Origin: Pseudomonadota bacterium
GTDB lineage: Bacteria; Desulfobacterota; Desulfobulbia; Desulfobulbales; SURF-16
Reading direction: 5' to 3'
DNA length: 64,000 nt
NCBI GenBank assembly: GCA_018816555.1
Contig: JAHIVT010000138.1
Coordinates: forward strand, 35,388-99,387
A program made the translations under genes and the position numbers. Under the pieces are notes generated by a model. That model was not told where the DNA came from and did not search any database. It saw only the letters and a list, made by a program, of their open reading frames with translations. Positions 1-64,000 of the stretch are shown piece by piece (positions within the stretch are counted from its first letter, which is position 1; the number at the start of each line of letters is the position of its first letter).

Positions 1-170
1 AGAGAGAAATCTTTTAAAATAACTCTTATGAGAGGAAAAAGTAGTTATCACTCTTTTTACTATTATGCGGCTAACTTAATGAATAGAAAATTAAAAATCA
101 AAAAAGACAAAATTGTAAGAAACTTTTTGCTTGACTTTACGAACATGAGAGCTGTAATAAGGGCCACAAT

Positions 171-330
171 TTCGCCGCCAGCCAAAAAAGTCAGGGGCTG
201 AAATAACTTCACTGGCCCCCCATTGACCGACGACGATGGTTGCAGTGCAGCCATTTTTTCGCCGCCAGCCAAGAACAGCCGGAGGGGCTGAAATAACTCC
301 TCTGGCCCTCATTGACCGACGACGATGGTT
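171..330. repeat. Two-copy imperfect tandem repeat (about 72 bp unit plus short spacer)
   Basis: TTCGCCGCCAGCCAA...GGGGCTGAAATAACT...CTGGCCC...ATTGACCGACGACGATGGTT occurs at 171-241 and 258-330. Confidence 0.85.
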
Positions 331-549
331 AGTCTTGCCCAATAAGGGCTAAGCCATTCTCGTGGACAAATTACCACGCTGCAAAGAATATTGGAAAGGT
401 TGCTGCAAGCAAGAGGCCTTATTGCTGTTGCTTGCTGCCCGTCTTCGATTCGATAACAGGGGAATCCGTATCGAGCGTGAGGTGGTCGTGCGCTTTCGGT
501 TTGCCGCTGATATATATGCTTTAAGGTACTTTTTGTAAAAGGGGGATTA

Positions 550-2508
550 ATGGATACCTTTTTTCTGTCTCTTGCCGTGATAGTATGTGGCGGCGTGTTG
601 CCTCTTGTCATGCATCGGCATTTCACTATTATGAAAGCAGGCTGCTGCGTCCTGATAGCCGCCGGTTGCATGCTGGGACTCTTTGACGCCCTTTCCTTGC
701 TCTTGCACCCAGCTGTTGCCGCCACATATACCCTGCCGTGGTTGCATATCTTTACGTTGTCCTTTCAGATGGACAGTATATCCGCTTTTTTTCTTGTCCC
801 GATCTTTCTTATTTCACCGCTGGCTGTGCTGTATAGTTTCCATTATATGGAAAAACCGGAGCAATCTTTTAGAACGGCGATCAATTATTTCTTTAATGCG
901 ATTCTGATTGTTTCCATGGCCCTGGTTGCCTGTGCAGACAATATTCCCACCTTTGCCCTGGCCTGGGAAATTATGTCGATTTCTTCATATTTTCTTGTCG
1001 TCTATGACTATCAAAATAAAGACACTAGACAGGCCGGCTACCTTTATTTTATCTTTGCCCAAGGCGGTGCCATGTTTCTCTTTGCCGCCTTTGCACTTAT
1101 TTACAGCTATACCGGCAGTTTTGCTTTCACTGGATTCGCGGCAATTCCCGACACGGTAAAGCTCGTGGTTTTTGTCCTTGCTTTCATCGGCTTCGGCTCT
1201 AAAGCAGGTATCTTTCCGCTGCACATCTGGCTGCCTTACGCCCATCCAGCTGCCCCGAGTCATATTTCAGCGGTCATGTCCGGAGTGATGATCAAGATGG
1301 GCATCTACGGTATCATCCGCATTTATGCCCTGCTTGCTGTCCCCTCCATGATTTTTGGCCAGATAGTCTTGATTGTCGGCATGGTAACTGGTGTTCTTGG
1401 CGTGGTGTATGCCCTTGGCAACCAGGATGTGAAAAAACTGCTGGCCTATAGCAGTGTCGAGAATATCGGGATTATTCTGATCGGTCTTGGTGTGGGCATG
1501 ATCGGGGTGGCTACCGGAACCGATGCCATGGCCTTTTTTGGTTTTGCCGGCGCCTTCATGCATGTTTTTAATCATTCAATATTCAAATCCCTTCTCTTTA
1601 TGGGGGCCGGGGCCGTACTGCATAAAGCAAAAACGCGATCTATCGATCAACTGGGAGGGTTGTTAAAAAGAATGCCTGTCACAGGTCGCACATTTCTGAT
1701 CGGCTCTCTGGCAATTTCAGGCCTCCCGCCATTCAGCGGCTTTATCGGCGAATTCCTCATTTATTATGCGAGTTTTCAGGGAATTCATCTTCAACGTACC
1801 GCGTTTATTCTCTCCGCGCTTGCCATCATATCTCTGGCCGTAATCGGAGGACTTGCCACAGCCTGCTTTACCAAGGTGGTGGGGTTGGCATTCTTGGGTG
1901 AGCCGCGAACCGATAAGGCCGCTCATGCAAGCGAGGTTGGTTTTTCCATGCAGCTGACCATGATTTTTCTTGCCGCGGCATGTCTGCTGATCGGCGTTCT
2001 GCCGGAACCTTTTGTCCGACTGGCTTTTAAGGGCATTGCCGATCTACCGTTGTTGGGCAGTTATAATCCGGATATTTTTATTGATATCCTGCGCAACATC
2101 GCCAAAACAGCGGCTCTTTTTATTGCCCTGTTTCTGGTTGTTTCTCTATTCCGCAAGCTGCTCTACTGGCGCAAGGAAGTGAGTGCCGGGCCTACCTGGG
2201 GATGCGGTTTTACCAGGCCCACTGTCAGAATGCAGTATACCGGTACTTCCTATGCCGCTTCCATGATCGATTTTTACCGGCCGTTTGTGCCGGTAAAGAC
2301 GTTGTATTCTGGGATCAGAAAGATTTTTCCGGGACAAACCACTTATCATACCGAGGTAATTGATGTTGCGGAAACCAATATGCACGAGAAAATAGTCAGA
2401 CCTCTTTTTAAACTGCTGCAAATGCTGCACTGGATTCAGCATGGCCATATTCAGCTCTATATCGGGTATATCGTTCTGACGATTGTCGTGATGTTGTTGT
2501 TTCTCTAA
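550..2508 (+). CDS. hyfB: Proton-conducting antiporter-like membrane subunit (NuoL/M/HyfB family) of a group 4 hydrogenase-like complex
   Basis: 652 aa multi-TM ORF with GxKAGxxPLHxWLPxAHPAAPSxxSAxxSGxMIKxGxYG and ENIGII motifs; first gene of hyf-type cluster. Confidence 0.85.
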   Translation: MDTFFLSLAVIVCGGVLPLVMHRHFTIMKAGCCVLIAAGCMLGLFDALSLLLHPAVAATYTLPWLHIFTLSFQMDSISAFFLVPIFLISPLAVLYSFHYMEKPEQSFRTAINYFFNAILIVSMALVACADNIPTFALAWEIMSISSYFLVVYDYQNKDTRQAGYLYFIFAQGGAMFLFAAFALIYSYTGSFAFTGFAAIPDTVKLVVFVLAFIGFGSKAGIFPLHIWLPYAHPAAPSHISAVMSGVMIKMGIYGIIRIYALLAVPSMIFGQIVLIVGMVTGVLGVVYALGNQDVKKLLAYSSVENIGIILIGLGVGMIGVATGTDAMAFFGFAGAFMHVFNHSIFKSLLFMGAGAVLHKAKTRSIDQLGGLLKRMPVTGRTFLIGSLAISGLPPFSGFIGEFLIYYASFQGIHLQRTAFILSALAIISLAVIGGLATACFTKVVGLAFLGEPRTDKAAHASEVGFSMQLTMIFLAAACLLIGVLPEPFVRLAFKGIADLPLLGSYNPDIFIDILRNIAKTAALFIALFLVVSLFRKLLYWRKEVSAGPTWGCGFTRPTVRMQYTGTSYAASMIDFYRPFVPVKTLYSGIRKIFPGQTTYHTEVIDVAETNMHEKIVRPLFKLLQMLHWIQHGHIQLYIGYIVLTIVVMLLFL

Positions 2509-2553
2509 AATTCGGGAATAACCAGGCACATCCTGTAAAATCAATAGAGGTAA

Positions 2554-3474
2554 TTGATGGAATCAATAGTATCATTCTGCTTTGCAATACTTGCTGCGCC
2601 TCTCCTGTCGGCAATTATTATGAAAGTAAAGGCCTATATTGCCGGGAGGAAGGGTCCCCCCATTCTGATAAAGTATTATACTCTTGCCAAGCTGTTTAAA
2701 AAGGGTTCCGTGTATAGTACCAGTTCAAGTTTTGTTTTTAAGCTGGGGCCGGTGGTTTCCTTCTGCAGTGTTGTTATGGTGTTGCTTTTTTTCCCCTTCG
2801 CCGGGATAAAACCGCTCTTGTCCTTTCATGGCGATGTGATTATCCTCCTCTATCTTATGGGGCTTGGCCGCTTCTTCACCATTATAGCCGCCCTTGATAC
2901 TGCTTCGCCCTTTGAGGGCATGGGTGCAGCCAGAGAGGCCTACTTTTCCACTCTTGCCGAGGCGACACTTTTTGTTATTCTGCTGCTTTTTTATAGGTTG
3001 AACGGGTCTTTCAGCTTTGCCGCCTTTTTCACAGGGACAACTGCCATCAACCTGTGGAGCCCGGCTGCTTCACTGTTGTTGCTCGTCATAGTCGCCTTGT
3101 TTGTCGTTCTTTTGACGGAAAACTCCAGGGTGCCGGTGGATGATCCGGCTACTCATCTTGAGTTGACCATGATTCACGAGGTCATGATTCTTGATCACAG
3201 CGGGCCGGATCTTGCCCTTATTGAACTGGGCGCCTACCTGAAATTGTTTTTTTATTCCGCCTTTATCACCTGCCTGCTTTATCCCTTTCAACTGGATAAC
3301 GTCTATCTGAACGGCCTGATTTTCTACGGTATCATGGGCATGATTTACGTACTGGTGGGGATAACGGAATCCATTATGGCCAGATACAAGATGAATCTGG
3401 TACCAAAGTTTATTCTGACCTCCTTTGCTCTGGTATTTTTTGCGACCATTCTCACCATGGAGTTTGTCAAATGA
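2554..3474 (+). CDS. hyfC: NuoH/HyfC-like membrane subunit
   Basis: 306 aa; GRKGP..., ENSRVPVDDPATHLELTMIHEVMILDHSGPDLALIE motif typical of HycD/HyfC. Confidence 0.85.
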   Translation: MMESIVSFCFAILAAPLLSAIIMKVKAYIAGRKGPPILIKYYTLAKLFKKGSVYSTSSSFVFKLGPVVSFCSVVMVLLFFPFAGIKPLLSFHGDVIILLYLMGLGRFFTIIAALDTASPFEGMGAAREAYFSTLAEATLFVILLLFYRLNGSFSFAAFFTGTTAINLWSPAASLLLLVIVALFVVLLTENSRVPVDDPATHLELTMIHEVMILDHSGPDLALIELGAYLKLFFYSAFITCLLYPFQLDNVYLNGLIFYGIMGMIYVLVGITESIMARYKMNLVPKFILTSFALVFFATILTMEFVK

Positions 3475-4124
3475 TACAGCTTTCCGATGCAATACTGTCC
3501 CTTGTGCTGCTGTCAGTTCTTTTGTCATTAAGCTCAAACAGGCTTATGGGGTTGGTCAGGATTATGGCCTTTCAAGGCATCCTGGTTTCCCTGGTGCCAT
3601 TGTTTCTTGATCAGCATCAGGGAATTGGCGCCGGCAGTATTCTTTTTTTGCAGATCATGATTCTGATTAAAGGGATCCTTATCCCCGGCTTTATGTATAT
3701 TGCCGTCAATAAGGTAAAAATGAGAACGGAAGTCGAGCCGTTTGTCGGCTATCATGCCTCACTTTTTACCGGTTTGGCCTTTATCGTTATTTCCGCCTAT
3801 ATTACGGAGCGGCTGAATATTTCCCTTCCCGGCGGCCATGCTCTTCTGCTGATCACCGCCATTACCACGATGGCTTCAGGGCTTTTTTTGCTCATGGCCC
3901 GACGCAAGGCCATTACCCAGGTTATCGGGTACCTGATGATGGAAAATGGTATTTATCTGGTGGGCGCGGCACTGGCAAAGGAATCTCATACTCAGTATGT
4001 GGTTGAATTCGGCGTGCTGCTCGATCTGTTGGTCGGCGTTATGATTATGGGTATTGTTCTGCATAACATCAACAGCGCTTTTGACGATGTGGACACCGCA
4101 CTGCTTGGACGATTAAAGGATTGA
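3471..4124 (+). CDS. hyfE: HyfE-like (NuoK-like) membrane subunit
   Basis: 217 aa multi-TM ORF, overlaps hyfC stop; 'VIGYLMMENGIYLVGAAL' NuoK-like motif. Confidence 0.75.
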   Translation: MIQLSDAILSLVLLSVLLSLSSNRLMGLVRIMAFQGILVSLVPLFLDQHQGIGAGSILFLQIMILIKGILIPGFMYIAVNKVKMRTEVEPFVGYHASLFTGLAFIVISAYITERLNISLPGGHALLLITAITTMASGLFLLMARRKAITQVIGYLMMENGIYLVGAALAKESHTQYVVEFGVLLDLLVGVMIMGIVLHNINSAFDDVDTALLGRLKD

Positions 4125-4128
4125 GAAT

Positions 4129-5556
4129 ATGTTAGAACTGGTTTTCCTCATACCCCTGTTTGCCGGAATAATGGCAACATTTCTCCCTGTGAAGCTCGGC
4201 AGGGTCATTCTTGTCATCACCGCCCTTTTGCATGTGCAGCTGACCGGGATGTGCTGGCTGAAGATCTCGGCGCCGATGTTTGATGATTATTTCCGCGCCA
4301 CACCGGAAGGCACTCTGGTGCTTCTTGTCACCTCCTTCATCTTTCTGTTCATCTCCATTTATAGCGTTTCCTACATGAGAGAGACGGAAATGGAAAATGA
4401 GCATGTTTTCATCGGCTGCATGCTTTTTTTCCTGGCTGCCATGAGCATGGTGACTATGGCTGATCATCTTATCGTCCTGTGGATAGCCATCGAGGCCACC
4501 ACTCTGGTCAGCGCCCCATTGATCTTTGTGCATCGGTCCAAAGAAGCTTTGGAGGCAACCTGGAAATACGTACTGATCTGCTCAGTGGGCATTGCCTTGG
4601 CTCTCCTCGGGTCTTTCTTTATCACCCTGTCCATGGACATCGGCCAGGTGGATGTTCCGCTGGCCTTTTCCGCACTGCAGGCCGTGGCCGCAAATCTCGA
4701 TCCGGTCTGGCTCAAGGCGGGATTTGTTTTTGTGGTCATCGGCTACGGCACCAAGATGGGACTGGCTCCCATGCATACCTGGCTTCCCGACGCCCACAGC
4801 GAGTCTCCCAGCCCTGCATCAGCCCTTTTGTCAGGTGCTCTGCTGAACTGCGCGTTTCTCGGAGTCTATAAGACTCACACCCTGCTCTATGCTGCCGGGC
4901 TCGGCACCTATTCGAGCAATGTCCTTATAGTTTTCGGTCTGGTCTCCATGTCCGTTGCCGCGGTTTTTATTATGAATCAGACCGATTACAAGCGGATGCT
5001 GGCTTACTCGAGTATCGAAAACATGGGTATCATAGCCTTCGGCATCGCCATCGGGGGATTGGGCACGTACGGGGCCATGCTGCATCTGATCCATCACTCG
5101 CTGATTAAGTCCTCCCTGTTTCTGTCGTCCGGCAATATTCTGCTCGGCTACGGTACGAAACTTATCAGCAAGACAGGCAATATGGCGAAGTTGCTGCCCA
5201 AGACCTTTCTTGCCTTTTTTGCCGGTTTTGCCGGGATCTCCGGTTTCCCGCCTTTCGGCATATTCATCAGTGAGCTGCTGATCATTATCGGTGCTTTTCG
5301 CAGTGGCCGTTTTGTGAGCATCGGCATTTTCATTTTCTGTTTGATCCTCATTTTTGCGGGCGCTGCGCGTCTCGTCATGCGCATGTCATTTGCCCAGCAT
5401 GATGAGGACATTCTGGTGCAGGAAAAAATGCTGAGGATCCTGCCCTCCTATGCCCTTTTGTTGACCTCCGCGATCCTCTGTGTGTGGCTTCCGGAAAGTC
5501 TTTATCAAACTATTATCAACGCAATCACAGCTATCGGGGGTGGGTTGAATGGATAA
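4129..5556 (+). CDS. hyfF: HyfF-like proton-conducting antiporter-like subunit
   Basis: 475 aa; 'GYGTKMGLAPMHTWLPDAHSESPSPASALLSGALLNCAFLGVYK' motif. Confidence 0.85.
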   Translation: MLELVFLIPLFAGIMATFLPVKLGRVILVITALLHVQLTGMCWLKISAPMFDDYFRATPEGTLVLLVTSFIFLFISIYSVSYMRETEMENEHVFIGCMLFFLAAMSMVTMADHLIVLWIAIEATTLVSAPLIFVHRSKEALEATWKYVLICSVGIALALLGSFFITLSMDIGQVDVPLAFSALQAVAANLDPVWLKAGFVFVVIGYGTKMGLAPMHTWLPDAHSESPSPASALLSGALLNCAFLGVYKTHTLLYAAGLGTYSSNVLIVFGLVSMSVAAVFIMNQTDYKRMLAYSSIENMGIIAFGIAIGGLGTYGAMLHLIHHSLIKSSLFLSSGNILLGYGTKLISKTGNMAKLLPKTFLAFFAGFAGISGFPPFGIFISELLIIIGAFRSGRFVSIGIFIFCLILIFAGAARLVMRMSFAQHDEDILVQEKMLRILPSYALLLTSAILCVWLPESLYQTIINAITAIGGGLNG

Positions 5557-7057
5557 CCTCCTTAAAATTGACAATGGTGAAACAGTAAAACGAAGCGATA
5601 TCCCTCAGCTGTCCTTTGATGTTTTTCGCCGGGAATTGCTCGATTTTGCCGTTAATGGCGGGCAGATTGTCCACTATTTTGCCTATGAGGATGACGGCGT
5701 ACTCAAGGTCATGGCTGTCTTACGCAATGATGACGGTCTGTACGTCACCGGCAGCGATGTTGCCGAAACCTATCATGCCTTGACCGCGGACTGCGAAAAA
5801 TTCCACATGTTCGAGCGGGAGATCGCCGAACAGTACGGGGTTCGGCCGTATGATCATCCGTGGCTGAAACATGTCCGTTACCATGCCAATTACCGGAATC
5901 GGGAGGATGTCTTTGGCAATGATTACAGCCAGGATATCCCCGGCAATTATGATTATTTCCCGGTGGAAGGGGAGGCAATTCATGAAGTGGCGGTCGGACC
6001 TGTGCATGCCGGTATCATCGAACCGGGCCATTTCCGTTTTCAGTGCATTGGCGAAGAGGTTCTCCATCTTGAGATCCAACTCGGCTATCAGCATCGCGGC
6101 GTTGAGAAGATGATGCTTGAGGTGCCGAGGAAACGGATGCCCGTTATCGTTGAAGGCATTGCCGGCGATACGGCTATCGGCCACAGTCTCTGCTACGCCC
6201 AGGCCATTGAATCCCTGGGCTCTGTTGCTGTTGATGAGGGGGCAAGAATCGTCCGCTCCATCGCCCTTGAGCTGGAACGTATTGCTAACCATACCGGCGA
6301 TCTTGGCGCCCTGAGCGGCGACGTGGCCTTTAACCCTCCGGCTGCCTATTTCGGCCGGCTCAGAGGCGAGTTTCTCAATCTCCTCATGGTGCTCTCCGGC
6401 AACCGTTTCGGCAAGGGCCTCGTCCGTCCCGGGGGCGTTGCCTATTCCATGGGCCAGGAGCAGCGCCAGCTTCTTATCGACAAGATAAAGGAAACAAAGC
6501 CTGAGGTTGAACATGTCTGTGATCTGCTGTTTACGGCCCACACCGTCCAGGCCCGTTTTGATCTCACGGGGACAGTCGACAGGGAAACGGCGGAGAAGCT
6601 CGGCCTTGTAGGCTATTCAGGCCGGGCCTCCGGTCTTGCATATGACGCACGGGTCAGTTTCCCCACCGAATGCTATGCTGGGTTGCCGGCTAATATGAAT
6701 AATAAGACCGATGGTGATGTCGCCAGCAGGGCAACGGTGCGCAGAGAGGAAATCGAACACTCCTTTCTTTTGATTGAAACACTGCTGGCAAAAAATGTCG
6801 AAACGGAAAGTGTTCTGGCCGGCGAGTGCAAACTTGCGCCCTCCTCCTTTGTTGTCACCATCAATGAAGGCTGGCGGGGAGAAATTTCCCATTGCCTGCT
6901 GACAGGTGCGGGAGGCGAGATTCTGCGTTACAAGGTCAAAGATCCTTCCTTTCACAACTGGACTGGGCTGGCCATGTCGCTTCGTAATCAGGGCATATCA
7001 GATTTCCCGCTCTGCAATAAAAGCTTTAACCTCTCCTACTGTGGTTTTGATCTGTAA
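5549..7057 (+). CDS. HyfG/HycE-like large subunit (30 kDa + 49 kDa-type domains) lacking NiFe-site cysteines
   Basis: 502 aa; HxGxIEPGHFRF, GYQHRGVEK, ELERIANHTGDLGAL are family motifs, but the L1 region reads EGIAGDTAIGHS and the C-terminus DFPLCNKSFNLSYCGFDL. Confidence 0.85.
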   Translation: MDNLLKIDNGETVKRSDIPQLSFDVFRRELLDFAVNGGQIVHYFAYEDDGVLKVMAVLRNDDGLYVTGSDVAETYHALTADCEKFHMFEREIAEQYGVRPYDHPWLKHVRYHANYRNREDVFGNDYSQDIPGNYDYFPVEGEAIHEVAVGPVHAGIIEPGHFRFQCIGEEVLHLEIQLGYQHRGVEKMMLEVPRKRMPVIVEGIAGDTAIGHSLCYAQAIESLGSVAVDEGARIVRSIALELERIANHTGDLGALSGDVAFNPPAAYFGRLRGEFLNLLMVLSGNRFGKGLVRPGGVAYSMGQEQRQLLIDKIKETKPEVEHVCDLLFTAHTVQARFDLTGTVDRETAEKLGLVGYSGRASGLAYDARVSFPTECYAGLPANMNNKTDGDVASRATVRREEIEHSFLLIETLLAKNVETESVLAGECKLAPSSFVVTINEGWRGEISHCLLTGAGGEILRYKVKDPSFHNWTGLAMSLRNQGISDFPLCNKSFNLSYCGFDL

Positions 7058-7133
7058 GGGCTTGGTTTCGATTGTTTGAGCAGAGACGCTGCAGATCGTT
7101 GCTCTTTTACACAAAGCCGATGAGGATTTTGGA

Positions 7134-7877
7134 ATGTTGAAAATAATACAGAATAGAATGGAACAGGGGTGTCGTACCTCGAAATATCCTAAAACCCCGA
7201 TTACTCTTAATAAGAGATATCGGGGTCTGCCGAAAATTCACAAGAATTGCCCGGCATCACTTATGAAAAAATGTGCCGATCTGTGCCCGCAGGATGCCAT
7301 TGATGCTGATAATGGTTTGATTGATCTCGGTCGCTGTGTTTTTTGCGGCCAATGCGAAACCCTGTCAAAGGGTGATTTTGTTCAGTTCACCCAGAACTTT
7401 GAACTTGGCGTTGCCAAAAAAGAACATCTGCTGACAAATGGCAACCTGCCCAAACTTGCCGAGAATGCGAAAAAACATTTTAAGAAGCTGTTTGGCCGCT
7501 CCCTGCAGCTGCGCCAGGTTTCCGCAGCCGGCTGCAATTCCTGCGAAGCCGATACCAACGTTTTAAATACCCCCTTTTTTGATCTCGCCCGATTCGGCAT
7601 CCAGTTTGTCGCCTCTCCCCGGCATGCCGATGGCATTCATGTAACCGGCCCAATTTCCAGGAACATGCAGGCCGCACTTCTGACCACCTATGAAGCTGTT
7701 CCTGCACCGAAGATTGTTATTGCCAGCGGCAGCTGTTCCATTTCCGGCGGGCCTTTCCGGGGAAGCCCTGATGTTGTCGGCGACCTGAACAGCCTGCTCC
7801 CCGTGGATCTCTATATTCCCGGCTGCCCGCCACACCCGCTCACCACCCTGCATGCCCTGCTGAATTATTTCAAATAA
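7134..7877 (+). CDS. HyfI/NuoB-like small subunit with N-terminal ferredoxin-like segment
   Basis: 247 aa; CxxC (AAGCNSCE), GSCSISGGPF and GCPPHP cluster ligands; CVFCGQC and CADLCP upstream. Confidence 0.85.
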   Translation: MLKIIQNRMEQGCRTSKYPKTPITLNKRYRGLPKIHKNCPASLMKKCADLCPQDAIDADNGLIDLGRCVFCGQCETLSKGDFVQFTQNFELGVAKKEHLLTNGNLPKLAENAKKHFKKLFGRSLQLRQVSAAGCNSCEADTNVLNTPFFDLARFGIQFVASPRHADGIHVTGPISRNMQAALLTTYEAVPAPKIVIASGSCSISGGPFRGSPDVVGDLNSLLPVDLYIPGCPPHPLTTLHALLNYFK

Positions 7878-7880
7878 AAA

Positions 7881-7924
7881 ACGTAATTCACTCACTTTAA
7901 AAACTTAAGCTGAGTGAATTGCGT
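7881..7924. terminator. Stem-loop after the hydrogenase-like operon
   Basis: ACGTAATTCACTCA / TGAGTGAATTGCGT inverted repeat, 14-bp stem; no strong T-tract. Confidence 0.5.
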
Positions 7925-8204
7925 CTTCAGCATGAATCACATCCCGTTTTCCCGCGAATATTCATAGAGTTGTTTATTCAAGGTACTGCTTTATTCTTTT
8001 TTTGTGTTGCTCATTTGAGCGGTAAGGGCCGTTGATTCATCGCAGTTGCGTGCCCATCTGTGATCAATGAGAAGTCAGGGCATTATTTTTTATTCTTGAC
8101 CTGTATAAATTTTCCATCTATTTAATTGAGCAATATTACCCAAAATTCCGGAGATGTATTTTAAATGACAACATAAAAATGTGAGGCAAAGGGGGATTTG
8201 ACTA

Positions 8205-9386
8205 ATGTTCAGGCAATACCGGGAGTACTATGTGACGAGAAAGTTGGCGCCATTCAAGGTTGACGGTCTGGCAATGCCCTATCCGGAGTTTGTTCCTAGG
8301 CTCTATAACTTCTGTAAAGCGCTTGGCTTCAGGAAAGGGTTGATCATGCCGTCCAGGGCTTTTTGTTCTGATGAAAATCAAGGTCTGCCCATTATCCTTC
8401 TTACCAAGCATTTTGGCACTTTTCCCTTTAATCATGGCCGTGTTGGCGGTATTATGGCCATTGACAGACACGGCCCCCACTCCCATCATGGGGAGGATCT
8501 GGTCATTGTCCAGGCAAGTCATGTGGGCTATGATCCTGATACCGGCGTTTATGGGAATTACGCTCGACCGCAGCGGATAGGCAAATGTGTCGGTGCCTCC
8601 TGCGGCAAACTCACCCATGTCATTTCACCCTATCTGGAACAATACAAGTTTGCCAAAGATCGGATTTTCCTGCACCGTGACGAACAGGGCAGATATCTGA
8701 TCACCGTCAAGAATACCTTTATCGACTTTGCCTTTCACCCGGTCAAGGACGGCCTGGTCCTGCGTTTGCAAAATATTGCCAAGATGGGCAATGGCGGCCT
8801 GATCCGGCCTGTAACCGCCGCAAGCACCTCACAGGTATACGAAGTATCGGATGAGTTCCGCCAGCGTACAGATGCCGCCGACTATCAATGGAAGGGCGGT
8901 GAGGGGGAACCCATCGGCGATCTATTGGCCGAAGACATGTTTTTCTTCCGGGAAGATTTTCATGAAACAGATGAATCGATCCTGCTGGAAAGAAATATTA
9001 TCGAATTCATGCCCAACATCGTTACCGCCCCGAATCCTTCCCTGCGGGCGGCCAAGATCAACCTCCAGCTGGAATTTACCCGGGTGGTGGAATCCATTCG
9101 GCGCGGCACGGAATACAAAGGGAGAAATCTTCTCTATATCGCCGGCCTTAATCTCGATATATCGGAAACTGACGATTTCCCGGCAACGAATTATTTTGTT
9201 CCCTGGGCCGCCCATATTCAGCTGGAGGGAGAAGGTCCTGGCGAACATGCCCATCCCATGGAGCAGGATGAACTGTATGACAATCTGATGACACACAGCA
9301 TCGAGAATCCTGATCAGGTTAATCTGAAGGAAGAGATCGGCAGGATGTTGAAGATGCCGCATTATGATATACGGTCACCCAAGTAA
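8205..9386 (+). CDS. LCIB-like putative beta-carbonic anhydrase-fold protein
   Basis: 393 aa; FCSDEN, GRVGGIMAIDRHG, VIVQASHVGYDPDTG..YARPQRIG..VGASCGKL resemble the Cys/His/Cys zinc-site context of the LCIB family. Confidence 0.55.
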   Translation: MFRQYREYYVTRKLAPFKVDGLAMPYPEFVPRLYNFCKALGFRKGLIMPSRAFCSDENQGLPIILLTKHFGTFPFNHGRVGGIMAIDRHGPHSHHGEDLVIVQASHVGYDPDTGVYGNYARPQRIGKCVGASCGKLTHVISPYLEQYKFAKDRIFLHRDEQGRYLITVKNTFIDFAFHPVKDGLVLRLQNIAKMGNGGLIRPVTAASTSQVYEVSDEFRQRTDAADYQWKGGEGEPIGDLLAEDMFFFREDFHETDESILLERNIIEFMPNIVTAPNPSLRAAKINLQLEFTRVVESIRRGTEYKGRNLLYIAGLNLDISETDDFPATNYFVPWAAHIQLEGEGPGEHAHPMEQDELYDNLMTHSIENPDQVNLKEEIGRMLKMPHYDIRSPK

Positions 9387-9408
9387 AGGGAGAAGGGAAA
9401 AGTGAGGA

Positions 9409-9436
9409 GTAGGGGCGGTTCGCGAACCGCCCCTAC
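9409..9436. repeat. 28-bp palindromic repeat, copy 1
   Basis: GTAGGGGCGGTTCGCGAACCGCCCCTAC, perfect palindrome. Confidence 0.95.
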
Positions 9437-9471
9437 GTGCCCCAGGCATGATGTGTTGGAGGGGGGCACCC

Positions 9472-10824
9472 TCACTCCTTACTTTTCACCAGCCTGGCGG
9501 CAAAAAAACCATCAAGGGTTTCGTCGGGCTCAGTCTGGAAAAGCCCTTTGTTATTGACGAACCGCTGGGCATCCGGGGGGAAATAGGGGGGGCTGCTGAG
9601 CGCAAATTGGGGCTGGGCTGCCAGAAATTGCGCCATCACTTCCTCATTTTCTTCCGGCTCGATGCTGCAGGTGGCATAGACCAGTACCCCGCCGGGAGCA
9701 AGAAGTGCCGACGCCTCTGAGAGCAGTTTGAGCTGTGCGGCCTGATACCGTTGCAGATCATCTTCGCTACGGTTCCAGCGGATATCCGGATGGCGTCGGA
9801 TTACGCCCAGGCCGGAGCAGGGTGCGTCAACTAAAATAGCCGTAAAAATTCCGTCTGTCTTATCCTGAAAGTCAGCCAGCGTGGATTGCCGACAGCTCAC
9901 CCGGTCGGCCATCCCCATGCGTTTGATATTCTCCTGGAGCAGTTTGAAGCGCATTGGATTGGGTTCAATGGCAACCACCTGGTTGTCTCCCGGGATGAGT
10001 TGGGCCAAATGTATGGTTTTGCCCCCCAGACCGGCGCAGCCATCGAGATAGTTTCCGGCGTCAAAGGGCCCCAGCATCAGAGAAATAAGCTGAGCCCCCT
10101 CATCCTGCACCATGAATGTGCCGCTCGCATAACCGGACAGGCCCGCAATATCCCCCCGGAAATCAGAGAGTACAACCGCCTCGGGGCAGTAAATGCCGGG
10201 CTGGGCGGTTATACCGCACTTTTCCAGTTCACTGATAAAGGCTTCCCGTGTCATGAGTTTTGTGTTGACCCTGAGAACAAGAGGCGCCTGCTGGTTATTT
10301 GTTGTGCAGATTCTTGTGGCCGTGTTTTCGCCATAGCGGACAAGCCACCGTTGATAAAGCCAATCCGGATGACTGAGGCGCACGGCTGGCGGCATCAGAT
10401 TATTGTCCCAGGGGCTGGGCAGAGTCTCCGTCTGCCTGGCAATGTTACGTAACACTCCGTTGACAAAGCCGGTGAGCCATTTGGGCTGTCTGGATTCCTT
10501 AAGTGCCTTGACGGTTTCATTGACTGCAGCGGAAGCAGGAATTCTGTCCATGAAGCAGAGTTGAAAAAGTCCCACCCGCAGGGACTGGAGGGTGAGGTTT
10601 TTCATTTTGTGCAGCGGGTGGCTGGAAAAATCCTGCAGGATGGCGTCAAGATAGCGCTGCCAGCGGAGCACGCCGTAAACCAGGGCTGTGACCAGCGGGG
10701 AGTCTTTGGCGTTGTCCGGCATGGCTTTTTTCAGGATGTTGTCCCTGATCAGATCCACCGGATGACCTGTTTCCTGCCTTTGGCAGAGGACTGTTATGGC
10801 AAGTTGGCGGGGATTGGCTTTCAT
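9472..10824 (-). CDS. rsmB: 16S rRNA (cytosine(967)-C(5))-methyltransferase
   Basis: NusB-like N-terminus plus methyltransferase motifs (DGCAGLGGKTIHLAQL, DAPCSGLGVIRRHPDIRW); start chosen at internal Met MKANPRQLA. Confidence 0.9.
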   Translation of the reverse strand: MKANPRQLAITVLCQRQETGHPVDLIRDNILKKAMPDNAKDSPLVTALVYGVLRWQRYLDAILQDFSSHPLHKMKNLTLQSLRVGLFQLCFMDRIPASAAVNETVKALKESRQPKWLTGFVNGVLRNIARQTETLPSPWDNNLMPPAVRLSHPDWLYQRWLVRYGENTATRICTTNNQQAPLVLRVNTKLMTREAFISELEKCGITAQPGIYCPEAVVLSDFRGDIAGLSGYASGTFMVQDEGAQLISLMLGPFDAGNYLDGCAGLGGKTIHLAQLIPGDNQVVAIEPNPMRFKLLQENIKRMGMADRVSCRQSTLADFQDKTDGIFTAILVDAPCSGLGVIRRHPDIRWNRSEDDLQRYQAAQLKLLSEASALLAPGGVLVYATCSIEPEENEEVMAQFLAAQPQFALSSPPYFPPDAQRFVNNKGLFQTEPDETLDGFFAARLVKSKE

Positions 10825-10887
10825 GGAGGATGATTGTAACACAACTATGAAGGACAAGGGAAGAAGACAGAAGGCAGGAGACAGAAT

Positions 10888-11640
10888 TCAGAAACCACTC
10901 TTCTCACTCCGCACTCCGATGACACTGCAGAAGCGGCCGGTCTTTTTCTCCCGGCGATAGGAAAACCAGTTTGGGTCACATACGGTGCAGATCGCGGTTG
11001 TGAAGATATTTGTTGGCTTTACCCCTGTCTCCTGGAGCTGGCACCTGCTGATTGCCCAGAAGTCAAAATAATTTGGTTTCACCTGAAAAGGGTGAAAATG
11101 CCCAGGCAGTTCCTGCTCGTAATTGATGAATTCAGCGCAGCAGGGGCCGAGCGAAGGGCTGATTGCCGCCAGCAGATGCCCCGGGTCGGTTGCGAACTCC
11201 TCAGCCATAACCCTGATGGTTGCAGCAATGATGTTGTTTACACTGCCGCGCCAGCCACAGTGGATATTGGCCGCCACCTGCCGTTGAGGGTCAAAGAGCA
11301 TGATCGCCTGGCAATCCGCCTGTTGGATCAGCAGGGCAACACCGGCAACATTGGTGATAAAGGCATCGCAGCCGGTGATTTCCAGATCCGTTAGGGGTTT
11401 TCCCGTGATCACATGAACCTGACTGCCATGCACCTGCTGTCCGGAAACGAGGATGTCAACCCCAAGGCTCTGCCTGATCAGTTCCCGGTTTTCTTTGACC
11501 CGTCGAGGATCATCATCACCCCCGTAGCTGATATTGAGCGAATCATATGGGGAAGGGCTTATGCCGCCGTGGCGGTTGAAAATGCCATGAACCAGGCAGG
11601 GGAAGTTTGCAAGTGCAGAAAAGGTAAGAGGAGCAAGCAT
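10888..11640 (-). CDS. pgeF: PgeF/YfiH family polyphenol oxidase (laccase-domain) protein
   Basis: QQADCQAIMLFDP..., NIHCGWRGSVNNII motifs; start chosen at MLAPLTFSAL. Confidence 0.85.
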   Translation of the reverse strand: MLAPLTFSALANFPCLVHGIFNRHGGISPSPYDSLNISYGGDDDPRRVKENRELIRQSLGVDILVSGQQVHGSQVHVITGKPLTDLEITGCDAFITNVAGVALLIQQADCQAIMLFDPQRQVAANIHCGWRGSVNNIIAATIRVMAEEFATDPGHLLAAISPSLGPCCAEFINYEQELPGHFHPFQVKPNYFDFWAISRCQLQETGVKPTNIFTTAICTVCDPNWFSYRREKKTGRFCSVIGVRSEKSGF

Positions 11641-11663
11641 GGCGATGAGGTCGGTAATAGATG

Positions 11664-11700
11664 AAAAAAGGGGATGACCCGCATGGGTCATCCCCTTTTT
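11664..11700. terminator. Rho-independent terminator (bidirectional)
   Basis: AAAAAGGGGATGACCC GCAT GGGTCATCCCCTTTTT. Confidence 0.9.
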
Positions 11701-11772
11701 GCTTTACTCTAAATGGGCTGAAATCGTTTGCAATTTCTTGTCGCAACGAATTCGGCCAGCTATCGATCAGAT

Positions 11773-13446
11773 TTAGAAGTATACCTCAAAGGTCACATAG
11801 ACCTGATCAGCCTTATCGATTGAGGGAGAAAGCATACCATAGTATTCAGCTTCAGCTTTATCTATGTCATAAGGTTTGATATTCCAGTCCATACTTCCGG
11901 TGTAATCATAGTCATAGTGCTGATAGCCAAAGCGCATGAAGGTCTTGGCATACTTGGAAACGGCCTCGCCGGTGGGCAGATCCCAGATGAGGTAGGCCTC
12001 ATAGACATCACCGCGGACGGCAAGTTTGGAGCTGTACATATCATCATGTCCAGGGGTCATGCCGATCCAGTACTGGGAGCCGTGGTTGTACTCAAGACCG
12101 AATTTGAGCCCCAGGTCGTCCATGTCATAGCGGGCGCCTACCCAGATATTATAGCCATCCTCGTTGTCATTGTTAACGGTTTGTGTGCCATTCAAAAAGT
12201 TGCCCACTAAATCATTAAACATGCCGGTGTCATCATCAGGCATGGTACGGCTCCAGCCCGCGGAAACAAAATAATTCAACTTCTCCCATTTATCCATGTA
12301 GACGCCGGAGGTATGCAGGACATCACCCACATTCTGGCGTCCATTCAAGAAGAAGTCGTAAAAAGCATTTGTGGCCTGGTCATCGAATTCAGGATAGTTG
12401 AAGGCGTTGAATACCATGAAAGACTGCAAATAGGCAAGACGATTGCCCTTATTGTAGATATCCCAGCTGAGCCCGGCGAAATCGGTGTCGTTCAGATCCA
12501 CTGATGTTGCATCGTATTGCAGGCTGTTTTCAAAACCGCGGCCGTAGCAGATACGAACCCGGCCCGGTGCGTCCTGTATGCCGAACAGGTTGGCATAGGC
12601 ATATCCCACGGAAATTCCGTCAAAAGGCCAGTCCATATAAGCAGTCGGGGTTGCCATTCTCTCATCCAGGCCCATGCGGATCTGGGCAGCTGGGCCATCG
12701 GTGGTGGGACGGCGGCCGATGGAAAACCAGATCGGCTGGCCGCCGATATTGTTCCAGTTGACAAAGGCACGGTCTACGCGGAGGATCGAGTCACTCGGCT
12801 CCCGGGAGCTTGTTCCGTCAAAAGAGGGAAAACCGAAAGTGGTGAGACCTGGAGGCAGGGTGCTGGTGCCCCAGGTTTTATACATGGCCAGACGTCCCTT
12901 GAAATCCACGTTCTCGGTGGCCTTGACCCGCATATTCAGCCGGAAGCGATTGGTGAATATGGAGGTATTTTTCATCTCGTCATCATCCAGCGGATTCAAT
13001 TGGCCCCCAAAAAAAGCATTCCTCAAATCATTAAGCGATGCTGTCGGGTTTGCACCAAACCAGCTTTGCACATCGACAGGTGTTGTAACCAGATCATTCT
13101 TGTACCAGTCACCCCGGGCGCGGAAATCACCGAAGAGCTGAACGCGGGAAGCCAGGTCCCAGGCCTCGCTTTTTTCATCCAGATCATCAAAGGCTTCTTT
13201 CTGGTTATCTTCCAGAGCTTTCATCTGGTTTTTCAGATCGGCTATTTCCTTCTGGGCCTTCATGTCAGTGGCCGGGCCCTGCCCCTCTCGCATGGCCGCC
13301 ATCTGTGCTTTTAAATTGGCGAGTTCCTGGGTCAGCCGGTCAACCTGTGCTGCCAGGTCGCTGGTGGCATTAGTGCTGCCGGCGGTAGCCATGACAGGAA
13401 ATGCGAGGAGTCCGGCCAAGGCGATTGTTGAGATTTTTTTTAACAT
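11773..13446 (-). CDS. Outer membrane porin-like protein (DUF3373-type) with N-terminal coiled coil
   Basis: Signal peptide, coiled-coil segment, beta-rich body, C-terminal Phe (FEVYF). Confidence 0.75.
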   Translation of the reverse strand: MLKKISTIALAGLLAFPVMATAGSTNATSDLAAQVDRLTQELANLKAQMAAMREGQGPATDMKAQKEIADLKNQMKALEDNQKEAFDDLDEKSEAWDLASRVQLFGDFRARGDWYKNDLVTTPVDVQSWFGANPTASLNDLRNAFFGGQLNPLDDDEMKNTSIFTNRFRLNMRVKATENVDFKGRLAMYKTWGTSTLPPGLTTFGFPSFDGTSSREPSDSILRVDRAFVNWNNIGGQPIWFSIGRRPTTDGPAAQIRMGLDERMATPTAYMDWPFDGISVGYAYANLFGIQDAPGRVRICYGRGFENSLQYDATSVDLNDTDFAGLSWDIYNKGNRLAYLQSFMVFNAFNYPEFDDQATNAFYDFFLNGRQNVGDVLHTSGVYMDKWEKLNYFVSAGWSRTMPDDDTGMFNDLVGNFLNGTQTVNNDNEDGYNIWVGARYDMDDLGLKFGLEYNHGSQYWIGMTPGHDDMYSSKLAVRGDVYEAYLIWDLPTGEAVSKYAKTFMRFGYQHYDYDYTGSMDWNIKPYDIDKAEAEYYGMLSPSIDKADQVYVTFEVYF

Positions 13447-13883
13447 ATCTCCCTCCTAAAAAAAGATGTGATTTGCAGACATTTAAAGGAAATGTCTGCC
13501 CCCCAAATTTTTTACCGACAGCCGAAATTTCAGAAAGATCAAGCTGATTGCCATGCGGAGCCGGTAAAAATATTTCTTATATCGTTTGTCTATCTCGAAG
13601 TAGGTGTATTGTCAATAGTAATTTAACGAACTGCTTGAGTAGGTCAAAAGATACCGGGGGGAAATTTTTAAAGCAAATTAGGCAATTGCAAATTTTTCAT
13701 TATCAGCCTGCAATGTAATGGCTCATTCATTTTTCTCGGTGACCGCAGGTCGAGGACAGGCGGGAGATCACACCACACGGCAATCAATTACTTATATTTA
13801 GCTTGCCTGCATACTTTCATTGTTTTATTTTGTGCATTTGCCTGTAAATTTTCAGTATCATCACCTTTTTAAGGAAAGAAAAA

Positions 13884-14720
13884 ATGTACTTTCAGGATAT
13901 TATTTTTGAATTAAGTCGTTATTGGGCTGATCAGGGCTGCGTGATCCAGCAGCCATACGATATGGAAGTCGGAGCGGGAACCTTTCACCCTGCCACCCTG
14001 TTACGAGCCCTTGGGCCCGAGCCGTGGAAGGCGGCCTATGTCCAGCCTTCCCGGCGACCGACAGATGGCCGATATGGGGAAAACCCGAACCGGCTTCAGC
14101 ATTATTATCAGTTTCAGGTCGTGCTGAAGCCGTCACCGGCGGATTCCCAGGGTTTGTATCTGGAGAGCCTGAAGCGCTTTAATCTTAACCTGCTGCAGCA
14201 TGATATCCGTTTTGTTGAGGATGACTGGGAATCACCCACCCTTGGCGCCAGCGGTCTGGGCTGGGAGGTGTGGCTTGACGGCATGGAGATCACTCAGTTT
14301 ACTTATTTCCAGCAGGCCGGCAGTCAGGAGCTCAGCCCTGTTACCGTTGAGATTACCTATGGCCTTGAACGAATAGCCATGTATCTCCAGGGGGTCAACA
14401 GCGTCTATGATATTGCCTGGAACAAAGAGGTCAAATATGGCCAGATTTTTCATCAGGCAGAGGTTGAATTTTCCGCCTTTAATTTTGAACATGCCAATGT
14501 GGAATTTCTGGTGTCCTATTTTAATTCCTGCGAACAGGAGGCGCTCAAGCTGCTTGAAAAGGATCTGCTTCTGCCGGCCTATGATTATTGCCTGAAATGT
14601 TCCCATACTTTTAACCTTCTCGATGCGCGCAAGGCAATCAGTGTGTCGGAGCGCACCCGCTATATCGGCAGAATTCGAAATATCGCCAGGAAAGTTGCTG
14701 AGAAAAAGTGTAATCTGTAA
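13884..14720 (+). CDS. glyQ: Glycyl-tRNA synthetase alpha subunit
   Basis: [48 protein letters not shown], strongly conserved GlyQ N-terminus. Confidence 0.95.
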
Positions 14721-14934
14721 ATGCTTGGTATGAGCTGAATACCGGTTCATTTTGTTTCATTTGGGCGGGTCTCCGGTGTAGTTTTCCCTTGACTTTCTCT
14801 GTAAGAGAGATATTTATAACCTGGAAAAATTGTGTGAGAACTACTTTTTAAAAATCACACGGAATTCGGGTGTTATGCATTTTCCTCACCCGGTTGTTTG
14901 GATTGTATGAATTTTTTCTGGGAGGAGAAAGAAA

Positions 14935-15027
14935 ATGAGTAGAGCGTCAGAGACGCCTGGCAGTGTGGAGGCGCTGCAGGAATTATGGGCAGACATGTTT
15001 ATGAAGGAGGCGACAGTCTTTACTTGA
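14935..15027 (+). CDS. Candidate 30-aa small ORF with strong RBS
   Basis: GGGAGGAGAAAGAAA-ATG; MSRASETPGSVEALQELWADMFMKEATVFT*. Confidence 0.35.
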   Translation: MSRASETPGSVEALQELWADMFMKEATVFT

Positions 15028-15192
15028 CTTTGATCTCGTAAAACTAAGCTGCTGTGAAAGTTCACTGTTGTTCGACGATGAAATGGTTTTCCGGGAGCCT
15101 GGTTGCCGATCGGGTCCGGAGAGAAGAAAGAATAAGAGTCGACTTCTGCTGCCTTCGGCCGGCAGAAAGCGAACGAGATATGATAAGGTAGT

Positions 15193-17352
15193 GTGATGAT
15201 ATACAAAATTTTCCCCTTTCTTGCCTGGTTCACAGGGTATGACGCTGGCAAATTTAAAACAGACCTTTTGGCCGGTATTACCGTTGCACTTGTCTTGATT
15301 CCCCAGTCCATGGCCTATGCTCAGCTGGCTGGACTACCTCCCTATTACGGATTGTATGCAGCCTTTCTGCCACCTATGGTGGCCTCGCTTTTCGGCTCCA
15401 GTCGCCAGCTTGCCACCGGGCCTGTAGCGGTTGTGTCGCTGATGTCTGCAGCATCTCTTGAACCACTTGCCACGGCAGGGTCTGCCGAATTTATAGCCTA
15501 TTCAATTGTTCTTGCCCTGATTGTCGGTATTTTCCAGTTTTCCCTCGGCGTTCTGCGTCTGGGTCTTGTTGTAAACTTTCTTTCCCACCCGGTTGTCAAC
15601 GGCTTCACCAATGCGGCAGCCATTATCATTGCCTCATCCCAGTTTTCAAAATTTTTCGGAGTTTATGTGGACAAGGGGACTCACCATTATGAAACCATGG
15701 TGAGCGTGTTTCAGGCGGCAATGGATTTCACCCATATCCCGACACTGATGTATGGTATCGGGGCGGTTGTCATCATGGTGGTGCTCAGGAAGATCAACCC
15801 GCGCATTCCCAACGTGCTGGTAGCGGTGGCCATTACCACGCTGATTTCCTACTTCACCGGTTACAATAAGGACGCTTTTGTTGATATTTCCGCCATTCAG
15901 CTCAATGGTCTTCAGGAGCAGGCCGCTGATTTTAATGCGACGGTGAAAGAAGTAAAAAAAATGGGTGAGGAGCGGGCTGCCCTTGGTCTCAAGGTGGATG
16001 AGGAGTTGAAAAGCATCAAGGAGAAAGGCCACGGCTCCACATCAATTGAGCTGATTAAACTGAAGAGCGAGGTGGAAATTCTGTCCAGCAGGATGGAAGA
16101 AGCAAAAAATCATGCCGGAGATATTCGTGATGTTGTCCGCAAGATGAAATTTGAAGGGGTGAAAGTGGGTGATAATTACATCTTCTATCCAAAAGATGCT
16201 GTTCCTGCAGGCGTGCAGACCGATGGCAACATCTGGCGGATCAAGATTGGAAATTCCGCGCTTGACACAACCAAAATCAAGGTTATGGGCGGCGGTGACG
16301 TGGTTGGCAAGATTCCTGAAGGTCTCCCCCAGTTCACCGTGCCGCAGCTCTCCGTAAAAAAATTCTTCAAGCTGCTGCCCACCGCTGTTATTATTTCCCT
16401 GCTGGGATTTATGGAAGCCATCGCCATTGCCAAGGCCATGGCGGCTAAGACCGGCCAGAAGCTTGACCCGAACCAGGAACTCATCGGCCAAGGCCTGGGC
16501 AACATACTTGGCTCGATCGGCTCCAGCTATGCGGTGTCGGGTTCCTTTTCCCGTTCCGCCGTTAACCTGCAGGCAGGTGCGGTTTCCGGTGTTTCCGCGG
16601 TTGTCACCTCTCTTATGGTTGTTGTCACCTTGCTGTTTTTTACGCCGCTGCTCTATCATCTACCCCAGGCTGTTCTGGCCGCGGTAATTATGATGGCGGT
16701 TATCGGTCTTGTCAACATCAAGGGTTTTGCCCATGCCTGGAAGGCGCAATGGTATGACGGAGCAATTTCCATTCTCTGCTTTGCTGTTACTCTTTATTTC
16801 GCCCCGCATCTTGATAAGGGCATTATGGTCGGTGTAGCTCTTTCCATGGGTGTTTTTCTGTATAAATCCATGCGGCCGGTGGTGGCCAGCCTGTCCATGC
16901 ATGAGGAAAACGTGCTGAAAAGTGCTGAGTACTATCGTCTCAAGGGCTGTCGCCACATTTCAGTGGTACGTTTTGACGGTGCTCTGTTTTTTGCCAATGC
17001 CAGCTATCTTGATGAACAGGTCATGAAATTCCGTAACGAACAGCCGGATCTGCGCTATATCCTGCTGGATGCCAGGGGTATCAATGATATGGACGCCTCC
17101 GGCGAGGAGGCCTTGCATCTCCTTGTCGAGCGGGTTCGCAGTGCGGGCCTTGGGTTTGCCATGTCCGGCGTCAAGGGGCAGGTGATGGTTGTCATGCAGC
17201 GCACCGGCTTGTTGGATAAAATCGGCAAGGATAGTCTTTTCCCCGATACGGAGCAGGCGGTTAAAACCATTATTAAGAAAATTCATGGCACTGGTGATCT
17301 TCCCGCAGATGGGTGCAAGGATTGCCCCTTAACCAAGTATATTCCTGCCTAA
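15193..17352 (+). CDS. SulP family anion transporter with C-terminal STAS domain and a coiled-coil-like insertion
   Basis: PQSMAYAQLAGLPPYYGLYAAFLP, SFSRSAVNLQAGA, C-terminal STAS (LLDARGINDMDASGEEAL). Confidence 0.9.
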   Translation: MMIYKIFPFLAWFTGYDAGKFKTDLLAGITVALVLIPQSMAYAQLAGLPPYYGLYAAFLPPMVASLFGSSRQLATGPVAVVSLMSAASLEPLATAGSAEFIAYSIVLALIVGIFQFSLGVLRLGLVVNFLSHPVVNGFTNAAAIIIASSQFSKFFGVYVDKGTHHYETMVSVFQAAMDFTHIPTLMYGIGAVVIMVVLRKINPRIPNVLVAVAITTLISYFTGYNKDAFVDISAIQLNGLQEQAADFNATVKEVKKMGEERAALGLKVDEELKSIKEKGHGSTSIELIKLKSEVEILSSRMEEAKNHAGDIRDVVRKMKFEGVKVGDNYIFYPKDAVPAGVQTDGNIWRIKIGNSALDTTKIKVMGGGDVVGKIPEGLPQFTVPQLSVKKFFKLLPTAVIISLLGFMEAIAIAKAMAAKTGQKLDPNQELIGQGLGNILGSIGSSYAVSGSFSRSAVNLQAGAVSGVSAVVTSLMVVVTLLFFTPLLYHLPQAVLAAVIMMAVIGLVNIKGFAHAWKAQWYDGAISILCFAVTLYFAPHLDKGIMVGVALSMGVFLYKSMRPVVASLSMHEENVLKSAEYYRLKGCRHISVVRFDGALFFANASYLDEQVMKFRNEQPDLRYILLDARGINDMDASGEEALHLLVERVRSAGLGFAMSGVKGQVMVVMQRTGLLDKIGKDSLFPDTEQAVKTIIKKIHGTGDLPADGCKDCPLTKYIPA

Positions 17353-17376
17353 AGTAGGAGTGAGTCAGATTTAGGC

Positions 17377-17413
17377 AAAAAAAGGCCCGGGCAAATTGCC
17401 CGGGCCTTTTTTT
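17377..17413. terminator. Bidirectional terminator between the SulP gene and tRNA-Sec
   Basis: AAAAAAAGGCCCGGGCAA ATT GCCCGGGCCTTTTTTT. Confidence 0.9.
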
Positions 17414-17430
17414 GTTGCGATTTCAAGTAA

Positions 17431-17528
17431 TGGCGGAAGTGCATGGGAATCGAACCCACCCACCAAGCTGTTAACCCGGTGCACCGGATTTGAAGTCCGG
17501 GAGAGCCACCAGCGCCCTTTCCACTTCC
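17431..17528 (-). tRNA. selC: tRNA-Sec (anticodon TCA)
   Basis: 98 nt; GGAAGTGG...CCGGACTTCAAATCCGG...GGGTTCGATTCCC...CACTTCCGCCA; long variable arm, TCA anticodon, encoded CCA. Confidence 0.93.
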
Positions 17529-17748
17529 TTAGAATTGAAATGATGAAAAAATTATACTGTAACACTTGAATGTGACAAAAAATTAATACATAATCATAGT
17601 AATTCTTCTTGCCCAATACGGCAACTTTTTTTATAAAAGGTGGGTAATGCCTGGTTTTAAAAGCTTGCAATAGTTGTTTGGATTTGTTTTATGTGCTTTT
17701 TTGCAGGACTCAGAACGTTTTAATATTTCTAATCGGAGATTAAAAAAA

Positions 17749-18114
17749 ATGGAATGCGAGCGCTTAAACAGGCTTGTACGGTCATGGTATGTGCAGGTAC
17801 AAGAAGAGTCATTAGCTCCAGCCAGAATGGTTGAGTTTATGGAAAAACATCTCAAGGGATGTGGAGCATGTCTTGCTGATCCTGATGTCCGTGCCGAAGT
17901 GAAAAAGATTACAGAGATTGTTCTTCCTCCTTCCAAGATGGTTAAAGCCGTCAGGGAGGACGACGATGAGGAAGCCGTCGATGATTCTCCTTCACCCTAC
18001 TATGCCGCGGAAGATGAGGATGAATTGTCAGTCGGCGATGGGGAGGATGTAGAAGAGGATGAGGAAGAGGATGAATTTATCCCTTCCATGGTTGACGATG
18101 ACGATGATTTGTAA
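17749..18114 (+). CDS. Conserved hypothetical with CxxC and highly acidic C-terminal tail
   Basis: MECERLNRLVRSWYVQVQEESLAPARMVEFMEKHLKGCGACL... then Asp/Glu-rich tail; start chosen at internal ATG. Confidence 0.65.
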   Translation: MECERLNRLVRSWYVQVQEESLAPARMVEFMEKHLKGCGACLADPDVRAEVKKITEIVLPPSKMVKAVREDDDEEAVDDSPSPYYAAEDEDELSVGDGEDVEEDEEEDEFIPSMVDDDDDL

Positions 18115-18224
18115 TTCCAAGTGATCCGTCTTGTTGATCAAGATTGTTTTTCAGGAGAAATAAGCGGCATCCGGTTTCTTTGCTGATATTCTGCATGAGA
18201 AAACGTAATACCGCCAGCAAGTTG

Positions 18225-18266
18225 GGCTGCAACCTTATTTCGTTTATTCAGGTTGCAGCCTTTTTT
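18225..18266 (+). terminator. Rho-independent terminator
   Basis: GGCTGCAACCT...AGGTTGCAGCC-TTTTTT. Confidence 0.85.
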
Positions 18267-18353
18267 CTTGGTCGTCTCAGTTGCAGCGTCCCACAGGTGG
18301 TAAACGGTTCTTTCCTCTGAGGCAATGATTGCAAATGAATCATTGCCTTCAGC

Positions 18354-19208
18354 CTATTTTTTCTTAAATATCTTGTAGATTGAAGAAAAATCTTCCTGGC
18401 CAATCCCATCGGCAAACGCCTTTGCATAGAGCTCTTTGACCATGGCTCCGGTAAAAAGTGGTTTTTTCTCGCTGTAGGCCAAATCCATCAGGCAGTGCAG
18501 GTCTTTGTAGATGAGGGCATTGGAGAAGTGGGTTGAAAAATCTTCCTCCAGAAGTTTTGTTTTTTTGGCGTTGAGGACGAGGGAGTTGCCTCCGCCGACT
18601 GACAAGATTTCAATAACATCCTTTTTGTCCATGCCAACGTGTTCTGCAAAGGAGACTGCCTCGGCAATAGTTGCCATGAAACTTCCCAGCGTGAGATTGT
18701 TAATGAGTTTCATTTTTGTGGCGAGCGCCGGTTTTTCAAGAAAGAATATATTTTTTCCAATATCTTCCAGAACAGGCTTGATCTTTTTATAGGCAGAAGG
18801 GTCACCGCTGACAAGTACCGTTAAATTTCCCTGGGAGGCAGGGACAACGCTGCCCAATACGGGCGATTCCAGATAGAAGGCACCAGCCTCCTTGCATATG
18901 GTGTGAAAAGAGACAACGTCGGTAAAATGGTTGGTTGTCAGATCTATGATAATTTTACCGGTTGTATTTGCGGCAAGCAGGCCTTGCTCGCCAGTGAGAA
19001 CATTGCGTACGGCATGACTGTCAAAAAGGCATAAAAACAGAATGTCAGCTTGTTCGGCAACGGCCCTGGGCGAATCAACTTCACTGCATTTTAGTCCTTC
19101 GGTCTTGCCGGCACTTCTATTCCAGACGATAAGGGTGTGTTCACGTTCAACAAGTCTTCCGGCTATTGCTTTGCCAAGATGGCCGAGTCCGATAAATCCT
19201 GCTTTCAT
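18354..19208 (-). CDS. NAD(P)-dependent oxidoreductase, 3-hydroxyisobutyrate dehydrogenase family
   Basis: GFIGLGHLGKAIAGRL N-terminus, INNLTLGSFMATIAEAVSFAE motif. Confidence 0.85.
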   Translation of the reverse strand: MKAGFIGLGHLGKAIAGRLVEREHTLIVWNRSAGKTEGLKCSEVDSPRAVAEQADILFLCLFDSHAVRNVLTGEQGLLAANTTGKIIIDLTTNHFTDVVSFHTICKEAGAFYLESPVLGSVVPASQGNLTVLVSGDPSAYKKIKPVLEDIGKNIFFLEKPALATKMKLINNLTLGSFMATIAEAVSFAEHVGMDKKDVIEILSVGGGNSLVLNAKKTKLLEEDFSTHFSNALIYKDLHCLMDLAYSEKKPLFTGAMVKELYAKAFADGIGQEDFSSIYKIFKKK

Positions 19209-19404
19209 TTTGGCTATCCTCCCTTCTGTCTCGTATTAAATTGTTTGCCGATTTACAGTTATTGCAAATGCGGGCAAAGGCGTGTGTTCGATTTATTCTA
19301 GCATCTTTTTTGTTAGGGGTGGCGTAAATAATGATGAAAAGAGAAGGGGAGATGATGCAAAAGTTCCGTTTTCTAACTCCGGATCTGCGTATGGGTGGGT
19401 GAAC

Positions 19405-19442
19405 AAAAAAAAGCCGCAACCCTTGAGGATTGCGGCTTTTTT
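19405..19442. terminator. Terminator downstream of tRNA-Met
   Basis: AAAAAAAAGCCGCAA...TTGCGGCTTTTTT. Confidence 0.85.
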
Positions 19443-19449
19443 AATTACT

Positions 19450-19526
19450 TGGTGGCGATGCAGGGAATTGAACCCCGGACACTACGGATATGAGCCGTAT
19501 GCTCTAACCATCTGAGCTACATCGCC
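19450..19526 (-). tRNA. tRNA with CAT anticodon (tRNA-Met, possibly tRNA-Ile2)
   Basis: GGCGATGTAGCTCAGATGGTTAGAGCATACGGCTCATATCCGTAGTGTCCGGGGTTCAATTCCCTGCATCGCCACCA. Confidence 0.93.
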
Positions 19527-19566
19527 GTATTCTGTACCCGCCTTCTTCCTAGGCGTATATAGAAAA

Positions 19567-19596
19567 GTGTTACCATCTGAAAACAGATGGTAACAC
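19567..19596 (-). terminator. groESL terminator hairpin
   Basis: GTGTTACCATCTG AAAA CAGATGGTAACAC just downstream of groEL. Confidence 0.8.
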
Positions 19597-19675
19597 TCAA
19601 AAAAAACAAGACAATGTGGAGAACCATGTATATGGTAAATTTTCTTCACATTGTCAATAAAAAATGAACAGCGGA

Positions 19676-21412
<1,737 letters not shown>

Positions 21413-21453
21413 TTAATTATCAACAGGTAAGTCGTGGTAAATGCAAAACGGTT

Positions 21454-21744
21454 TTATTTCTCAATCACGCCAAGGATATCATCCTCACGCATGATCAGAT
21501 GGTCGACGCCTTCAACTTTTATGTCAGTTCCGCCATATTTGCTGAACAGGACGAAGTCGCCTTTTTTCACTTCCAGGGCTACTCGCTCGCCTTTGTCATT
21601 CAGTTTACCAGAACCGACAGCAATTACTTCGCCTTCCACCGGTTTTTCCTTGGCGCTGTCAGGAATGATAATACCTCCGGCAGTTTTTGTTTCACTCTCA
21701 AGTCTTTTGACCAGAATACGATCATTCAATGGACGAATTTTCAT
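21454..21744 (-). CDS. groES: Co-chaperonin GroES
   Basis: [35 protein letters not shown]. Confidence 0.98.
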
Positions 21745-21905
21745 CTAAAACCTCCGTGCTAAATAGATTGATTTAAAATTTTTGATAACCCGGGAAAAAA
21801 GCTCCGGTCATACATCTGGCAACTGCAGGTATGCCGGATATCGTCAAGCCGCAACCTGATAAAGTCCTGCTGTAAAATGAAAGGACCGGTAAGGACTTCT
21901 ACGAA

Positions 21906-21956
21906 AACTAGGAAATCGGACCTGGTATTGGGCCAATTTCCTAGTTGGGCAAACAA
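21906..21956. terminator. Inverted repeat downstream of ilvE, upstream of groES
   Basis: AACTAGGAAAT ... ATTTCCTAGTT, 11-bp perfect stem. Confidence 0.55.
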
Positions 21957-22000
21957 TAGTGACGGGTATTTCAAAAATCAAGAGAGGGGGAGAAAAAAAA

Positions 22001-23068
22001 TTACAGCTTTACAACCCAGCCATGGGATTCTGGTTGCCGCCCGTGTTGGATGTCCTGCAGTTCCGTGAAAAGCCGCTGGGCAATGTCGCCGGTCTTGCCG
22101 TTATTTACCGAACAGGTGTTGCCCTTGTAAAAAAGGGAGCCGACCGGTGAAATGACAGCAGCGGTGCCCGTGCCAAAGACTTCGTGCAGCTGTCCGTTTG
22201 CGCTGGCGGTAAAAACTTCGTCAATGGTGATGGGGCGTTCCACAACATGACGGCCCCAGTCGTTGAGAAGCTGTATAACCGAATCCCTGGTGATGCCGGC
22301 GAGAATGCTGCCGCCGAGAGGCGGGGTGATGATCTCGTCACCAATGACAAAAAAGATGTTCATGGTGCCGACTTCTTCGATATATTTCCGGTGGACCGCG
22401 TCCAGCCAGAGGACCTGGGTGAAACCCTGCTCCTGGGCCTCGACCGCCGCCGTGATGCTTGCCGCGTAATTGCCGGCGGTTTTTGCCGTGCCGACTCCCC
22501 CCGGCACCGCCCTGACGTATTTGTCGGTTACAAAAATCTTTACCGGGTTAAACCCTTCGGGGTAATATGCACCCACCGGTGTCAGGATGATAAAAAAGAG
22601 GTATTTTTTTGCGGGACGAACGCCAAGCCCCGCCTCCGTGGCAATCATGGTGGGACGGATATAGAGCGAGGCGCCCCTGGCATCCGGGACCCAGTCCTGT
22701 TCGGTTTGCAATAAGGTTTGCAGGCAGTCAAATACCTCGTCAACATCAAAGGTCGGCATGCACATGCGGGTGGCTGACATATTCATGCGGCCCAGGTTGT
22801 CCTTGGGGCGGAAAAGAAAAATATCATTGTCAGCACCCCGGTAGGCCTTGAGCCCCTCAAAGATCGCCTGGCCGTAATGGAAGACCATGGCGGCGGGATC
22901 GAAGGAGAAATTCTGGTAGCGGGTAATCCTGGCATCATGCCATCCCGGTCCCTTGTCATACTCCATGACAAACATATGATCGGTAAACAGGGAGCCAAAG
23001 CCCAGAGATTCCCCTTGGGGCTTTGGCTTGAGCTGGGCTTCGGGCACTGTTTCAATTGAAATTTTCAT
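22001..23068 (-). CDS. ilvE: Branched-chain amino acid aminotransferase
   Basis: YGQAIFEGLKAYRG, GTAKTAGNYAASI, EVGTMNIFFVIGDEIITPPLGGSILAGITRDSV; start at MKISIETVPE. Confidence 0.92.
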   Translation of the reverse strand: MKISIETVPEAQLKPKPQGESLGFGSLFTDHMFVMEYDKGPGWHDARITRYQNFSFDPAAMVFHYGQAIFEGLKAYRGADNDIFLFRPKDNLGRMNMSATRMCMPTFDVDEVFDCLQTLLQTEQDWVPDARGASLYIRPTMIATEAGLGVRPAKKYLFFIILTPVGAYYPEGFNPVKIFVTDKYVRAVPGGVGTAKTAGNYAASITAAVEAQEQGFTQVLWLDAVHRKYIEEVGTMNIFFVIGDEIITPPLGGSILAGITRDSVIQLLNDWGRHVVERPITIDEVFTASANGQLHEVFGTGTAAVISPVGSLFYKGNTCSVNNGKTGDIAQRLFTELQDIQHGRQPESHGWVVKL

Positions 23069-23441
23069 AAAAAACTCCTGAGGAAAGACGGAAATCTTTG
23101 TGGCGGGGAGCAATGACAAATCTGCCGTCCCTGAAGATTGATGGCTTCGTAATTATGCCCCTTGATGGTGGAAAGTCCCGGTAGGCGAATTCCCATGACG
23201 ATAAAACAGGAATTTTATGCACTGTAAGGCTGTGGAAAGGGTTTTCACGAGACAATCAATATTCCTCTGCACAAAAAAAATGTTCTAATAGAAATGTCTA
23301 TTATATTGAATATAATATATAGTACAGCGTTATTTGAGCATCAATTTACTTGCGCAAATCATAGCAAAAGATCTTTTAATATAGCTGATTCTCTCAGCCT
23401 TTGAAACAACTTATTTTCATATTTCCGGACAAGAATGACAC

Positions 23442-24569
23442 ATGAAAAAGCTGCAACCGAGTCCCATAGTTCTGCTTTATTTCCTCTGCCTGTTGCTTCT
23501 GGCTACGTATCTTCTGGGCGTACTTCTGTGGCCGTTTGTTGCAATTATCATTCTTTCTTACCTGCTGGCCACGATTTTTGATCCGATTTATCTTTTTCTC
23601 AACAGGAAACTTTCCGCGGAGTTTTCCTCGCTCGTTACCTGTGCACTGATTGTGCTGCTCATATTCGTGCCGATTATCTTTTTAGTCGGTTCCCTGTCAA
23701 CTGAGGCCTATGCTCTCTTTCAAATGACAAAAGGGACCAACTGGCCAGTAAAATTCAGCGAATTTATTGAAGGGAATGCTTTTCTGGGCAGGTTCAAGGA
23801 GCTGCTGGAGGGATACGGCATACATCTTGAGCTGGCGCAGTTCGGCAATGAACTGTCGAAGTTCGGCGGCATGATCGCGTTTTTTGTTTATAACCAGGCC
23901 AGTTCCTGGGCGGCCAACATTCTCCAGTTTATTTTTCATTTTTTTATGATGGTTCTCATCATTTTTTTTCTGCTCATCGACAGGGCGCAGTTGGTGAATT
24001 ATATCATGCGGCTCTCTCCCCTGCCTGATGAGCATGAGAAACGGCTGATCAGCAAGTTTGAAGAGATCAGTCGGGCCATTCTGATCGGCAACGGCATATG
24101 TGGCCTGGTTCAAGGTGTTGTGGGCGGAGTGGTCTTAGGGTTTTGGGGATTCTCTTCACCGATTATCTGGGGTGTGGCCATGGCAGTGCTCGCCTTTCTG
24201 CCTATTGTCGGCATCGGCCTTATCCTGTTGCCGGCCGCCCTCATCCTTCTGCTGCAGGGCAATGTGACGCAAGGGCTTTCCATGGTGATATTTTATATGG
24301 TGCTTTCTTTTAGCGTGGAGTACCTGCTGAAGCCGAAGATTGTGGGAGTGACGGTGAAAATGCACACCCTGCTCGTCTTTTTATCCATCATCGGCGGCCT
24401 GCAGGTGTTCGGGGTTATGGGCATTATCTATGGACCGCTTATCGTCACAGGATTTCTGACCCTGGCCGATATCTATATAATGAATTATGATCAATGTGTG
24501 AAAAGTACCTCATATTTGACGGAGAGAAGCTCCCGGTCCGATCGGTCGGAGGATGATAAGATTCGCTAA
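23442..24569 (+). CDS. AI-2E family transporter (PerM/YdiK-like permease)
   Basis: 375 aa multi-TM; C-terminal VFGVMGIIYGPLIVTGFLTL motif. Confidence 0.85.
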   Translation: MKKLQPSPIVLLYFLCLLLLATYLLGVLLWPFVAIIILSYLLATIFDPIYLFLNRKLSAEFSSLVTCALIVLLIFVPIIFLVGSLSTEAYALFQMTKGTNWPVKFSEFIEGNAFLGRFKELLEGYGIHLELAQFGNELSKFGGMIAFFVYNQASSWAANILQFIFHFFMMVLIIFFLLIDRAQLVNYIMRLSPLPDEHEKRLISKFEEISRAILIGNGICGLVQGVVGGVVLGFWGFSSPIIWGVAMAVLAFLPIVGIGLILLPAALILLLQGNVTQGLSMVIFYMVLSFSVEYLLKPKIVGVTVKMHTLLVFLSIIGGLQVFGVMGIIYGPLIVTGFLTLADIYIMNYDQCVKSTSYLTERSSRSDRSEDDKIR

Positions 24570-24741
24570 GCCGTTGTAAAAAATAACAGTATCATCGCAA
24601 TACTGTAAACGCTATAAGGGGCCGTAAAGAAATGGCTGGAGATGTAATGGTTATTTCGTAGCGGCCTCTCAAGCTGCATCATCTGGCCAGCTTCAAAAGC
24701 TTTTTCATTATTAAGCAGTATGCCTGAGGAAGAATCCTCCT

Positions 24742-27700
24742 ATGAGCTGCAAGCCGATTGACCAGAAATTATATGCGGACCAGGTAGATCAGCTTTATGC
24801 GGGTTTGAAAGCGAGTATGCTGGCCAACCTGCTCAATTCGCTTATTCTTGCCGTCGTTCTTCTCGATGTCAGTTCCCCATTTTCCCTGCTGCTCTGGGTT
24901 GCCGCGGTTGTTGCCATCTCACTCGCTCGGTGTGTTCTGTACAAAATCTATCAGCGTTCCGCCCAGGATCGAGTCATTCAAGCACCCAAGTGGGGTGTGC
25001 TGTTCAATGCCGGTCTGATGATCTCCGGCATTGTCTGGGGATTTGCCGGCATGTATTTTTTCCCGCCCCATTCAACTCCCCATCAGATTTTTATCGCCTT
25101 TGTCCTGGGCGGCATGGTTGCCGGGGCCTCGGCCTCGACCTCGGCCGTAAAAAACGTTTATTTCCTCTACCTCTTTCCCGTAATTCTTCCTCTCACCTGC
25201 AAATTTTTTCTGGTGGGCGATGAGATCCACACGGCCATGGGCATTATGCTGCTGGTGTACATCCTCGGCTGCGTGCTCCTCTACAGGGAGGTCTTCCGCA
25301 TCATCCGCAACTCCTTGCTGGTTGGTTACGAGAATGAGAAGGAAATCAGGGAGCGGCGCAAGGCGGAGAGCGAACTCAAAAAACATCAGGAGAAGCTTGA
25401 AAGCATTGTGGAGGTGCGGACCCTTGAACTGAAGAACAAGAATACCCAGCTTAATGAGGAAATTGCCGAACGTCGCAAAGCTGAAAAACAACTGCGTCTC
25501 GAAATGGACAAGCTTGAGATTGTTACCGAGAACATCGGCGTTGGGCTCTGTATTATCAGCAGAGATTACCGCATCCTCTGGGCCAATAAGATTCTTACGG
25601 CTATGTTTGGTAATGTGACGGGCGGGTGCTGTTACAAAACATTTAACGGCCAGGAGGATGTCTGCTCTTTTTGCGGGGTGAAAGAGATTTTCGGCACAGG
25701 CGTGGAGGTGGTGCGCACAGAAGCGGTGGGCCGAGACAAGGACGGCAATCCGGTCCACTCGGAGATTATTGCCACTCCCCTGTACGATGATCAGGGCAAC
25801 ATTACCTCGGCCCTTGAGGTTGTGCTGCCGGTCACTGAAAGCAGACGGCGGGAAAAAATTCTCAGCGAGCTTCTCGGCTTGTCGAAAATTCTCAGCAGCA
25901 CCACGGATCTTCAGACCATTTACCGTCAGGTAATCAGCCTGGCGCAGGGGCTTCTGCGCTTTGATTTCTCCACAGTATTGATTCTGACCCAGGAAAAGAA
26001 TGCTCTGGTTCCGACGGATACCATAGGCTTTTCTCAGTCAGCGATCGGCACTGTCCTGGAACTCAGGGAACTGGGATTGGCAACCTATGTGGTGCAGGAA
26101 AAGAAGCCGGGGGCAGTGGTCGATTTCAAAACGGAGAAGCGCTTTGCCGTGCCGTCTTTCATAAAGAAGTACACGATATCTTCTGCTCTGAGCGTGCCCA
26201 TGATGATCGGCGATGAGGTGTTCGGTGTATTGATCGGTCATACCCTGCAGCAGAGAAAATTTACCGATGCTGAGGTGTCACTCTATCAGACCATGGCTAA
26301 TCAGGCCGCGGTGGCCATTAAAAACGCTATGCATCTGCACTCGCTTGCCGCCTCGGAAAGAAAATTCCGTAGCCTTTTTGACAGCACCCATGACGCCATT
26401 ATGATTTATGACCTGGAGGGCGGCCTGATCGGGGTGAACAAGGTTACCTGTGATCGCCTGGGGTATTCCCGCGCGGAACTGTTACAGATGAAACCCGGCC
26501 AGTTTGTCGCGCCGCAGTATGCCGCGCTGGTCCCGGAGCGGATGCAGAAATTAAAAGAGGTAGAGAAGGCAATTTTCGAGACCGCCCATGTCAGCAAAGA
26601 CGGCTCTGTTGTGCCCATCGAGCTGAGCCTCCAACGCATTGAATATGAGAACCGGCCGGCGCTGCTGGGAGTGGCCCGGGATATTTCCCAGCGGAAAAAG
26701 CGGGAAGAGGAACGATTGCGCACCCAGAAGCTTGAGTCAGTCGGCGTTCTTGCCGGAGGAATCGCCCATGACTTCAATAATCTGCTCACCGGTATTCTCG
26801 GCAATATCAGCCTGGCCAAACTATCCGCCGAGGCGGACGGAGCGATCCAGAAGTCACTTGTTGATACGGAAAAAGCGGCCTTACGGGCCCGGGATCTCAC
26901 CCAGCAGTTGCTGACCTTTTCTAAAGGGGGCGCGCCCTTGAAAAGCCCCTCATCCATCGTTGACATTATCAGGGATTCATCAAGTTTTGCCATACGCGGC
27001 TCCCGCTCCGTCTGTGCCTATGATTTTGCCGAGAACCTGTGGTTCATCAATGCCGACAGGGGGCAGATGGCCCAGGTTTTTCAGAATCTTGTCATTAATG
27101 CCTCGCAGTCCATGCCGGCAGGCGGGGTGATAGAGATCCGGGGGGGCAATGTTGAGCTGCAGAAGGGTGACGTGCCACAGCTGGCGGCAGGGAAATATGT
27201 TGAAATAGCGGTGCAGGACCATGGGACCGGCATCGCGAAAATGCACAAAGAAAAGATATTTGATCCCTATTTTTCCACCAAACAGACCGGCAGCGGCCTG
27301 GGGCTTGCCGTGGTCTATTCAATCGTAAAAAACCATGACGGGCACATCAGTTTGCAGTCGGAAACCGGGCAGGGGACAACGTTCACCCTGTTTCTCCCCG
27401 CTATTCTCCCTGAAAAACAAGAGGAAGAGCCGGTTGATGACAAGGTATTTGCCGGCCGGGGCAAAGTGCTGTTCATGGATGATGAAGAACTCATCCGGGA
27501 TGTTGCGGCGCAGATTCTGCTGAAATTAGGCTTTGAACCTCATCTCGCCGGTGATGGCAGCGAAGCGCTCGATCTGTATATAAAAGCCTGGAAAGAGGGG
27601 GAACCCTTTGCTGTCGTGATTATGGATCTGACGATTCCGGGGGGGATGGGTGGCCGGGAGGCCATGGAAAAACTGCTGGCAATCGACCCTGCTGTCAAGG

Positions 27701-27840
27701 CCATTGTCTCAAGTGGCTATGCCAATGATCCCATCATGGCAAATTATGCACAATTCGGCTTTAAAGGGGTTGTGCCCAAACCATTTACCGTTCCGCAGCT
27801 GAGCAGGGTTCTCCATCAGGTGCTGGGCATTTCTGTCTGA
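24742..27840 (+). CDS. Membrane PAS-GAF-PAS hybrid sensor histidine kinase with receiver domain
   Basis: N-terminal TMs, GGIAHDFNNLLTGILGN H-box, N/G boxes, receiver (VLFMDDEELIRD...VVIMDLTIPGGMGG). Confidence 0.88.
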   Translation: MSCKPIDQKLYADQVDQLYAGLKASMLANLLNSLILAVVLLDVSSPFSLLLWVAAVVAISLARCVLYKIYQRSAQDRVIQAPKWGVLFNAGLMISGIVWGFAGMYFFPPHSTPHQIFIAFVLGGMVAGASASTSAVKNVYFLYLFPVILPLTCKFFLVGDEIHTAMGIMLLVYILGCVLLYREVFRIIRNSLLVGYENEKEIRERRKAESELKKHQEKLESIVEVRTLELKNKNTQLNEEIAERRKAEKQLRLEMDKLEIVTENIGVGLCIISRDYRILWANKILTAMFGNVTGGCCYKTFNGQEDVCSFCGVKEIFGTGVEVVRTEAVGRDKDGNPVHSEIIATPLYDDQGNITSALEVVLPVTESRRREKILSELLGLSKILSSTTDLQTIYRQVISLAQGLLRFDFSTVLILTQEKNALVPTDTIGFSQSAIGTVLELRELGLATYVVQEKKPGAVVDFKTEKRFAVPSFIKKYTISSALSVPMMIGDEVFGVLIGHTLQQRKFTDAEVSLYQTMANQAAVAIKNAMHLHSLAASERKFRSLFDSTHDAIMIYDLEGGLIGVNKVTCDRLGYSRAELLQMKPGQFVAPQYAALVPERMQKLKEVEKAIFETAHVSKDGSVVPIELSLQRIEYENRPALLGVARDISQRKKREEERLRTQKLESVGVLAGGIAHDFNNLLTGILGNISLAKLSAEADGAIQKSLVDTEKAALRARDLTQQLLTFSKGGAPLKSPSSIVDIIRDSSSFAIRGSRSVCAYDFAENLWFINADRGQMAQVFQNLVINASQSMPAGGVIEIRGGNVELQKGDVPQLAAGKYVEIAVQDHGTGIAKMHKEKIFDPYFSTKQTGSGLGLAVVYSIVKNHDGHISLQSETGQGTTFTLFLPAILPEKQEEEPVDDKVFAGRGKVLFMDDEELIRDVAAQILLKLGFEPHLAGDGSEALDLYIKAWKEGEPFAVVIMDLTIPGGMGGREAMEKLLAIDPAVKAIVSSGYANDPIMANYAQFGFKGVVPKPFTVPQLSRVLHQVLGISV

Positions 27841-27878
27841 ACAAGTCCGTGTTGCCGTGACAGTCCGCCGGCGCATTG

Positions 27879-28301
27879 TTATTCATCGCTCCGGTGGCCT
27901 CCTCTGGTCTGCTTGGTGAGACTGCGACGTTTCTTCGTTTCGAGACGGCGCTTTTTTGCCGCCATCGTCGGCCTGGTCGGGCGTCTGGCCTTTTTTTTCA
28001 TGGTAGCCAGGCGGATCAGCCTGGCCAGTCTCTGCAAAGCCTCATCCCTGTTTCTCATCTGGCTGCGGAATTCCTGGGCCTCGATGGTCAGAATGCCGTC
28101 CTTGCTTAAGCGGGAACCGGCCAACAGGCACAGGCGGTTTTTGATCTCCACCGATAATGATGGTGAGTTCTGCACATCGAAGCGCAACTGGACGGCGGTG
28201 GCCGAGCGGTTGACGTGCTGGCCGCCTGGACCGGATGCGCGGATAAAGGAAAAATGGATTTCCCGCATGGGGATGACCAGGGTGTCGGTGATGAAAAGCA
28301 T
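27879..28301 (-). CDS. arfB: Peptide chain release factor-like ribosome rescue protein ArfB
   Basis: RASGPGGQHVNRSATAVQLRFDV GGQ motif and basic C-terminal tail. Confidence 0.88.
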   Translation of the reverse strand: MLFITDTLVIPMREIHFSFIRASGPGGQHVNRSATAVQLRFDVQNSPSLSVEIKNRLCLLAGSRLSKDGILTIEAQEFRSQMRNRDEALQRLARLIRLATMKKKARRPTRPTMAAKKRRLETKKRRSLTKQTRGGHRSDE

Positions 28302-28355
28302 GTGATCCCTCTGTTGCAGCCGGGGTAGCCTACCGTATCACAAAATATCAATGCG

Positions 28356-28622
28356 TTAACAGTAATAGCGGCCCTTCAGCGGGCAGGAGTCGAGTTCAGC
28401 GCATGCATCACAGACAGCATACCGCACCTGGTCCTCGGCTCCCCAGAGTCCTTCAGAGGTTAACGCGCATTTGCGGCTGCATTCATTACAGGATACCGGC
28501 TCCCCGTCACGGATTTTCTGCCAGCCGGCCTTGAGCAGGGCCTCGGCTGACTTCATATTGCAGTTGCCGCAGAGATGATAAAACAATGTCTCGCTATCTG
28601 TTTTCAGTTTCCAGGTCGGCAA
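28356..28622 (-). CDS. Small Cys-rich putative zinc-binding protein
   Basis: 88 aa with several Cys pairs (CGNC, CNEC, CDAC). Confidence 0.55.
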   Translation of the reverse strand: MPTWKLKTDSETLFYHLCGNCNMKSAEALLKAGWQKIRDGEPVSCNECSRKCALTSEGLWGAEDQVRYAVCDACAELDSCPLKGRYYC

Positions 28623-28662
28623 TGAGAGATCCTTGACAATTGATCAGAAAGTTCATGTATCC

Positions 28663-28698
28663 CAGGGATCACAGAGAAAAAAATCTCCGTGATCCCTG
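28663..28698. terminator. Stem-loop
   Basis: CAGGGATCACAGAGA / TCTCCGTGATCCCTG. Confidence 0.5.
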
Positions 28699-28745
28699 AA
28701 AAAAATGACCGCTTTCTTATCTATTACAGGGGATAACTCTGAAAA

Positions 28746-29108
28746 TCAACCGCAAGATGAGCAGGAACCGCCGCAGCTCCCCTCGGCTTTCGGCAGAGGG
28801 TTGGCAGACTGCACGGAAAAGCCGCCTTGGCCTCCGCAACCGCAGCCGGAACTCTTTTGCTCAATAAAATCCACCGTAACCGAGCCAAGCTGCGCCAGCA
28901 GACCTTGGTCGATGATCAGTTCCACCTCACCTTTGACGATGGAGGTGTCGGCGGACTTTTTCTCATCCAGAGACAGCACCAGGGACTGGCCGCTGCAGCT
29001 GTTCATGGCCGCCACCCGCACCGAGGAATTGAGATTGTTCTGGTCAAGGTATTGTTTCAGTTTTTCGTTTGCCAATTGGGTCATTTCAAGCATTGTTTGG
29101 GTCTCCAT
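28746..29108 (-). CDS. HesB/IscA-like protein with Cys/Gly-rich C-terminus
   Basis: VRVAAMNSCSGQSLVLSLDEKK and C-terminal SGCGCGG...CGGSCSSCG. Confidence 0.6.
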   Translation of the reverse strand: METQTMLEMTQLANEKLKQYLDQNNLNSSVRVAAMNSCSGQSLVLSLDEKKSADTSIVKGEVELIIDQGLLAQLGSVTVDFIEQKSSGCGCGGQGGFSVQSANPLPKAEGSCGGSCSSCG

Positions 29109-29171
29109 TAAATAAAAGAGTTAGGTCATTAGGTGATTAGTCTGTAATCCGTAGTCTAAATAGCTGTCCAC

Positions 29172-29777
29172 CTACAGACTATCCACCTCTTGCAGGGCCT
29201 TTTCGCATTTGGACTGCACCAGTTGGGCAATGGTTGTTCTGGAAAAATCTCCGTTTTTGAACATTTCCCGGGAGGCGTTGATCAGCCCGGTGCGCAGTTT
29301 CCTCTCTCTTGCCGTCTCTGCCGCCTGGGCGAGTCTTCCCCGCAGACTCTCACCCGGGATTTTTTCGGCAAGGCCCAGGGGGCCGAGCTGCTCAACCTGT
29401 TTGGTAAAGGCGGTGATGATTTTGACGAAGTTCGGGCCTTCGGCGGCAGAGGCCCATTCGATGAGAAAACGTTCTTTGCTGACGCCGAGTCGCGCCAGAA
29501 TTTCATGGACCAGGGCGGCGCTGACCAGGGCGTGGTAATTGCCGTCCTGGTAATGGCATTCACCGGGATGGCAGCCGCCGACAAAGACCCCGTCGGCCCC
29601 GCTGGCCAAGGCCTCAAGCGGGAAAGACGGGTCAAGCCGGCCGGTACACATGATGCGGATGACGCGCAGGTTGGGGGGATACTGATAACGGCCCACCCCT
29701 GCAGAATCAGCCGCCGTATAACAGCACCAGTTGCAGAGAAAGCCAAGGATTTTGGGATGATAAAGTTCGTTTGTCAT
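29172..29777 (-). CDS. MvhD/FrhD-like hydrogenase iron-sulfur (delta) subunit with extended C-terminus
   Basis: CNWCCYTAADSAGVGRYQYPPNLRVIRIMCTGRLDP, GGCHPGECHYQDGN; start at MTNELYHPK. Confidence 0.88.
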   Translation of the reverse strand: MTNELYHPKILGFLCNWCCYTAADSAGVGRYQYPPNLRVIRIMCTGRLDPSFPLEALASGADGVFVGGCHPGECHYQDGNYHALVSAALVHEILARLGVSKERFLIEWASAAEGPNFVKIITAFTKQVEQLGPLGLAEKIPGESLRGRLAQAAETARERKLRTGLINASREMFKNGDFSRTTIAQLVQSKCEKALQEVDSL

Positions 29778-29778
29778 G

Positions 29779-32700
29779 TTATGCTCCTTCAGCAAAAGCA
29801 TGGATCTGCGAGCGGATGCCTTCCAGGGTAAAGCGGCCCATATCAATGGCCATGGTCGGACAGCGCGCCGCACAGACGCCGCAGCCCTTGCAGGATGCCT
29901 TCAGGGTTCTGGCCTTGCGCAGCTTGCCTTCTTTATATATTTCAATGGCCTTGTACGGGCAGAACGCCTGGCAGGCGCCGCAGCCGATGCAGAGTTCCGG
30001 GTCAACCTGGGACACAATGGGCTCCGGGACGATGCTTCCCCTGGCCAGGGGCTGGCAGGCGCGGCCTGCTGCCGCCTGGGCCTGGGCAATGGTCTCATCC
30101 ATGGTTTTCGGTGCGTGGGCCAGGCCGCAGACATAGACACCGTCCACCGACAGGTCCACCGGCCGCAGTTTGACATGGGCCTCAAGAAAAAAATTCTCCG
30201 CCGTAACCGGCACCTTGAGCATCCTGGCCAGGGCGGATGGGTCTTCCGGCACAATGCCCACGGAGAGAACCACCAGGTCGGCGGCCAGTTCCACCTCTTC
30301 ACCCAGCAGAGAATCATAGGCTTTGATGGAAATCCTGCTGTTTTTTGTCGCATCTTTGCCGGCGACCGGTGGGTTTTCCGGGGTGTAGCGGATAAAGATC
30401 ACCCCCTGCTCCCGGGCCTTGCGGTAGAGATCTTCCTGAAAGCCGTAGGCGCGCATGTCGCGGTAGAAAATGGTGATGGCAAGACTAGGCTGCAGGGCCT
30501 TGAGGCGCAAGGCGTTTTTCAGGGCCTGGCCGCAACAGACCCGGCTGCAGTAAGCCAGATCCTCGCCGCGGGAGCCGACGCACTGGATCATCACCACCTG
30601 TTTGATCTGTTTTGACAGGGGGCGGGACGCGGCAAGGCGCTTCTCCAGCTCAAGCTGGGTCATGACCCGCTCGGATTGGTTGTACAGATACTGGCTCGGC
30701 TGGTATGGGCGGCCGCCGGTGGCCAGGATAATGATGCCGTGGTTCACCACTTCGCTGCCGTGACCCGTATCAATGGCGGAGGTAAAGTTGCCAACATAGC
30801 CCGAGGTGCTGGCAAGCGTTGCATCGGTGTAGGTGGTGATTAGTCGATGTTGGCGCACCTTCCGCACCAGCTCGGTTATCATCTGCCGGGGGCTGTTGCC
30901 GAACCTGTCTGCCGTGAGCAGCAGGCTGCGGCCGCCGAGTTCTTTGCCCTTTTCCACCAGGGTGCAGGCAAAGCCCTGATCCGCCACGCTAAGAGCCGCT
31001 GTGAGGCCGGCCAGGCCGCCGCCCACCACCAGGGCCGAGGGAGTCACCGGCAGCAGCTGCTCGGCCAGGGGCACCAGGTGGGCCGCCTTGGCCACGGCCA
31101 TGCGCACCAGGTCCCGGGCCTTGCTGGTTGCCTCCTCGGGTTCATGCATATGGACCCAGGAGCACTGGTCGCGGATGTTGGCCATCTCAAACAGGGAGCG
31201 GTTCAGGCCCGCCTCCCGCATGGTGGCCTGGAAGAGGGGTTCATGGGTGCGTGGGGTGCAGGCGGAGACCACCACCCGATTCAAGCGATGTTCTTTTATG
31301 ATATCCGTCAGATGCTTCTGGGTGTCCTGGGAGCAGGAATAGAGATTGTCGGTGGCAAAGACCACGTTGGGCAGGGTGCGGGCGTAATCACGCACATTGC
31401 GCACATCGACAACGCCCGCGATATTGATGCCGCAGTGACAGACGAAAACGCCGATGCGCGGCTCTTCTTCTGTAACGTCTCTTTCCGCAGGATACTGGGC
31501 ATGGACGATTTCCGTCCCTCGCGCGCTCGTCAGTAAACTGGAGCAGAGGGCGGCCGCCCCGCTGGCCTGGGTGACGCTGTCCGGAATGTCTTTGGGCCCC
31601 TGGAAGGCGCCGATGACATAGATACCGGGCCTTGAGGTTGCCAGGGGGGCATTGAGCCCGGTTGCGGCAAATTGATACTCGTTGAGATCAATACCCGTTA
31701 CCTGGGCAATCAGCTCGGCGTCATCCGGTGATTCAAGGCCTTGGGAAAGCACCACCATATCGAAATACTCATAATGGTGCTCGCCGTCCTCTGTGGCGTA
31801 GGTGAGCAGGAGACGTCCGTCAAAAACGTCTTCCACCCGGGGCGGTCTGGCGTAGATGATGCGGAGGTTGTTTTCCGAAATTGCCCGCTCCCGGGCCGCA
31901 TCAAAACCCTTGCCGTGGGTGCGCACATCCATATAGAACAGGGTGATTTCCGCCTCCGGGTCATGTTCCCTGGCCAGCGATGCCTGTTTGATGGCATACA
32001 TGCAGCAGACCGATGAGCAGTAGTCGTTGCCGCAGGTGTGGTCCCGGGAGCCGATGCACTGCAGGAAAGCGATTTTTTTTGGATGTTTTTCATCGGACGG
32101 ACGGACGATTTCGCCATTGGTCGGGCCGCTGGCGCACATCAGCCGTTCATGTTCAAAGGCAGTGAGGACATCGCTGAATTTACCCCAGCCATAGCGCTGC
32201 AGCACCTCGTTTTTGATTCGTCCGAAGCCAGGGGCCAGCACCACGGCGCCCACCGGCAGCTCCACCACCTCTTCCTGCTGGTCAAAGCGGATGGCTTTGG
32301 CCTGGCAGGCCACGGCGCACAGACCGCATGTCTCAAAATTGAGGCGCAGGCAGGCCTTGGGGTCAATATGGTAACTGGTGGGCACCGCCTGGGAGTAATC
32401 GATGTGGGCGGCATGGGTGCTGGAAAGTCTTTCGTTGTAGTCGTCGCTGATCAGCTTCAGGCAGTACAGGGTACACTGGCCGCAGCCGGTACAGACCTCC
32501 TCGTCAATATACCGGGGGCGTTTTTTTATTGTTGCCGTGAAATTGCCGGGCGTGCCTGCCACCTTGAGCAGCTCGGCATTGGTGATGATGTCGATATTGG
32601 GATTGCGGCCGACTTCCACCAGCTTGGGGGCCAGGATGCAGAGTGAGCAGTCATTGGTGGGGAAAGTTTTGTCAAGCCGGGCCATGACACCGCCGATGGA

Positions 32701-32862
32701 GGCGGATTTCTCCACCAGATAAACCTTGAGGCCAAGCTCGGTCATGTCAAGGGCGGCCTGCACACCAGCCACTCCGCCGCCCAGAACCAGGACAGATCCT
32801 TTTGTCATGCCGGAAGCGGCAGACGCAGAAGATGTAACCATATGGATTCTCCTTTCATGCAA
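29779..32862 (-). CDS. HdrA-like heterodisulfide reductase subunit A, with a second FAD/NAD-type domain
   Basis: 1027 aa; GGGVAGVQAALDMTELGLKVYLVEK, second GGGLAGLTAALSVADQGFACTLVEK, multiple 4Fe4S motifs (CTGCGQCTLYC, CIGCGACQAFCP, CKGCGVCAARCP). Confidence 0.9.
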   Translation of the reverse strand: MHERRIHMVTSSASAASGMTKGSVLVLGGGVAGVQAALDMTELGLKVYLVEKSASIGGVMARLDKTFPTNDCSLCILAPKLVEVGRNPNIDIITNAELLKVAGTPGNFTATIKKRPRYIDEEVCTGCGQCTLYCLKLISDDYNERLSSTHAAHIDYSQAVPTSYHIDPKACLRLNFETCGLCAVACQAKAIRFDQQEEVVELPVGAVVLAPGFGRIKNEVLQRYGWGKFSDVLTAFEHERLMCASGPTNGEIVRPSDEKHPKKIAFLQCIGSRDHTCGNDYCSSVCCMYAIKQASLAREHDPEAEITLFYMDVRTHGKGFDAARERAISENNLRIIYARPPRVEDVFDGRLLLTYATEDGEHHYEYFDMVVLSQGLESPDDAELIAQVTGIDLNEYQFAATGLNAPLATSRPGIYVIGAFQGPKDIPDSVTQASGAAALCSSLLTSARGTEIVHAQYPAERDVTEEEPRIGVFVCHCGINIAGVVDVRNVRDYARTLPNVVFATDNLYSCSQDTQKHLTDIIKEHRLNRVVVSACTPRTHEPLFQATMREAGLNRSLFEMANIRDQCSWVHMHEPEEATSKARDLVRMAVAKAAHLVPLAEQLLPVTPSALVVGGGLAGLTAALSVADQGFACTLVEKGKELGGRSLLLTADRFGNSPRQMITELVRKVRQHRLITTYTDATLASTSGYVGNFTSAIDTGHGSEVVNHGIIILATGGRPYQPSQYLYNQSERVMTQLELEKRLAASRPLSKQIKQVVMIQCVGSRGEDLAYCSRVCCGQALKNALRLKALQPSLAITIFYRDMRAYGFQEDLYRKAREQGVIFIRYTPENPPVAGKDATKNSRISIKAYDSLLGEEVELAADLVVLSVGIVPEDPSALARMLKVPVTAENFFLEAHVKLRPVDLSVDGVYVCGLAHAPKTMDETIAQAQAAAGRACQPLARGSIVPEPIVSQVDPELCIGCGACQAFCPYKAIEIYKEGKLRKARTLKASCKGCGVCAARCPTMAIDMGRFTLEGIRSQIHAFAEGA

Positions 32863-32982
32863 AAAAATATATGCATTTTTACCGGGGCTGACGACAGGAT
32901 CAGTCGCGTCGGGCCTCAGCTGAAAGGATTTGTTGGCGGAAAAAGCAGAGAGGAAGGGACGCGGTGAGTTGTCGTCTCATAT

Positions 32983-33003
32983 TTCAGTCCTGACCGGACT
33001 GAA
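32983..33003. promoter_or_regulatory. Short perfect inverted repeat in the divergent hdrA/speB-remnant intergenic region
   Basis: TTCAGTCC TGACC GGACTGAA. Confidence 0.35.
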
Positions 33004-33453
33004 TGGACGATGCCGAAATATGCTCAGATATGTATTGTTAAGAGATAAATCACGATATCAACTCCTTATAAATGGATGAGGACGCTATGAGAAACGATCA
33101 ATAACTAAAAAAAATAGATACGTCTAATTGTTATTTCCTATAACTAAGGGGTATTGATAGGGCTAATGGTTGTTTTTGTTCCAGGGGAATGCGAGGATGG
33201 GCTTAGTGAACAGGCATGGGTGGGGAAAATTTTAATTACCAACCAGCGCGCCGGCAACAGGGCATGGCTATGAAAATTACTTGAAGTTATTTGTATTGCA
33301 TGTATAATTTCTCCCTTCCTTTTTTCTGTTTCGTGTCTTTGATTTATTGACCTGAATCTACAATGTTTTTGCCTTTTTTCTGTTTTCATTTTTTGCGCAG
33401 ACAATTGGCTACATAGAGAGATCAGACGCTTCGGGTGAATTACTCTCAATGGG

Positions 33454-33762
33454 GTGGTGAATATGGACAAGTTGTTACGGGAAGCGGCGGCAGTCCCTTA
33501 TTACCCCGCCCGGCCGGTCTTGAGCCCGCAGAGCCGCAGTGTGAATATACCCGGCGCAGGCACCCCTGAGGCGGGAGGCGAGGATTTTCTTTCTTTTATA
33601 AAAATTGTTAAACTGTTAAAAACAAAGAAACTGGTCGGCGCTGATGTGGTTGAGTTAGCACCCGCCATTGATCCCACCGGTAACAGCGAAGTTTTCGCTG
33701 CCAAGGTGGTCAGGGAACTCATTCTTGCTTTGCACGGGGAGGGTACTGGTCATGTTGGATAA
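33454..33762 (+). pseudogene. C-terminal remnant of an agmatinase/ureohydrolase
   Basis: PGAGTPEAGG...KKLVGADVVELAPAIDPTGNSEVFAAKVVRELILAL matches the agmatinase C-terminus; the metal-binding body is missing; overlaps the speA start. Confidence 0.7.
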
Positions 33763-35668
33763 GCGGAGAAGGGCGATTAACGCCAATAGTGAGCTGTATA
33801 ACGTCGAGCGATGGAGCAACGGCTATTTTGCCGTCAACGAAAAAGGCCATCTCTGCGTACTGCCGGAAAAGAGGCCGGACGGACCCATCATTGACATCCT
33901 GGAGGTCATCGAAGAGATCAAGAGCCAGGATATCCCCTTTCCCACGGTTATCCGTTTTCACGATATCCTGCGCTCCCAGGTGCGCCTGCTCAATCTGACT
34001 TTCAGAGAGGCCATGGAGGAGAGCGGCTACAAGGGACGCTTTATCGGCGTCTACCCCATCAAGGTCAATCAGACCCGGGAGGTGGTGGAGGAGATCATCG
34101 AGGCGGGCGAGCCCTTTGATTACGGTTTGGAGGCCGGATCAAAATCCGAGCTCATGGCCGCCCTCACCTTGAATGAAAACCGCAACGCCCTCACCGTGCT
34201 GAACGGCTACAAGGACGAGGAGTACATCCGTCTGGCCCTGCTTGGCAGAAAGCTTGACCGTAAGATCATCATTGTGGTGGAGAATTTCTCCGAGATTGAG
34301 ATGATCATCAAGCTTTCCGAGGAGATGAACGTCATGCCGCTGATCGGCATGCGGGCTAAATTGTCCGTGCAGGGGGGAGGCCGCTGGGCCGGGTCCAGCG
34401 GCGACCGGGCGAAATTCGGGCTGACCTGCAGTGAGATTTTAAACGGCATCTCCCTGCTCAAACGGCACAACATGACCGATTGTCTTACCCTGCTGCACTT
34501 CCATGTGGGCAGCCAGATTCCGGACATCAGGGTGCTGAAGGATGCGGTCAACGAGGCGGGCCGTATTTTCGCAGATCTGGTTCTGTCCGGGCTCAATATC
34601 GAGTATTTTGACGTGGGCGGCGGTCTGGGCGTTGATTATGACGGGTCACGCTCTTCCACCCAGTCATCACGGAACTACTCGCTGGAGGAGTATGCCGCGG
34701 ACATCATTGCCGTACTGCAGCAGATCTGTGATCAGGTCAACATCCATCATCCCAACATCGTCAGCGAGAGCGGACGCTACGTCACCGCCCATCATTCCTG
34801 CGTCATTACCAATGTGGTCAAGATCATTCATCAGACCACCAACAGCTTCAACACCGAAAAGTCAGCCGGGGAGCATATCCTGGTCAGCAACATGCGGGAG
34901 TCGGTCAGTGATCTGACCATGGAGAATTACCAGGAGATTTACAACGATGTGCAGCAGATCAAGCTGGATTCGATCCAGGCCTTCAAGCTGGGCGTTATTT
35001 CCATGGAGGAGCGGGCCAAGATAGACACCATGTTCTGGAAGATTATCGGCCAGATCCGTGACGTCCTGAAGCGCGCCGATTTTGTGCCCAAGGAGCTGCA
35101 GCAGATTGACGAACTGCGGGCCAGCCAGTATCTGTGTAATTTTTCCGTCTTCCAGTCCGCGGCCGACACCTGGGCCATCAGTCAGCTGCTGCCCATCATG
35201 CCGGTGATCCGGCTGGACGAAATACCCGGCGAGCGCTGCTCCATTGCCGATATCACCTGTGATTCCGACGGCAAGATCGACAAGTTCATCGCCAAAAACG
35301 GCTATGCCCAGAGTCTGCTGCTCCATGCCCTGAAAAAGGATGAAGATTATTATATCGGCCTGTTTCTCACCGGGGCCTACCAGGACGTGATGGGTGACAT
35401 GCACAATCTCTTCGGCCGGCTGAACGAGGTGCATATCTACTGTGATGATGATGACCCGTCCGATTTTTATATCGAAGAGGTGATCAAGGGCGCTTCTGCC
35501 CAGCATGTCCTGTCCACCATGCAGTATAGTCCGGAGATCATGGCCCGCACCATTAAAAGGAAGATTGACCGGCAGGTGCATCGGGGTAAAATCCAGCCCC
35601 GGGAAGGGGTCAAGCTGATCGATTTTTTCGAGAGTTGCCTGGAAGGCTATACGTATCTGAAATTTTGA
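33752..35668 (+). CDS. speA: Biosynthetic arginine decarboxylase
   Basis: YPIKVNQTREVVEEI, GLEAGSKSELMAAL, FHVGSQIPDI; start at MLDKRRRAIN. Confidence 0.93.
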   Translation: MLDKRRRAINANSELYNVERWSNGYFAVNEKGHLCVLPEKRPDGPIIDILEVIEEIKSQDIPFPTVIRFHDILRSQVRLLNLTFREAMEESGYKGRFIGVYPIKVNQTREVVEEIIEAGEPFDYGLEAGSKSELMAALTLNENRNALTVLNGYKDEEYIRLALLGRKLDRKIIIVVENFSEIEMIIKLSEEMNVMPLIGMRAKLSVQGGGRWAGSSGDRAKFGLTCSEILNGISLLKRHNMTDCLTLLHFHVGSQIPDIRVLKDAVNEAGRIFADLVLSGLNIEYFDVGGGLGVDYDGSRSSTQSSRNYSLEEYAADIIAVLQQICDQVNIHHPNIVSESGRYVTAHHSCVITNVVKIIHQTTNSFNTEKSAGEHILVSNMRESVSDLTMENYQEIYNDVQQIKLDSIQAFKLGVISMEERAKIDTMFWKIIGQIRDVLKRADFVPKELQQIDELRASQYLCNFSVFQSAADTWAISQLLPIMPVIRLDEIPGERCSIADITCDSDGKIDKFIAKNGYAQSLLLHALKKDEDYYIGLFLTGAYQDVMGDMHNLFGRLNEVHIYCDDDDPSDFYIEEVIKGASAQHVLSTMQYSPEIMARTIKRKIDRQVHRGKIQPREGVKLIDFFESCLEGYTYLKF

Positions 35669-35769
35669 AGGCAGGAGCCAGGAGTCAGAATTCAGAAGTG
35701 AGAAGAAAAGACGTTTAATCGCTGCAACGTTTGAACGCTTGAACGGTTCAAATCTTAAAGGAGTTTGCC

Positions 35770-36948
35770 ATGTCACGAGTGCTCATAATTGGTGCCGGCG
35801 GTGTCGGTTCGGTGGTCGTTCATAAGTGCTGCCAGGTGCCGGAGGTCTTCTCCGACATCATGCTGGCCTCTCGCACCAAGTCAAAATGCGATGCCATTGC
35901 GGCAAAGCTTCCCCGGCCGATCAAGACGGCCCGGGTTGATGCCGACCGGGTGGATGAGCTGGTCACCCTCATGCGGGAGTTCAAGCCCGAGCTGTGCATC
36001 AATGTGGCCCTGCCTTACCAGGATCTGACCATCATGGATGCCTGCCTGGCCTGCGGGGTGCATTATGTGGACACGGCCAACTACGAACCGCGGGATGAGG
36101 CCAAGTTTGAATATAAATGGCAGTGGGACTATCAGGACAGGTTCAAAAAGGCTGGGCTGATGGCCCTGCTGGGCTCCGGTTTTGATCCGGGAGTGACCAA
36201 CGTTTTTACCGCCTGGGCCAAAAAACACCATTTTGACGAGATCCATGAGCTTGACATCATCGACTGCAATGCCGGCGATCACGGCCAGCCCTTTGCCACC
36301 AATTTTAATCCGGAGATCAATATCCGCGAGGTGACGGCCCCGGCCCGGCACTGGGAAGGGGGAAAATGGCTCGAGACCCCGGCCCTGTCCACCGCCGAGG
36401 AGTTCGACTTTCCCGAAGGAATAGGCCCCAGAAAGATCTACCTGATGTACCACGAGGAGCTGGAATCCCTGACCAGACATTTTTCCGGCCTGAGAAAGGC
36501 CAGGTTCTGGATGACCTTTTCCGACAATTACCTGCGCCATCTGGAGGTTCTGCAGAATGTGGGCATGACCAGCATCGAGCCCATTGACTACAACGGCCAG
36601 CAGATCGTGCCCCTGCAGTTTCTCAAGGCCGTGCTGCCGGACCCGGCCTCACTGGGTCCGCTGACCCATGGACGGACCTGTATCGGCTGCCTGATCAAAG
36701 GCATCAAGGAAGGCAGGGAAAAGAAATATTACGTCTATAATATCTGCGATCACCACCAGTGTTTTGAAGAGGTGGGCGCCCAGGCGGTTTCCTATACCAC
36801 CGGCGTGCCGGCCATGATCGGCGCCATGATGCTGCTGACCGGGGCCTGGAGCGGGGCAGGGGTTTTCAACATGGAGCAGCTCGATCCTGATCCGTTCATG
36901 GAAAAACTGAATCTGCACGGGCTGCCATGGACCGAAGTTATCTTGTAG
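35770..36948 (+). CDS. Saccharopine dehydrogenase family / carboxynorspermidine synthase
   Basis: MSRVLIIGAGGVGSVVVHKCCQ; directly upstream of and overlapping nspC. Confidence 0.88.
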   Translation: MSRVLIIGAGGVGSVVVHKCCQVPEVFSDIMLASRTKSKCDAIAAKLPRPIKTARVDADRVDELVTLMREFKPELCINVALPYQDLTIMDACLACGVHYVDTANYEPRDEAKFEYKWQWDYQDRFKKAGLMALLGSGFDPGVTNVFTAWAKKHHFDEIHELDIIDCNAGDHGQPFATNFNPEINIREVTAPARHWEGGKWLETPALSTAEEFDFPEGIGPRKIYLMYHEELESLTRHFSGLRKARFWMTFSDNYLRHLEVLQNVGMTSIEPIDYNGQQIVPLQFLKAVLPDPASLGPLTHGRTCIGCLIKGIKEGREKKYYVYNICDHHQCFEEVGAQAVSYTTGVPAMIGAMMLLTGAWSGAGVFNMEQLDPDPFMEKLNLHGLPWTEVIL

Positions 36949-38084
36949 ATTTCGATCCTTACCGGGTCCCCAGCCCTGCCTATGTGGTTGACCAGGGGGC
37001 GCTTGAACGCAACCTGCACATCCTGGACAGTGTGCAGCAGCGCACCGGCTGCCATATCTTGCTGGCGCTGAAGGGTTTTGCCATGTTCCGGGTCTTCCCC
37101 CTGATTCGCGGGTATCTCAAGGGCGTCTGCGCCAGTTCCCCGCACGAGGCGCGGCTGGGCCGCGAGGAGTTCCGGGGCGAGGTGCATGGGCACGCCCCGG
37201 CCTACAGCGAGGCTGATCTGCGCGAACTGCTCACCCTGTGCGATCACATAGTCTTCAACAGTTTCAGCCAGTGGCAGCGCTTCCAGCCGCTGATTGCGGG
37301 TTGCGCCCCCCCGCCCCAATTCGGACTGCGGGTCAATCCCCGCCACTCGGAAACCGATGTGGCCATCTATGACCCCTGCGCACCGGGCTCAAGGCTTGGC
37401 ATCAGCCGGGAGCAGTTTGCCGGCAAGTCGCTTACCGGCATCAGCGGCCTGCATTTCCACACCCTGTGCGAGAAGGGCTCTGATGCCCTGGCCCGGACGG
37501 CCGAGGCCTTCGAGGCCCAGTTCAAGGACATCCTGCCCCCCATGCAGTGGCTTAATCTCGGCGGCGGGCATCACATCACCAAACCCAACTATGATCTTGA
37601 TCTGCTCTGTGAGGTGGTAAATCATTTCAAGCAGAAATATGATCTCACCATCTATCTGGAGCCGGGGGAGGCCATTGCCATTCATACCGGCGCACTGATT
37701 ACCACGGTGCTTGATATCGTGGAAAACGACGGATCAATCGCCATTCTCGACACCTCGGTCACCTGCCATATGCCGGATGTGCTGGAAATGCCCTATCGGC
37801 CTGATATCAGGGGAGCAGGCGGGCCGGGAGAGCTGGCCCACACCTACCGGCTGGGCGGCGTCTCCTGCCTGGCCGGCGATGTGCTGGGGCTCTATTCCTT
37901 TGCCCGGCCCCTGCAGGTAGGCGACCGGTTGATCATTGAAGACATGAGCCATTACACCATGGTCAAGACCACCACCTTCAATGGCGTCAGGCTGCCGGCC
38001 ATTGTTCTCTATGAGCCTGATGGAGATCGAGTGGAAGTAGTGCGTGAATTCGGCTATGAGGAATACCGCAGGCGACTGTCGTAG
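36927..38084 (+). CDS. nspC: Carboxynorspermidine decarboxylase
   Basis: PSPAYVVDQGALERNLHIL..HILLALKGFAMF; PLP-decarboxylase fold with LNLGGGHHITKPNYD and LEPGEAI. Confidence 0.9.
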   Translation: MDRSYLVDFDPYRVPSPAYVVDQGALERNLHILDSVQQRTGCHILLALKGFAMFRVFPLIRGYLKGVCASSPHEARLGREEFRGEVHGHAPAYSEADLRELLTLCDHIVFNSFSQWQRFQPLIAGCAPPPQFGLRVNPRHSETDVAIYDPCAPGSRLGISREQFAGKSLTGISGLHFHTLCEKGSDALARTAEAFEAQFKDILPPMQWLNLGGGHHITKPNYDLDLLCEVVNHFKQKYDLTIYLEPGEAIAIHTGALITTVLDIVENDGSIAILDTSVTCHMPDVLEMPYRPDIRGAGGPGELAHTYRLGGVSCLAGDVLGLYSFARPLQVGDRLIIEDMSHYTMVKTTTFNGVRLPAIVLYEPDGDRVEVVREFGYEEYRRRLS

Positions 38085-38087
38085 AAT

Positions 38088-38115
38088 GTAGGGGCGGTTC
38101 GCGAACCGCCCCTGC
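38088..38115. repeat. 28-bp palindromic repeat, copy 2
   Basis: GTAGGGGCGGTTCGCGAACCGCCCCTGC. Confidence 0.95.
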
Positions 38116-38127
38116 GTGACCACACCT

Positions 38128-41100
38128 TTAGACTTTTTCATCCAGGGTTTTTCTGATAATCTTAGCCAGATCTCCTCTGATCAACGGTTTCATGACCAGG
38201 GCCCTGGCGCCTATTTGCCTGGCTTTTTTTTCGTTGACGGTTTCACTGAAGCCGGTGCATAAAATTACCGGCATATCCGGCCGGACGGCAAGAATTTTCC
38301 GGGTCAATTCATCGCCGGTCATATGGGGCATGGTGGTGTCTGAGATAATGAGATCGAACCTGTCCGGGTCGGCAAGAAAGATGGCAAGGCCCTCCAGGCT
38401 GTCTGCCGTGGAGTGCACCGTATAGCCCAGGCTTTCCAGCAGGGATTTTCCCATCACGGCGATGGTTGCCTCATCATCGATGAATAAAATGCTCTCATTG
38501 CCGGTGGGGATGGGTTCGCTGGTTTTGCTGCCGGCCGCGAGCGGCGGGTCATGCCGGGGCAAAAGGATTTTGAAGGTGGTGCCCACATTGATCTCGCTGT
38601 AAACGGAAATGCGTCCTTTCATTCCCTTGACGATGCCATGCACCACGGAAAGTCCCAAGCCTGTTCCCTCTCCGTGCTTTTTGGTGGTGAAGTAGGGCTC
38701 ATAGATTCTCTCCTGGGTTGCGCGCTCCATGCCGTGGCCGGTATCGCCCACCTCAAGCATGATATAGGGGCCGGGTTCGATGTCCGGAAAAACCAGTCCA
38801 TCCTCCTGGACAATTTCCGTATTTTTCAGCACAATGGAAAGTATGCCTCCCTTTGTATGCATGGCATGCAGAGCATTGGTGCATAAATTCAGGATCAACT
38901 GATGCAACTGGGTCGGGTCTGCCAGCACCCAGCCGCTATTGGGCTGGATTTCCTGCCTGATCTCGATGGTTGACGGCATGGTTGACCGGATCAGCTTCAG
39001 CACCTCTTTCACCAGCAGCTCGAGTTTCAGGGTCTGGGGGGAATTGCTTACCTGGCGGCAGAAGGTGAGGATCTGTTTGACCAGTTCCTTGGCCCGCTCG
39101 CAGGCTTTGAGGACTTCCATCTGGTCACGCAGTAAGGTATTCTCTCCTTCAGGCAGTCTCAATTTGACCAGCTCGGCATAGCCCATGATGGCGGTAAGAA
39201 TATTGTTGAAATCATGGGCAATACCGCCGGCCAGGGTGCCCAGGGCTTGCATCTTCTGGCTCTGTTGTACCTGCATCTCCAGTTTTTTGCGTTCGGTGAT
39301 ATCCCGCACGGTTTCGATGCCCGCCACAATTTCGCCTTTGCTGTCTCTGATCGGCGAGGAGGAAACCTCCAGATAAATGGTGCCGTCGGTGGATTTGGCG
39401 CTGGTTTCCCGCCTGTGTACCTTGCCATCCTCAAAGCTTTTGAACAGCAGACAGCCGGGGCAGATATCAGCCCTGTTTTGATAGGCCTCATAACAATATT
39501 CACCGGTATGGGAGCCCTGTTTGGCCCGGTGCACGGCATTCTGGTAGAGAATTTTGAAATTTCTGTCCTGCATGGTCAGCCCGTCACCGAGAGCGGCAAG
39601 GACCGCCTCCAGTTTGTTCTTCTCCAGCAACAAATTTTCCTCGGCTGCTTTGCGTTCTCGGAGATCACGCACCACGGAAACGATATAATCACGATCATTA
39701 TGCCGGATGATGCGGGCGTTGACCTCAACCGGCATACTACTGCCGTCTTTGCGAAAATGTTCTGTTTCAAAAAATCTGTATCCCGCGTTTTTGAGCAGAG
39801 ATACACTTGTCTGCCATCCATCCTTGTCGCTGATGTAGGCTGTTATGTCGGAGACCTTTTTCTGCAGCAGTTCTTGCTGGGTGTAGCCCAGGTTCTCGCA
39901 GGCCTTTTCGTTGGCATGCAGAAAACTCCCGGTTTGCGGATCAACAACAAATATGGCGTCATTTGACTGGTTGATAATGGCGCTGAACAGTTTGATTTCC
40001 TCTTCAGCGCTTTTGCGGGCCGTCACATCATTAGCCATGACAAACTTGGCCTTTCTTCCCATATAGTCCAAGGTATGGGAGGTGATATCCACCCAGATCA
40101 GCGTCCCGTCTTTTTTCAGATGGCGCCACAGTCCCGAATTACCTGGCCCTGGGGTGCCGGCCGAGATCTTTGCCAGCAGTGCCGGGATATCTTCCGGCGG
40201 CCGGATGTCCTTGATGGTCATGGCCAGGAATTCATCACGGGAGTAGCCGTAATGCCTGACCGCCGTATCATTGACCGCGAGAAACTGCAGTGTCTCCAGA
40301 TCGTAAATCAACATGGGATGGGGGTTGTTGTCAAAGAGGTCTTTATAGCGTTCTTCCGAGGCCTTGAGTGAAGTAAAAGAGTGCTGCCTCTGCAAGTTCA
40401 GGGCGTAAAGATCGGCCAGTTTCTCTATGAGCTGCAGGTCATCTTCCGTATACTCCCGGTCCGGATTTGCCAGGGCGATCTGTCCCACGATTTCCCCCTT
40501 AATCATCGCCGGGGCTGACAGAAATTTTTCTATTGCAATGTGTCCTTGCGGGGTGCCGGATGAACGGGGGTCTCCGGCCGGGGTATTGGTGTAGAGAGAT
40601 TTTCCTTCAGTCAGCACCCAGCCCCACATGCCGCGAAATTCATGAAAAATGATATTTTTGTCACTGGACTGGCAGTTTGACCAGATGTCTTTCGACAGGG
40701 TGGTGGCGACAAAGTGTCCTGTGGTCTGCTCAATGTAGCCGACAAATCCGAACTTGCTTGAGGTGAAATGTTTGGCGGTTTCCAGCACCTGTTCGGAAAT
40801 CTCTTCAATTGATTTTTCCTGCAGCAGCTCTCTGGAGAGTTGCGCCATCCTGGTGTTGATCTGGGACTCACGTTGCAGGGCCTCGATTGTTTTTGCGCGT
40901 TCCGAAATATCCATGAAGTTCACCACGGCGCCGATAATTTCATCTCCCCGGCGGATGGGGGATGACCAGTATTCCGCCACAAAACTGCTGCCGTCGGCCT
41001 TCCACAGGATGTCCTGGTCAAGATGAACGCTTTCGCCGTTCATGAACGCCCGGTAAATTCTGCACTCCTCAACCGGATATGGAGTGTTGTCCGCCTTGGT

Positions 41101-41529
41101 GTGATGGATAAGCGAGTGCATGTTTCTGCCCTGCAGGTCTTCCTTTTTTTCATAACCAAGCAGCTGTACACACGAATCATTACAAAAGGAGCAGTTACCA
41201 TGTCGGTCAAGGCCGTAGATTGCCTCTGTCGAGCAGTCAAGCAGGAGAGTGAATAATTCTTCTCTTGCCTGCAGCGCCGCCTGAATCGTTTTCAGCGAGT
41301 TGATCTTTTCATTCATCGGGCGGTAGATGAAAAGAATGAAAACCGGGATCATGAGGCCGGCCAGTAAAAGCGGATCGGCAAAGATGGCAATATCGGCGGA
41401 GGCGGGAATCTGCAGGTGCCTCAGCAGGAGCATGAGGATAATTTCGGCGACAAAGATGGTCAGGGTAATGATGATTATTGCCTTGAGCGGGGCAAAATCA
41501 TTGCCCGGTATGGAGGGCGGCTGTTTCAT
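38128..41529 (-). CDS. Multi-PAS/GAF hybrid sensor histidine kinase with receiver domain
   Basis: Two N-terminal TMs, repeated PAS, GGIAHDFNNILTAIMGY H-box, GTGLGLSVVHGIVK, receiver LFIDDEATIA. Confidence 0.88.
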   Translation of the reverse strand: MKQPPSIPGNDFAPLKAIIIITLTIFVAEIILMLLLRHLQIPASADIAIFADPLLLAGLMIPVFILFIYRPMNEKINSLKTIQAALQAREELFTLLLDCSTEAIYGLDRHGNCSFCNDSCVQLLGYEKKEDLQGRNMHSLIHHTKADNTPYPVEECRIYRAFMNGESVHLDQDILWKADGSSFVAEYWSSPIRRGDEIIGAVVNFMDISERAKTIEALQRESQINTRMAQLSRELLQEKSIEEISEQVLETAKHFTSSKFGFVGYIEQTTGHFVATTLSKDIWSNCQSSDKNIIFHEFRGMWGWVLTEGKSLYTNTPAGDPRSSGTPQGHIAIEKFLSAPAMIKGEIVGQIALANPDREYTEDDLQLIEKLADLYALNLQRQHSFTSLKASEERYKDLFDNNPHPMLIYDLETLQFLAVNDTAVRHYGYSRDEFLAMTIKDIRPPEDIPALLAKISAGTPGPGNSGLWRHLKKDGTLIWVDITSHTLDYMGRKAKFVMANDVTARKSAEEEIKLFSAIINQSNDAIFVVDPQTGSFLHANEKACENLGYTQQELLQKKVSDITAYISDKDGWQTSVSLLKNAGYRFFETEHFRKDGSSMPVEVNARIIRHNDRDYIVSVVRDLRERKAAEENLLLEKNKLEAVLAALGDGLTMQDRNFKILYQNAVHRAKQGSHTGEYCYEAYQNRADICPGCLLFKSFEDGKVHRRETSAKSTDGTIYLEVSSSPIRDSKGEIVAGIETVRDITERKKLEMQVQQSQKMQALGTLAGGIAHDFNNILTAIMGYAELVKLRLPEGENTLLRDQMEVLKACERAKELVKQILTFCRQVSNSPQTLKLELLVKEVLKLIRSTMPSTIEIRQEIQPNSGWVLADPTQLHQLILNLCTNALHAMHTKGGILSIVLKNTEIVQEDGLVFPDIEPGPYIMLEVGDTGHGMERATQERIYEPYFTTKKHGEGTGLGLSVVHGIVKGMKGRISVYSEINVGTTFKILLPRHDPPLAAGSKTSEPIPTGNESILFIDDEATIAVMGKSLLESLGYTVHSTADSLEGLAIFLADPDRFDLIISDTTMPHMTGDELTRKILAVRPDMPVILCTGFSETVNEKKARQIGARALVMKPLIRGDLAKIIRKTLDEKV

Positions 41530-41963
41530 TTGGGATCACCACTGTGATGCTATGGTTCTGTTCGGAGTTTACAGTGACAGCACGTGAAAAAACTTAATAA
41601 AATGAGTCTACTGAAAATGGGCGTGCTGTTACCAGCATTATTTTTCAACAAGCTGTTTGTGTAAAGTAGAAGATCGTTTTTGCGGTGCTATTGCCGATAC
41701 CTCCCATTGAATATGAGAAGAAAATCAACAGACAAAAACACAAGAAGAAACAGTCTGACAGGCTGGCTGGATAACGACGAGCTGATTTTTGTTAACGACC
41801 GGCAGAAAAGTGCCAGGGAAGGGCGTAACTCCGACAAATGTGCAGGAGGATTGCAGCAGTCCCTTAATATCCCCGGTTTTTGGCATGGTAAGCCCGACGA
41901 CACGGTTGGGGCGAGGTTTATACCCGCCCGTGATCAATTATGACTGAAAATCTGCCGGGAAGA

Positions 41964-43751
41964 TTAAATCTTGCCGTTCCTCGGCCGGTCGTTGGTCAAT
42001 TGCCCTGCCTGGACGGGAAGGTGCATACCCTCCCAGAGCCCGGTAAAGAAATGACGGGCATTGCTTCCCAGTGAACTGGTCCGGTAGCCCCCTTCCTGGA
42101 CAACAACGGTCGGCAGATCAAGCCGGCCGATCATGCGGCCGTTCTCATAGAAATCTTTGGCTTCCAGGCTCCAGGAGCCGGTGGGATCATTTTTGGCCGG
42201 GTCATAACCCAGGGCAAGGACGAAAAAGTGTGGGGAAAATTTGCGGATACGGGCCAGAGCCCTGGCCAGCACCTGCCGGTAGCCATGGCCATCGAGTTTT
42301 TCCGGCAGGGGATAGTTTTTATTGTACCGGTATCCTTCCCCCTCGCCATATTCTTCGGCAAAACCTGAAAAATACGGGTAGGCGAAGCTCGGGTGGCCAT
42401 GGATGGAGATGGTCAGCACATCGGCCCGCTCGTAAAAGATATCCTGGGTGCCGTTGCCGTGATGGTAGTCAATATCAAGCACCGCCACCTTGCCGTGGCG
42501 GCTGAGAAAATTGGCCGTAATCGCCGTTGAATTGAAATAGCAGAACCCCCCGAAAACCTTTCGTTCGGCATGGTGGCCGGGCGGACGCACCAGTGCATAG
42601 GCCAGCCTGTATCCTTCGAAGAGCAGATTGCCGGCGGTCAGGGCGCAGTCGACGGATCTTTTGGCCGCCAGATAGGCATTGCGGTTCAGGGGGGTGAAGG
42701 TGTCAATACAGTAGTAGCCGGCGCGAACCGGCAGCTCCTTGGGCGGCCGGGTGTTATTGCGGATCGGGAAGACATAGGGGTAGACCGATTTGCCCGGCTC
42801 AATATTGCTGCAGACCCGCTTGAGATACTCGACAAACTTGGTGTCATGCGCCTGTTTAATGTGGCTCTCGGGAAAATGTCTGACAGGCAGCTGATCAAAT
42901 AATCCGGTTTGTTCAATGCCTTTCATGATCGACTTGATGCGCACCGGGGCCTCGACATAACCTCGTTCATGCACGTGGTGCATGTCATGCTTGTCATTAA
43001 TCACCAGGGCAATGCGCTGTTCAATGGACAATACCGGGGTGAGAGCCGCCGTTTCTTTTTTGACATGACGTGGCGACCGGAGACGGATCGGGTCATCCTG
43101 AAAGGACTCAACCACCATGTCAATGTAGCCGGCCGGGCAGGCCTTGCCGTATTTTTTGGTGAGAATGGCGTGGACGATGGTTCTTGCCGTGGCCTGGGAA
43201 GGCAGGGTTTTGGCCTCAACCTGGTCATAGACAAGATAGGGCGGGCAGTCATAGGTGGGTTTCAGCGGCGTTTCATAGGCGGTGTTGATGATGGGAACCG
43301 CCCCATATCGCTCATAAAACCGCAGGCGCGCCCTGTTCTGTTTCAAGATGCTCGGGTCGCTGCACAGTCGGGCATCATCCGGCAGACACTCCATGAAGAT
43401 ACCGCAGACCCCGAGCCTTCTTGCCTCTTCGCGCACCCGTTGATAGAGCGCTCCGCCGACACCGCCGGCATTTTTTTGCGGCTTGACGGAGATGAAATCA
43501 AGATAACAGAACTTCAGGTCATGGTCAAAATTGACCAGGGCAAAACCCTTCACCCGGTGGCGCTGGTTGTCCGCCACAAAGAGAATGGTGCGGAACTGAT
43601 ATTTCAGCGGGTTGACAAGTTTGGCCGGTAGGCTCTTGATCTCTTTTTCGGAAAGGGCGGAGAATTGCGCCCGCAGTATTTCCTGCACCTGGCTGACGGC
43701 GTCTTGGTCAATGGACAGGGTAACGTCGTAAACGCGGCGGATGCGGAACAT
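41964..43751 (-). CDS. Fusion of GNAT acetyltransferase and HDAC/acetylpolyamine amidohydrolase-type deacetylase
   Basis: N-terminal GNAT-like (VKPQKNAGGVGGALYQRVREEARRLG), C-terminal HDAC (RPPGHHA, GGFCYFN, LDIDYHHGNGTQDIF, QEGGY); start at MFRIRRVYD. Confidence 0.85.
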   Translation of the reverse strand: MFRIRRVYDVTLSIDQDAVSQVQEILRAQFSALSEKEIKSLPAKLVNPLKYQFRTILFVADNQRHRVKGFALVNFDHDLKFCYLDFISVKPQKNAGGVGGALYQRVREEARRLGVCGIFMECLPDDARLCSDPSILKQNRARLRFYERYGAVPIINTAYETPLKPTYDCPPYLVYDQVEAKTLPSQATARTIVHAILTKKYGKACPAGYIDMVVESFQDDPIRLRSPRHVKKETAALTPVLSIEQRIALVINDKHDMHHVHERGYVEAPVRIKSIMKGIEQTGLFDQLPVRHFPESHIKQAHDTKFVEYLKRVCSNIEPGKSVYPYVFPIRNNTRPPKELPVRAGYYCIDTFTPLNRNAYLAAKRSVDCALTAGNLLFEGYRLAYALVRPPGHHAERKVFGGFCYFNSTAITANFLSRHGKVAVLDIDYHHGNGTQDIFYERADVLTISIHGHPSFAYPYFSGFAEEYGEGEGYRYNKNYPLPEKLDGHGYRQVLARALARIRKFSPHFFVLALGYDPAKNDPTGSWSLEAKDFYENGRMIGRLDLPTVVVQEGGYRTSSLGSNARHFFTGLWEGMHLPVQAGQLTNDRPRNGKI

Positions 43752-43752
43752 G

Positions 43753-44220
43753 TTACAGGTCCTTACAGTAGACGATTTTGTCATCGCCTTCCCGGTAGAA
43801 ATCGGGAAAGGTGCCGGCCACCTGATAGCCGTGTCGTTCGTAGAAAGAGCGGGCGGCGGCGTAGCCGGGGGTTGACGAGGTATCCACATACACCCGCATG
43901 CCCGCGCCGAGTTTGGTTTCCATGGCCGCCAGCAGCCGGGAGCCGATGCCGCCTCGCGCCTGGCCGGGGTCCACGGCAATCCAGTAAAGATCCCAGCGTT
44001 TATCGGAAATCGGGATGGGACCGTAGCAGATGAAACCGAGGAGCAGTCCGTCACTGTCAACGGCCGTCAGCAGGTAATAGCCGTTTTTTTCCGAGGCCAG
44101 GGCATCATTGATGACTTCCCTGGCCAGTTCGATCTCCTCCTGATTGAAATTACTGATGCCGGCAACCAGGGAGAACAGGCTGCTGCGGTCATGGGCTGCT
44201 GCAGGACGGATGGTGATCAT
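43753..44220 (-). CDS. GNAT family N-acetyltransferase
   Basis: 155 aa; VDPGQARGGIGSRLLAAME, AARSFYERHGYQVAG. Confidence 0.88.
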   Translation of the reverse strand: MITIRPAAAHDRSSLFSLVAGISNFNQEEIELAREVINDALASEKNGYYLLTAVDSDGLLLGFICYGPIPISDKRWDLYWIAVDPGQARGGIGSRLLAAMETKLGAGMRVYVDTSSTPGYAAARSFYERHGYQVAGTFPDFYREGDDKIVYCKDL

Positions 44221-45209
44221 TGCTCTAACCTTATGGAGAGAAAGCGGACAAATTCTTTAACAATTGCGGTATAATTCATCCGGCATTGCTGCGCTGCGGC
44301 AACAAAACCCGCATCAGGGCTAAGGCAGGGATTGGCATTTGCCTCCAGCACAAAGACCTTGCCGAGGTCATCCATGCGCACGTCAATCCTGCCGTAATCG
44401 CGCAGCATGAAAAGGTTGTATGCCTCTGCGGCGACCCGGCGGAGGTTCTGTTCCTCAGCTGCCGGCAGGTTCTGGGGAAAGAAGCGCGGCGTATGGTGAA
44501 ATTCAAAGGCGTTCTCATCCCATTTGGCCTTGTAGCCGACAATGCGGTGCAGCGCCGGGGGGAAGGTGGAAAAATCGATCTCCGCCATGGGCAGCACCTG
44601 GGCGGACGGATAGCCGAACAGGGAGATGTTGAATTCACGGCCGGCTATGAACTGTTCAACCAGCAGAGGGCCGTAACGGGCATAAAATTCAGGAAGTTTC
44701 TCCCGCAGTTCCTGCACCGTGAAAACCAGGGATTCCTGATCAATGCCGATGCTGGCATCCTCAAAGCGGGGCTTGATGATGGCCGGCAGGGAAATATCGG
44801 CTAGATTGCCTGGATTCTCGCCGGCAAAGGAGATGTATGCCGGGGTGAGCAGGCCTGCGGCTGCCAGCTGGCGTTTGGCCAGCAGCTTGTCGGTGGACAG
44901 CATGAGGGCCAGCGAGCCGGAGCCGGTGAACGGCAGGCCCAGCAGCTCGAAAACCGCGGCCGGATGGCCGCCAAGGTGCGGGTTATCGTCAACGCTCTCA
45001 CACAGGTTGAACACGGCGTCCACCTGCTCCTGCCGGATTACCTTCAGAAATTTCTCTAGATCCCGGTCAAAGGGCAGACGGACAGCAGGGATGGCTAGTT
45101 CATTGAGCCCGCGCTCCACGGCGTCCACCTGCTGCACTACATCCTGGGAGGATTGCCAGTTGGCGCTGCCTGTTTCGGCCGGCCGGTTATAAACAATGGC
45201 GATTTTCAT
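44217..45209 (-). CDS. ATP-grasp ligase, D-Ala-D-Ala ligase-like
   Basis: FNLCESVDDNPHLGGHPAAVFELLGLPFTGSGSLALMLSTDKLLAKRQL, RIDVRMDDLGKVFVLEANANPCL; start at MKIAIVYNRP. Confidence 0.85.
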   Translation of the reverse strand: MKIAIVYNRPAETGSANWQSSQDVVQQVDAVERGLNELAIPAVRLPFDRDLEKFLKVIRQEQVDAVFNLCESVDDNPHLGGHPAAVFELLGLPFTGSGSLALMLSTDKLLAKRQLAAAGLLTPAYISFAGENPGNLADISLPAIIKPRFEDASIGIDQESLVFTVQELREKLPEFYARYGPLLVEQFIAGREFNISLFGYPSAQVLPMAEIDFSTFPPALHRIVGYKAKWDENAFEFHHTPRFFPQNLPAAEEQNLRRVAAEAYNLFMLRDYGRIDVRMDDLGKVFVLEANANPCLSPDAGFVAAAQQCRMNYTAIVKEFVRFLSIRLEQ

Positions 45210-45246
45210 GATTCTGTCAATTATGATGAATTCGGGAAAGCTTTTT

Positions 45247-45328
45247 ACCACGGAGCACACAGAGAGTTCAGAGAAAATATTTTTTAATTACAGCAATTTA
45301 TCTCTGTGAACTCAGTGCTCTCTGTGGT
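45247..45328. repeat. Imperfect long inverted repeat between the two ATP-grasp genes
   Basis: ACCACGGAGCACACAGAGAGTTCAGAGA ... TCTCTGTGAACTCAGTGCTCTCTGTGGT. Confidence 0.75.
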
Positions 45329-45336
45329 TCATTTCG

Positions 45337-46314
45337 TCAATCTTTCATCCGACTGATGGCCGCGCCCACGATTTCCGCAATCAGCTGTTGGTAGCTTATG
45401 CCGAATTTGCCGGCAATGATGCACAGATCCGAGTGCTCCGGATGCAGCCCGGCAATGGGGTTGATCTCAATAAACGACGGATGGCCGTTTGCGTCGGAAC
45501 GCAGATCAACCCGGCCGGAATCCCGGCAGTCCAGAACATGCCATACCTTCAGCGCCAGCTCCACCGCCTCCCGGGCCTCGGCATCGTCAACGGCCCGATA
45601 TTCCACCACCTCCTCGCAGATTTCCTTATTGCGGTAAGAGTAGACATCGGGATCCGAGTTGGCCAGCAGCACCACCTCCATTATCCCGATGGATCTGGCC
45701 TTGCTGCCGTTGCCGACAATGCCCACGGTGAATTCGCGGCCGGGCAGGAAGGTTTCGATCAGCACCGGTTGTTTGTAGGTCTCGAGCAATTCGCGACACA
45801 CTAAATCAAGCTGGTGGGCGCCGGCAATCTTTGAGGCCGCGGTGACGCCTTTGCCGGTGCCTTCGGCAATGGGCTTGGCAAAAAGCGGATAGGGCAGGTT
45901 GATGCGGGCTATATCCTCAGGGCTGCGGACCACGGCAAAATCCGGGGTCCGCAGGCCCAGGTCGCGGATGATATGTTTGGCCATGGCCTTGTGCAGGGTG
46001 ATTGACAGCATCAGCGGGTCAGAGAAGGTATAGGGAATGCGGTAGGCATCCAGCAGGGCCGGGACAGCGGCTTCACGGCCGAAGCCGTAGAGCCCTTCCG
46101 CGATATTGAATACCATGTCCCATCTTTCTCCGGCCGCCAGCCGTTTGACCAGACTCTGGATATTGCCGATGCGCACGGTTTCATGGCCAAGGTTCTGCAG
46201 GGCCGTTTCGATGGCGTCAATGGTGTCGGGACGATCGAACTCGGCGGTTTCTTCCTCGCCGTAACCGGCGGCAAGATAGTCTGCTCTCAGGTCATAAGTC
46301 ATACCAAATTTCAT
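45337..46314 (-). CDS. ATP-grasp ligase, D-Ala-D-Ala ligase-like
   Basis: FNIAEGLYGFGREAAVPALLDAYRIPYTFSDPLMLSITLHKAMAKHII, GRVDLRSDANGHPSFIEINPIAGLHPEHSDL. Confidence 0.85.
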   Translation of the reverse strand: MKFGMTYDLRADYLAAGYGEEETAEFDRPDTIDAIETALQNLGHETVRIGNIQSLVKRLAAGERWDMVFNIAEGLYGFGREAAVPALLDAYRIPYTFSDPLMLSITLHKAMAKHIIRDLGLRTPDFAVVRSPEDIARINLPYPLFAKPIAEGTGKGVTAASKIAGAHQLDLVCRELLETYKQPVLIETFLPGREFTVGIVGNGSKARSIGIMEVVLLANSDPDVYSYRNKEICEEVVEYRAVDDAEAREAVELALKVWHVLDCRDSGRVDLRSDANGHPSFIEINPIAGLHPEHSDLCIIAGKFGISYQQLIAEIVGAAISRMKD

Positions 46315-46353
46315 TTTGTTCTCCGGGAAATTATAAGAAGCAGACCTCTGGTT

Positions 46354-47583
46354 TTACAGGGTGTCAGGGTAACGATAGATATTGCCCTCATAATTTTTGA
46401 GGAGCAGATCAGTGCCTTCCCTACCGACCACTGTGTCCGGCAGCAGGGGAATTTTGCCTCCCCCCCCGGGGGCGTCGATGACATAGGTGGGCACGGCATA
46501 GCCGGTGGTGTGGCCACGGAGACCCTGGTAGATTTCCAGTCCCCTGGCAACGGATGTTCTGAAGTGGGCGGAGCCGATAATGGGATCGCACTGGTAGAGA
46601 TAGTATGGTTTGACCCGCATGCGCACCAGGCCCTGCATCAGCCTCTTCATGGTCGGCACATCATCGTTGATGCCGGCAAGCAGCACGGTCTGACTGCCCA
46701 GCGGGATGCCGGCGTCAGCCAGTTTCTCGCAGGCCCTTTTCATTTCCCTGGTCTGTTCCGCCGGATGCATGGCGTGGATGCTGATCCACAGCGGATGGTA
46801 GCGGCGCAGCATCCTGGTCAGCTGGGAGGTGATGCGCTGGGGCAGCACGGCCGGGGTTTTGGTGCCGAGGCGGATGAGCTCCACATGTTTGATGCTGCGC
46901 AGGCGTTTCAGCAGGTATTCCAGCGTTTCATCGGGCAGGGTAAGGGGATCGCCGCCGGAAAGCAGCACGTCCCGGATCTCCCGGTGGCTCTCGATATAGG
47001 CAAAGGCCTTTTCCCAGCGCTCCTTGAAACCTTTTGTTCTCTTTGACTTGCCGACCATGCGGGAACGGGTGCAGTAACGGCAGTAGTTCGAGCAGTAATC
47101 GGTCACCAGAAACAGAACGCGGTCGGGATAGCGGTGCACCAGGCCGGGAACCGGGGTGTGACTGTCCTCTCCCAGGGGGTCATGGGCCTCGCCGCTGGAT
47201 ACCATGAGTTCGTTGACCACCGGCACCACGGCACGGCGAATGGGATCTTTCGGATCAACAGGGGAAATGAGGCTGGCGTAGTAAGGGGTGATGGCAAAGG
47301 GCAGGGTGGAGTTGTGACGCTGCAATGCCTGGCGCTCATTGTCTGTCAGCCGAACAAATTTTTCAAGCTGGGATACGGTGGTAATGCGATTTTTCAACTG
47401 CCAGTGCCAGTCATTCCATTCGGCTATGGTGGTGTCGGGAAAGTATCGGTTGCGGAAGGCTTTGGCGCGTGAGATCGCGGGGAATCTTGCCGGGATGGCG
47501 GAAGCGAAGGAGGGGGAGCATGCTCGTGCACAAATGCCTGGAGGCTCTTCAGGTTCTTCAAGGGGAATGATTTTTAGGGCCAT
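46354..47583 (-). CDS. KamA family radical SAM aminomutase (lysine 2,3-aminomutase-like)
   Basis: CSNYCRYCTRSRMVG radical SAM motif; VKPYYLYQCDPIIGSAHFRT; GYAVPTYVIDAPGGGGKIPLLPD. Confidence 0.9.
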   Translation of the reverse strand: MALKIIPLEEPEEPPGICARACSPSFASAIPARFPAISRAKAFRNRYFPDTTIAEWNDWHWQLKNRITTVSQLEKFVRLTDNERQALQRHNSTLPFAITPYYASLISPVDPKDPIRRAVVPVVNELMVSSGEAHDPLGEDSHTPVPGLVHRYPDRVLFLVTDYCSNYCRYCTRSRMVGKSKRTKGFKERWEKAFAYIESHREIRDVLLSGGDPLTLPDETLEYLLKRLRSIKHVELIRLGTKTPAVLPQRITSQLTRMLRRYHPLWISIHAMHPAEQTREMKRACEKLADAGIPLGSQTVLLAGINDDVPTMKRLMQGLVRMRVKPYYLYQCDPIIGSAHFRTSVARGLEIYQGLRGHTTGYAVPTYVIDAPGGGGKIPLLPDTVVGREGTDLLLKNYEGNIYRYPDTL

Positions 47584-47905
47584 GGATTTTCTCCTGATTT
47601 TTTCTTTTTTTTACGGGTCAAGCAGAGTCGAATTGACTCATTAAATTGCAATGTAAAACCTTATATGGCGGCTAATATATTTAGCAAGATAAAATGTCAA
47701 TAAATAATAATTTTTGATGAAAAAAAATGAGAGGAAATCTGCTGCATTAGTGCAATGAGAGAAGGTAAGTCCGCAAATTTGATGCGGTATTGCTGAGGCC
47801 TGGTTTTTGCCTCTCCCTGAAAGCTGAGCGATGCAGAAAGAGCAATATGCCTCAATGTCAATGAGATTGTCGGAACGGAACGCTGGTAGATTATCTGGTA
47901 GTGCA

Positions 47906-47944
47906 CAAAAAAACCGGACGCCGTAATGGGGTCCGGTTTTTTTG
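47906..47944. terminator. Rho-independent terminator (bidirectional)
   Basis: AAAAAAACCGGAC...GTCCGGTTTTTTT. Confidence 0.85.
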
Positions 47945-48026
47945 TGGTTTTTCAGCCGTCGTTGCAGGAGAAGGAGAAGGGAGCCGTCAGGCTGGCGGCG
48001 GCGGTTTCAGGTAATCCTTGCTCACA

Positions 48027-48242
48027 TCATTCTACAACTTTTATTCCCATGCCTTTCAGTTTGACAATTACATCCTTGACCTGCGCTTCGTTACAGTCAT
48101 CAATGTGGTAGACGTTTTTCATGCCATCCACGAAGTGCACGACAAAATGGCCCTGTTCATCAAGTAAGGCTTTGCGGATATGGTCTTTGTCCAGCCACGG
48201 TTTAAGCTCTTGCATAAAATCATTCAAACTGCAGGTCTTCAT
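48027..48242 (-). CDS. Small conserved hypothetical protein
   Basis: 71 aa MKTCSLNDFMQELKPWLDKDHIRKALLDEQGHFVVHFVDGMKNVYHIDDCNEAQVKDVIVKLKGMGIKVVE; coding-like composition, terminator downstream. Confidence 0.6.
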   Translation of the reverse strand: MKTCSLNDFMQELKPWLDKDHIRKALLDEQGHFVVHFVDGMKNVYHIDDCNEAQVKDVIVKLKGMGIKVVE

Positions 48243-48597
48243 TGCTGGTCCTCCATGGATTGGTAATTGGTAAAGAAAGTAAATCGGTGATTGTTTGTAG
48301 CAGGTCAGCCGGCTGGGCTGACATTATGCATTATATAACACAACTTGCCCGGAGAGATAATTTTTCTGTTTTTTTTCATACATAGCCGAACATGACACAA
48401 TTTGCGTGCGGGATGATAAATTATGAACTTATACATGTACTGTATGGCTGTCGAGAGGTTTTTAAGAGACTGACAAACTTTTATTGTATCATTTGCCCTA
48501 ATTATGCTACGTTTTGTCCGGTAGCAATGGCCGGTTTCAGCCGGTTGAAAAAAGGCTCCATCCGTATTTTCAGGCAATCGATATTGGAGATTTACAT

Positions 48598-50901
48598 ATG
48601 AAGCGCCCCCCCCTTCTTACGGAAGATGGTTATCTGCTGGTCGATCAGAAAACGGAACCCACTATTGACGAAGAACTCGGAGTGCCGAAGCTTGCCGGGA
48701 TCATGCGTCTGGAGGAAACCAGCGACACCCTGCGGGGCGTTATCGGGGATTTCGCCGCCGCCGGGCTCCTCCGGCAGCACTGTTGCCTGATCGGCAGGAG
48801 CGGCCATTCCCAGATCGGCCTTGATGTTGATTTCGGCGAAGGCCTGCCGGAAATCGACACCAAGCGCAAGCGCATCGATCTGCCCGTCCAGCTCACCTCG
48901 CTCAATCCCAATATTCCCGACACCCTGTTTTCCGAGATCAAGGCCATGACGGAGGGCAACAGGCGGCTGACCATCGGCCGGCTCTTTGTCCCCATGGCTC
49001 CGCCCCTGTCCCGTGAGGCCATTGAGGAGGCCGTGGCCGATAACCATATCCTGCTGACGCCCAAATCCAAAATCGACGGGGACGGCGTGGTAACCATTCC
49101 TCTGGATAATATCAGATACCTGCTTTGCAACACCCTGCTCACCGCGGGCCAGAATGGCCAGATCGTTCTCTACGAGAGCAAACAGGGGCTCGGCCTGATC
49201 CAGTATTATTCCCACAGCGGCCTGCCTACTTTCTTTGAGCCGGGAGATTTTCTCTGTGGCGCCATGCGCATTTCCCTGGGACCCTACAGTGCCCTGATCG
49301 AAAGGGAGCTCAACGAGGCGGGAGTTTTTCACCTGGCCGCCCGCCTGCTCGATGCGGTGCGCACCAGCGGCATCAACATTCCCCGCCAGGTTGAACTATA
49401 CAACGGCAGCGACCGGGCAGTAGCCACCCATGATCTGCAGGTGCGTCTCCGGCTCTTTCCGGCCGATCTGGCAACGGCGAGGGTGGCTACCCGCCTGCTG
49501 TCAGGCAGCCGGGCTCGGAAAATCATGCAGGATGGGGTTGATTTTGCCGATGCCACCAACATCTTTGATATCAATGTCTGTGATGCCTTGTTTGACAGCC
49601 TCAGCTCTGTTCCCACCGAACGGGGCAATTACGGCCGCATTCTCACCCGCAGCAAGTGTATTGATATCCAGCGGGAGCTGCTGGAAAGCGAGTGGCATGA
49701 AACCGCCCAGAATCGCATTGTCTATGAGGCGGTGCGCGGTACGATCACCTCCGGAGTGCACCGCGGCGAGCAGATCACCCCGGAACTGCGAGACTTTGTG
49801 GACAATCTGGAACTGGTGGGCGGATCCCAGAATCTGCGCAAGGTGTTCATTTCCCACGAATTTCCGCTGACCGATACGCTCCGTGTTCTGAAACGCAATA
49901 ATGTCGGTGTCTTTATCGGGCGCAGCATCAGGCCGAGTGAAACCCAGGATACCGGAATTCATGAACAACCGCAGGCTGCCCGGCACAACATTTATTTCGG
50001 CCAGACCACCTTTGAAACCTTCTGCGATCTGTCGAGCCGGGAAATGGCCCGTTTTTACATGGTTGTCGGCGAGGGAGGAGAGAGGCATGTGCGGGAGTTT
50101 CACCGCGGTTTCTGGATGACCCGGGAAGGCAAGGAGAAAATCGCCGATGTGCACACCATGATCGCCATGTTCGGCTCCCATGTGGAGGGCACGGATGAGG
50201 TGCTCACCGAACAGATTCATCAATTTTTTGCCCGGCTTACTGAAGTGCCTGAAATAGGCGGCTGTTTCGCCGTGTGTCACGGCAGCGGACCGGGGGTGAT
50301 GCGCATCGCTGATGATGCGGCCGCCGACCAGGGCATTCTGCGCATCGGCATCGGCATCGACAGTGAAAAGATCGGCCAGCGGGCCAACCTGCGGCCGCCC
50401 GTCCTGCTCAATTTTAATAATTCAGCCAGACACGTGCGGCAGAACATTCTCGACCGCACCTCCCTGTTCAAGATCTACAATATCGGCGGCACGGGCACCT
50501 TTGAAGAGCTGCTGATCGCCATTACCAACCTGAAACTTTTTGAAAGCCTGCCCGCCCCGCATATCTTTGTCGATCCCTTCGGGCTGGGGGAAAACGGCGC
50601 CCATCTCTGGGAGTCCACCCTGGCCCAGCTGAGAACCACTTCCAGCCTGAAAACCATCGGCAGCCACATTGTCCGGCTGGCGCCGGCCTGGGTGCCCAAC
50701 TTCTGCCACGTGGTCCGCGATTATGACGCGGTGCTGTCGATCATTGCCGATTTTGCCAAAGATCCGGCCACCTATTGGGAAAAGGCCGGCATCGCCGACC
50801 GTGACCTGCTGCATGCCTTTGACAACGCAGAGCGGGCCGGGGTCATCATCCCGCCCTATCTGCGGGATGCGATGCAGTCCGTGCGCAGTCGCTGTGAATA
50901 A
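48598..50901 (+). CDS. Large protein with C-terminal LOG/lysine-decarboxylase-like Rossmann domain and uncharacterised N-terminal region
   Basis: CHGSGPGVMRIADDAAADQG and GGTGTFEELLIAI (LOG-family GGxGTxxE motif); start at MKRPPLLTEDG. Confidence 0.75.
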   Translation: MKRPPLLTEDGYLLVDQKTEPTIDEELGVPKLAGIMRLEETSDTLRGVIGDFAAAGLLRQHCCLIGRSGHSQIGLDVDFGEGLPEIDTKRKRIDLPVQLTSLNPNIPDTLFSEIKAMTEGNRRLTIGRLFVPMAPPLSREAIEEAVADNHILLTPKSKIDGDGVVTIPLDNIRYLLCNTLLTAGQNGQIVLYESKQGLGLIQYYSHSGLPTFFEPGDFLCGAMRISLGPYSALIERELNEAGVFHLAARLLDAVRTSGINIPRQVELYNGSDRAVATHDLQVRLRLFPADLATARVATRLLSGSRARKIMQDGVDFADATNIFDINVCDALFDSLSSVPTERGNYGRILTRSKCIDIQRELLESEWHETAQNRIVYEAVRGTITSGVHRGEQITPELRDFVDNLELVGGSQNLRKVFISHEFPLTDTLRVLKRNNVGVFIGRSIRPSETQDTGIHEQPQAARHNIYFGQTTFETFCDLSSREMARFYMVVGEGGERHVREFHRGFWMTREGKEKIADVHTMIAMFGSHVEGTDEVLTEQIHQFFARLTEVPEIGGCFAVCHGSGPGVMRIADDAAADQGILRIGIGIDSEKIGQRANLRPPVLLNFNNSARHVRQNILDRTSLFKIYNIGGTGTFEELLIAITNLKLFESLPAPHIFVDPFGLGENGAHLWESTLAQLRTTSSLKTIGSHIVRLAPAWVPNFCHVVRDYDAVLSIIADFAKDPATYWEKAGIADRDLLHAFDNAERAGVIIPPYLRDAMQSVRSRCE

Positions 50902-50931
50902 AGGAAAGAATCAACTGACCGTTAAAAAACT

Positions 50932-51567
50932 ATGCTGTCCAGCCTTGCCGTCATATTTGCCTCTTCCTTCATGATCGCCCTGTCAGGCGCGCTGATGCCC
51001 GGGCCTCTGCTGACCGTGACCATCAGTGAGAGTTCCCGCCGCGGCGCATCAGCCGGGCCGCTGATGATGCTGGGCCACGGACTGCTGGAACTGGTCCTGG
51101 TGGTGGCGCTGTTGTCCGGCATGGCCCCTTTTTTTGAGCAAGACGGCGTCTTTATCGTCATTGCCCTGTTCGGCGGCGGGATTCTTTTGTGGATGGCTGT
51201 TTCCATGTTGCGAAGTCTGCCGACCCTGCGCCTTGATCTTGATGTGCACACGGAAAAAACGCAAAATCTGGTCATGGCCGGCATCATGTTCAGTCTGGCC
51301 AATCCCTACTGGACCATCTGGTGGGCATCAATCGGGCTGGGCTACATCATCCATTCCTTCAAGTTCGGCATACCGGGGGTGCTGGCATTCTTTACCGGCC
51401 ATATCCTGGCCGATCTTTTGTGGTATTCCCTCATCTCCTTTGCCATTGCCAGGGGCAAGCGCTTCTTCAGTGACGGGTTCTACCGGGGACTGATCGGCAC
51501 CTGCGCCTCCCTGCTGGTGGTATTTGCCTGTTATTTTCTGTACAGCGGTTTGGAGAAACTGGTTTAG
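50932..51567 (+). CDS. LysE family amino acid exporter
   Basis: ALMPGPLLTVTISESSRRGASAGPLMMLGHGLLELVLV; about 6 TM. Confidence 0.85.
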   Translation: MLSSLAVIFASSFMIALSGALMPGPLLTVTISESSRRGASAGPLMMLGHGLLELVLVVALLSGMAPFFEQDGVFIVIALFGGGILLWMAVSMLRSLPTLRLDLDVHTEKTQNLVMAGIMFSLANPYWTIWWASIGLGYIIHSFKFGIPGVLAFFTGHILADLLWYSLISFAIARGKRFFSDGFYRGLIGTCASLLVVFACYFLYSGLEKLV

Positions 51568-51596
51568 GGGGGGGCTTCATATCTGCCCTTTGACAC

Positions 51597-51624
51597 GTAG
51601 GGGCGGTTCGCGAACCGCCCCTGC
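51597..51624. repeat. 28-bp palindromic repeat, copy 3
   Basis: GTAGGGGCGGTTCGCGAACCGCCCCTGC. Confidence 0.95.
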
Positions 51625-51638
51625 CATGGAGCCCTGTT

Positions 51639-52607
51639 TCACTCTGCCAGTACGCTAGCAGCCTCCCTGGCGAAAATGGCATGAACCGCCCGGGTGGGAT
51701 GCACTCCATCCCAGAAGAGATATTCATCCGGGTTGCGGCAGGCAAACGGGGCAACATTGGGGGTAACGCAGGCCTCGCTAACCTCGGTCAGGCCGTAGTC
51801 GGCCGGATCGTCAGCGTAATCCTGGAGATTGCTGGACATATCAAGACGCCTGATTTCAATATCCATTAGGGTTGTCTCAAGATAAACCAACTGCGTTTCA
51901 AGCTTTTTATTGAATTCATCACTTAACTGCCACGCGAGGCCGGTAATATAACCATTTGCCTGCATGAGGGTGTCCAACTGCCGCACAGCCGGGGTAAGGC
52001 TGATATCCGCCCCGTTCAGGACCAGAAATTTCCGCGCCCCGGCATCATAGAGATCCAGTATGGCAATTTGGATGGCGGTCAGGGCTTCCTCGAGAACGCC
52101 AAGTTCACCGGTAGGATCGACCACCAGTGCATCGCGGATGTCATTGGACCCCATCTCGACAACATAAAGAGCGTTCGCCGGCGCATCCGGGAACCGGCCC
52201 AAAAAGGCTTGCACCTGGCTGGACAGGTTCATATTGATACCGTCCTCCCGGGCTCTGGCTCCGCCCACTGCGAAGTTTGCGGCCGGGCCATCCGTTGTGA
52301 GGAAGGCGGGACGGGTACTGCCGGCCAGACCCACCGAACGGGCGTACTGCTCGACCCAGGTGGCGCCGTTGCTGAAATGGTGGCCGCCTCGGGCATAGGC
52401 CGCGTCGGGAACCAGGAGGCTGTCCAGGGTGTCGTAGGGCGGCTTGGACAGCCAGCCGGTCAGGGCATAGGCATTGCCCGGGTCCGACAGACTGGTGCCG
52501 AAGACCACAATCCGGTCAAACGTAACCTGGGCTCTCGCCAGGACCGGCGCCAGCAACGTGCTGACAACAAAAATAAAAATGGCCAACCTCTTTGCCTTTC
52601 CTCTCAT
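51639..52607 (-). CDS. Secreted SGNH/GDSL-family esterase
   Basis: Signal peptide; FGTSLSDPGNAYAL, VEMGSNDIRDAL, YLFWDGVHPTRAVH. Confidence 0.85.
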   Translation of the reverse strand: MRGKAKRLAIFIFVVSTLLAPVLARAQVTFDRIVVFGTSLSDPGNAYALTGWLSKPPYDTLDSLLVPDAAYARGGHHFSNGATWVEQYARSVGLAGSTRPAFLTTDGPAANFAVGGARAREDGINMNLSSQVQAFLGRFPDAPANALYVVEMGSNDIRDALVVDPTGELGVLEEALTAIQIAILDLYDAGARKFLVLNGADISLTPAVRQLDTLMQANGYITGLAWQLSDEFNKKLETQLVYLETTLMDIEIRRLDMSSNLQDYADDPADYGLTEVSEACVTPNVAPFACRNPDEYLFWDGVHPTRAVHAIFAREAASVLAE

Positions 52608-52913
52608 CTCTACTCCTCCTTGGTAAAATTCAAATACCCCTTGCCACCGTCTGATCATTTTCATTCCAGCTGTAAAAAACGAAAGGGCAGGCCCAGTGTC
52701 GATGATGTGGCTGCAGGTGTTTGCCAAGGTTCCGGTAGTCGGACCTTTAAGGAAAACATCATCGCAATGAGCTGCCCTTCGGGTTGGTAATGTTTGTTTT
52801 TTGTCGCTGCAATACTTTGTACTCAACTGAAGCTCTCTTGCCCTCATCGAATGAGGACAAGAGTACAATAAAACGGCAGAAAAATGTATGAAATTCCCGC
52901 CTTCAGGCTTCAG

Positions 52914-55082
52914 TTATTTCTCCACCAGGGCAAAGGCCCCCACATCCGAAGCCTCATACTCCCTGATCCGGTAATAACCGTCCCGGGTGCGGGGATAGGT
53001 ATGCAGCCAGACCGCAAAGGCGCAACGGCTGTATGTGTCGAGCAGGTCGCCTACCGTCACCCCGGAGAGCCCTTCGGCAACCGGAGTGGTGTTGGGCGGA
53101 CCGGCAGGATTGGTGACACTCAACCAGTCATCAGGGGATTGCCGGGAGCCCGACATGCCCCGGTTGATTGATAAGTTGTAATAGTCAAGGAAGCCGTTGG
53201 GGTGATAGGCCTGGTACCTTACCTCAATCTCCTGACCCAGATCGGTATATTCAAGGAACTGGCATTCCTTGGGAATGGTGCCCGAAAATCCTACCGACTC
53301 GATGGCGGCTACGGTATCGCAGTTGTCCACATGCACGGTGAAAAGGATGCTGCCGTCCGGCTCTACATGGGGCGCATCGTCCACCGGCCACTCGTCATCG
53401 ACCATTGATCCCTGGGCCAGGAAAAATTTGAATCCGGCCCCTGTCGGTGTCACCTTGTTGCCGCTCGCGTCAAACATCTCAAGCCTCAAGGTGTATTTGC
53501 CGTCCGCATCATCCGGGTCTTCGGCCAGGGTGGTGGTGTCCCATTTGGCAAAAGGCCGGTCTGCCCTGTCGTTTTCCACATACCAGTCCAGCTCGGGCGG
53601 CGGCACCTCAAACAGGTTGTCTTCATCGCTGGCCGGGTTGGGATTGGGGTTAGGGCCCAGCTTGTAGGTTTTGATCTTCGGGTGCAGCGGGTCGGTCTGG
53701 TCCAGGTAGCGATGGACAATGGGGGTATCGATGTTGGTCCAGCCCGATCCCCCCTGCTTTTGGTAGGACCAGCGGTAATACATGATATTAGGCCCGGCCG
53801 GGTCACGCAGACCATCATGAAACTGCATGTTCAGATCAAGGGTCTTGCCATAAGGGTCATAGGTTACCCCAGGGGAGGGATGATACAGTCCCTGGTTGGC
53901 GTCGGCAATTGTCGGCGGTTTGAGATGGCCCTGATGGATCTTCCACCAGCCGTCGTTGCCGATGCCGATGGGCATGACATAGATGCCCGGCTTGTCCACC
54001 GGCGGATTTTCAAAGTGGCAGCGGGCCAAGGGGTTTGTCACCACCAGGTGCACTTCCTCACCGCTGGGATGGTTCCAGTAGGTATGGCAGGGCACCGGCG
54101 TCGGGGCATAGACATACTTGAGGGAGCCCGAGATGCACTGTTTGACCTTGAAGTAGAGATCCGGCTGCTCGGGCATGCAGAAGAAAATAACGGAGGCGCT
54201 GAAATGACCGTTGGTATCGGTGTTGGCCGTGGCCAGCAGTGATTTGGTGTAAAGGCCGGGCAGGTAGAGGCAGATATAAGGCTTGAATACCGCGATGTTA
54301 TCCACCAGGAATTTGCGGAAACTCTCGGTGGGCAGATTTTTTATGGACACCAGGCTCACCTGGGTTGACAGCTGGCTCGCGGCGGATACTGCTGCGGTGG
54401 TTGTCGTGGCCTTGCTCACATCGGCGGCAAGGGACGCCCGTGCCAATTTTGCCGTGGCAGCCCCCACCACTCTTGTCGGGAGTTTTTCTTTAAGATACGG
54501 CCATGGTGGGTCGGGAAACGGTTGTGGCGGAAAGGGGAATTCCTCGGGGATGCGTATCAGCTCTTCCCTGAATCTCTCCAACTCCAATGGCGGCAGTTGC
54601 AGGATGTAGCCGATATAATCAACTTCGTATATTTCCACGATAGAGGTGCAGACCGGCGCGTAGATGGTGGTGTCGGCATCGGGCTTGATCCGTTTTTTGA
54701 CATCACCGGCAATGTCGTAGCGATAGCCGAACCAGCATTCCCAGTCCGGCCGGAAGACGCTGATGCCCAGGTCAACGGTCTTGCCTAGCTGAGCCACCAC
54801 GGTCGTGCTGCGGGCCTTGGTTTTTTTCAGCAGACTGGTTTTTTCAAGCTCAGGACCCACCGTGATTTTAAACTTGCCCTGCTCGCCGAAACCGTAATCG
54901 GTTTTCAGGGTCGCGGTCCCCTTGTCGCTGACCGGCTGGGCATCCAGCATTTCTCCGGACGGGCTGAACAGATATGCCTTGACCGGCGGGCTCTTTTCCC
55001 CTGCTTCCAGGTTTCTCAGATCAAGCTTCACCCGGAATATTGTTTCCGTCTCCCTCTTCGCTTTCTTGATAATGTTAGCCAT
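52914..55082 (-). CDS. Large uncharacterised protein
   Basis: 722 aa ORF, coding-like composition, beta-rich; no recognised domain. Confidence 0.65.
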   Translation of the reverse strand: MANIIKKAKRETETIFRVKLDLRNLEAGEKSPPVKAYLFSPSGEMLDAQPVSDKGTATLKTDYGFGEQGKFKITVGPELEKTSLLKKTKARSTTVVAQLGKTVDLGISVFRPDWECWFGYRYDIAGDVKKRIKPDADTTIYAPVCTSIVEIYEVDYIGYILQLPPLELERFREELIRIPEEFPFPPQPFPDPPWPYLKEKLPTRVVGAATAKLARASLAADVSKATTTTAAVSAASQLSTQVSLVSIKNLPTESFRKFLVDNIAVFKPYICLYLPGLYTKSLLATANTDTNGHFSASVIFFCMPEQPDLYFKVKQCISGSLKYVYAPTPVPCHTYWNHPSGEEVHLVVTNPLARCHFENPPVDKPGIYVMPIGIGNDGWWKIHQGHLKPPTIADANQGLYHPSPGVTYDPYGKTLDLNMQFHDGLRDPAGPNIMYYRWSYQKQGGSGWTNIDTPIVHRYLDQTDPLHPKIKTYKLGPNPNPNPASDEDNLFEVPPPELDWYVENDRADRPFAKWDTTTLAEDPDDADGKYTLRLEMFDASGNKVTPTGAGFKFFLAQGSMVDDEWPVDDAPHVEPDGSILFTVHVDNCDTVAAIESVGFSGTIPKECQFLEYTDLGQEIEVRYQAYHPNGFLDYYNLSINRGMSGSRQSPDDWLSVTNPAGPPNTTPVAEGLSGVTVGDLLDTYSRCAFAVWLHTYPRTRDGYYRIREYEASDVGAFALVEK

Positions 55083-55751
55083 CCCAAGTTCTCCTTTTCC
55101 TGTTTTTCATTTCATCTTTCCCGCGGATTATTTGGACTTCTGTGTCGCGGAATCCTGGTCCTTGAACAGCGTTGAGCATGGAACTTTTTATTTCTTTGAG
55201 TCTTTGACGCCGCATATTCGATTTCCTGTCGAATTTTCTGTCGGTTGGCAGGATGCCATCAAAAAAACGCCAAAGTTGCTATGTATCCGGATCAATATTT
55301 GTGCCAGTTTGGGAGTGATGTCTGAAGTGCTATAAAATCAATTAGTTATGCAGATTTTTATCGGCGGTTGCATTGGCATCCATAGGATAAATCTGTAACT
55401 TGAAACACGGATGGATTGGGAACCCGGCGTGATGACAGAGAAGTATTTGAGAAATTCCTTCAAGATGTTAGGTGGGTACTCGATACCGCCACCAAGTAAC
55501 ACTATTCTGTCACTGATCGAGGTTACAGATTGCTCCGTTTTTTTATCTGTGGCAGCCGCGAGGTGATTGTAGAATAACAGGGGCTTGAGAACGATGAATA
55601 CTGGCGAGGTTGTATAGGCTTGCCTTGGGGCTTTATAAGTTGCAGCATCAGCAGAGTTCTGCACAACGCCGGGAGAAAGCCGTAAAAGGTAAAGGTGTGG
55701 GTGTCACACAGGGGGGCACAGAGGATGTTTTTGGGTCAAATCCCATAAAAA

Positions 55752-55780
55752 AAGCGAGTCATGAAATCCATAACTCGCTG
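55752..55780. terminator. Stem-loop downstream of tRNA-Pro
   Basis: AGCGAGT...ACTCGCT. Confidence 0.55.
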
Positions 55781-55796
55781 AAATTTTATCTATTAA

Positions 55797-55874
<78 letters not shown>

Positions 55875-56043
55875 ACGTAAAAATAAATGAGAAAAACCAA
55901 TTAGCATTATGTAGCGCAACCGTCAAGAAGAAATCAAACGTATAAGCAGAATAACTGGCAAAATGTGAAATTTTATTATTTAAAATTGTTGACGGCTGAA
56001 AATCAAGTTGCTATATTTGCCGCTTCGTAAGGGCACCAACTAA

Positions 56044-56119
<76 letters not shown>

Positions 56120-56128
56120 TAAAATATC

Positions 56129-56165
56129 AAGGAGTTACGGTAAGTACCGCAACTCCTTTTTTTAT
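56129..56165 (+). terminator. Terminator of tRNA-Asn
   Basis: AAGGAGTTACGGTAAGTACCGCAACTCCTTTTTTT. Confidence 0.85.
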
Positions 56166-56291
56166 TGCCTTTTTGGAAATTCACCCATTAGGTGACAAAA
56201 GGGAGAGAAGATTTTTCTTCAAGGCACAAATAAAGCGGCACCACTCACCGTGGATGCCGCTTCTTGAAAAGAACCGTTAATATTCAGCAAA

Positions 56292-56828
56292 TCAAGTCGG
56301 GCAGCAATCAGGCAGACAATTCAACCATTCTTGAGGATTGAGAACAAGCTCTTTCGGGTGTTCAATTTTCTTTCGCTTTGCCGGCAACTCCTTGAACATA
56401 TTCAGGACACCGCCACAAATCATATGGTTTGCCTGCTCAGAGGCATACATCATGTAAACCGATCTCAACAGCCGGTCATATGCTTCGCCTATTTCTTTTT
56501 TTCCGTTCTCCCATCTCGACACCGTGGAAACGGTTACGCCCAGCATGGTAGCCAGTTCTTTTGCCATCAGGTGCAAATCTTTTCTAAGAAATTTAATCTC
56601 TTCCGGCTTCAGCAGTGCTTTCCTTTTTTGGCAGATATACGCCCCAATGAGCCTGTGAAGCTTTTGAATGTTCGGGATGGAAGCGTATTCTTCGCCGCAT
56701 GACGGGCAAGCATATTGCGTAATGCCGCACAAAACAACATCAAGCCCGCACTCATTGTAATGATATGGCTTGTCTTTGATTACCTTAATTTCTCCGCCGC
56801 ATGAATAGCATTTATTCATCGTGCCCAC
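56292..56828 (-). CDS. MqsA/YgiT-type zinc-finger HTH antitoxin
   Basis: CYSCGG...CPSCGEEY N-terminal Zn finger, LATMLGVTVSTVSRWENGKKEIGEAYDRLLR HTH. Confidence 0.8.
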   Translation of the reverse strand: MGTMNKCYSCGGEIKVIKDKPYHYNECGLDVVLCGITQYACPSCGEEYASIPNIQKLHRLIGAYICQKRKALLKPEEIKFLRKDLHLMAKELATMLGVTVSTVSRWENGKKEIGEAYDRLLRSVYMMYASEQANHMICGGVLNMFKELPAKRKKIEHPKELVLNPQEWLNCLPDCCPT

Positions 56829-56831
56829 CTT

Positions 56832-57171
56832 TTAGCTCAAAACGGTTATTATGACGCAAGCCTGACGGCTGATAATGACAGTGACAACCCCGCCTTCATC
56901 ACCTTCAAGATCATCGCCTTTTATCGTAGGCCCAATTGTTTGTATTGTCCTTGAATTCTTTGCTTGTGATTTTTCCCCGGATCAGAATATGTGCAACGTC
57001 ATGTGTTGAATAACCGCGTTCCATCATTCTGGCTTTGGCATGGTTGCTGACAATAAATTCCCCGCCCGTCACAATCTCACGGATTATGGCGTGCGCTTTC
57101 TCATTGTCAATTTCTTCTGCCGGGTCAAATTTCATGCTATCAGAATAAAACAAAAGTTGATCTAAAAGCAA
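56832..57171 (-). pseudogene. DUF4258-like toxin, frameshifted
   Basis: ORF ...NNWAYDKRR* ends at 56911; skipping one A in the AAAA run (56919-56922) restores ...YDKGDDLEGDEGGVVTVIISRQACVIITVLS* ending at 56832, 4 nt before the antitoxin ATG. Confidence 0.75.
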
Positions 57172-57445
57172 CTTTTATTAAGGGGCACCCGACCAAAAAA
57201 GCCAGGCAACCGCCCAAAGGTGGTCACTGCTTGCTGTAAATGTCACTTTGTAATGTTAAAAATCATTCTTCTAAGATGTATCAATTCGCTGAATAAATAT
57301 CTGTTTGGGCGTATGGGTAGCCCCGCATGTTTGCGTTGCAGCTTCCCTCGACAGTATGGTTTGTTTGCGGAAATTCTCAGGGGATTTGCACGCTCTCTTT
57401 CCACCTGTGCCCATCGTTAACTGAATCGGGGAGCCAGATAATAGT

Positions 57446-57479
57446 AAGGCCATTTCTCACATGAGAAATGGCCTTTTTT
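57446..57479 (+). terminator. Terminator hairpin immediately 5' of the group II intron
   Basis: AAGGCCATTTCTCACATGAGAAATGGCCTTTTTT. Confidence 0.9.
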
Positions 57480-58349
57480 GTTTGCCCGGCATGGCGGGCA
57501 AACCCAGCCTGCGGTAAGCAGGCGTCACCCCGACCAGGGGGAAGACAATCCGAATCGCAAGGGCGTTGCTGGCAACGGCAGGGTCTGAAGGAAGCGATAG
57601 GAAGTGAACAGTACATAGCGCAAGCGAACCTGATTCGGCGGTGCGGGTGGGTAAACGTGCAAAATAGCGTGAAGCCCGATACCTGGTCAGCCCCGCAACG
57701 TGATTGAGGATGGGGATTGTTCACAGGGAGCACGCCTTAACCGAGGAAGCCTGATATCGTTCCCGTAAGACCTGAAGGAGGCAGGGATAGGGAAGTTCAA
57801 GGGGCAACCCGAGACTGACCGAAGCGATGTGAGGTGGCAGATGATTCCGTAGTAGTGTTGAAATTCCGGCCTGTGAAGCCTGGTAACAGAGTGGAGGGGA
57901 AAACCGGAATGACCCGGCGGTCCAGTCCGCGGGGAGCTGGTGCGCGCCAAAAGCCGTATCAGTTGCGAAGGGATGAAGTTTATTTGAAGGTTCTTTAAAA
58001 CTTGCTGGCCTATACGAATTGAGCACAAGTCGCCTGACGAGGCGAGGCACGTTATCAGCGGTATACCGTGAAAGGTCCTCTGCTGATTCTGGCCGTTCAA
58101 CGGAGTAGCAGGATAACTTGGCTGTACATTGCCCTTGAGGATAGAAGGCAGTCAACATCTTGTGAAGAGCCGGATTTCTTATGGGGAAGCGAGGCAAGAA
58201 GGACGCAGGAAATGTGAGATGTAATTAAAGGATTCCTGTTTCGTTGCTACAACGAAGGAAAATAAACAGGAGCCGTATACGAGGCCCGTACGTACGGTTC
58301 TGTGAGAGGGATGATGTGAGAGTGATCTGCTCACCTCACCCTACTCGAT
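57480..58349 (+). mobile_element. Group II intron ribozyme (IIC-like), no reverse transcriptase ORF
   Basis: 5' GTTTGCCCGGCATGG..., GCAAGGGCG..CTGGCAACGGCAGGGTCTGAAGGAAGCG; domain V GAGCCGTATACGAGGCCCGTACGTACGGTTC at 58270-58300; 3' CTACTCGAT. Confidence 0.82.
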
Positions 58350-58385
58350 TTGCCCATATCAACGGCAATTATAACTCCGCTGCGG

Positions 58386-58958
58386 TCACATCCCCGGTGG
58401 CGGTGGCGGTGGCGGGCCAGGCGGAGGCGGTGGAATTTTAACCCCAGGCGGCGGAGGGGAAGCCGGTGCCGGTGAGGGCGTTGCTTGTGTTCCTCCCGAC
58501 CTCCGCCATGTATTCTTGTATACATGGCCGGACATGGGAACAAGGTGGCCGTTGGCATACATGCACTGGATGTAAGCGTTATCATACCGCTGCTGGCTAT
58601 AATAGGCGGAGGTTTGCGCTGTCTCGCTGCCGGCCATGGTCCCGACAAGCAGACCTGTGCCGGCGCCGACGGCGGCACCTTCTTCCCCTCCTATCAATGC
58701 TCCGGCCGCAGCACCTACCGCGGTACCGGTTACGGCGCTGGCTACGCCGCTCTGGGTGGCGCTCTGGCTGGGGGAGGTGCCGCCTACATAGTCAAGTGCA
58801 TACTGTCTGCAGGTCATGTCGTCGTAGCGGAACTGATCAAAACTTTTTCCTGTTCCCGGATACACCATCACCGACGGTCCGGTGGGCATGGTGGCGCAAC
58901 CCCCCAGAAGGAGGAGCAGCATGGAAAGCAGAAGCCACTTGCAAGTCGCGGAGGTCAT
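58386..58958 (-). CDS. Glycine-zipper lipoprotein with proline-rich C-terminus
   Basis: MTSATCKWLLLSMLLLLLGGCATM lipobox; AVGAAAGALIGGEEGAAVGAGTGLLVG; PPPPPGPPPPPPPGM tail. Confidence 0.75.
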   Translation of the reverse strand: MTSATCKWLLLSMLLLLLGGCATMPTGPSVMVYPGTGKSFDQFRYDDMTCRQYALDYVGGTSPSQSATQSGVASAVTGTAVGAAAGALIGGEEGAAVGAGTGLLVGTMAGSETAQTSAYYSQQRYDNAYIQCMYANGHLVPMSGHVYKNTWRRSGGTQATPSPAPASPPPPGVKIPPPPPGPPPPPPPGM

Positions 58959-58975
58959 GTTTTTTCCCTCCATGA

Positions 58976-59353
58976 TCAAGGATTCTGTTGCGTTTGGGGA
59001 AGAACCTTCAACCATCCCCCCGGGCACTCTTTGACAGTGGGATAGTATCCCTCCGGATTGGTGCAGTAGTACCAGTAGCTTTGCGGTGGTGCGACCGGCT
59101 CAGTCGGGGGCTGTTCCATATAGACCGCAGGCGGTGGAGGCTGTACGTAAACGGGTGCGGGCGGCGGGTAGTAATAGGGCGGCGGGTAATAATAGGGCGG
59201 GGGGTAATACCTCCAGCCCAACATGGGCGGGGCAATGTAGATCCCGACATTGCCGTGCCATCCGTGGCTGCGCCGATGAGCCCAGGCAACTTGGGTCATG
59301 CTGAGTCCCAGCAGAAAAACCACAACCGTCATCGTCATTTTTGTCCAATTCAT
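58976..59353 (-). CDS. Small secreted protein with YYPPP tandem repeats
   Basis: Signal peptide MNWTKMTMTVVVFLLGLSMTQVAWA; YYPPPYYYPPPYYYPPP. Confidence 0.65.
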   Translation of the reverse strand: MNWTKMTMTVVVFLLGLSMTQVAWAHRRSHGWHGNVGIYIAPPMLGWRYYPPPYYYPPPYYYPPPAPVYVQPPPPAVYMEQPPTEPVAPPQSYWYYCTNPEGYYPTVKECPGGWLKVLPQTQQNP

Positions 59354-59533
59354 TTTCGTCCTCCTCAAGGGGCAGTTTTGCCCTGTGGTGACTGCTAAAA
59401 AATAAGACCATGTCAAGCCGCGGAAGGTTCCATTTTACATCGCTTAAAATAATTGTGCAAAATATATAAAGATGATGATCTGCGATATGAAGAGTGGCTG
59501 AAGTACTTAAAGAGCCTTGAGTTGCTTATCCTG

Positions 59534-60004
59534 TTACTTTACTGCGGTCGAGAAAACAAACTGCCTCTTCTTTCCATCGCTAAATTGAGTCCCCACGGCA
59601 AATTGGTAGGTGCCGGGCTGGGCCAATTTCAGATCGACACCATAATGCAAGCCCATTCCGTGCAGGGGCAAAGCCTGCCCTTCGATCCCGTCAGGGGAGG
59701 TCACCTTGACGGCGACGACATCGCTTTTAATTGCGGCCCCTGCCTGATTGGTAAAGAACACCAGCAGATGGTGGGTCTCCTCCTTGCCGGCCTTAGCCAT
59801 GGCTTCCCGCACGTCATTGAGTTGCGCTGATGCCTTGATACCGTCAACGGTTTGTGCATCCAGCGAACTTGTTTTTTTGTGAGGAACCTTGGTCCTCTCT
59901 ACCGTGCCTGCCATTCCGGTGTGGTCGGCTGCTGCGGCCATCAGCGGCCAGGAAACGGTCAGGGCAAGGGAAAGGGCCACATTGACTAAAGAACGTTTTA
60001 ACAT
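59534..60004 (-). CDS. Periplasmic protein of unknown function, downstream of metal-efflux remnant
   Basis: Signal peptide then 'HHLLVFFTNQAGAAIKSDVVAVKVTSPDG...LAQPGTYQFAVGTQFSDGKKRQFVF'. Confidence 0.65.
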   Translation of the reverse strand: MLKRSLVNVALSLALTVSWPLMAAAADHTGMAGTVERTKVPHKKTSSLDAQTVDGIKASAQLNDVREAMAKAGKEETHHLLVFFTNQAGAAIKSDVVAVKVTSPDGIEGQALPLHGMGLHYGVDLKLAQPGTYQFAVGTQFSDGKKRQFVFSTAVK

Positions 60005-60055
60005 AAGATGGTTCTCCTTTTGTTTGTTGTTGACTGACTTGGTTTTTTCATCTGT

Positions 60056-60371
60056 TTATTCCTCAGCAATATCATCCCCGGCGATGGGCAGCGCGCTGCG
60101 CGAGAGTTTTCTGTCCCGCCAGAGAAAATAGATAACCGGGTAGACCAACAGCTCCATGACCCAGGAGGTGACGACCCCGCCGACCATGGGGGCGGCGATG
60201 CGCTTCATGACATCGGCCCCGGTGCCATGGCTTCACATGATGGGCAGCAGACCGGCAATGATGACCGAGATCGTCATGACCTTGGGGCGGATGCGTTTGA
60301 CCGCGCCGTGGTGGATTGCCTGGCGCAGGTCTCCCAGGTCTGCATACGGTTTTTCTCCGTCCAGAGGTGGT
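60056..60371 (-). pseudogene. C-terminal fragment of a CusA/CzcA-type heavy-metal RND efflux pump with in-frame TGA
   Basis: Frame reads PPLDGEKPYADLGDLRQAIHHGAVKRIRPKVMTISVIIAGLLPIM*SHGTGADVMKRIAAPMVGGVVTSWVMELLVYPVIYFLWRDRKL... Confidence 0.85.
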
Positions 60372-60464
60372 GGGCAAGGTCAAGTGCAGGAAAGTGGCCT
60401 TTTAACATTTTTCAGAAATTACCTGGGTAAGCCCTCAGTGATTGATATAACTCTTTCCTGTTTG

Positions 60465-60881
60465 TCAGTTGCCGAACCACTCTTTCAGTTTTCGGGCGGC
60501 TTTTTCCTTGACTTCTTTGTTGATGAAAAGGGCTACCGTTACAACCGCGGCCGTCAGTACCCCGAGGTCATCGGTATAGCCGACAAGGGGGGTAAAGTCG
60601 GCGATGGCGTCAAGCGGGATAATGAAGTAACCGAGTGCGCCGTAGATGATACTTCTGGCCCAGGCCGGCGTGGCAGGATTCTGCGCTGCAAAATAAAGCC
60701 ACAGGGCCTTTTCAACGACCTCTCTTCCTGCCGTCCTGGCAAAGGTAATGACCTTGCCCCAGAAACCTTTGTCGGAATATTCATCCTCAAATCCGTATTT
60801 CTCTTCTGCCGCCATGATTGCCTCCCGCTTCAATATTTTTTCCACCAGAACGGACTCCGGCGCCGACAGTAATTTCTTCAT
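60465..60881 (-). CDS. YkvA family (DUF1232) protein
   Basis: ARSIIYGALGYFIIPLDAIADFTPLVGYTDDLGVLTAAV. Confidence 0.85.
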   Translation of the reverse strand: MKKLLSAPESVLVEKILKREAIMAAEEKYGFEDEYSDKGFWGKVITFARTAGREVVEKALWLYFAAQNPATPAWARSIIYGALGYFIIPLDAIADFTPLVGYTDDLGVLTAAVVTVALFINKEVKEKAARKLKEWFGN

Positions 60882-60976
60882 GCGAGTATTTTTTATACCC
60901 GGCTCTGTCTTTCTTTTCTATTATTTTTGCCATTAGGTCAGCGTGAGATCTATCGTGCCATTGTGCTGAAAGGCGA

Positions 60977-61633
60977 TTATGGCCTCTTGAGTTTGATGTG
61001 CAGTTCGATCTCCTGTGCCTCGTCAGGGACCTTGAGGGATTTAACAAAAGCGCTGACTGTTTCGGCCAGGGTGTCCTGGTCGGATTCCGTGAGGGAAATC
61101 GTGGCGCCATTAACCAGCAGGGAGACCTTTCCCGCCGCCTTTTCGGCATCCAGCAGGAAGCGTTTTTCAATAAAAGAGGAGATTTTGCGGCTCTCATCCA
61201 GGCGGAAAATGTAGTCGCCGGCAATATTCTGGTCGGTGGCTACTGCGATAACACCGGTCACCTTGTTTCGCAGCAACTCTCCGGCGTCCCGGATCACCTC
61301 GATTTTGGCGACATTGACGGCCGTTTTGAACCCTTCGCCGATGACGATGTCAACATCGGGGAAATAGCGAAGGGCAAGGGCGTTGAGCGACAGATTGTTG
61401 TTGTGCGTCATCAGCACCATCTGGTCAGGGGCGACAAAGAGGATGGAATCAGCGCCCGCCTGCCGGTGTTTGTCCGTATCGGTTCCAGGTTTGTCAAATC
61501 TGAGGCCGGTTTCCTTGCTTGATTTAATAACTGCCACCCGGTAGCCGGATTCTTTCAGGTGGCTCACCACCTGGGTTGCCAGGGTGGTTTTGCCGCTGTT
61601 GTGCCAGCCGATGAAGGTAACTATCTGGGGCAT
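60977..61633 (-). CDS. mobB: Molybdopterin-guanine dinucleotide biosynthesis protein MobB
   Basis: FIGWHNSGKTTLATQVVSHLKESGYRVAVIKSS, DTDKHRQAGAD, IVIGEGFK. Confidence 0.88.
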   Translation of the reverse strand: MPQIVTFIGWHNSGKTTLATQVVSHLKESGYRVAVIKSSKETGLRFDKPGTDTDKHRQAGADSILFVAPDQMVLMTHNNNLSLNALALRYFPDVDIVIGEGFKTAVNVAKIEVIRDAGELLRNKVTGVIAVATDQNIAGDYIFRLDESRKISSFIEKRFLLDAEKAAGKVSLLVNGATISLTESDQDTLAETVSAFVKSLKVPDEAQEIELHIKLKRP

Positions 61634-61911
61634 GGGAAATCCTCAAAAAAAGAACAGGTCTCTGCGCAGGAAACTGCTTGTATGGATTATCTGGAGAATA
61701 AAGATTTATTACCAGAGTTGTCAGGGAATAGCAATTAGCGTCAGTATTAATATTTCTATCTGCTAAGCGGGTGATTAACTCTTTCTCATGCTGAAGAGCA
61801 AAGAATTTTTTTCCCGCGTCTGTTACAATATGCCTGTTGCAGCATCTGCCGGTATGGCTGTTGCCTTATGATGCAGAGCTAAGAGATAGGAATGATTAAG
61901 GGGAAAAGGAA

Positions 61912-62424
61912 ATGGTTGACCGGGATTTTATGCAGGAATACCGTGATCTTGTGGGCAGGATTGACGGAGAGATAAAAAAGACAGCAGAGCTGTATGGTGG
62001 CCGACTGCGCTGCTCGCCCGGTTGCTCGACGTGCTGCACCATCTCGTCGGTGCTGCCCCTTGAGGCGGCGCTGCTCCGGCAGGCGATCGGCCGGCTTGAT
62101 GAGCAGGTAAAAAAGAAGATACAGTCTCAGGCCGCGGGTTCCTCATGCCCATTGCTGGTTGATCGGCTGTGCGTGGTGTATCAGAGCAGGCCGCTCATCT
62201 GCCGCACCCACGGCCTGCCCATTGCCTATGTGGATTATGAACGGCAGGCAATAGAGGTCTCCGCCTGCCCCCTGAATTTTGCTGAGGATTATGATTTTGA
62301 ACAGGATGAGCTCTTTTTTATCGATCCCTTTAACGGGGAGCTGGTCAGGCTTAATGAAGAATACTGCACCGCCCTGGGGATAAACAGCAAGTTTCGGGTG
62401 CCGATGCAGGAGTTGCTGGGCTGA
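61912..62424 (+). CDS. YkgJ family cysteine-cluster protein
   Basis: CSPGCSTCCTISSVLPLEAALL, CPLLVDRLCVVYQSRPLICRTHGLP. Confidence 0.85.
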   Translation: MVDRDFMQEYRDLVGRIDGEIKKTAELYGGRLRCSPGCSTCCTISSVLPLEAALLRQAIGRLDEQVKKKIQSQAAGSSCPLLVDRLCVVYQSRPLICRTHGLPIAYVDYERQAIEVSACPLNFAEDYDFEQDELFFIDPFNGELVRLNEEYCTALGINSKFRVPMQELLG

Positions 62425-62574
62425 GTAGTCGCGACTACTGTTATTGGGTTAGAAGAGAGAGGACCGAAGTGCTGATCGGAGAGGAATTCGGTCCTGAAAC
62501 AGACAGGGGGCAGCCTGGCGCTGATAATAACGCTGAGCTGCCCCCGATGATTTACTGCAAAGGTATGAGTTTTT

Positions 62575-64000
62575 TTATCTCAGCCCTGGGATCTGATAGG
62601 TGTGGATGTAGCCGATGACGCGCAGGTCGTCATCACCCATGGTGGTGAAGCCTCTCATGTTGGTGCCGGTAAAATCGTTATCATTATTATTGTTCATTAT
62701 GCCGAATACCTTTTCGTTTATGTTAACATCGGTTTCGCGCCAATCTCCTGAACTTACCAGTGTCTGCACCCACTGTCCTGAACCTGGAGTCGTCTCCTGC
62801 GAAACTTCGTCCAGTATTTCCACCAGAACCCTGACCGTGCCGTCATAGGTGGGGGGTTGACCATCGCTGCCCTTTTCTTTGACGTTGCCGCGATTCTGGA
62901 AGGTTGTCTTCCTGTTGTAATTACCCATGTGGAGCCCGTAATCATAATAAACAGGATTCTTGCTGTAATCAATGGCGCCAACCGCAGGGGTGCCGTCATC
63001 GTTGTATTCGCTGTAACCGACCACCTTGTTGATGCCCAGGATGGAGTTGATATAGACGATTTTGTCGGTGGTGATGGTGCCGCTCTTGTCCGCAGCAGAG
63101 GCAAAGAAGGTGGCGGCAAAGTCAAAGTCCGGACCATCGCAGACGTCTGTTTCCGAACGCTCGGTGATACCGTAAGACACTGTACAACCCGGGCACGAAA
63201 TAGGATCAGTTTCAACCACCAGATTACCCTCAGCGTCCGTGGTGGTGTAGTAGGTTGTTAAACCGGTGGCGTCGACCAGGTGGCCGAGGCCAAAACTGAT
63301 CATATGTTCGATGTCGATAGTCGGCCGCAGCTCTTTTGACGGGCCGTCTTCCAGTTCGAGCTGTTTCCAGGCCGGAATGCCGCCCTTGAGCGAATGTTCA
63401 ACCGGCAGCCGGTCATCAGCCGGGGTGATCAGGTGACCGTCCCGCATCAGTTTAACGTAGAGGGCGAGATTCTCTTTCGCTGAATCGATGGCCTTGGTCA
63501 CGGTATCAAGCAGCAGCGGTTCGCCGGTTGCAGGGTCCAATATGAATTCATCATAAATATCAGTGGTCAGCATCAGGCGCCCCGAGGCATCGAGTTTGAT
63601 GTCCTTGGCCTTGTTAATCGCTCGGATGGCCTCGTCAAAGGAATCATCCAGTACGGCCTCCGGCGCCCTGCTCATATTGAGCCGGCCGAATTCAACTTCC
63701 TGAATCATATCATCCCAGTAGACATCCACGTAATAGGTGTTGCCGTTCAATGTTGTTCCTGCAGGAATGACAAGTGTGTGTGGCACCTCGCATTCGGTGC
63801 GCTCCCAGGTGGCGTCATAGGTCTTCACCAGCGGCAGGCGATTTTCAGAAAGTCCGGTAACTCCGTTAACGTCGGTAAGTTCGGTGATGTCTCCCCAGCG
63901 CTCATAACTGGCAGTCGGCTGGATACACTGGCTTGGGTAAGGGGCGGCATAATAAATGCCGCCGGTGTCGGGGTTGGGGACATAATCCCCCGTCTCCTCA
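62575..64000 (-). CDS. Large uncharacterised protein, 5' end beyond window
   Basis: Frame open from 62575 through the window edge (…EETGDYVPNPDTGGIYYAAPYPSQCIQPTASYERWGDITELTDVNGVTGLSENRLPLVKTYDATW…); the 63828 start is only an internal GTG. Confidence 0.7.
   Translation of the reverse strand, partial: EETGDYVPNPDTGGIYYAAPYPSQCIQPTASYERWGDITELTDVNGVTGLSENRLPLVKTYDATWERTECEVPHTLVIPAGTTLNGNTYYVDVYWDDMIQEVEFGRLNMSRAPEAVLDDSFDEAIRAINKAKDIKLDASGRLMLTTDIYDEFILDPATGEPLLLDTVTKAIDSAKENLALYVKLMRDGHLITPADDRLPVEHSLKGGIPAWKQLELEDGPSKELRPTIDIEHMISFGLGHLVDATGLTTYYTTTDAEGNLVVETDPISCPGCTVSYGITERSETDVCDGPDFDFAATFFASAADKSGTITTDKIVYINSILGINKVVGYSEYNDDGTPAVGAIDYSKNPVYYDYGLHMGNYNRKTTFQNRGNVKEKGSDGQPPTYDGTVRVLVEILDEVSQETTPGSGQWVQTLVSSGDWRETDVNINEKVFGIMNNNNDNDFTGTNMRGFTTMGDDDLRVIGYIHTYQIPGLR

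Follow-up and report, generated by a model that had tools for sequence, protein, structure and literature searches.

Members of the LCIB family of beta-carbonic anhydrases (CAs) are known mainly from algal CO2-concentrating systems. In LCIB and LCIC the residues His162/161 and Arg194/193 are important, yet the purified algal LCIB and LCIC proteins have no CA activity (PMC5876011), while the diatom proteins PtLCIB3 and PtLCIB4 appear to be active (PMC9614477). Complex-I-type membrane modules associated with a CO2-hydrating protein have precedents in cyanobacterial NDH-1MS/CupA (PMC6981117) and in DAB2 (PMC13144422). NDH-1MS is a complex-I-like pump that lacks the NADH module, is probably fed by ferredoxin and carries as a structural subunit the zinc-containing, CO2-hydrating CupA, which has an unrelated helical fold. 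In the DAB/DAC systems (DabA-DabB), a NuoL-type membrane protein is genetically paired with the beta-CA-like DabA, a member of another, longer family (PF10070) in which the Asp-Arg dyad is intact; redox subunits are absent. Energy-converting hydrogenase-related (Ehr) complexes, which combine subunits resembling group 4 hydrogenases but devoid of NiFe ligands with antiporter-like subunits, are suspected to couple redox reactions to charge translocation and have been proposed to work with formate dehydrogenase (PMC6349859). According to a 2024 review, CA genes are repeatedly found next to formate hydrogenlyase genes in organisms using the acetyl-CoA pathway, for example Desulfocapsa sulfexigens, an arrangement that it considers difficult to understand; its text does not mention LCIB (0 matches) and names the complex a formate hydrogenlyase (PMC10880623). 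No paper joining LCIB, Desulfo-type bacteria and carbonic anhydrase was found in a search of a limited body of literature, an absence that is not proof of novelty, and within the same literature LCIB_C_CA/PF18599 occurred in one diatom paper.

The locus described here lies in a 64,000-nucleotide stretch of DNA (the window) from a 4.9 Mb desulfobulbal genome assembly whose nearest relatives include Desulfurivibrio sp. and Desulfobulbaceae. The original prediction placed an LCIB-like protein with a CA fold at 8205..9386 (+), and this assignment was upheld: the open reading frame is intact, begins with ATG, encodes 393 amino acids and is the only LCIB-type gene of the genome, and the motifs on which the assignment had relied are present in the product (CSDEN at C54-N58, ASHVGYDPDTG with H106 and VGASCGKL with C133). 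The sole Pfam match of the protein is PF18599 (LCIB_C_CA; E=4.9e-5), at 23.2 bits just below the 25-bit cut-off, and the same family is matched by 31 of 32 relatives (E<=0.1), matches that take the motifs beyond coincidence; a PF10070 (DabA) match was absent from the Pfam search. In sequence searches of the PDB, LCIB became detectable only with a profile extended to distant members. Neither the single sequence, which gave no match at all, nor a narrow profile of 32 rows recovered LCIB, and the wider profile retrieved the diatom PtLCIB4 (E=1e-6), followed by 6kfs, an LCIB-domain protein, and other LCIB-domain chains. The AlphaFold (AF2) model (pLDDT 86, pTM 0.85) adopts an LCIB-type beta-CA fold, so that the finding that would have refuted the assignment, a structure without this fold, was not obtained. 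Foldseek comparison of the model with the PDB returned eight chains at E<0.001, all from the LCIB family (PtLCIB4, LCIB, LCIC and 6kfs), among which 5b5y matched with E=5.7e-9 and a TM-score of 0.75 by target. Similarly, a second predicted model, from a relative at ~25% identity, found the LCIB family first and canonical beta-CAs more weakly thereafter. Profile and predicted structure thus give good support for a place in the LCIB-type beta-CA superfamily, where the protein represents a bacterial branch of its own. The branch shares with LCIB/LCIC (PtLCIB4, CrLCIB, CrLCIC) the fold, the CxD motif and the His and second Cys ligands, and differs in being only 10-13% identical to the solved members in structural alignment, in its length of ~390 amino acids against fewer than 250 resolved residues in the solved chains, in scoring below the Pfam cut-off in the case of the window protein, and in its association with Ehr, Dab, Mrp and SulP genes in place of a pyrenoid.

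The putative zinc site consists of C54, H106 and C133, with D56 and R121 as further active-site residues, all numbered by alignment to PDB chains. C54, D56, H106 and C133 are invariant in 32 of 32 aligned relatives and remain so in a wider alignment that includes members at 20-27% identity, and in the wider-profile search all five positions were matched in PtLCIB4. The replacement of the Arg of the canonical CxDxR dyad, which had been noted from the sequence as CSDEN, was confirmed (Asn58), but it is a trait of the LCIB type and not a defect peculiar to the window protein, since the solved PtLCIB4 reads CSDEV at this site and also lacks the Arg. As in LCIB/LCIC, a later Arg is conserved instead: R121 aligns with the Arg of PtLCIB4 GTVARR, is ~90% conserved in the wider set and is inferred from the alignment to be the catalytic Arg. 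Read beside the inactive algal LCIB/LCIC and the apparently active diatom PtLCIB3 and PtLCIB4, the residue set is compatible with catalysis, with zinc binding and CO2 hydration unproven. A divergent paralogue (L077:7360-8472, - strand), 26% identical to the window protein and located near a normal copy, keeps the zinc set and has no Arg aligned to R121, and may be inactive for that reason.

Preceding the CA gene in the window are six genes (550-7877, all + strand) whose Ehr-type character, also part of the original prediction, was borne out by family matches and by alignment to Escherichia coli HycE. EhrB (550..2508; 652 aa) is a NuoL/HyfB-like antiporter-type membrane subunit (PF00361, E=3e-57) whose best NCBIfam match, hydrogenase 4 subunit B, falls below its cut-off. 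It is followed by the NuoH/HyfC-like membrane subunit EhrC (2554..3474; 306 aa; PF00146, E=7e-31), the HyfE/NuoK-like membrane subunit EhrE (3471..4124; 217 aa; NF008556, hydrogenase 4 membrane subunit, E=7e-23, below cut-off) and EhrF (4129..5556; 475 aa), a HyfF/NuoN-like antiporter-type membrane subunit that matches PF00361 (E=2e-48) and hydrogenase 4 subunit F models. The small subunit (7134..7877; 247 aa; PF01058, E=3e-26) is fused to an N-terminal ferredoxin-like part and keeps the N2-type cluster cysteines C134, C137, C201 and C231, which are invariant or nearly so in 26 aligned sequences. The HycE/NuoCD-like large subunit (5549..7057; 502 aa) aligns with E. coli HycE (7z0s_E; E=2e-38) and has lost all four NiFe cysteine ligands, CGIC being replaced by AGDT and PCYSC by LSYCG. 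The operon fits an Ehr complex, in which redox-coupled ion translocation is inferred only from the antiporter-like subunits.

A CA coupled to a formate hydrogenlyase, turning formate-derived CO2 into HCO3- for a formate:bicarbonate antiporter, has been suggested in the 2024 review (PMC10880623), where CA genes lie beside genes called formate hydrogenlyase in Desulfocapsa sulfexigens. For the present locus this proposal is highly improbable: with none of the four NiFe cysteines of HycE retained, the 550-7877 complex is no formate hydrogenlyase. The genes flanking the cluster are unrelated housekeeping genes (uvrA, pilus/secretin genes, rsmB, a laccase-family gene, DUF3373 and glyQ) and include none for a formate dehydrogenase. 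Of the expected energy-coupled CO2/bicarbonate or formate-related system, the formate half is accordingly disfavoured; the CO2/bicarbonate outline is supported by the conserved Ehr linkage and co-occurrence presented below, with the coupling itself inferred. In contrast to the Ehr complexes proposed to work with formate dehydrogenase (PMC6349859), the genetic partner of the window's Ehr complex is a CA, and the arrangement reported for Desulfocapsa sulfexigens is probably a cluster of this kind whose pump was given the wrong name, although this is an inference.

Linkage of the CA gene to Ehr operons in other genomes, which the original prediction had proposed as a check, is conserved, so that its other refuting condition, a lack of any conserved Ehr neighbourhood, was not fulfilled either. 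Among 80 homologous loci that were mapped, 47 of the Desulfobulbales type had enough sequence to be informative, and in 31 of these the CA gene adjoins an Ehr operon, with a median gap of 272 bp. The CA gene lies just upstream of EhrB in 29 of the 31 loci, where the gene order, given a long enough contig, is CA-B-C-E-F-large-small, and downstream in two, both from the window's genus; L003, a third congener, is arranged like the window but escaped the automatic count. CA-Ehr adjacency is also present in the cable bacterium Candidatus Electrothrix (L028, L045). The CA is likewise paired with another Ehr type, a divergent one that has an additional gene resembling NuoL (L011, L148). In a tree of the family, the Ehr-linked members are grouped in the Desulfobulbales-type clade, with the gammaproteobacterial members apart. 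In 58 related genomes, in which a close Ehr was defined by a large subunit at 65% identity or more, the CA and the close large subunit each occur in 15, with both present in 13, the CA alone in two, Ehr alone in two and neither in 41 (Fisher P=3e-9, kinship ignored); this value overstates independence because the genomes are related. By comparison, a near-complete large subunit at 44-49% identity occurs in ten genomes, only one of which (G039) has the CA, there adjoining a DASS carrier. Tandem LCIB-type duplicates ahead of an Ehr operon were observed in L012 and on contig C147 of G010 (L086, L097).

The same-order linkage across many genera and the strong co-occurrence with one Ehr subtype only argue against an ordinary soluble LCIB-type CA that balances cytoplasmic CO2/HCO3-, with its Ehr, Dab, Mrp and SulP neighbours reflecting co-regulation for pH or ion homeostasis without mechanistic coupling. 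The gene's repeated pairing with transport genes of various kinds, for carbon or for ions, speaks against it as well, and this alternative is considered unlikely, but several observations favour it or count against a coupled module. About a third of the Desulfobulbales-type loci have no adjacent Ehr gene, and two genomes (G050, locus L133; G057, locus L134) carry a close Ehr operon with no LCIB-type gene found anywhere in the genome. Canonical beta-CAs are common in the group, with four matches in the window genome, so that the LCIB-type protein could not be retained as a candidate for the cell's only CA. In addition, a gap sets the CA gene apart, and within the window's genus a promoter of its own is probable. 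The 327-bp gap between the Ehr operon and the CA gene (7877 to 8205), together with a stem-loop, had earlier been taken to suggest a separate transcript. Both elements are real: an inverted repeat (7881..7924, no strand assigned) follows the last Ehr gene with core arms AATTCACTCA and TGAGTGAATT, and two congeners (L002 and L003) preserve these arms. However, the repeat has no T-run and the terminator scan made no call. A promoter-like stretch, TTGACC-17-TATTTA, lies at approximately 8095..8135 (+) and is conserved within the genus in an alignment of the window, L002, L003 and L004, although it is a weak consensus for which the promoter scanner made no call. From these features a separate CA transcript is plausible in the window's genus; outside it, the CA gene precedes the Ehr operon on the same strand.

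The genes found beside the CA also include anion carriers and further ion-transport systems. In the window, a SulP-family anion transporter of 719 aa (15193..17352, +; PF00916, E=1e-103) is encoded ~6 kb from the CA gene, and homologues 73-77% identical to it adjoin CA or Ehr genes in other genera. A SulP gene follows the Ehr operon in five cases (L017, L032, L036, L042 and G025), the order CA-Ehr-canonical beta-CA-SulP occurs in two genomes (G008 and G009; loci L136 and L149), and a canonical beta-CA gene also follows the Ehr operon in L009 and L014; small flanking genes in L016 and L012 were considered as CAs and rejected, being a TPR protein and a methyltransferase, respectively. The gammaproteobacterial homologues share ~45% identity with the window protein. 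In L074, L081 and L132 their neighbours are DabA and NuoL-type genes, an overlap with the DAB systems, and some copies adjoin SulP genes. Mrp genes adjoin the CA in L006, L063, L080, L116 and L124, the last three gammaproteobacterial. In a fresh gammaproteobacterial set, SulP lay within about 9 kb in six of 20 loci (P=2e-5 at a chance rate of 3%, which is an assumption loosely guided by the roughly 1-2 SulP genes per genome in the window's relatives). DASS/SLC13-type anion carriers likewise adjoin LCIB-type proteins, mostly distant ones (L109, L110, L135, L143 and L144). Among the hosts examined, 14 of the 15 from the Gammaproteobacteria had a RuBisCO match above cut-off, and the seven others had none. 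Acetyl-CoA synthase (CdhC) is encoded in the window genome and also in 52 of the 58 relatives, a distribution too wide for it to be discriminating. A plasmid-borne origin was not supported, with no plasmid matches.

The same carriers and hosts leave room for a CA-fold protein with another role, such as the hydrolysis of COS or CS2 in sulfur metabolism or, without catalysis, service as a barrier to CO2 or as a regulator, beside SulP and DASS proteins that move sulfate. The hosts, judged from their record names, are largely sulfur disproportionators, sulfate reducers, cable bacteria and sulfur oxidisers; sulfate carriers occur among both the SulP and DASS families, the closest solved SulP by sequence being a plant sulfate transporter and the closest solved relatives being transporters of sulfate and other anions; and the inactivity of purified algal LCIB/LCIC (PMC5876011) could be read in the same way. 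Comparison with these solved relatives does not allow bicarbonate specificity of the SulP protein to be decided from sequence. Nevertheless, the complete conserved zinc-site set, the linkage to DabA operons and canonical beta-CA genes, and the RuBisCO of nearly all gammaproteobacterial hosts speak against such a role, and it is regarded as distinctly unlikely. The sulfur habit of many hosts, the sulfate-carrying relatives of SulP and DASS and the inactivity of the purified algal proteins also weigh against the reading preferred here.

That preferred reading, judged moderately probable, is that the window gene encodes a cytoplasmic, zinc-dependent LCIB-type CA, from a bacterial branch distinguished by a longer C-terminal part, within a conserved inorganic-carbon module that includes an ion-pumping Ehr complex. 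It rests on the predicted fold, the invariant zinc-site residues, the gene linkage, the co-occurrence across genomes and the loss of the NiFe ligands, all of which are observed, and draws further support from the carbon and ion-transport partners (DabA with NuoL, Mrp, SulP), the RuBisCO-containing gammaproteobacterial hosts and the CdhC of the window genome; CA activity and its direction, ion pumping, contact between the CA and Ehr, energy coupling and bicarbonate as the SulP substrate are inferred. The Ehr complex, a relative of complex I and hydrogenase 4 that has lost its NiFe centre, would take electrons from a ferredoxin-like donor, hand them to an acceptor that is unknown but may be a quinone, and pump H+ or Na+, while the LCIB-type CA beside it would interconvert CO2 and HCO3-. 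By analogy with NDH-1MS/CupA and DAB2, the pump could carry off the proton released by CO2 hydration or sustain an ion gradient for HCO3- uptake. The set would be completed by the SulP carrier and, in certain genomes, also by a canonical beta-CA. The likely purpose would be the capture or retention of inorganic carbon for autotrophy by the acetyl-CoA pathway. Compared with NDH-1MS, the module would use an LCIB-type protein in place of CupA and an Ehr pump, and the association established so far is one of gene linkage only.

A stronger form of the proposal makes the LCIB-type CA a working subunit of the Ehr complex, in which redox-driven pumping by the former hydrogenase renders CO2 hydration directional. 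It depends on an inferred contact and is offered tentatively, as possible but rather unlikely. If true, NDH-1MS and DAB would be joined by a third CO2-uptake machine assembled independently around a module resembling complex I. It would be the first such machine in anaerobes whose carbon fixation runs through the acetyl-CoA pathway, and it would assign a function to one Ehr subtype. In outline, the locus joins an LCIB-type CA, within a conserved module, to an Ehr-type complex that probably pumps ions. The linkage to Ehr and anion-carrier genes across dozens of related genomes suggests an undescribed form of energy-coupled inorganic-carbon handling in anaerobes. With this finding the LCIB family reaches into sulfur bacteria, cable bacteria among them, and becomes linked to anion carriers and ion pumps, and a class of hydrogenase-derived complexes of unknown role receives a concrete proposed function. 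The finding also offers a testable answer to the puzzle, stated in the 2024 review, of CA genes beside a "formate hydrogenlyase" in Desulfocapsa.

Two further features of the neighbouring genes were observed. Upstream of the CA gene in L009, L013, L014, L033 and other loci lies a recurrent pair of response-regulator-like and sensor-kinase-like genes (clusters c6 and c9), which perhaps regulates the CA-Ehr module, the gene class having been judged from sequence alone. The SulP protein of the window (15193-17352) carries an insert of ~120-150 residues between its two Pfam-domain halves that looks partly coiled-coil-like by eye, and similar long SulP proteins occur once per genome in many relatives.
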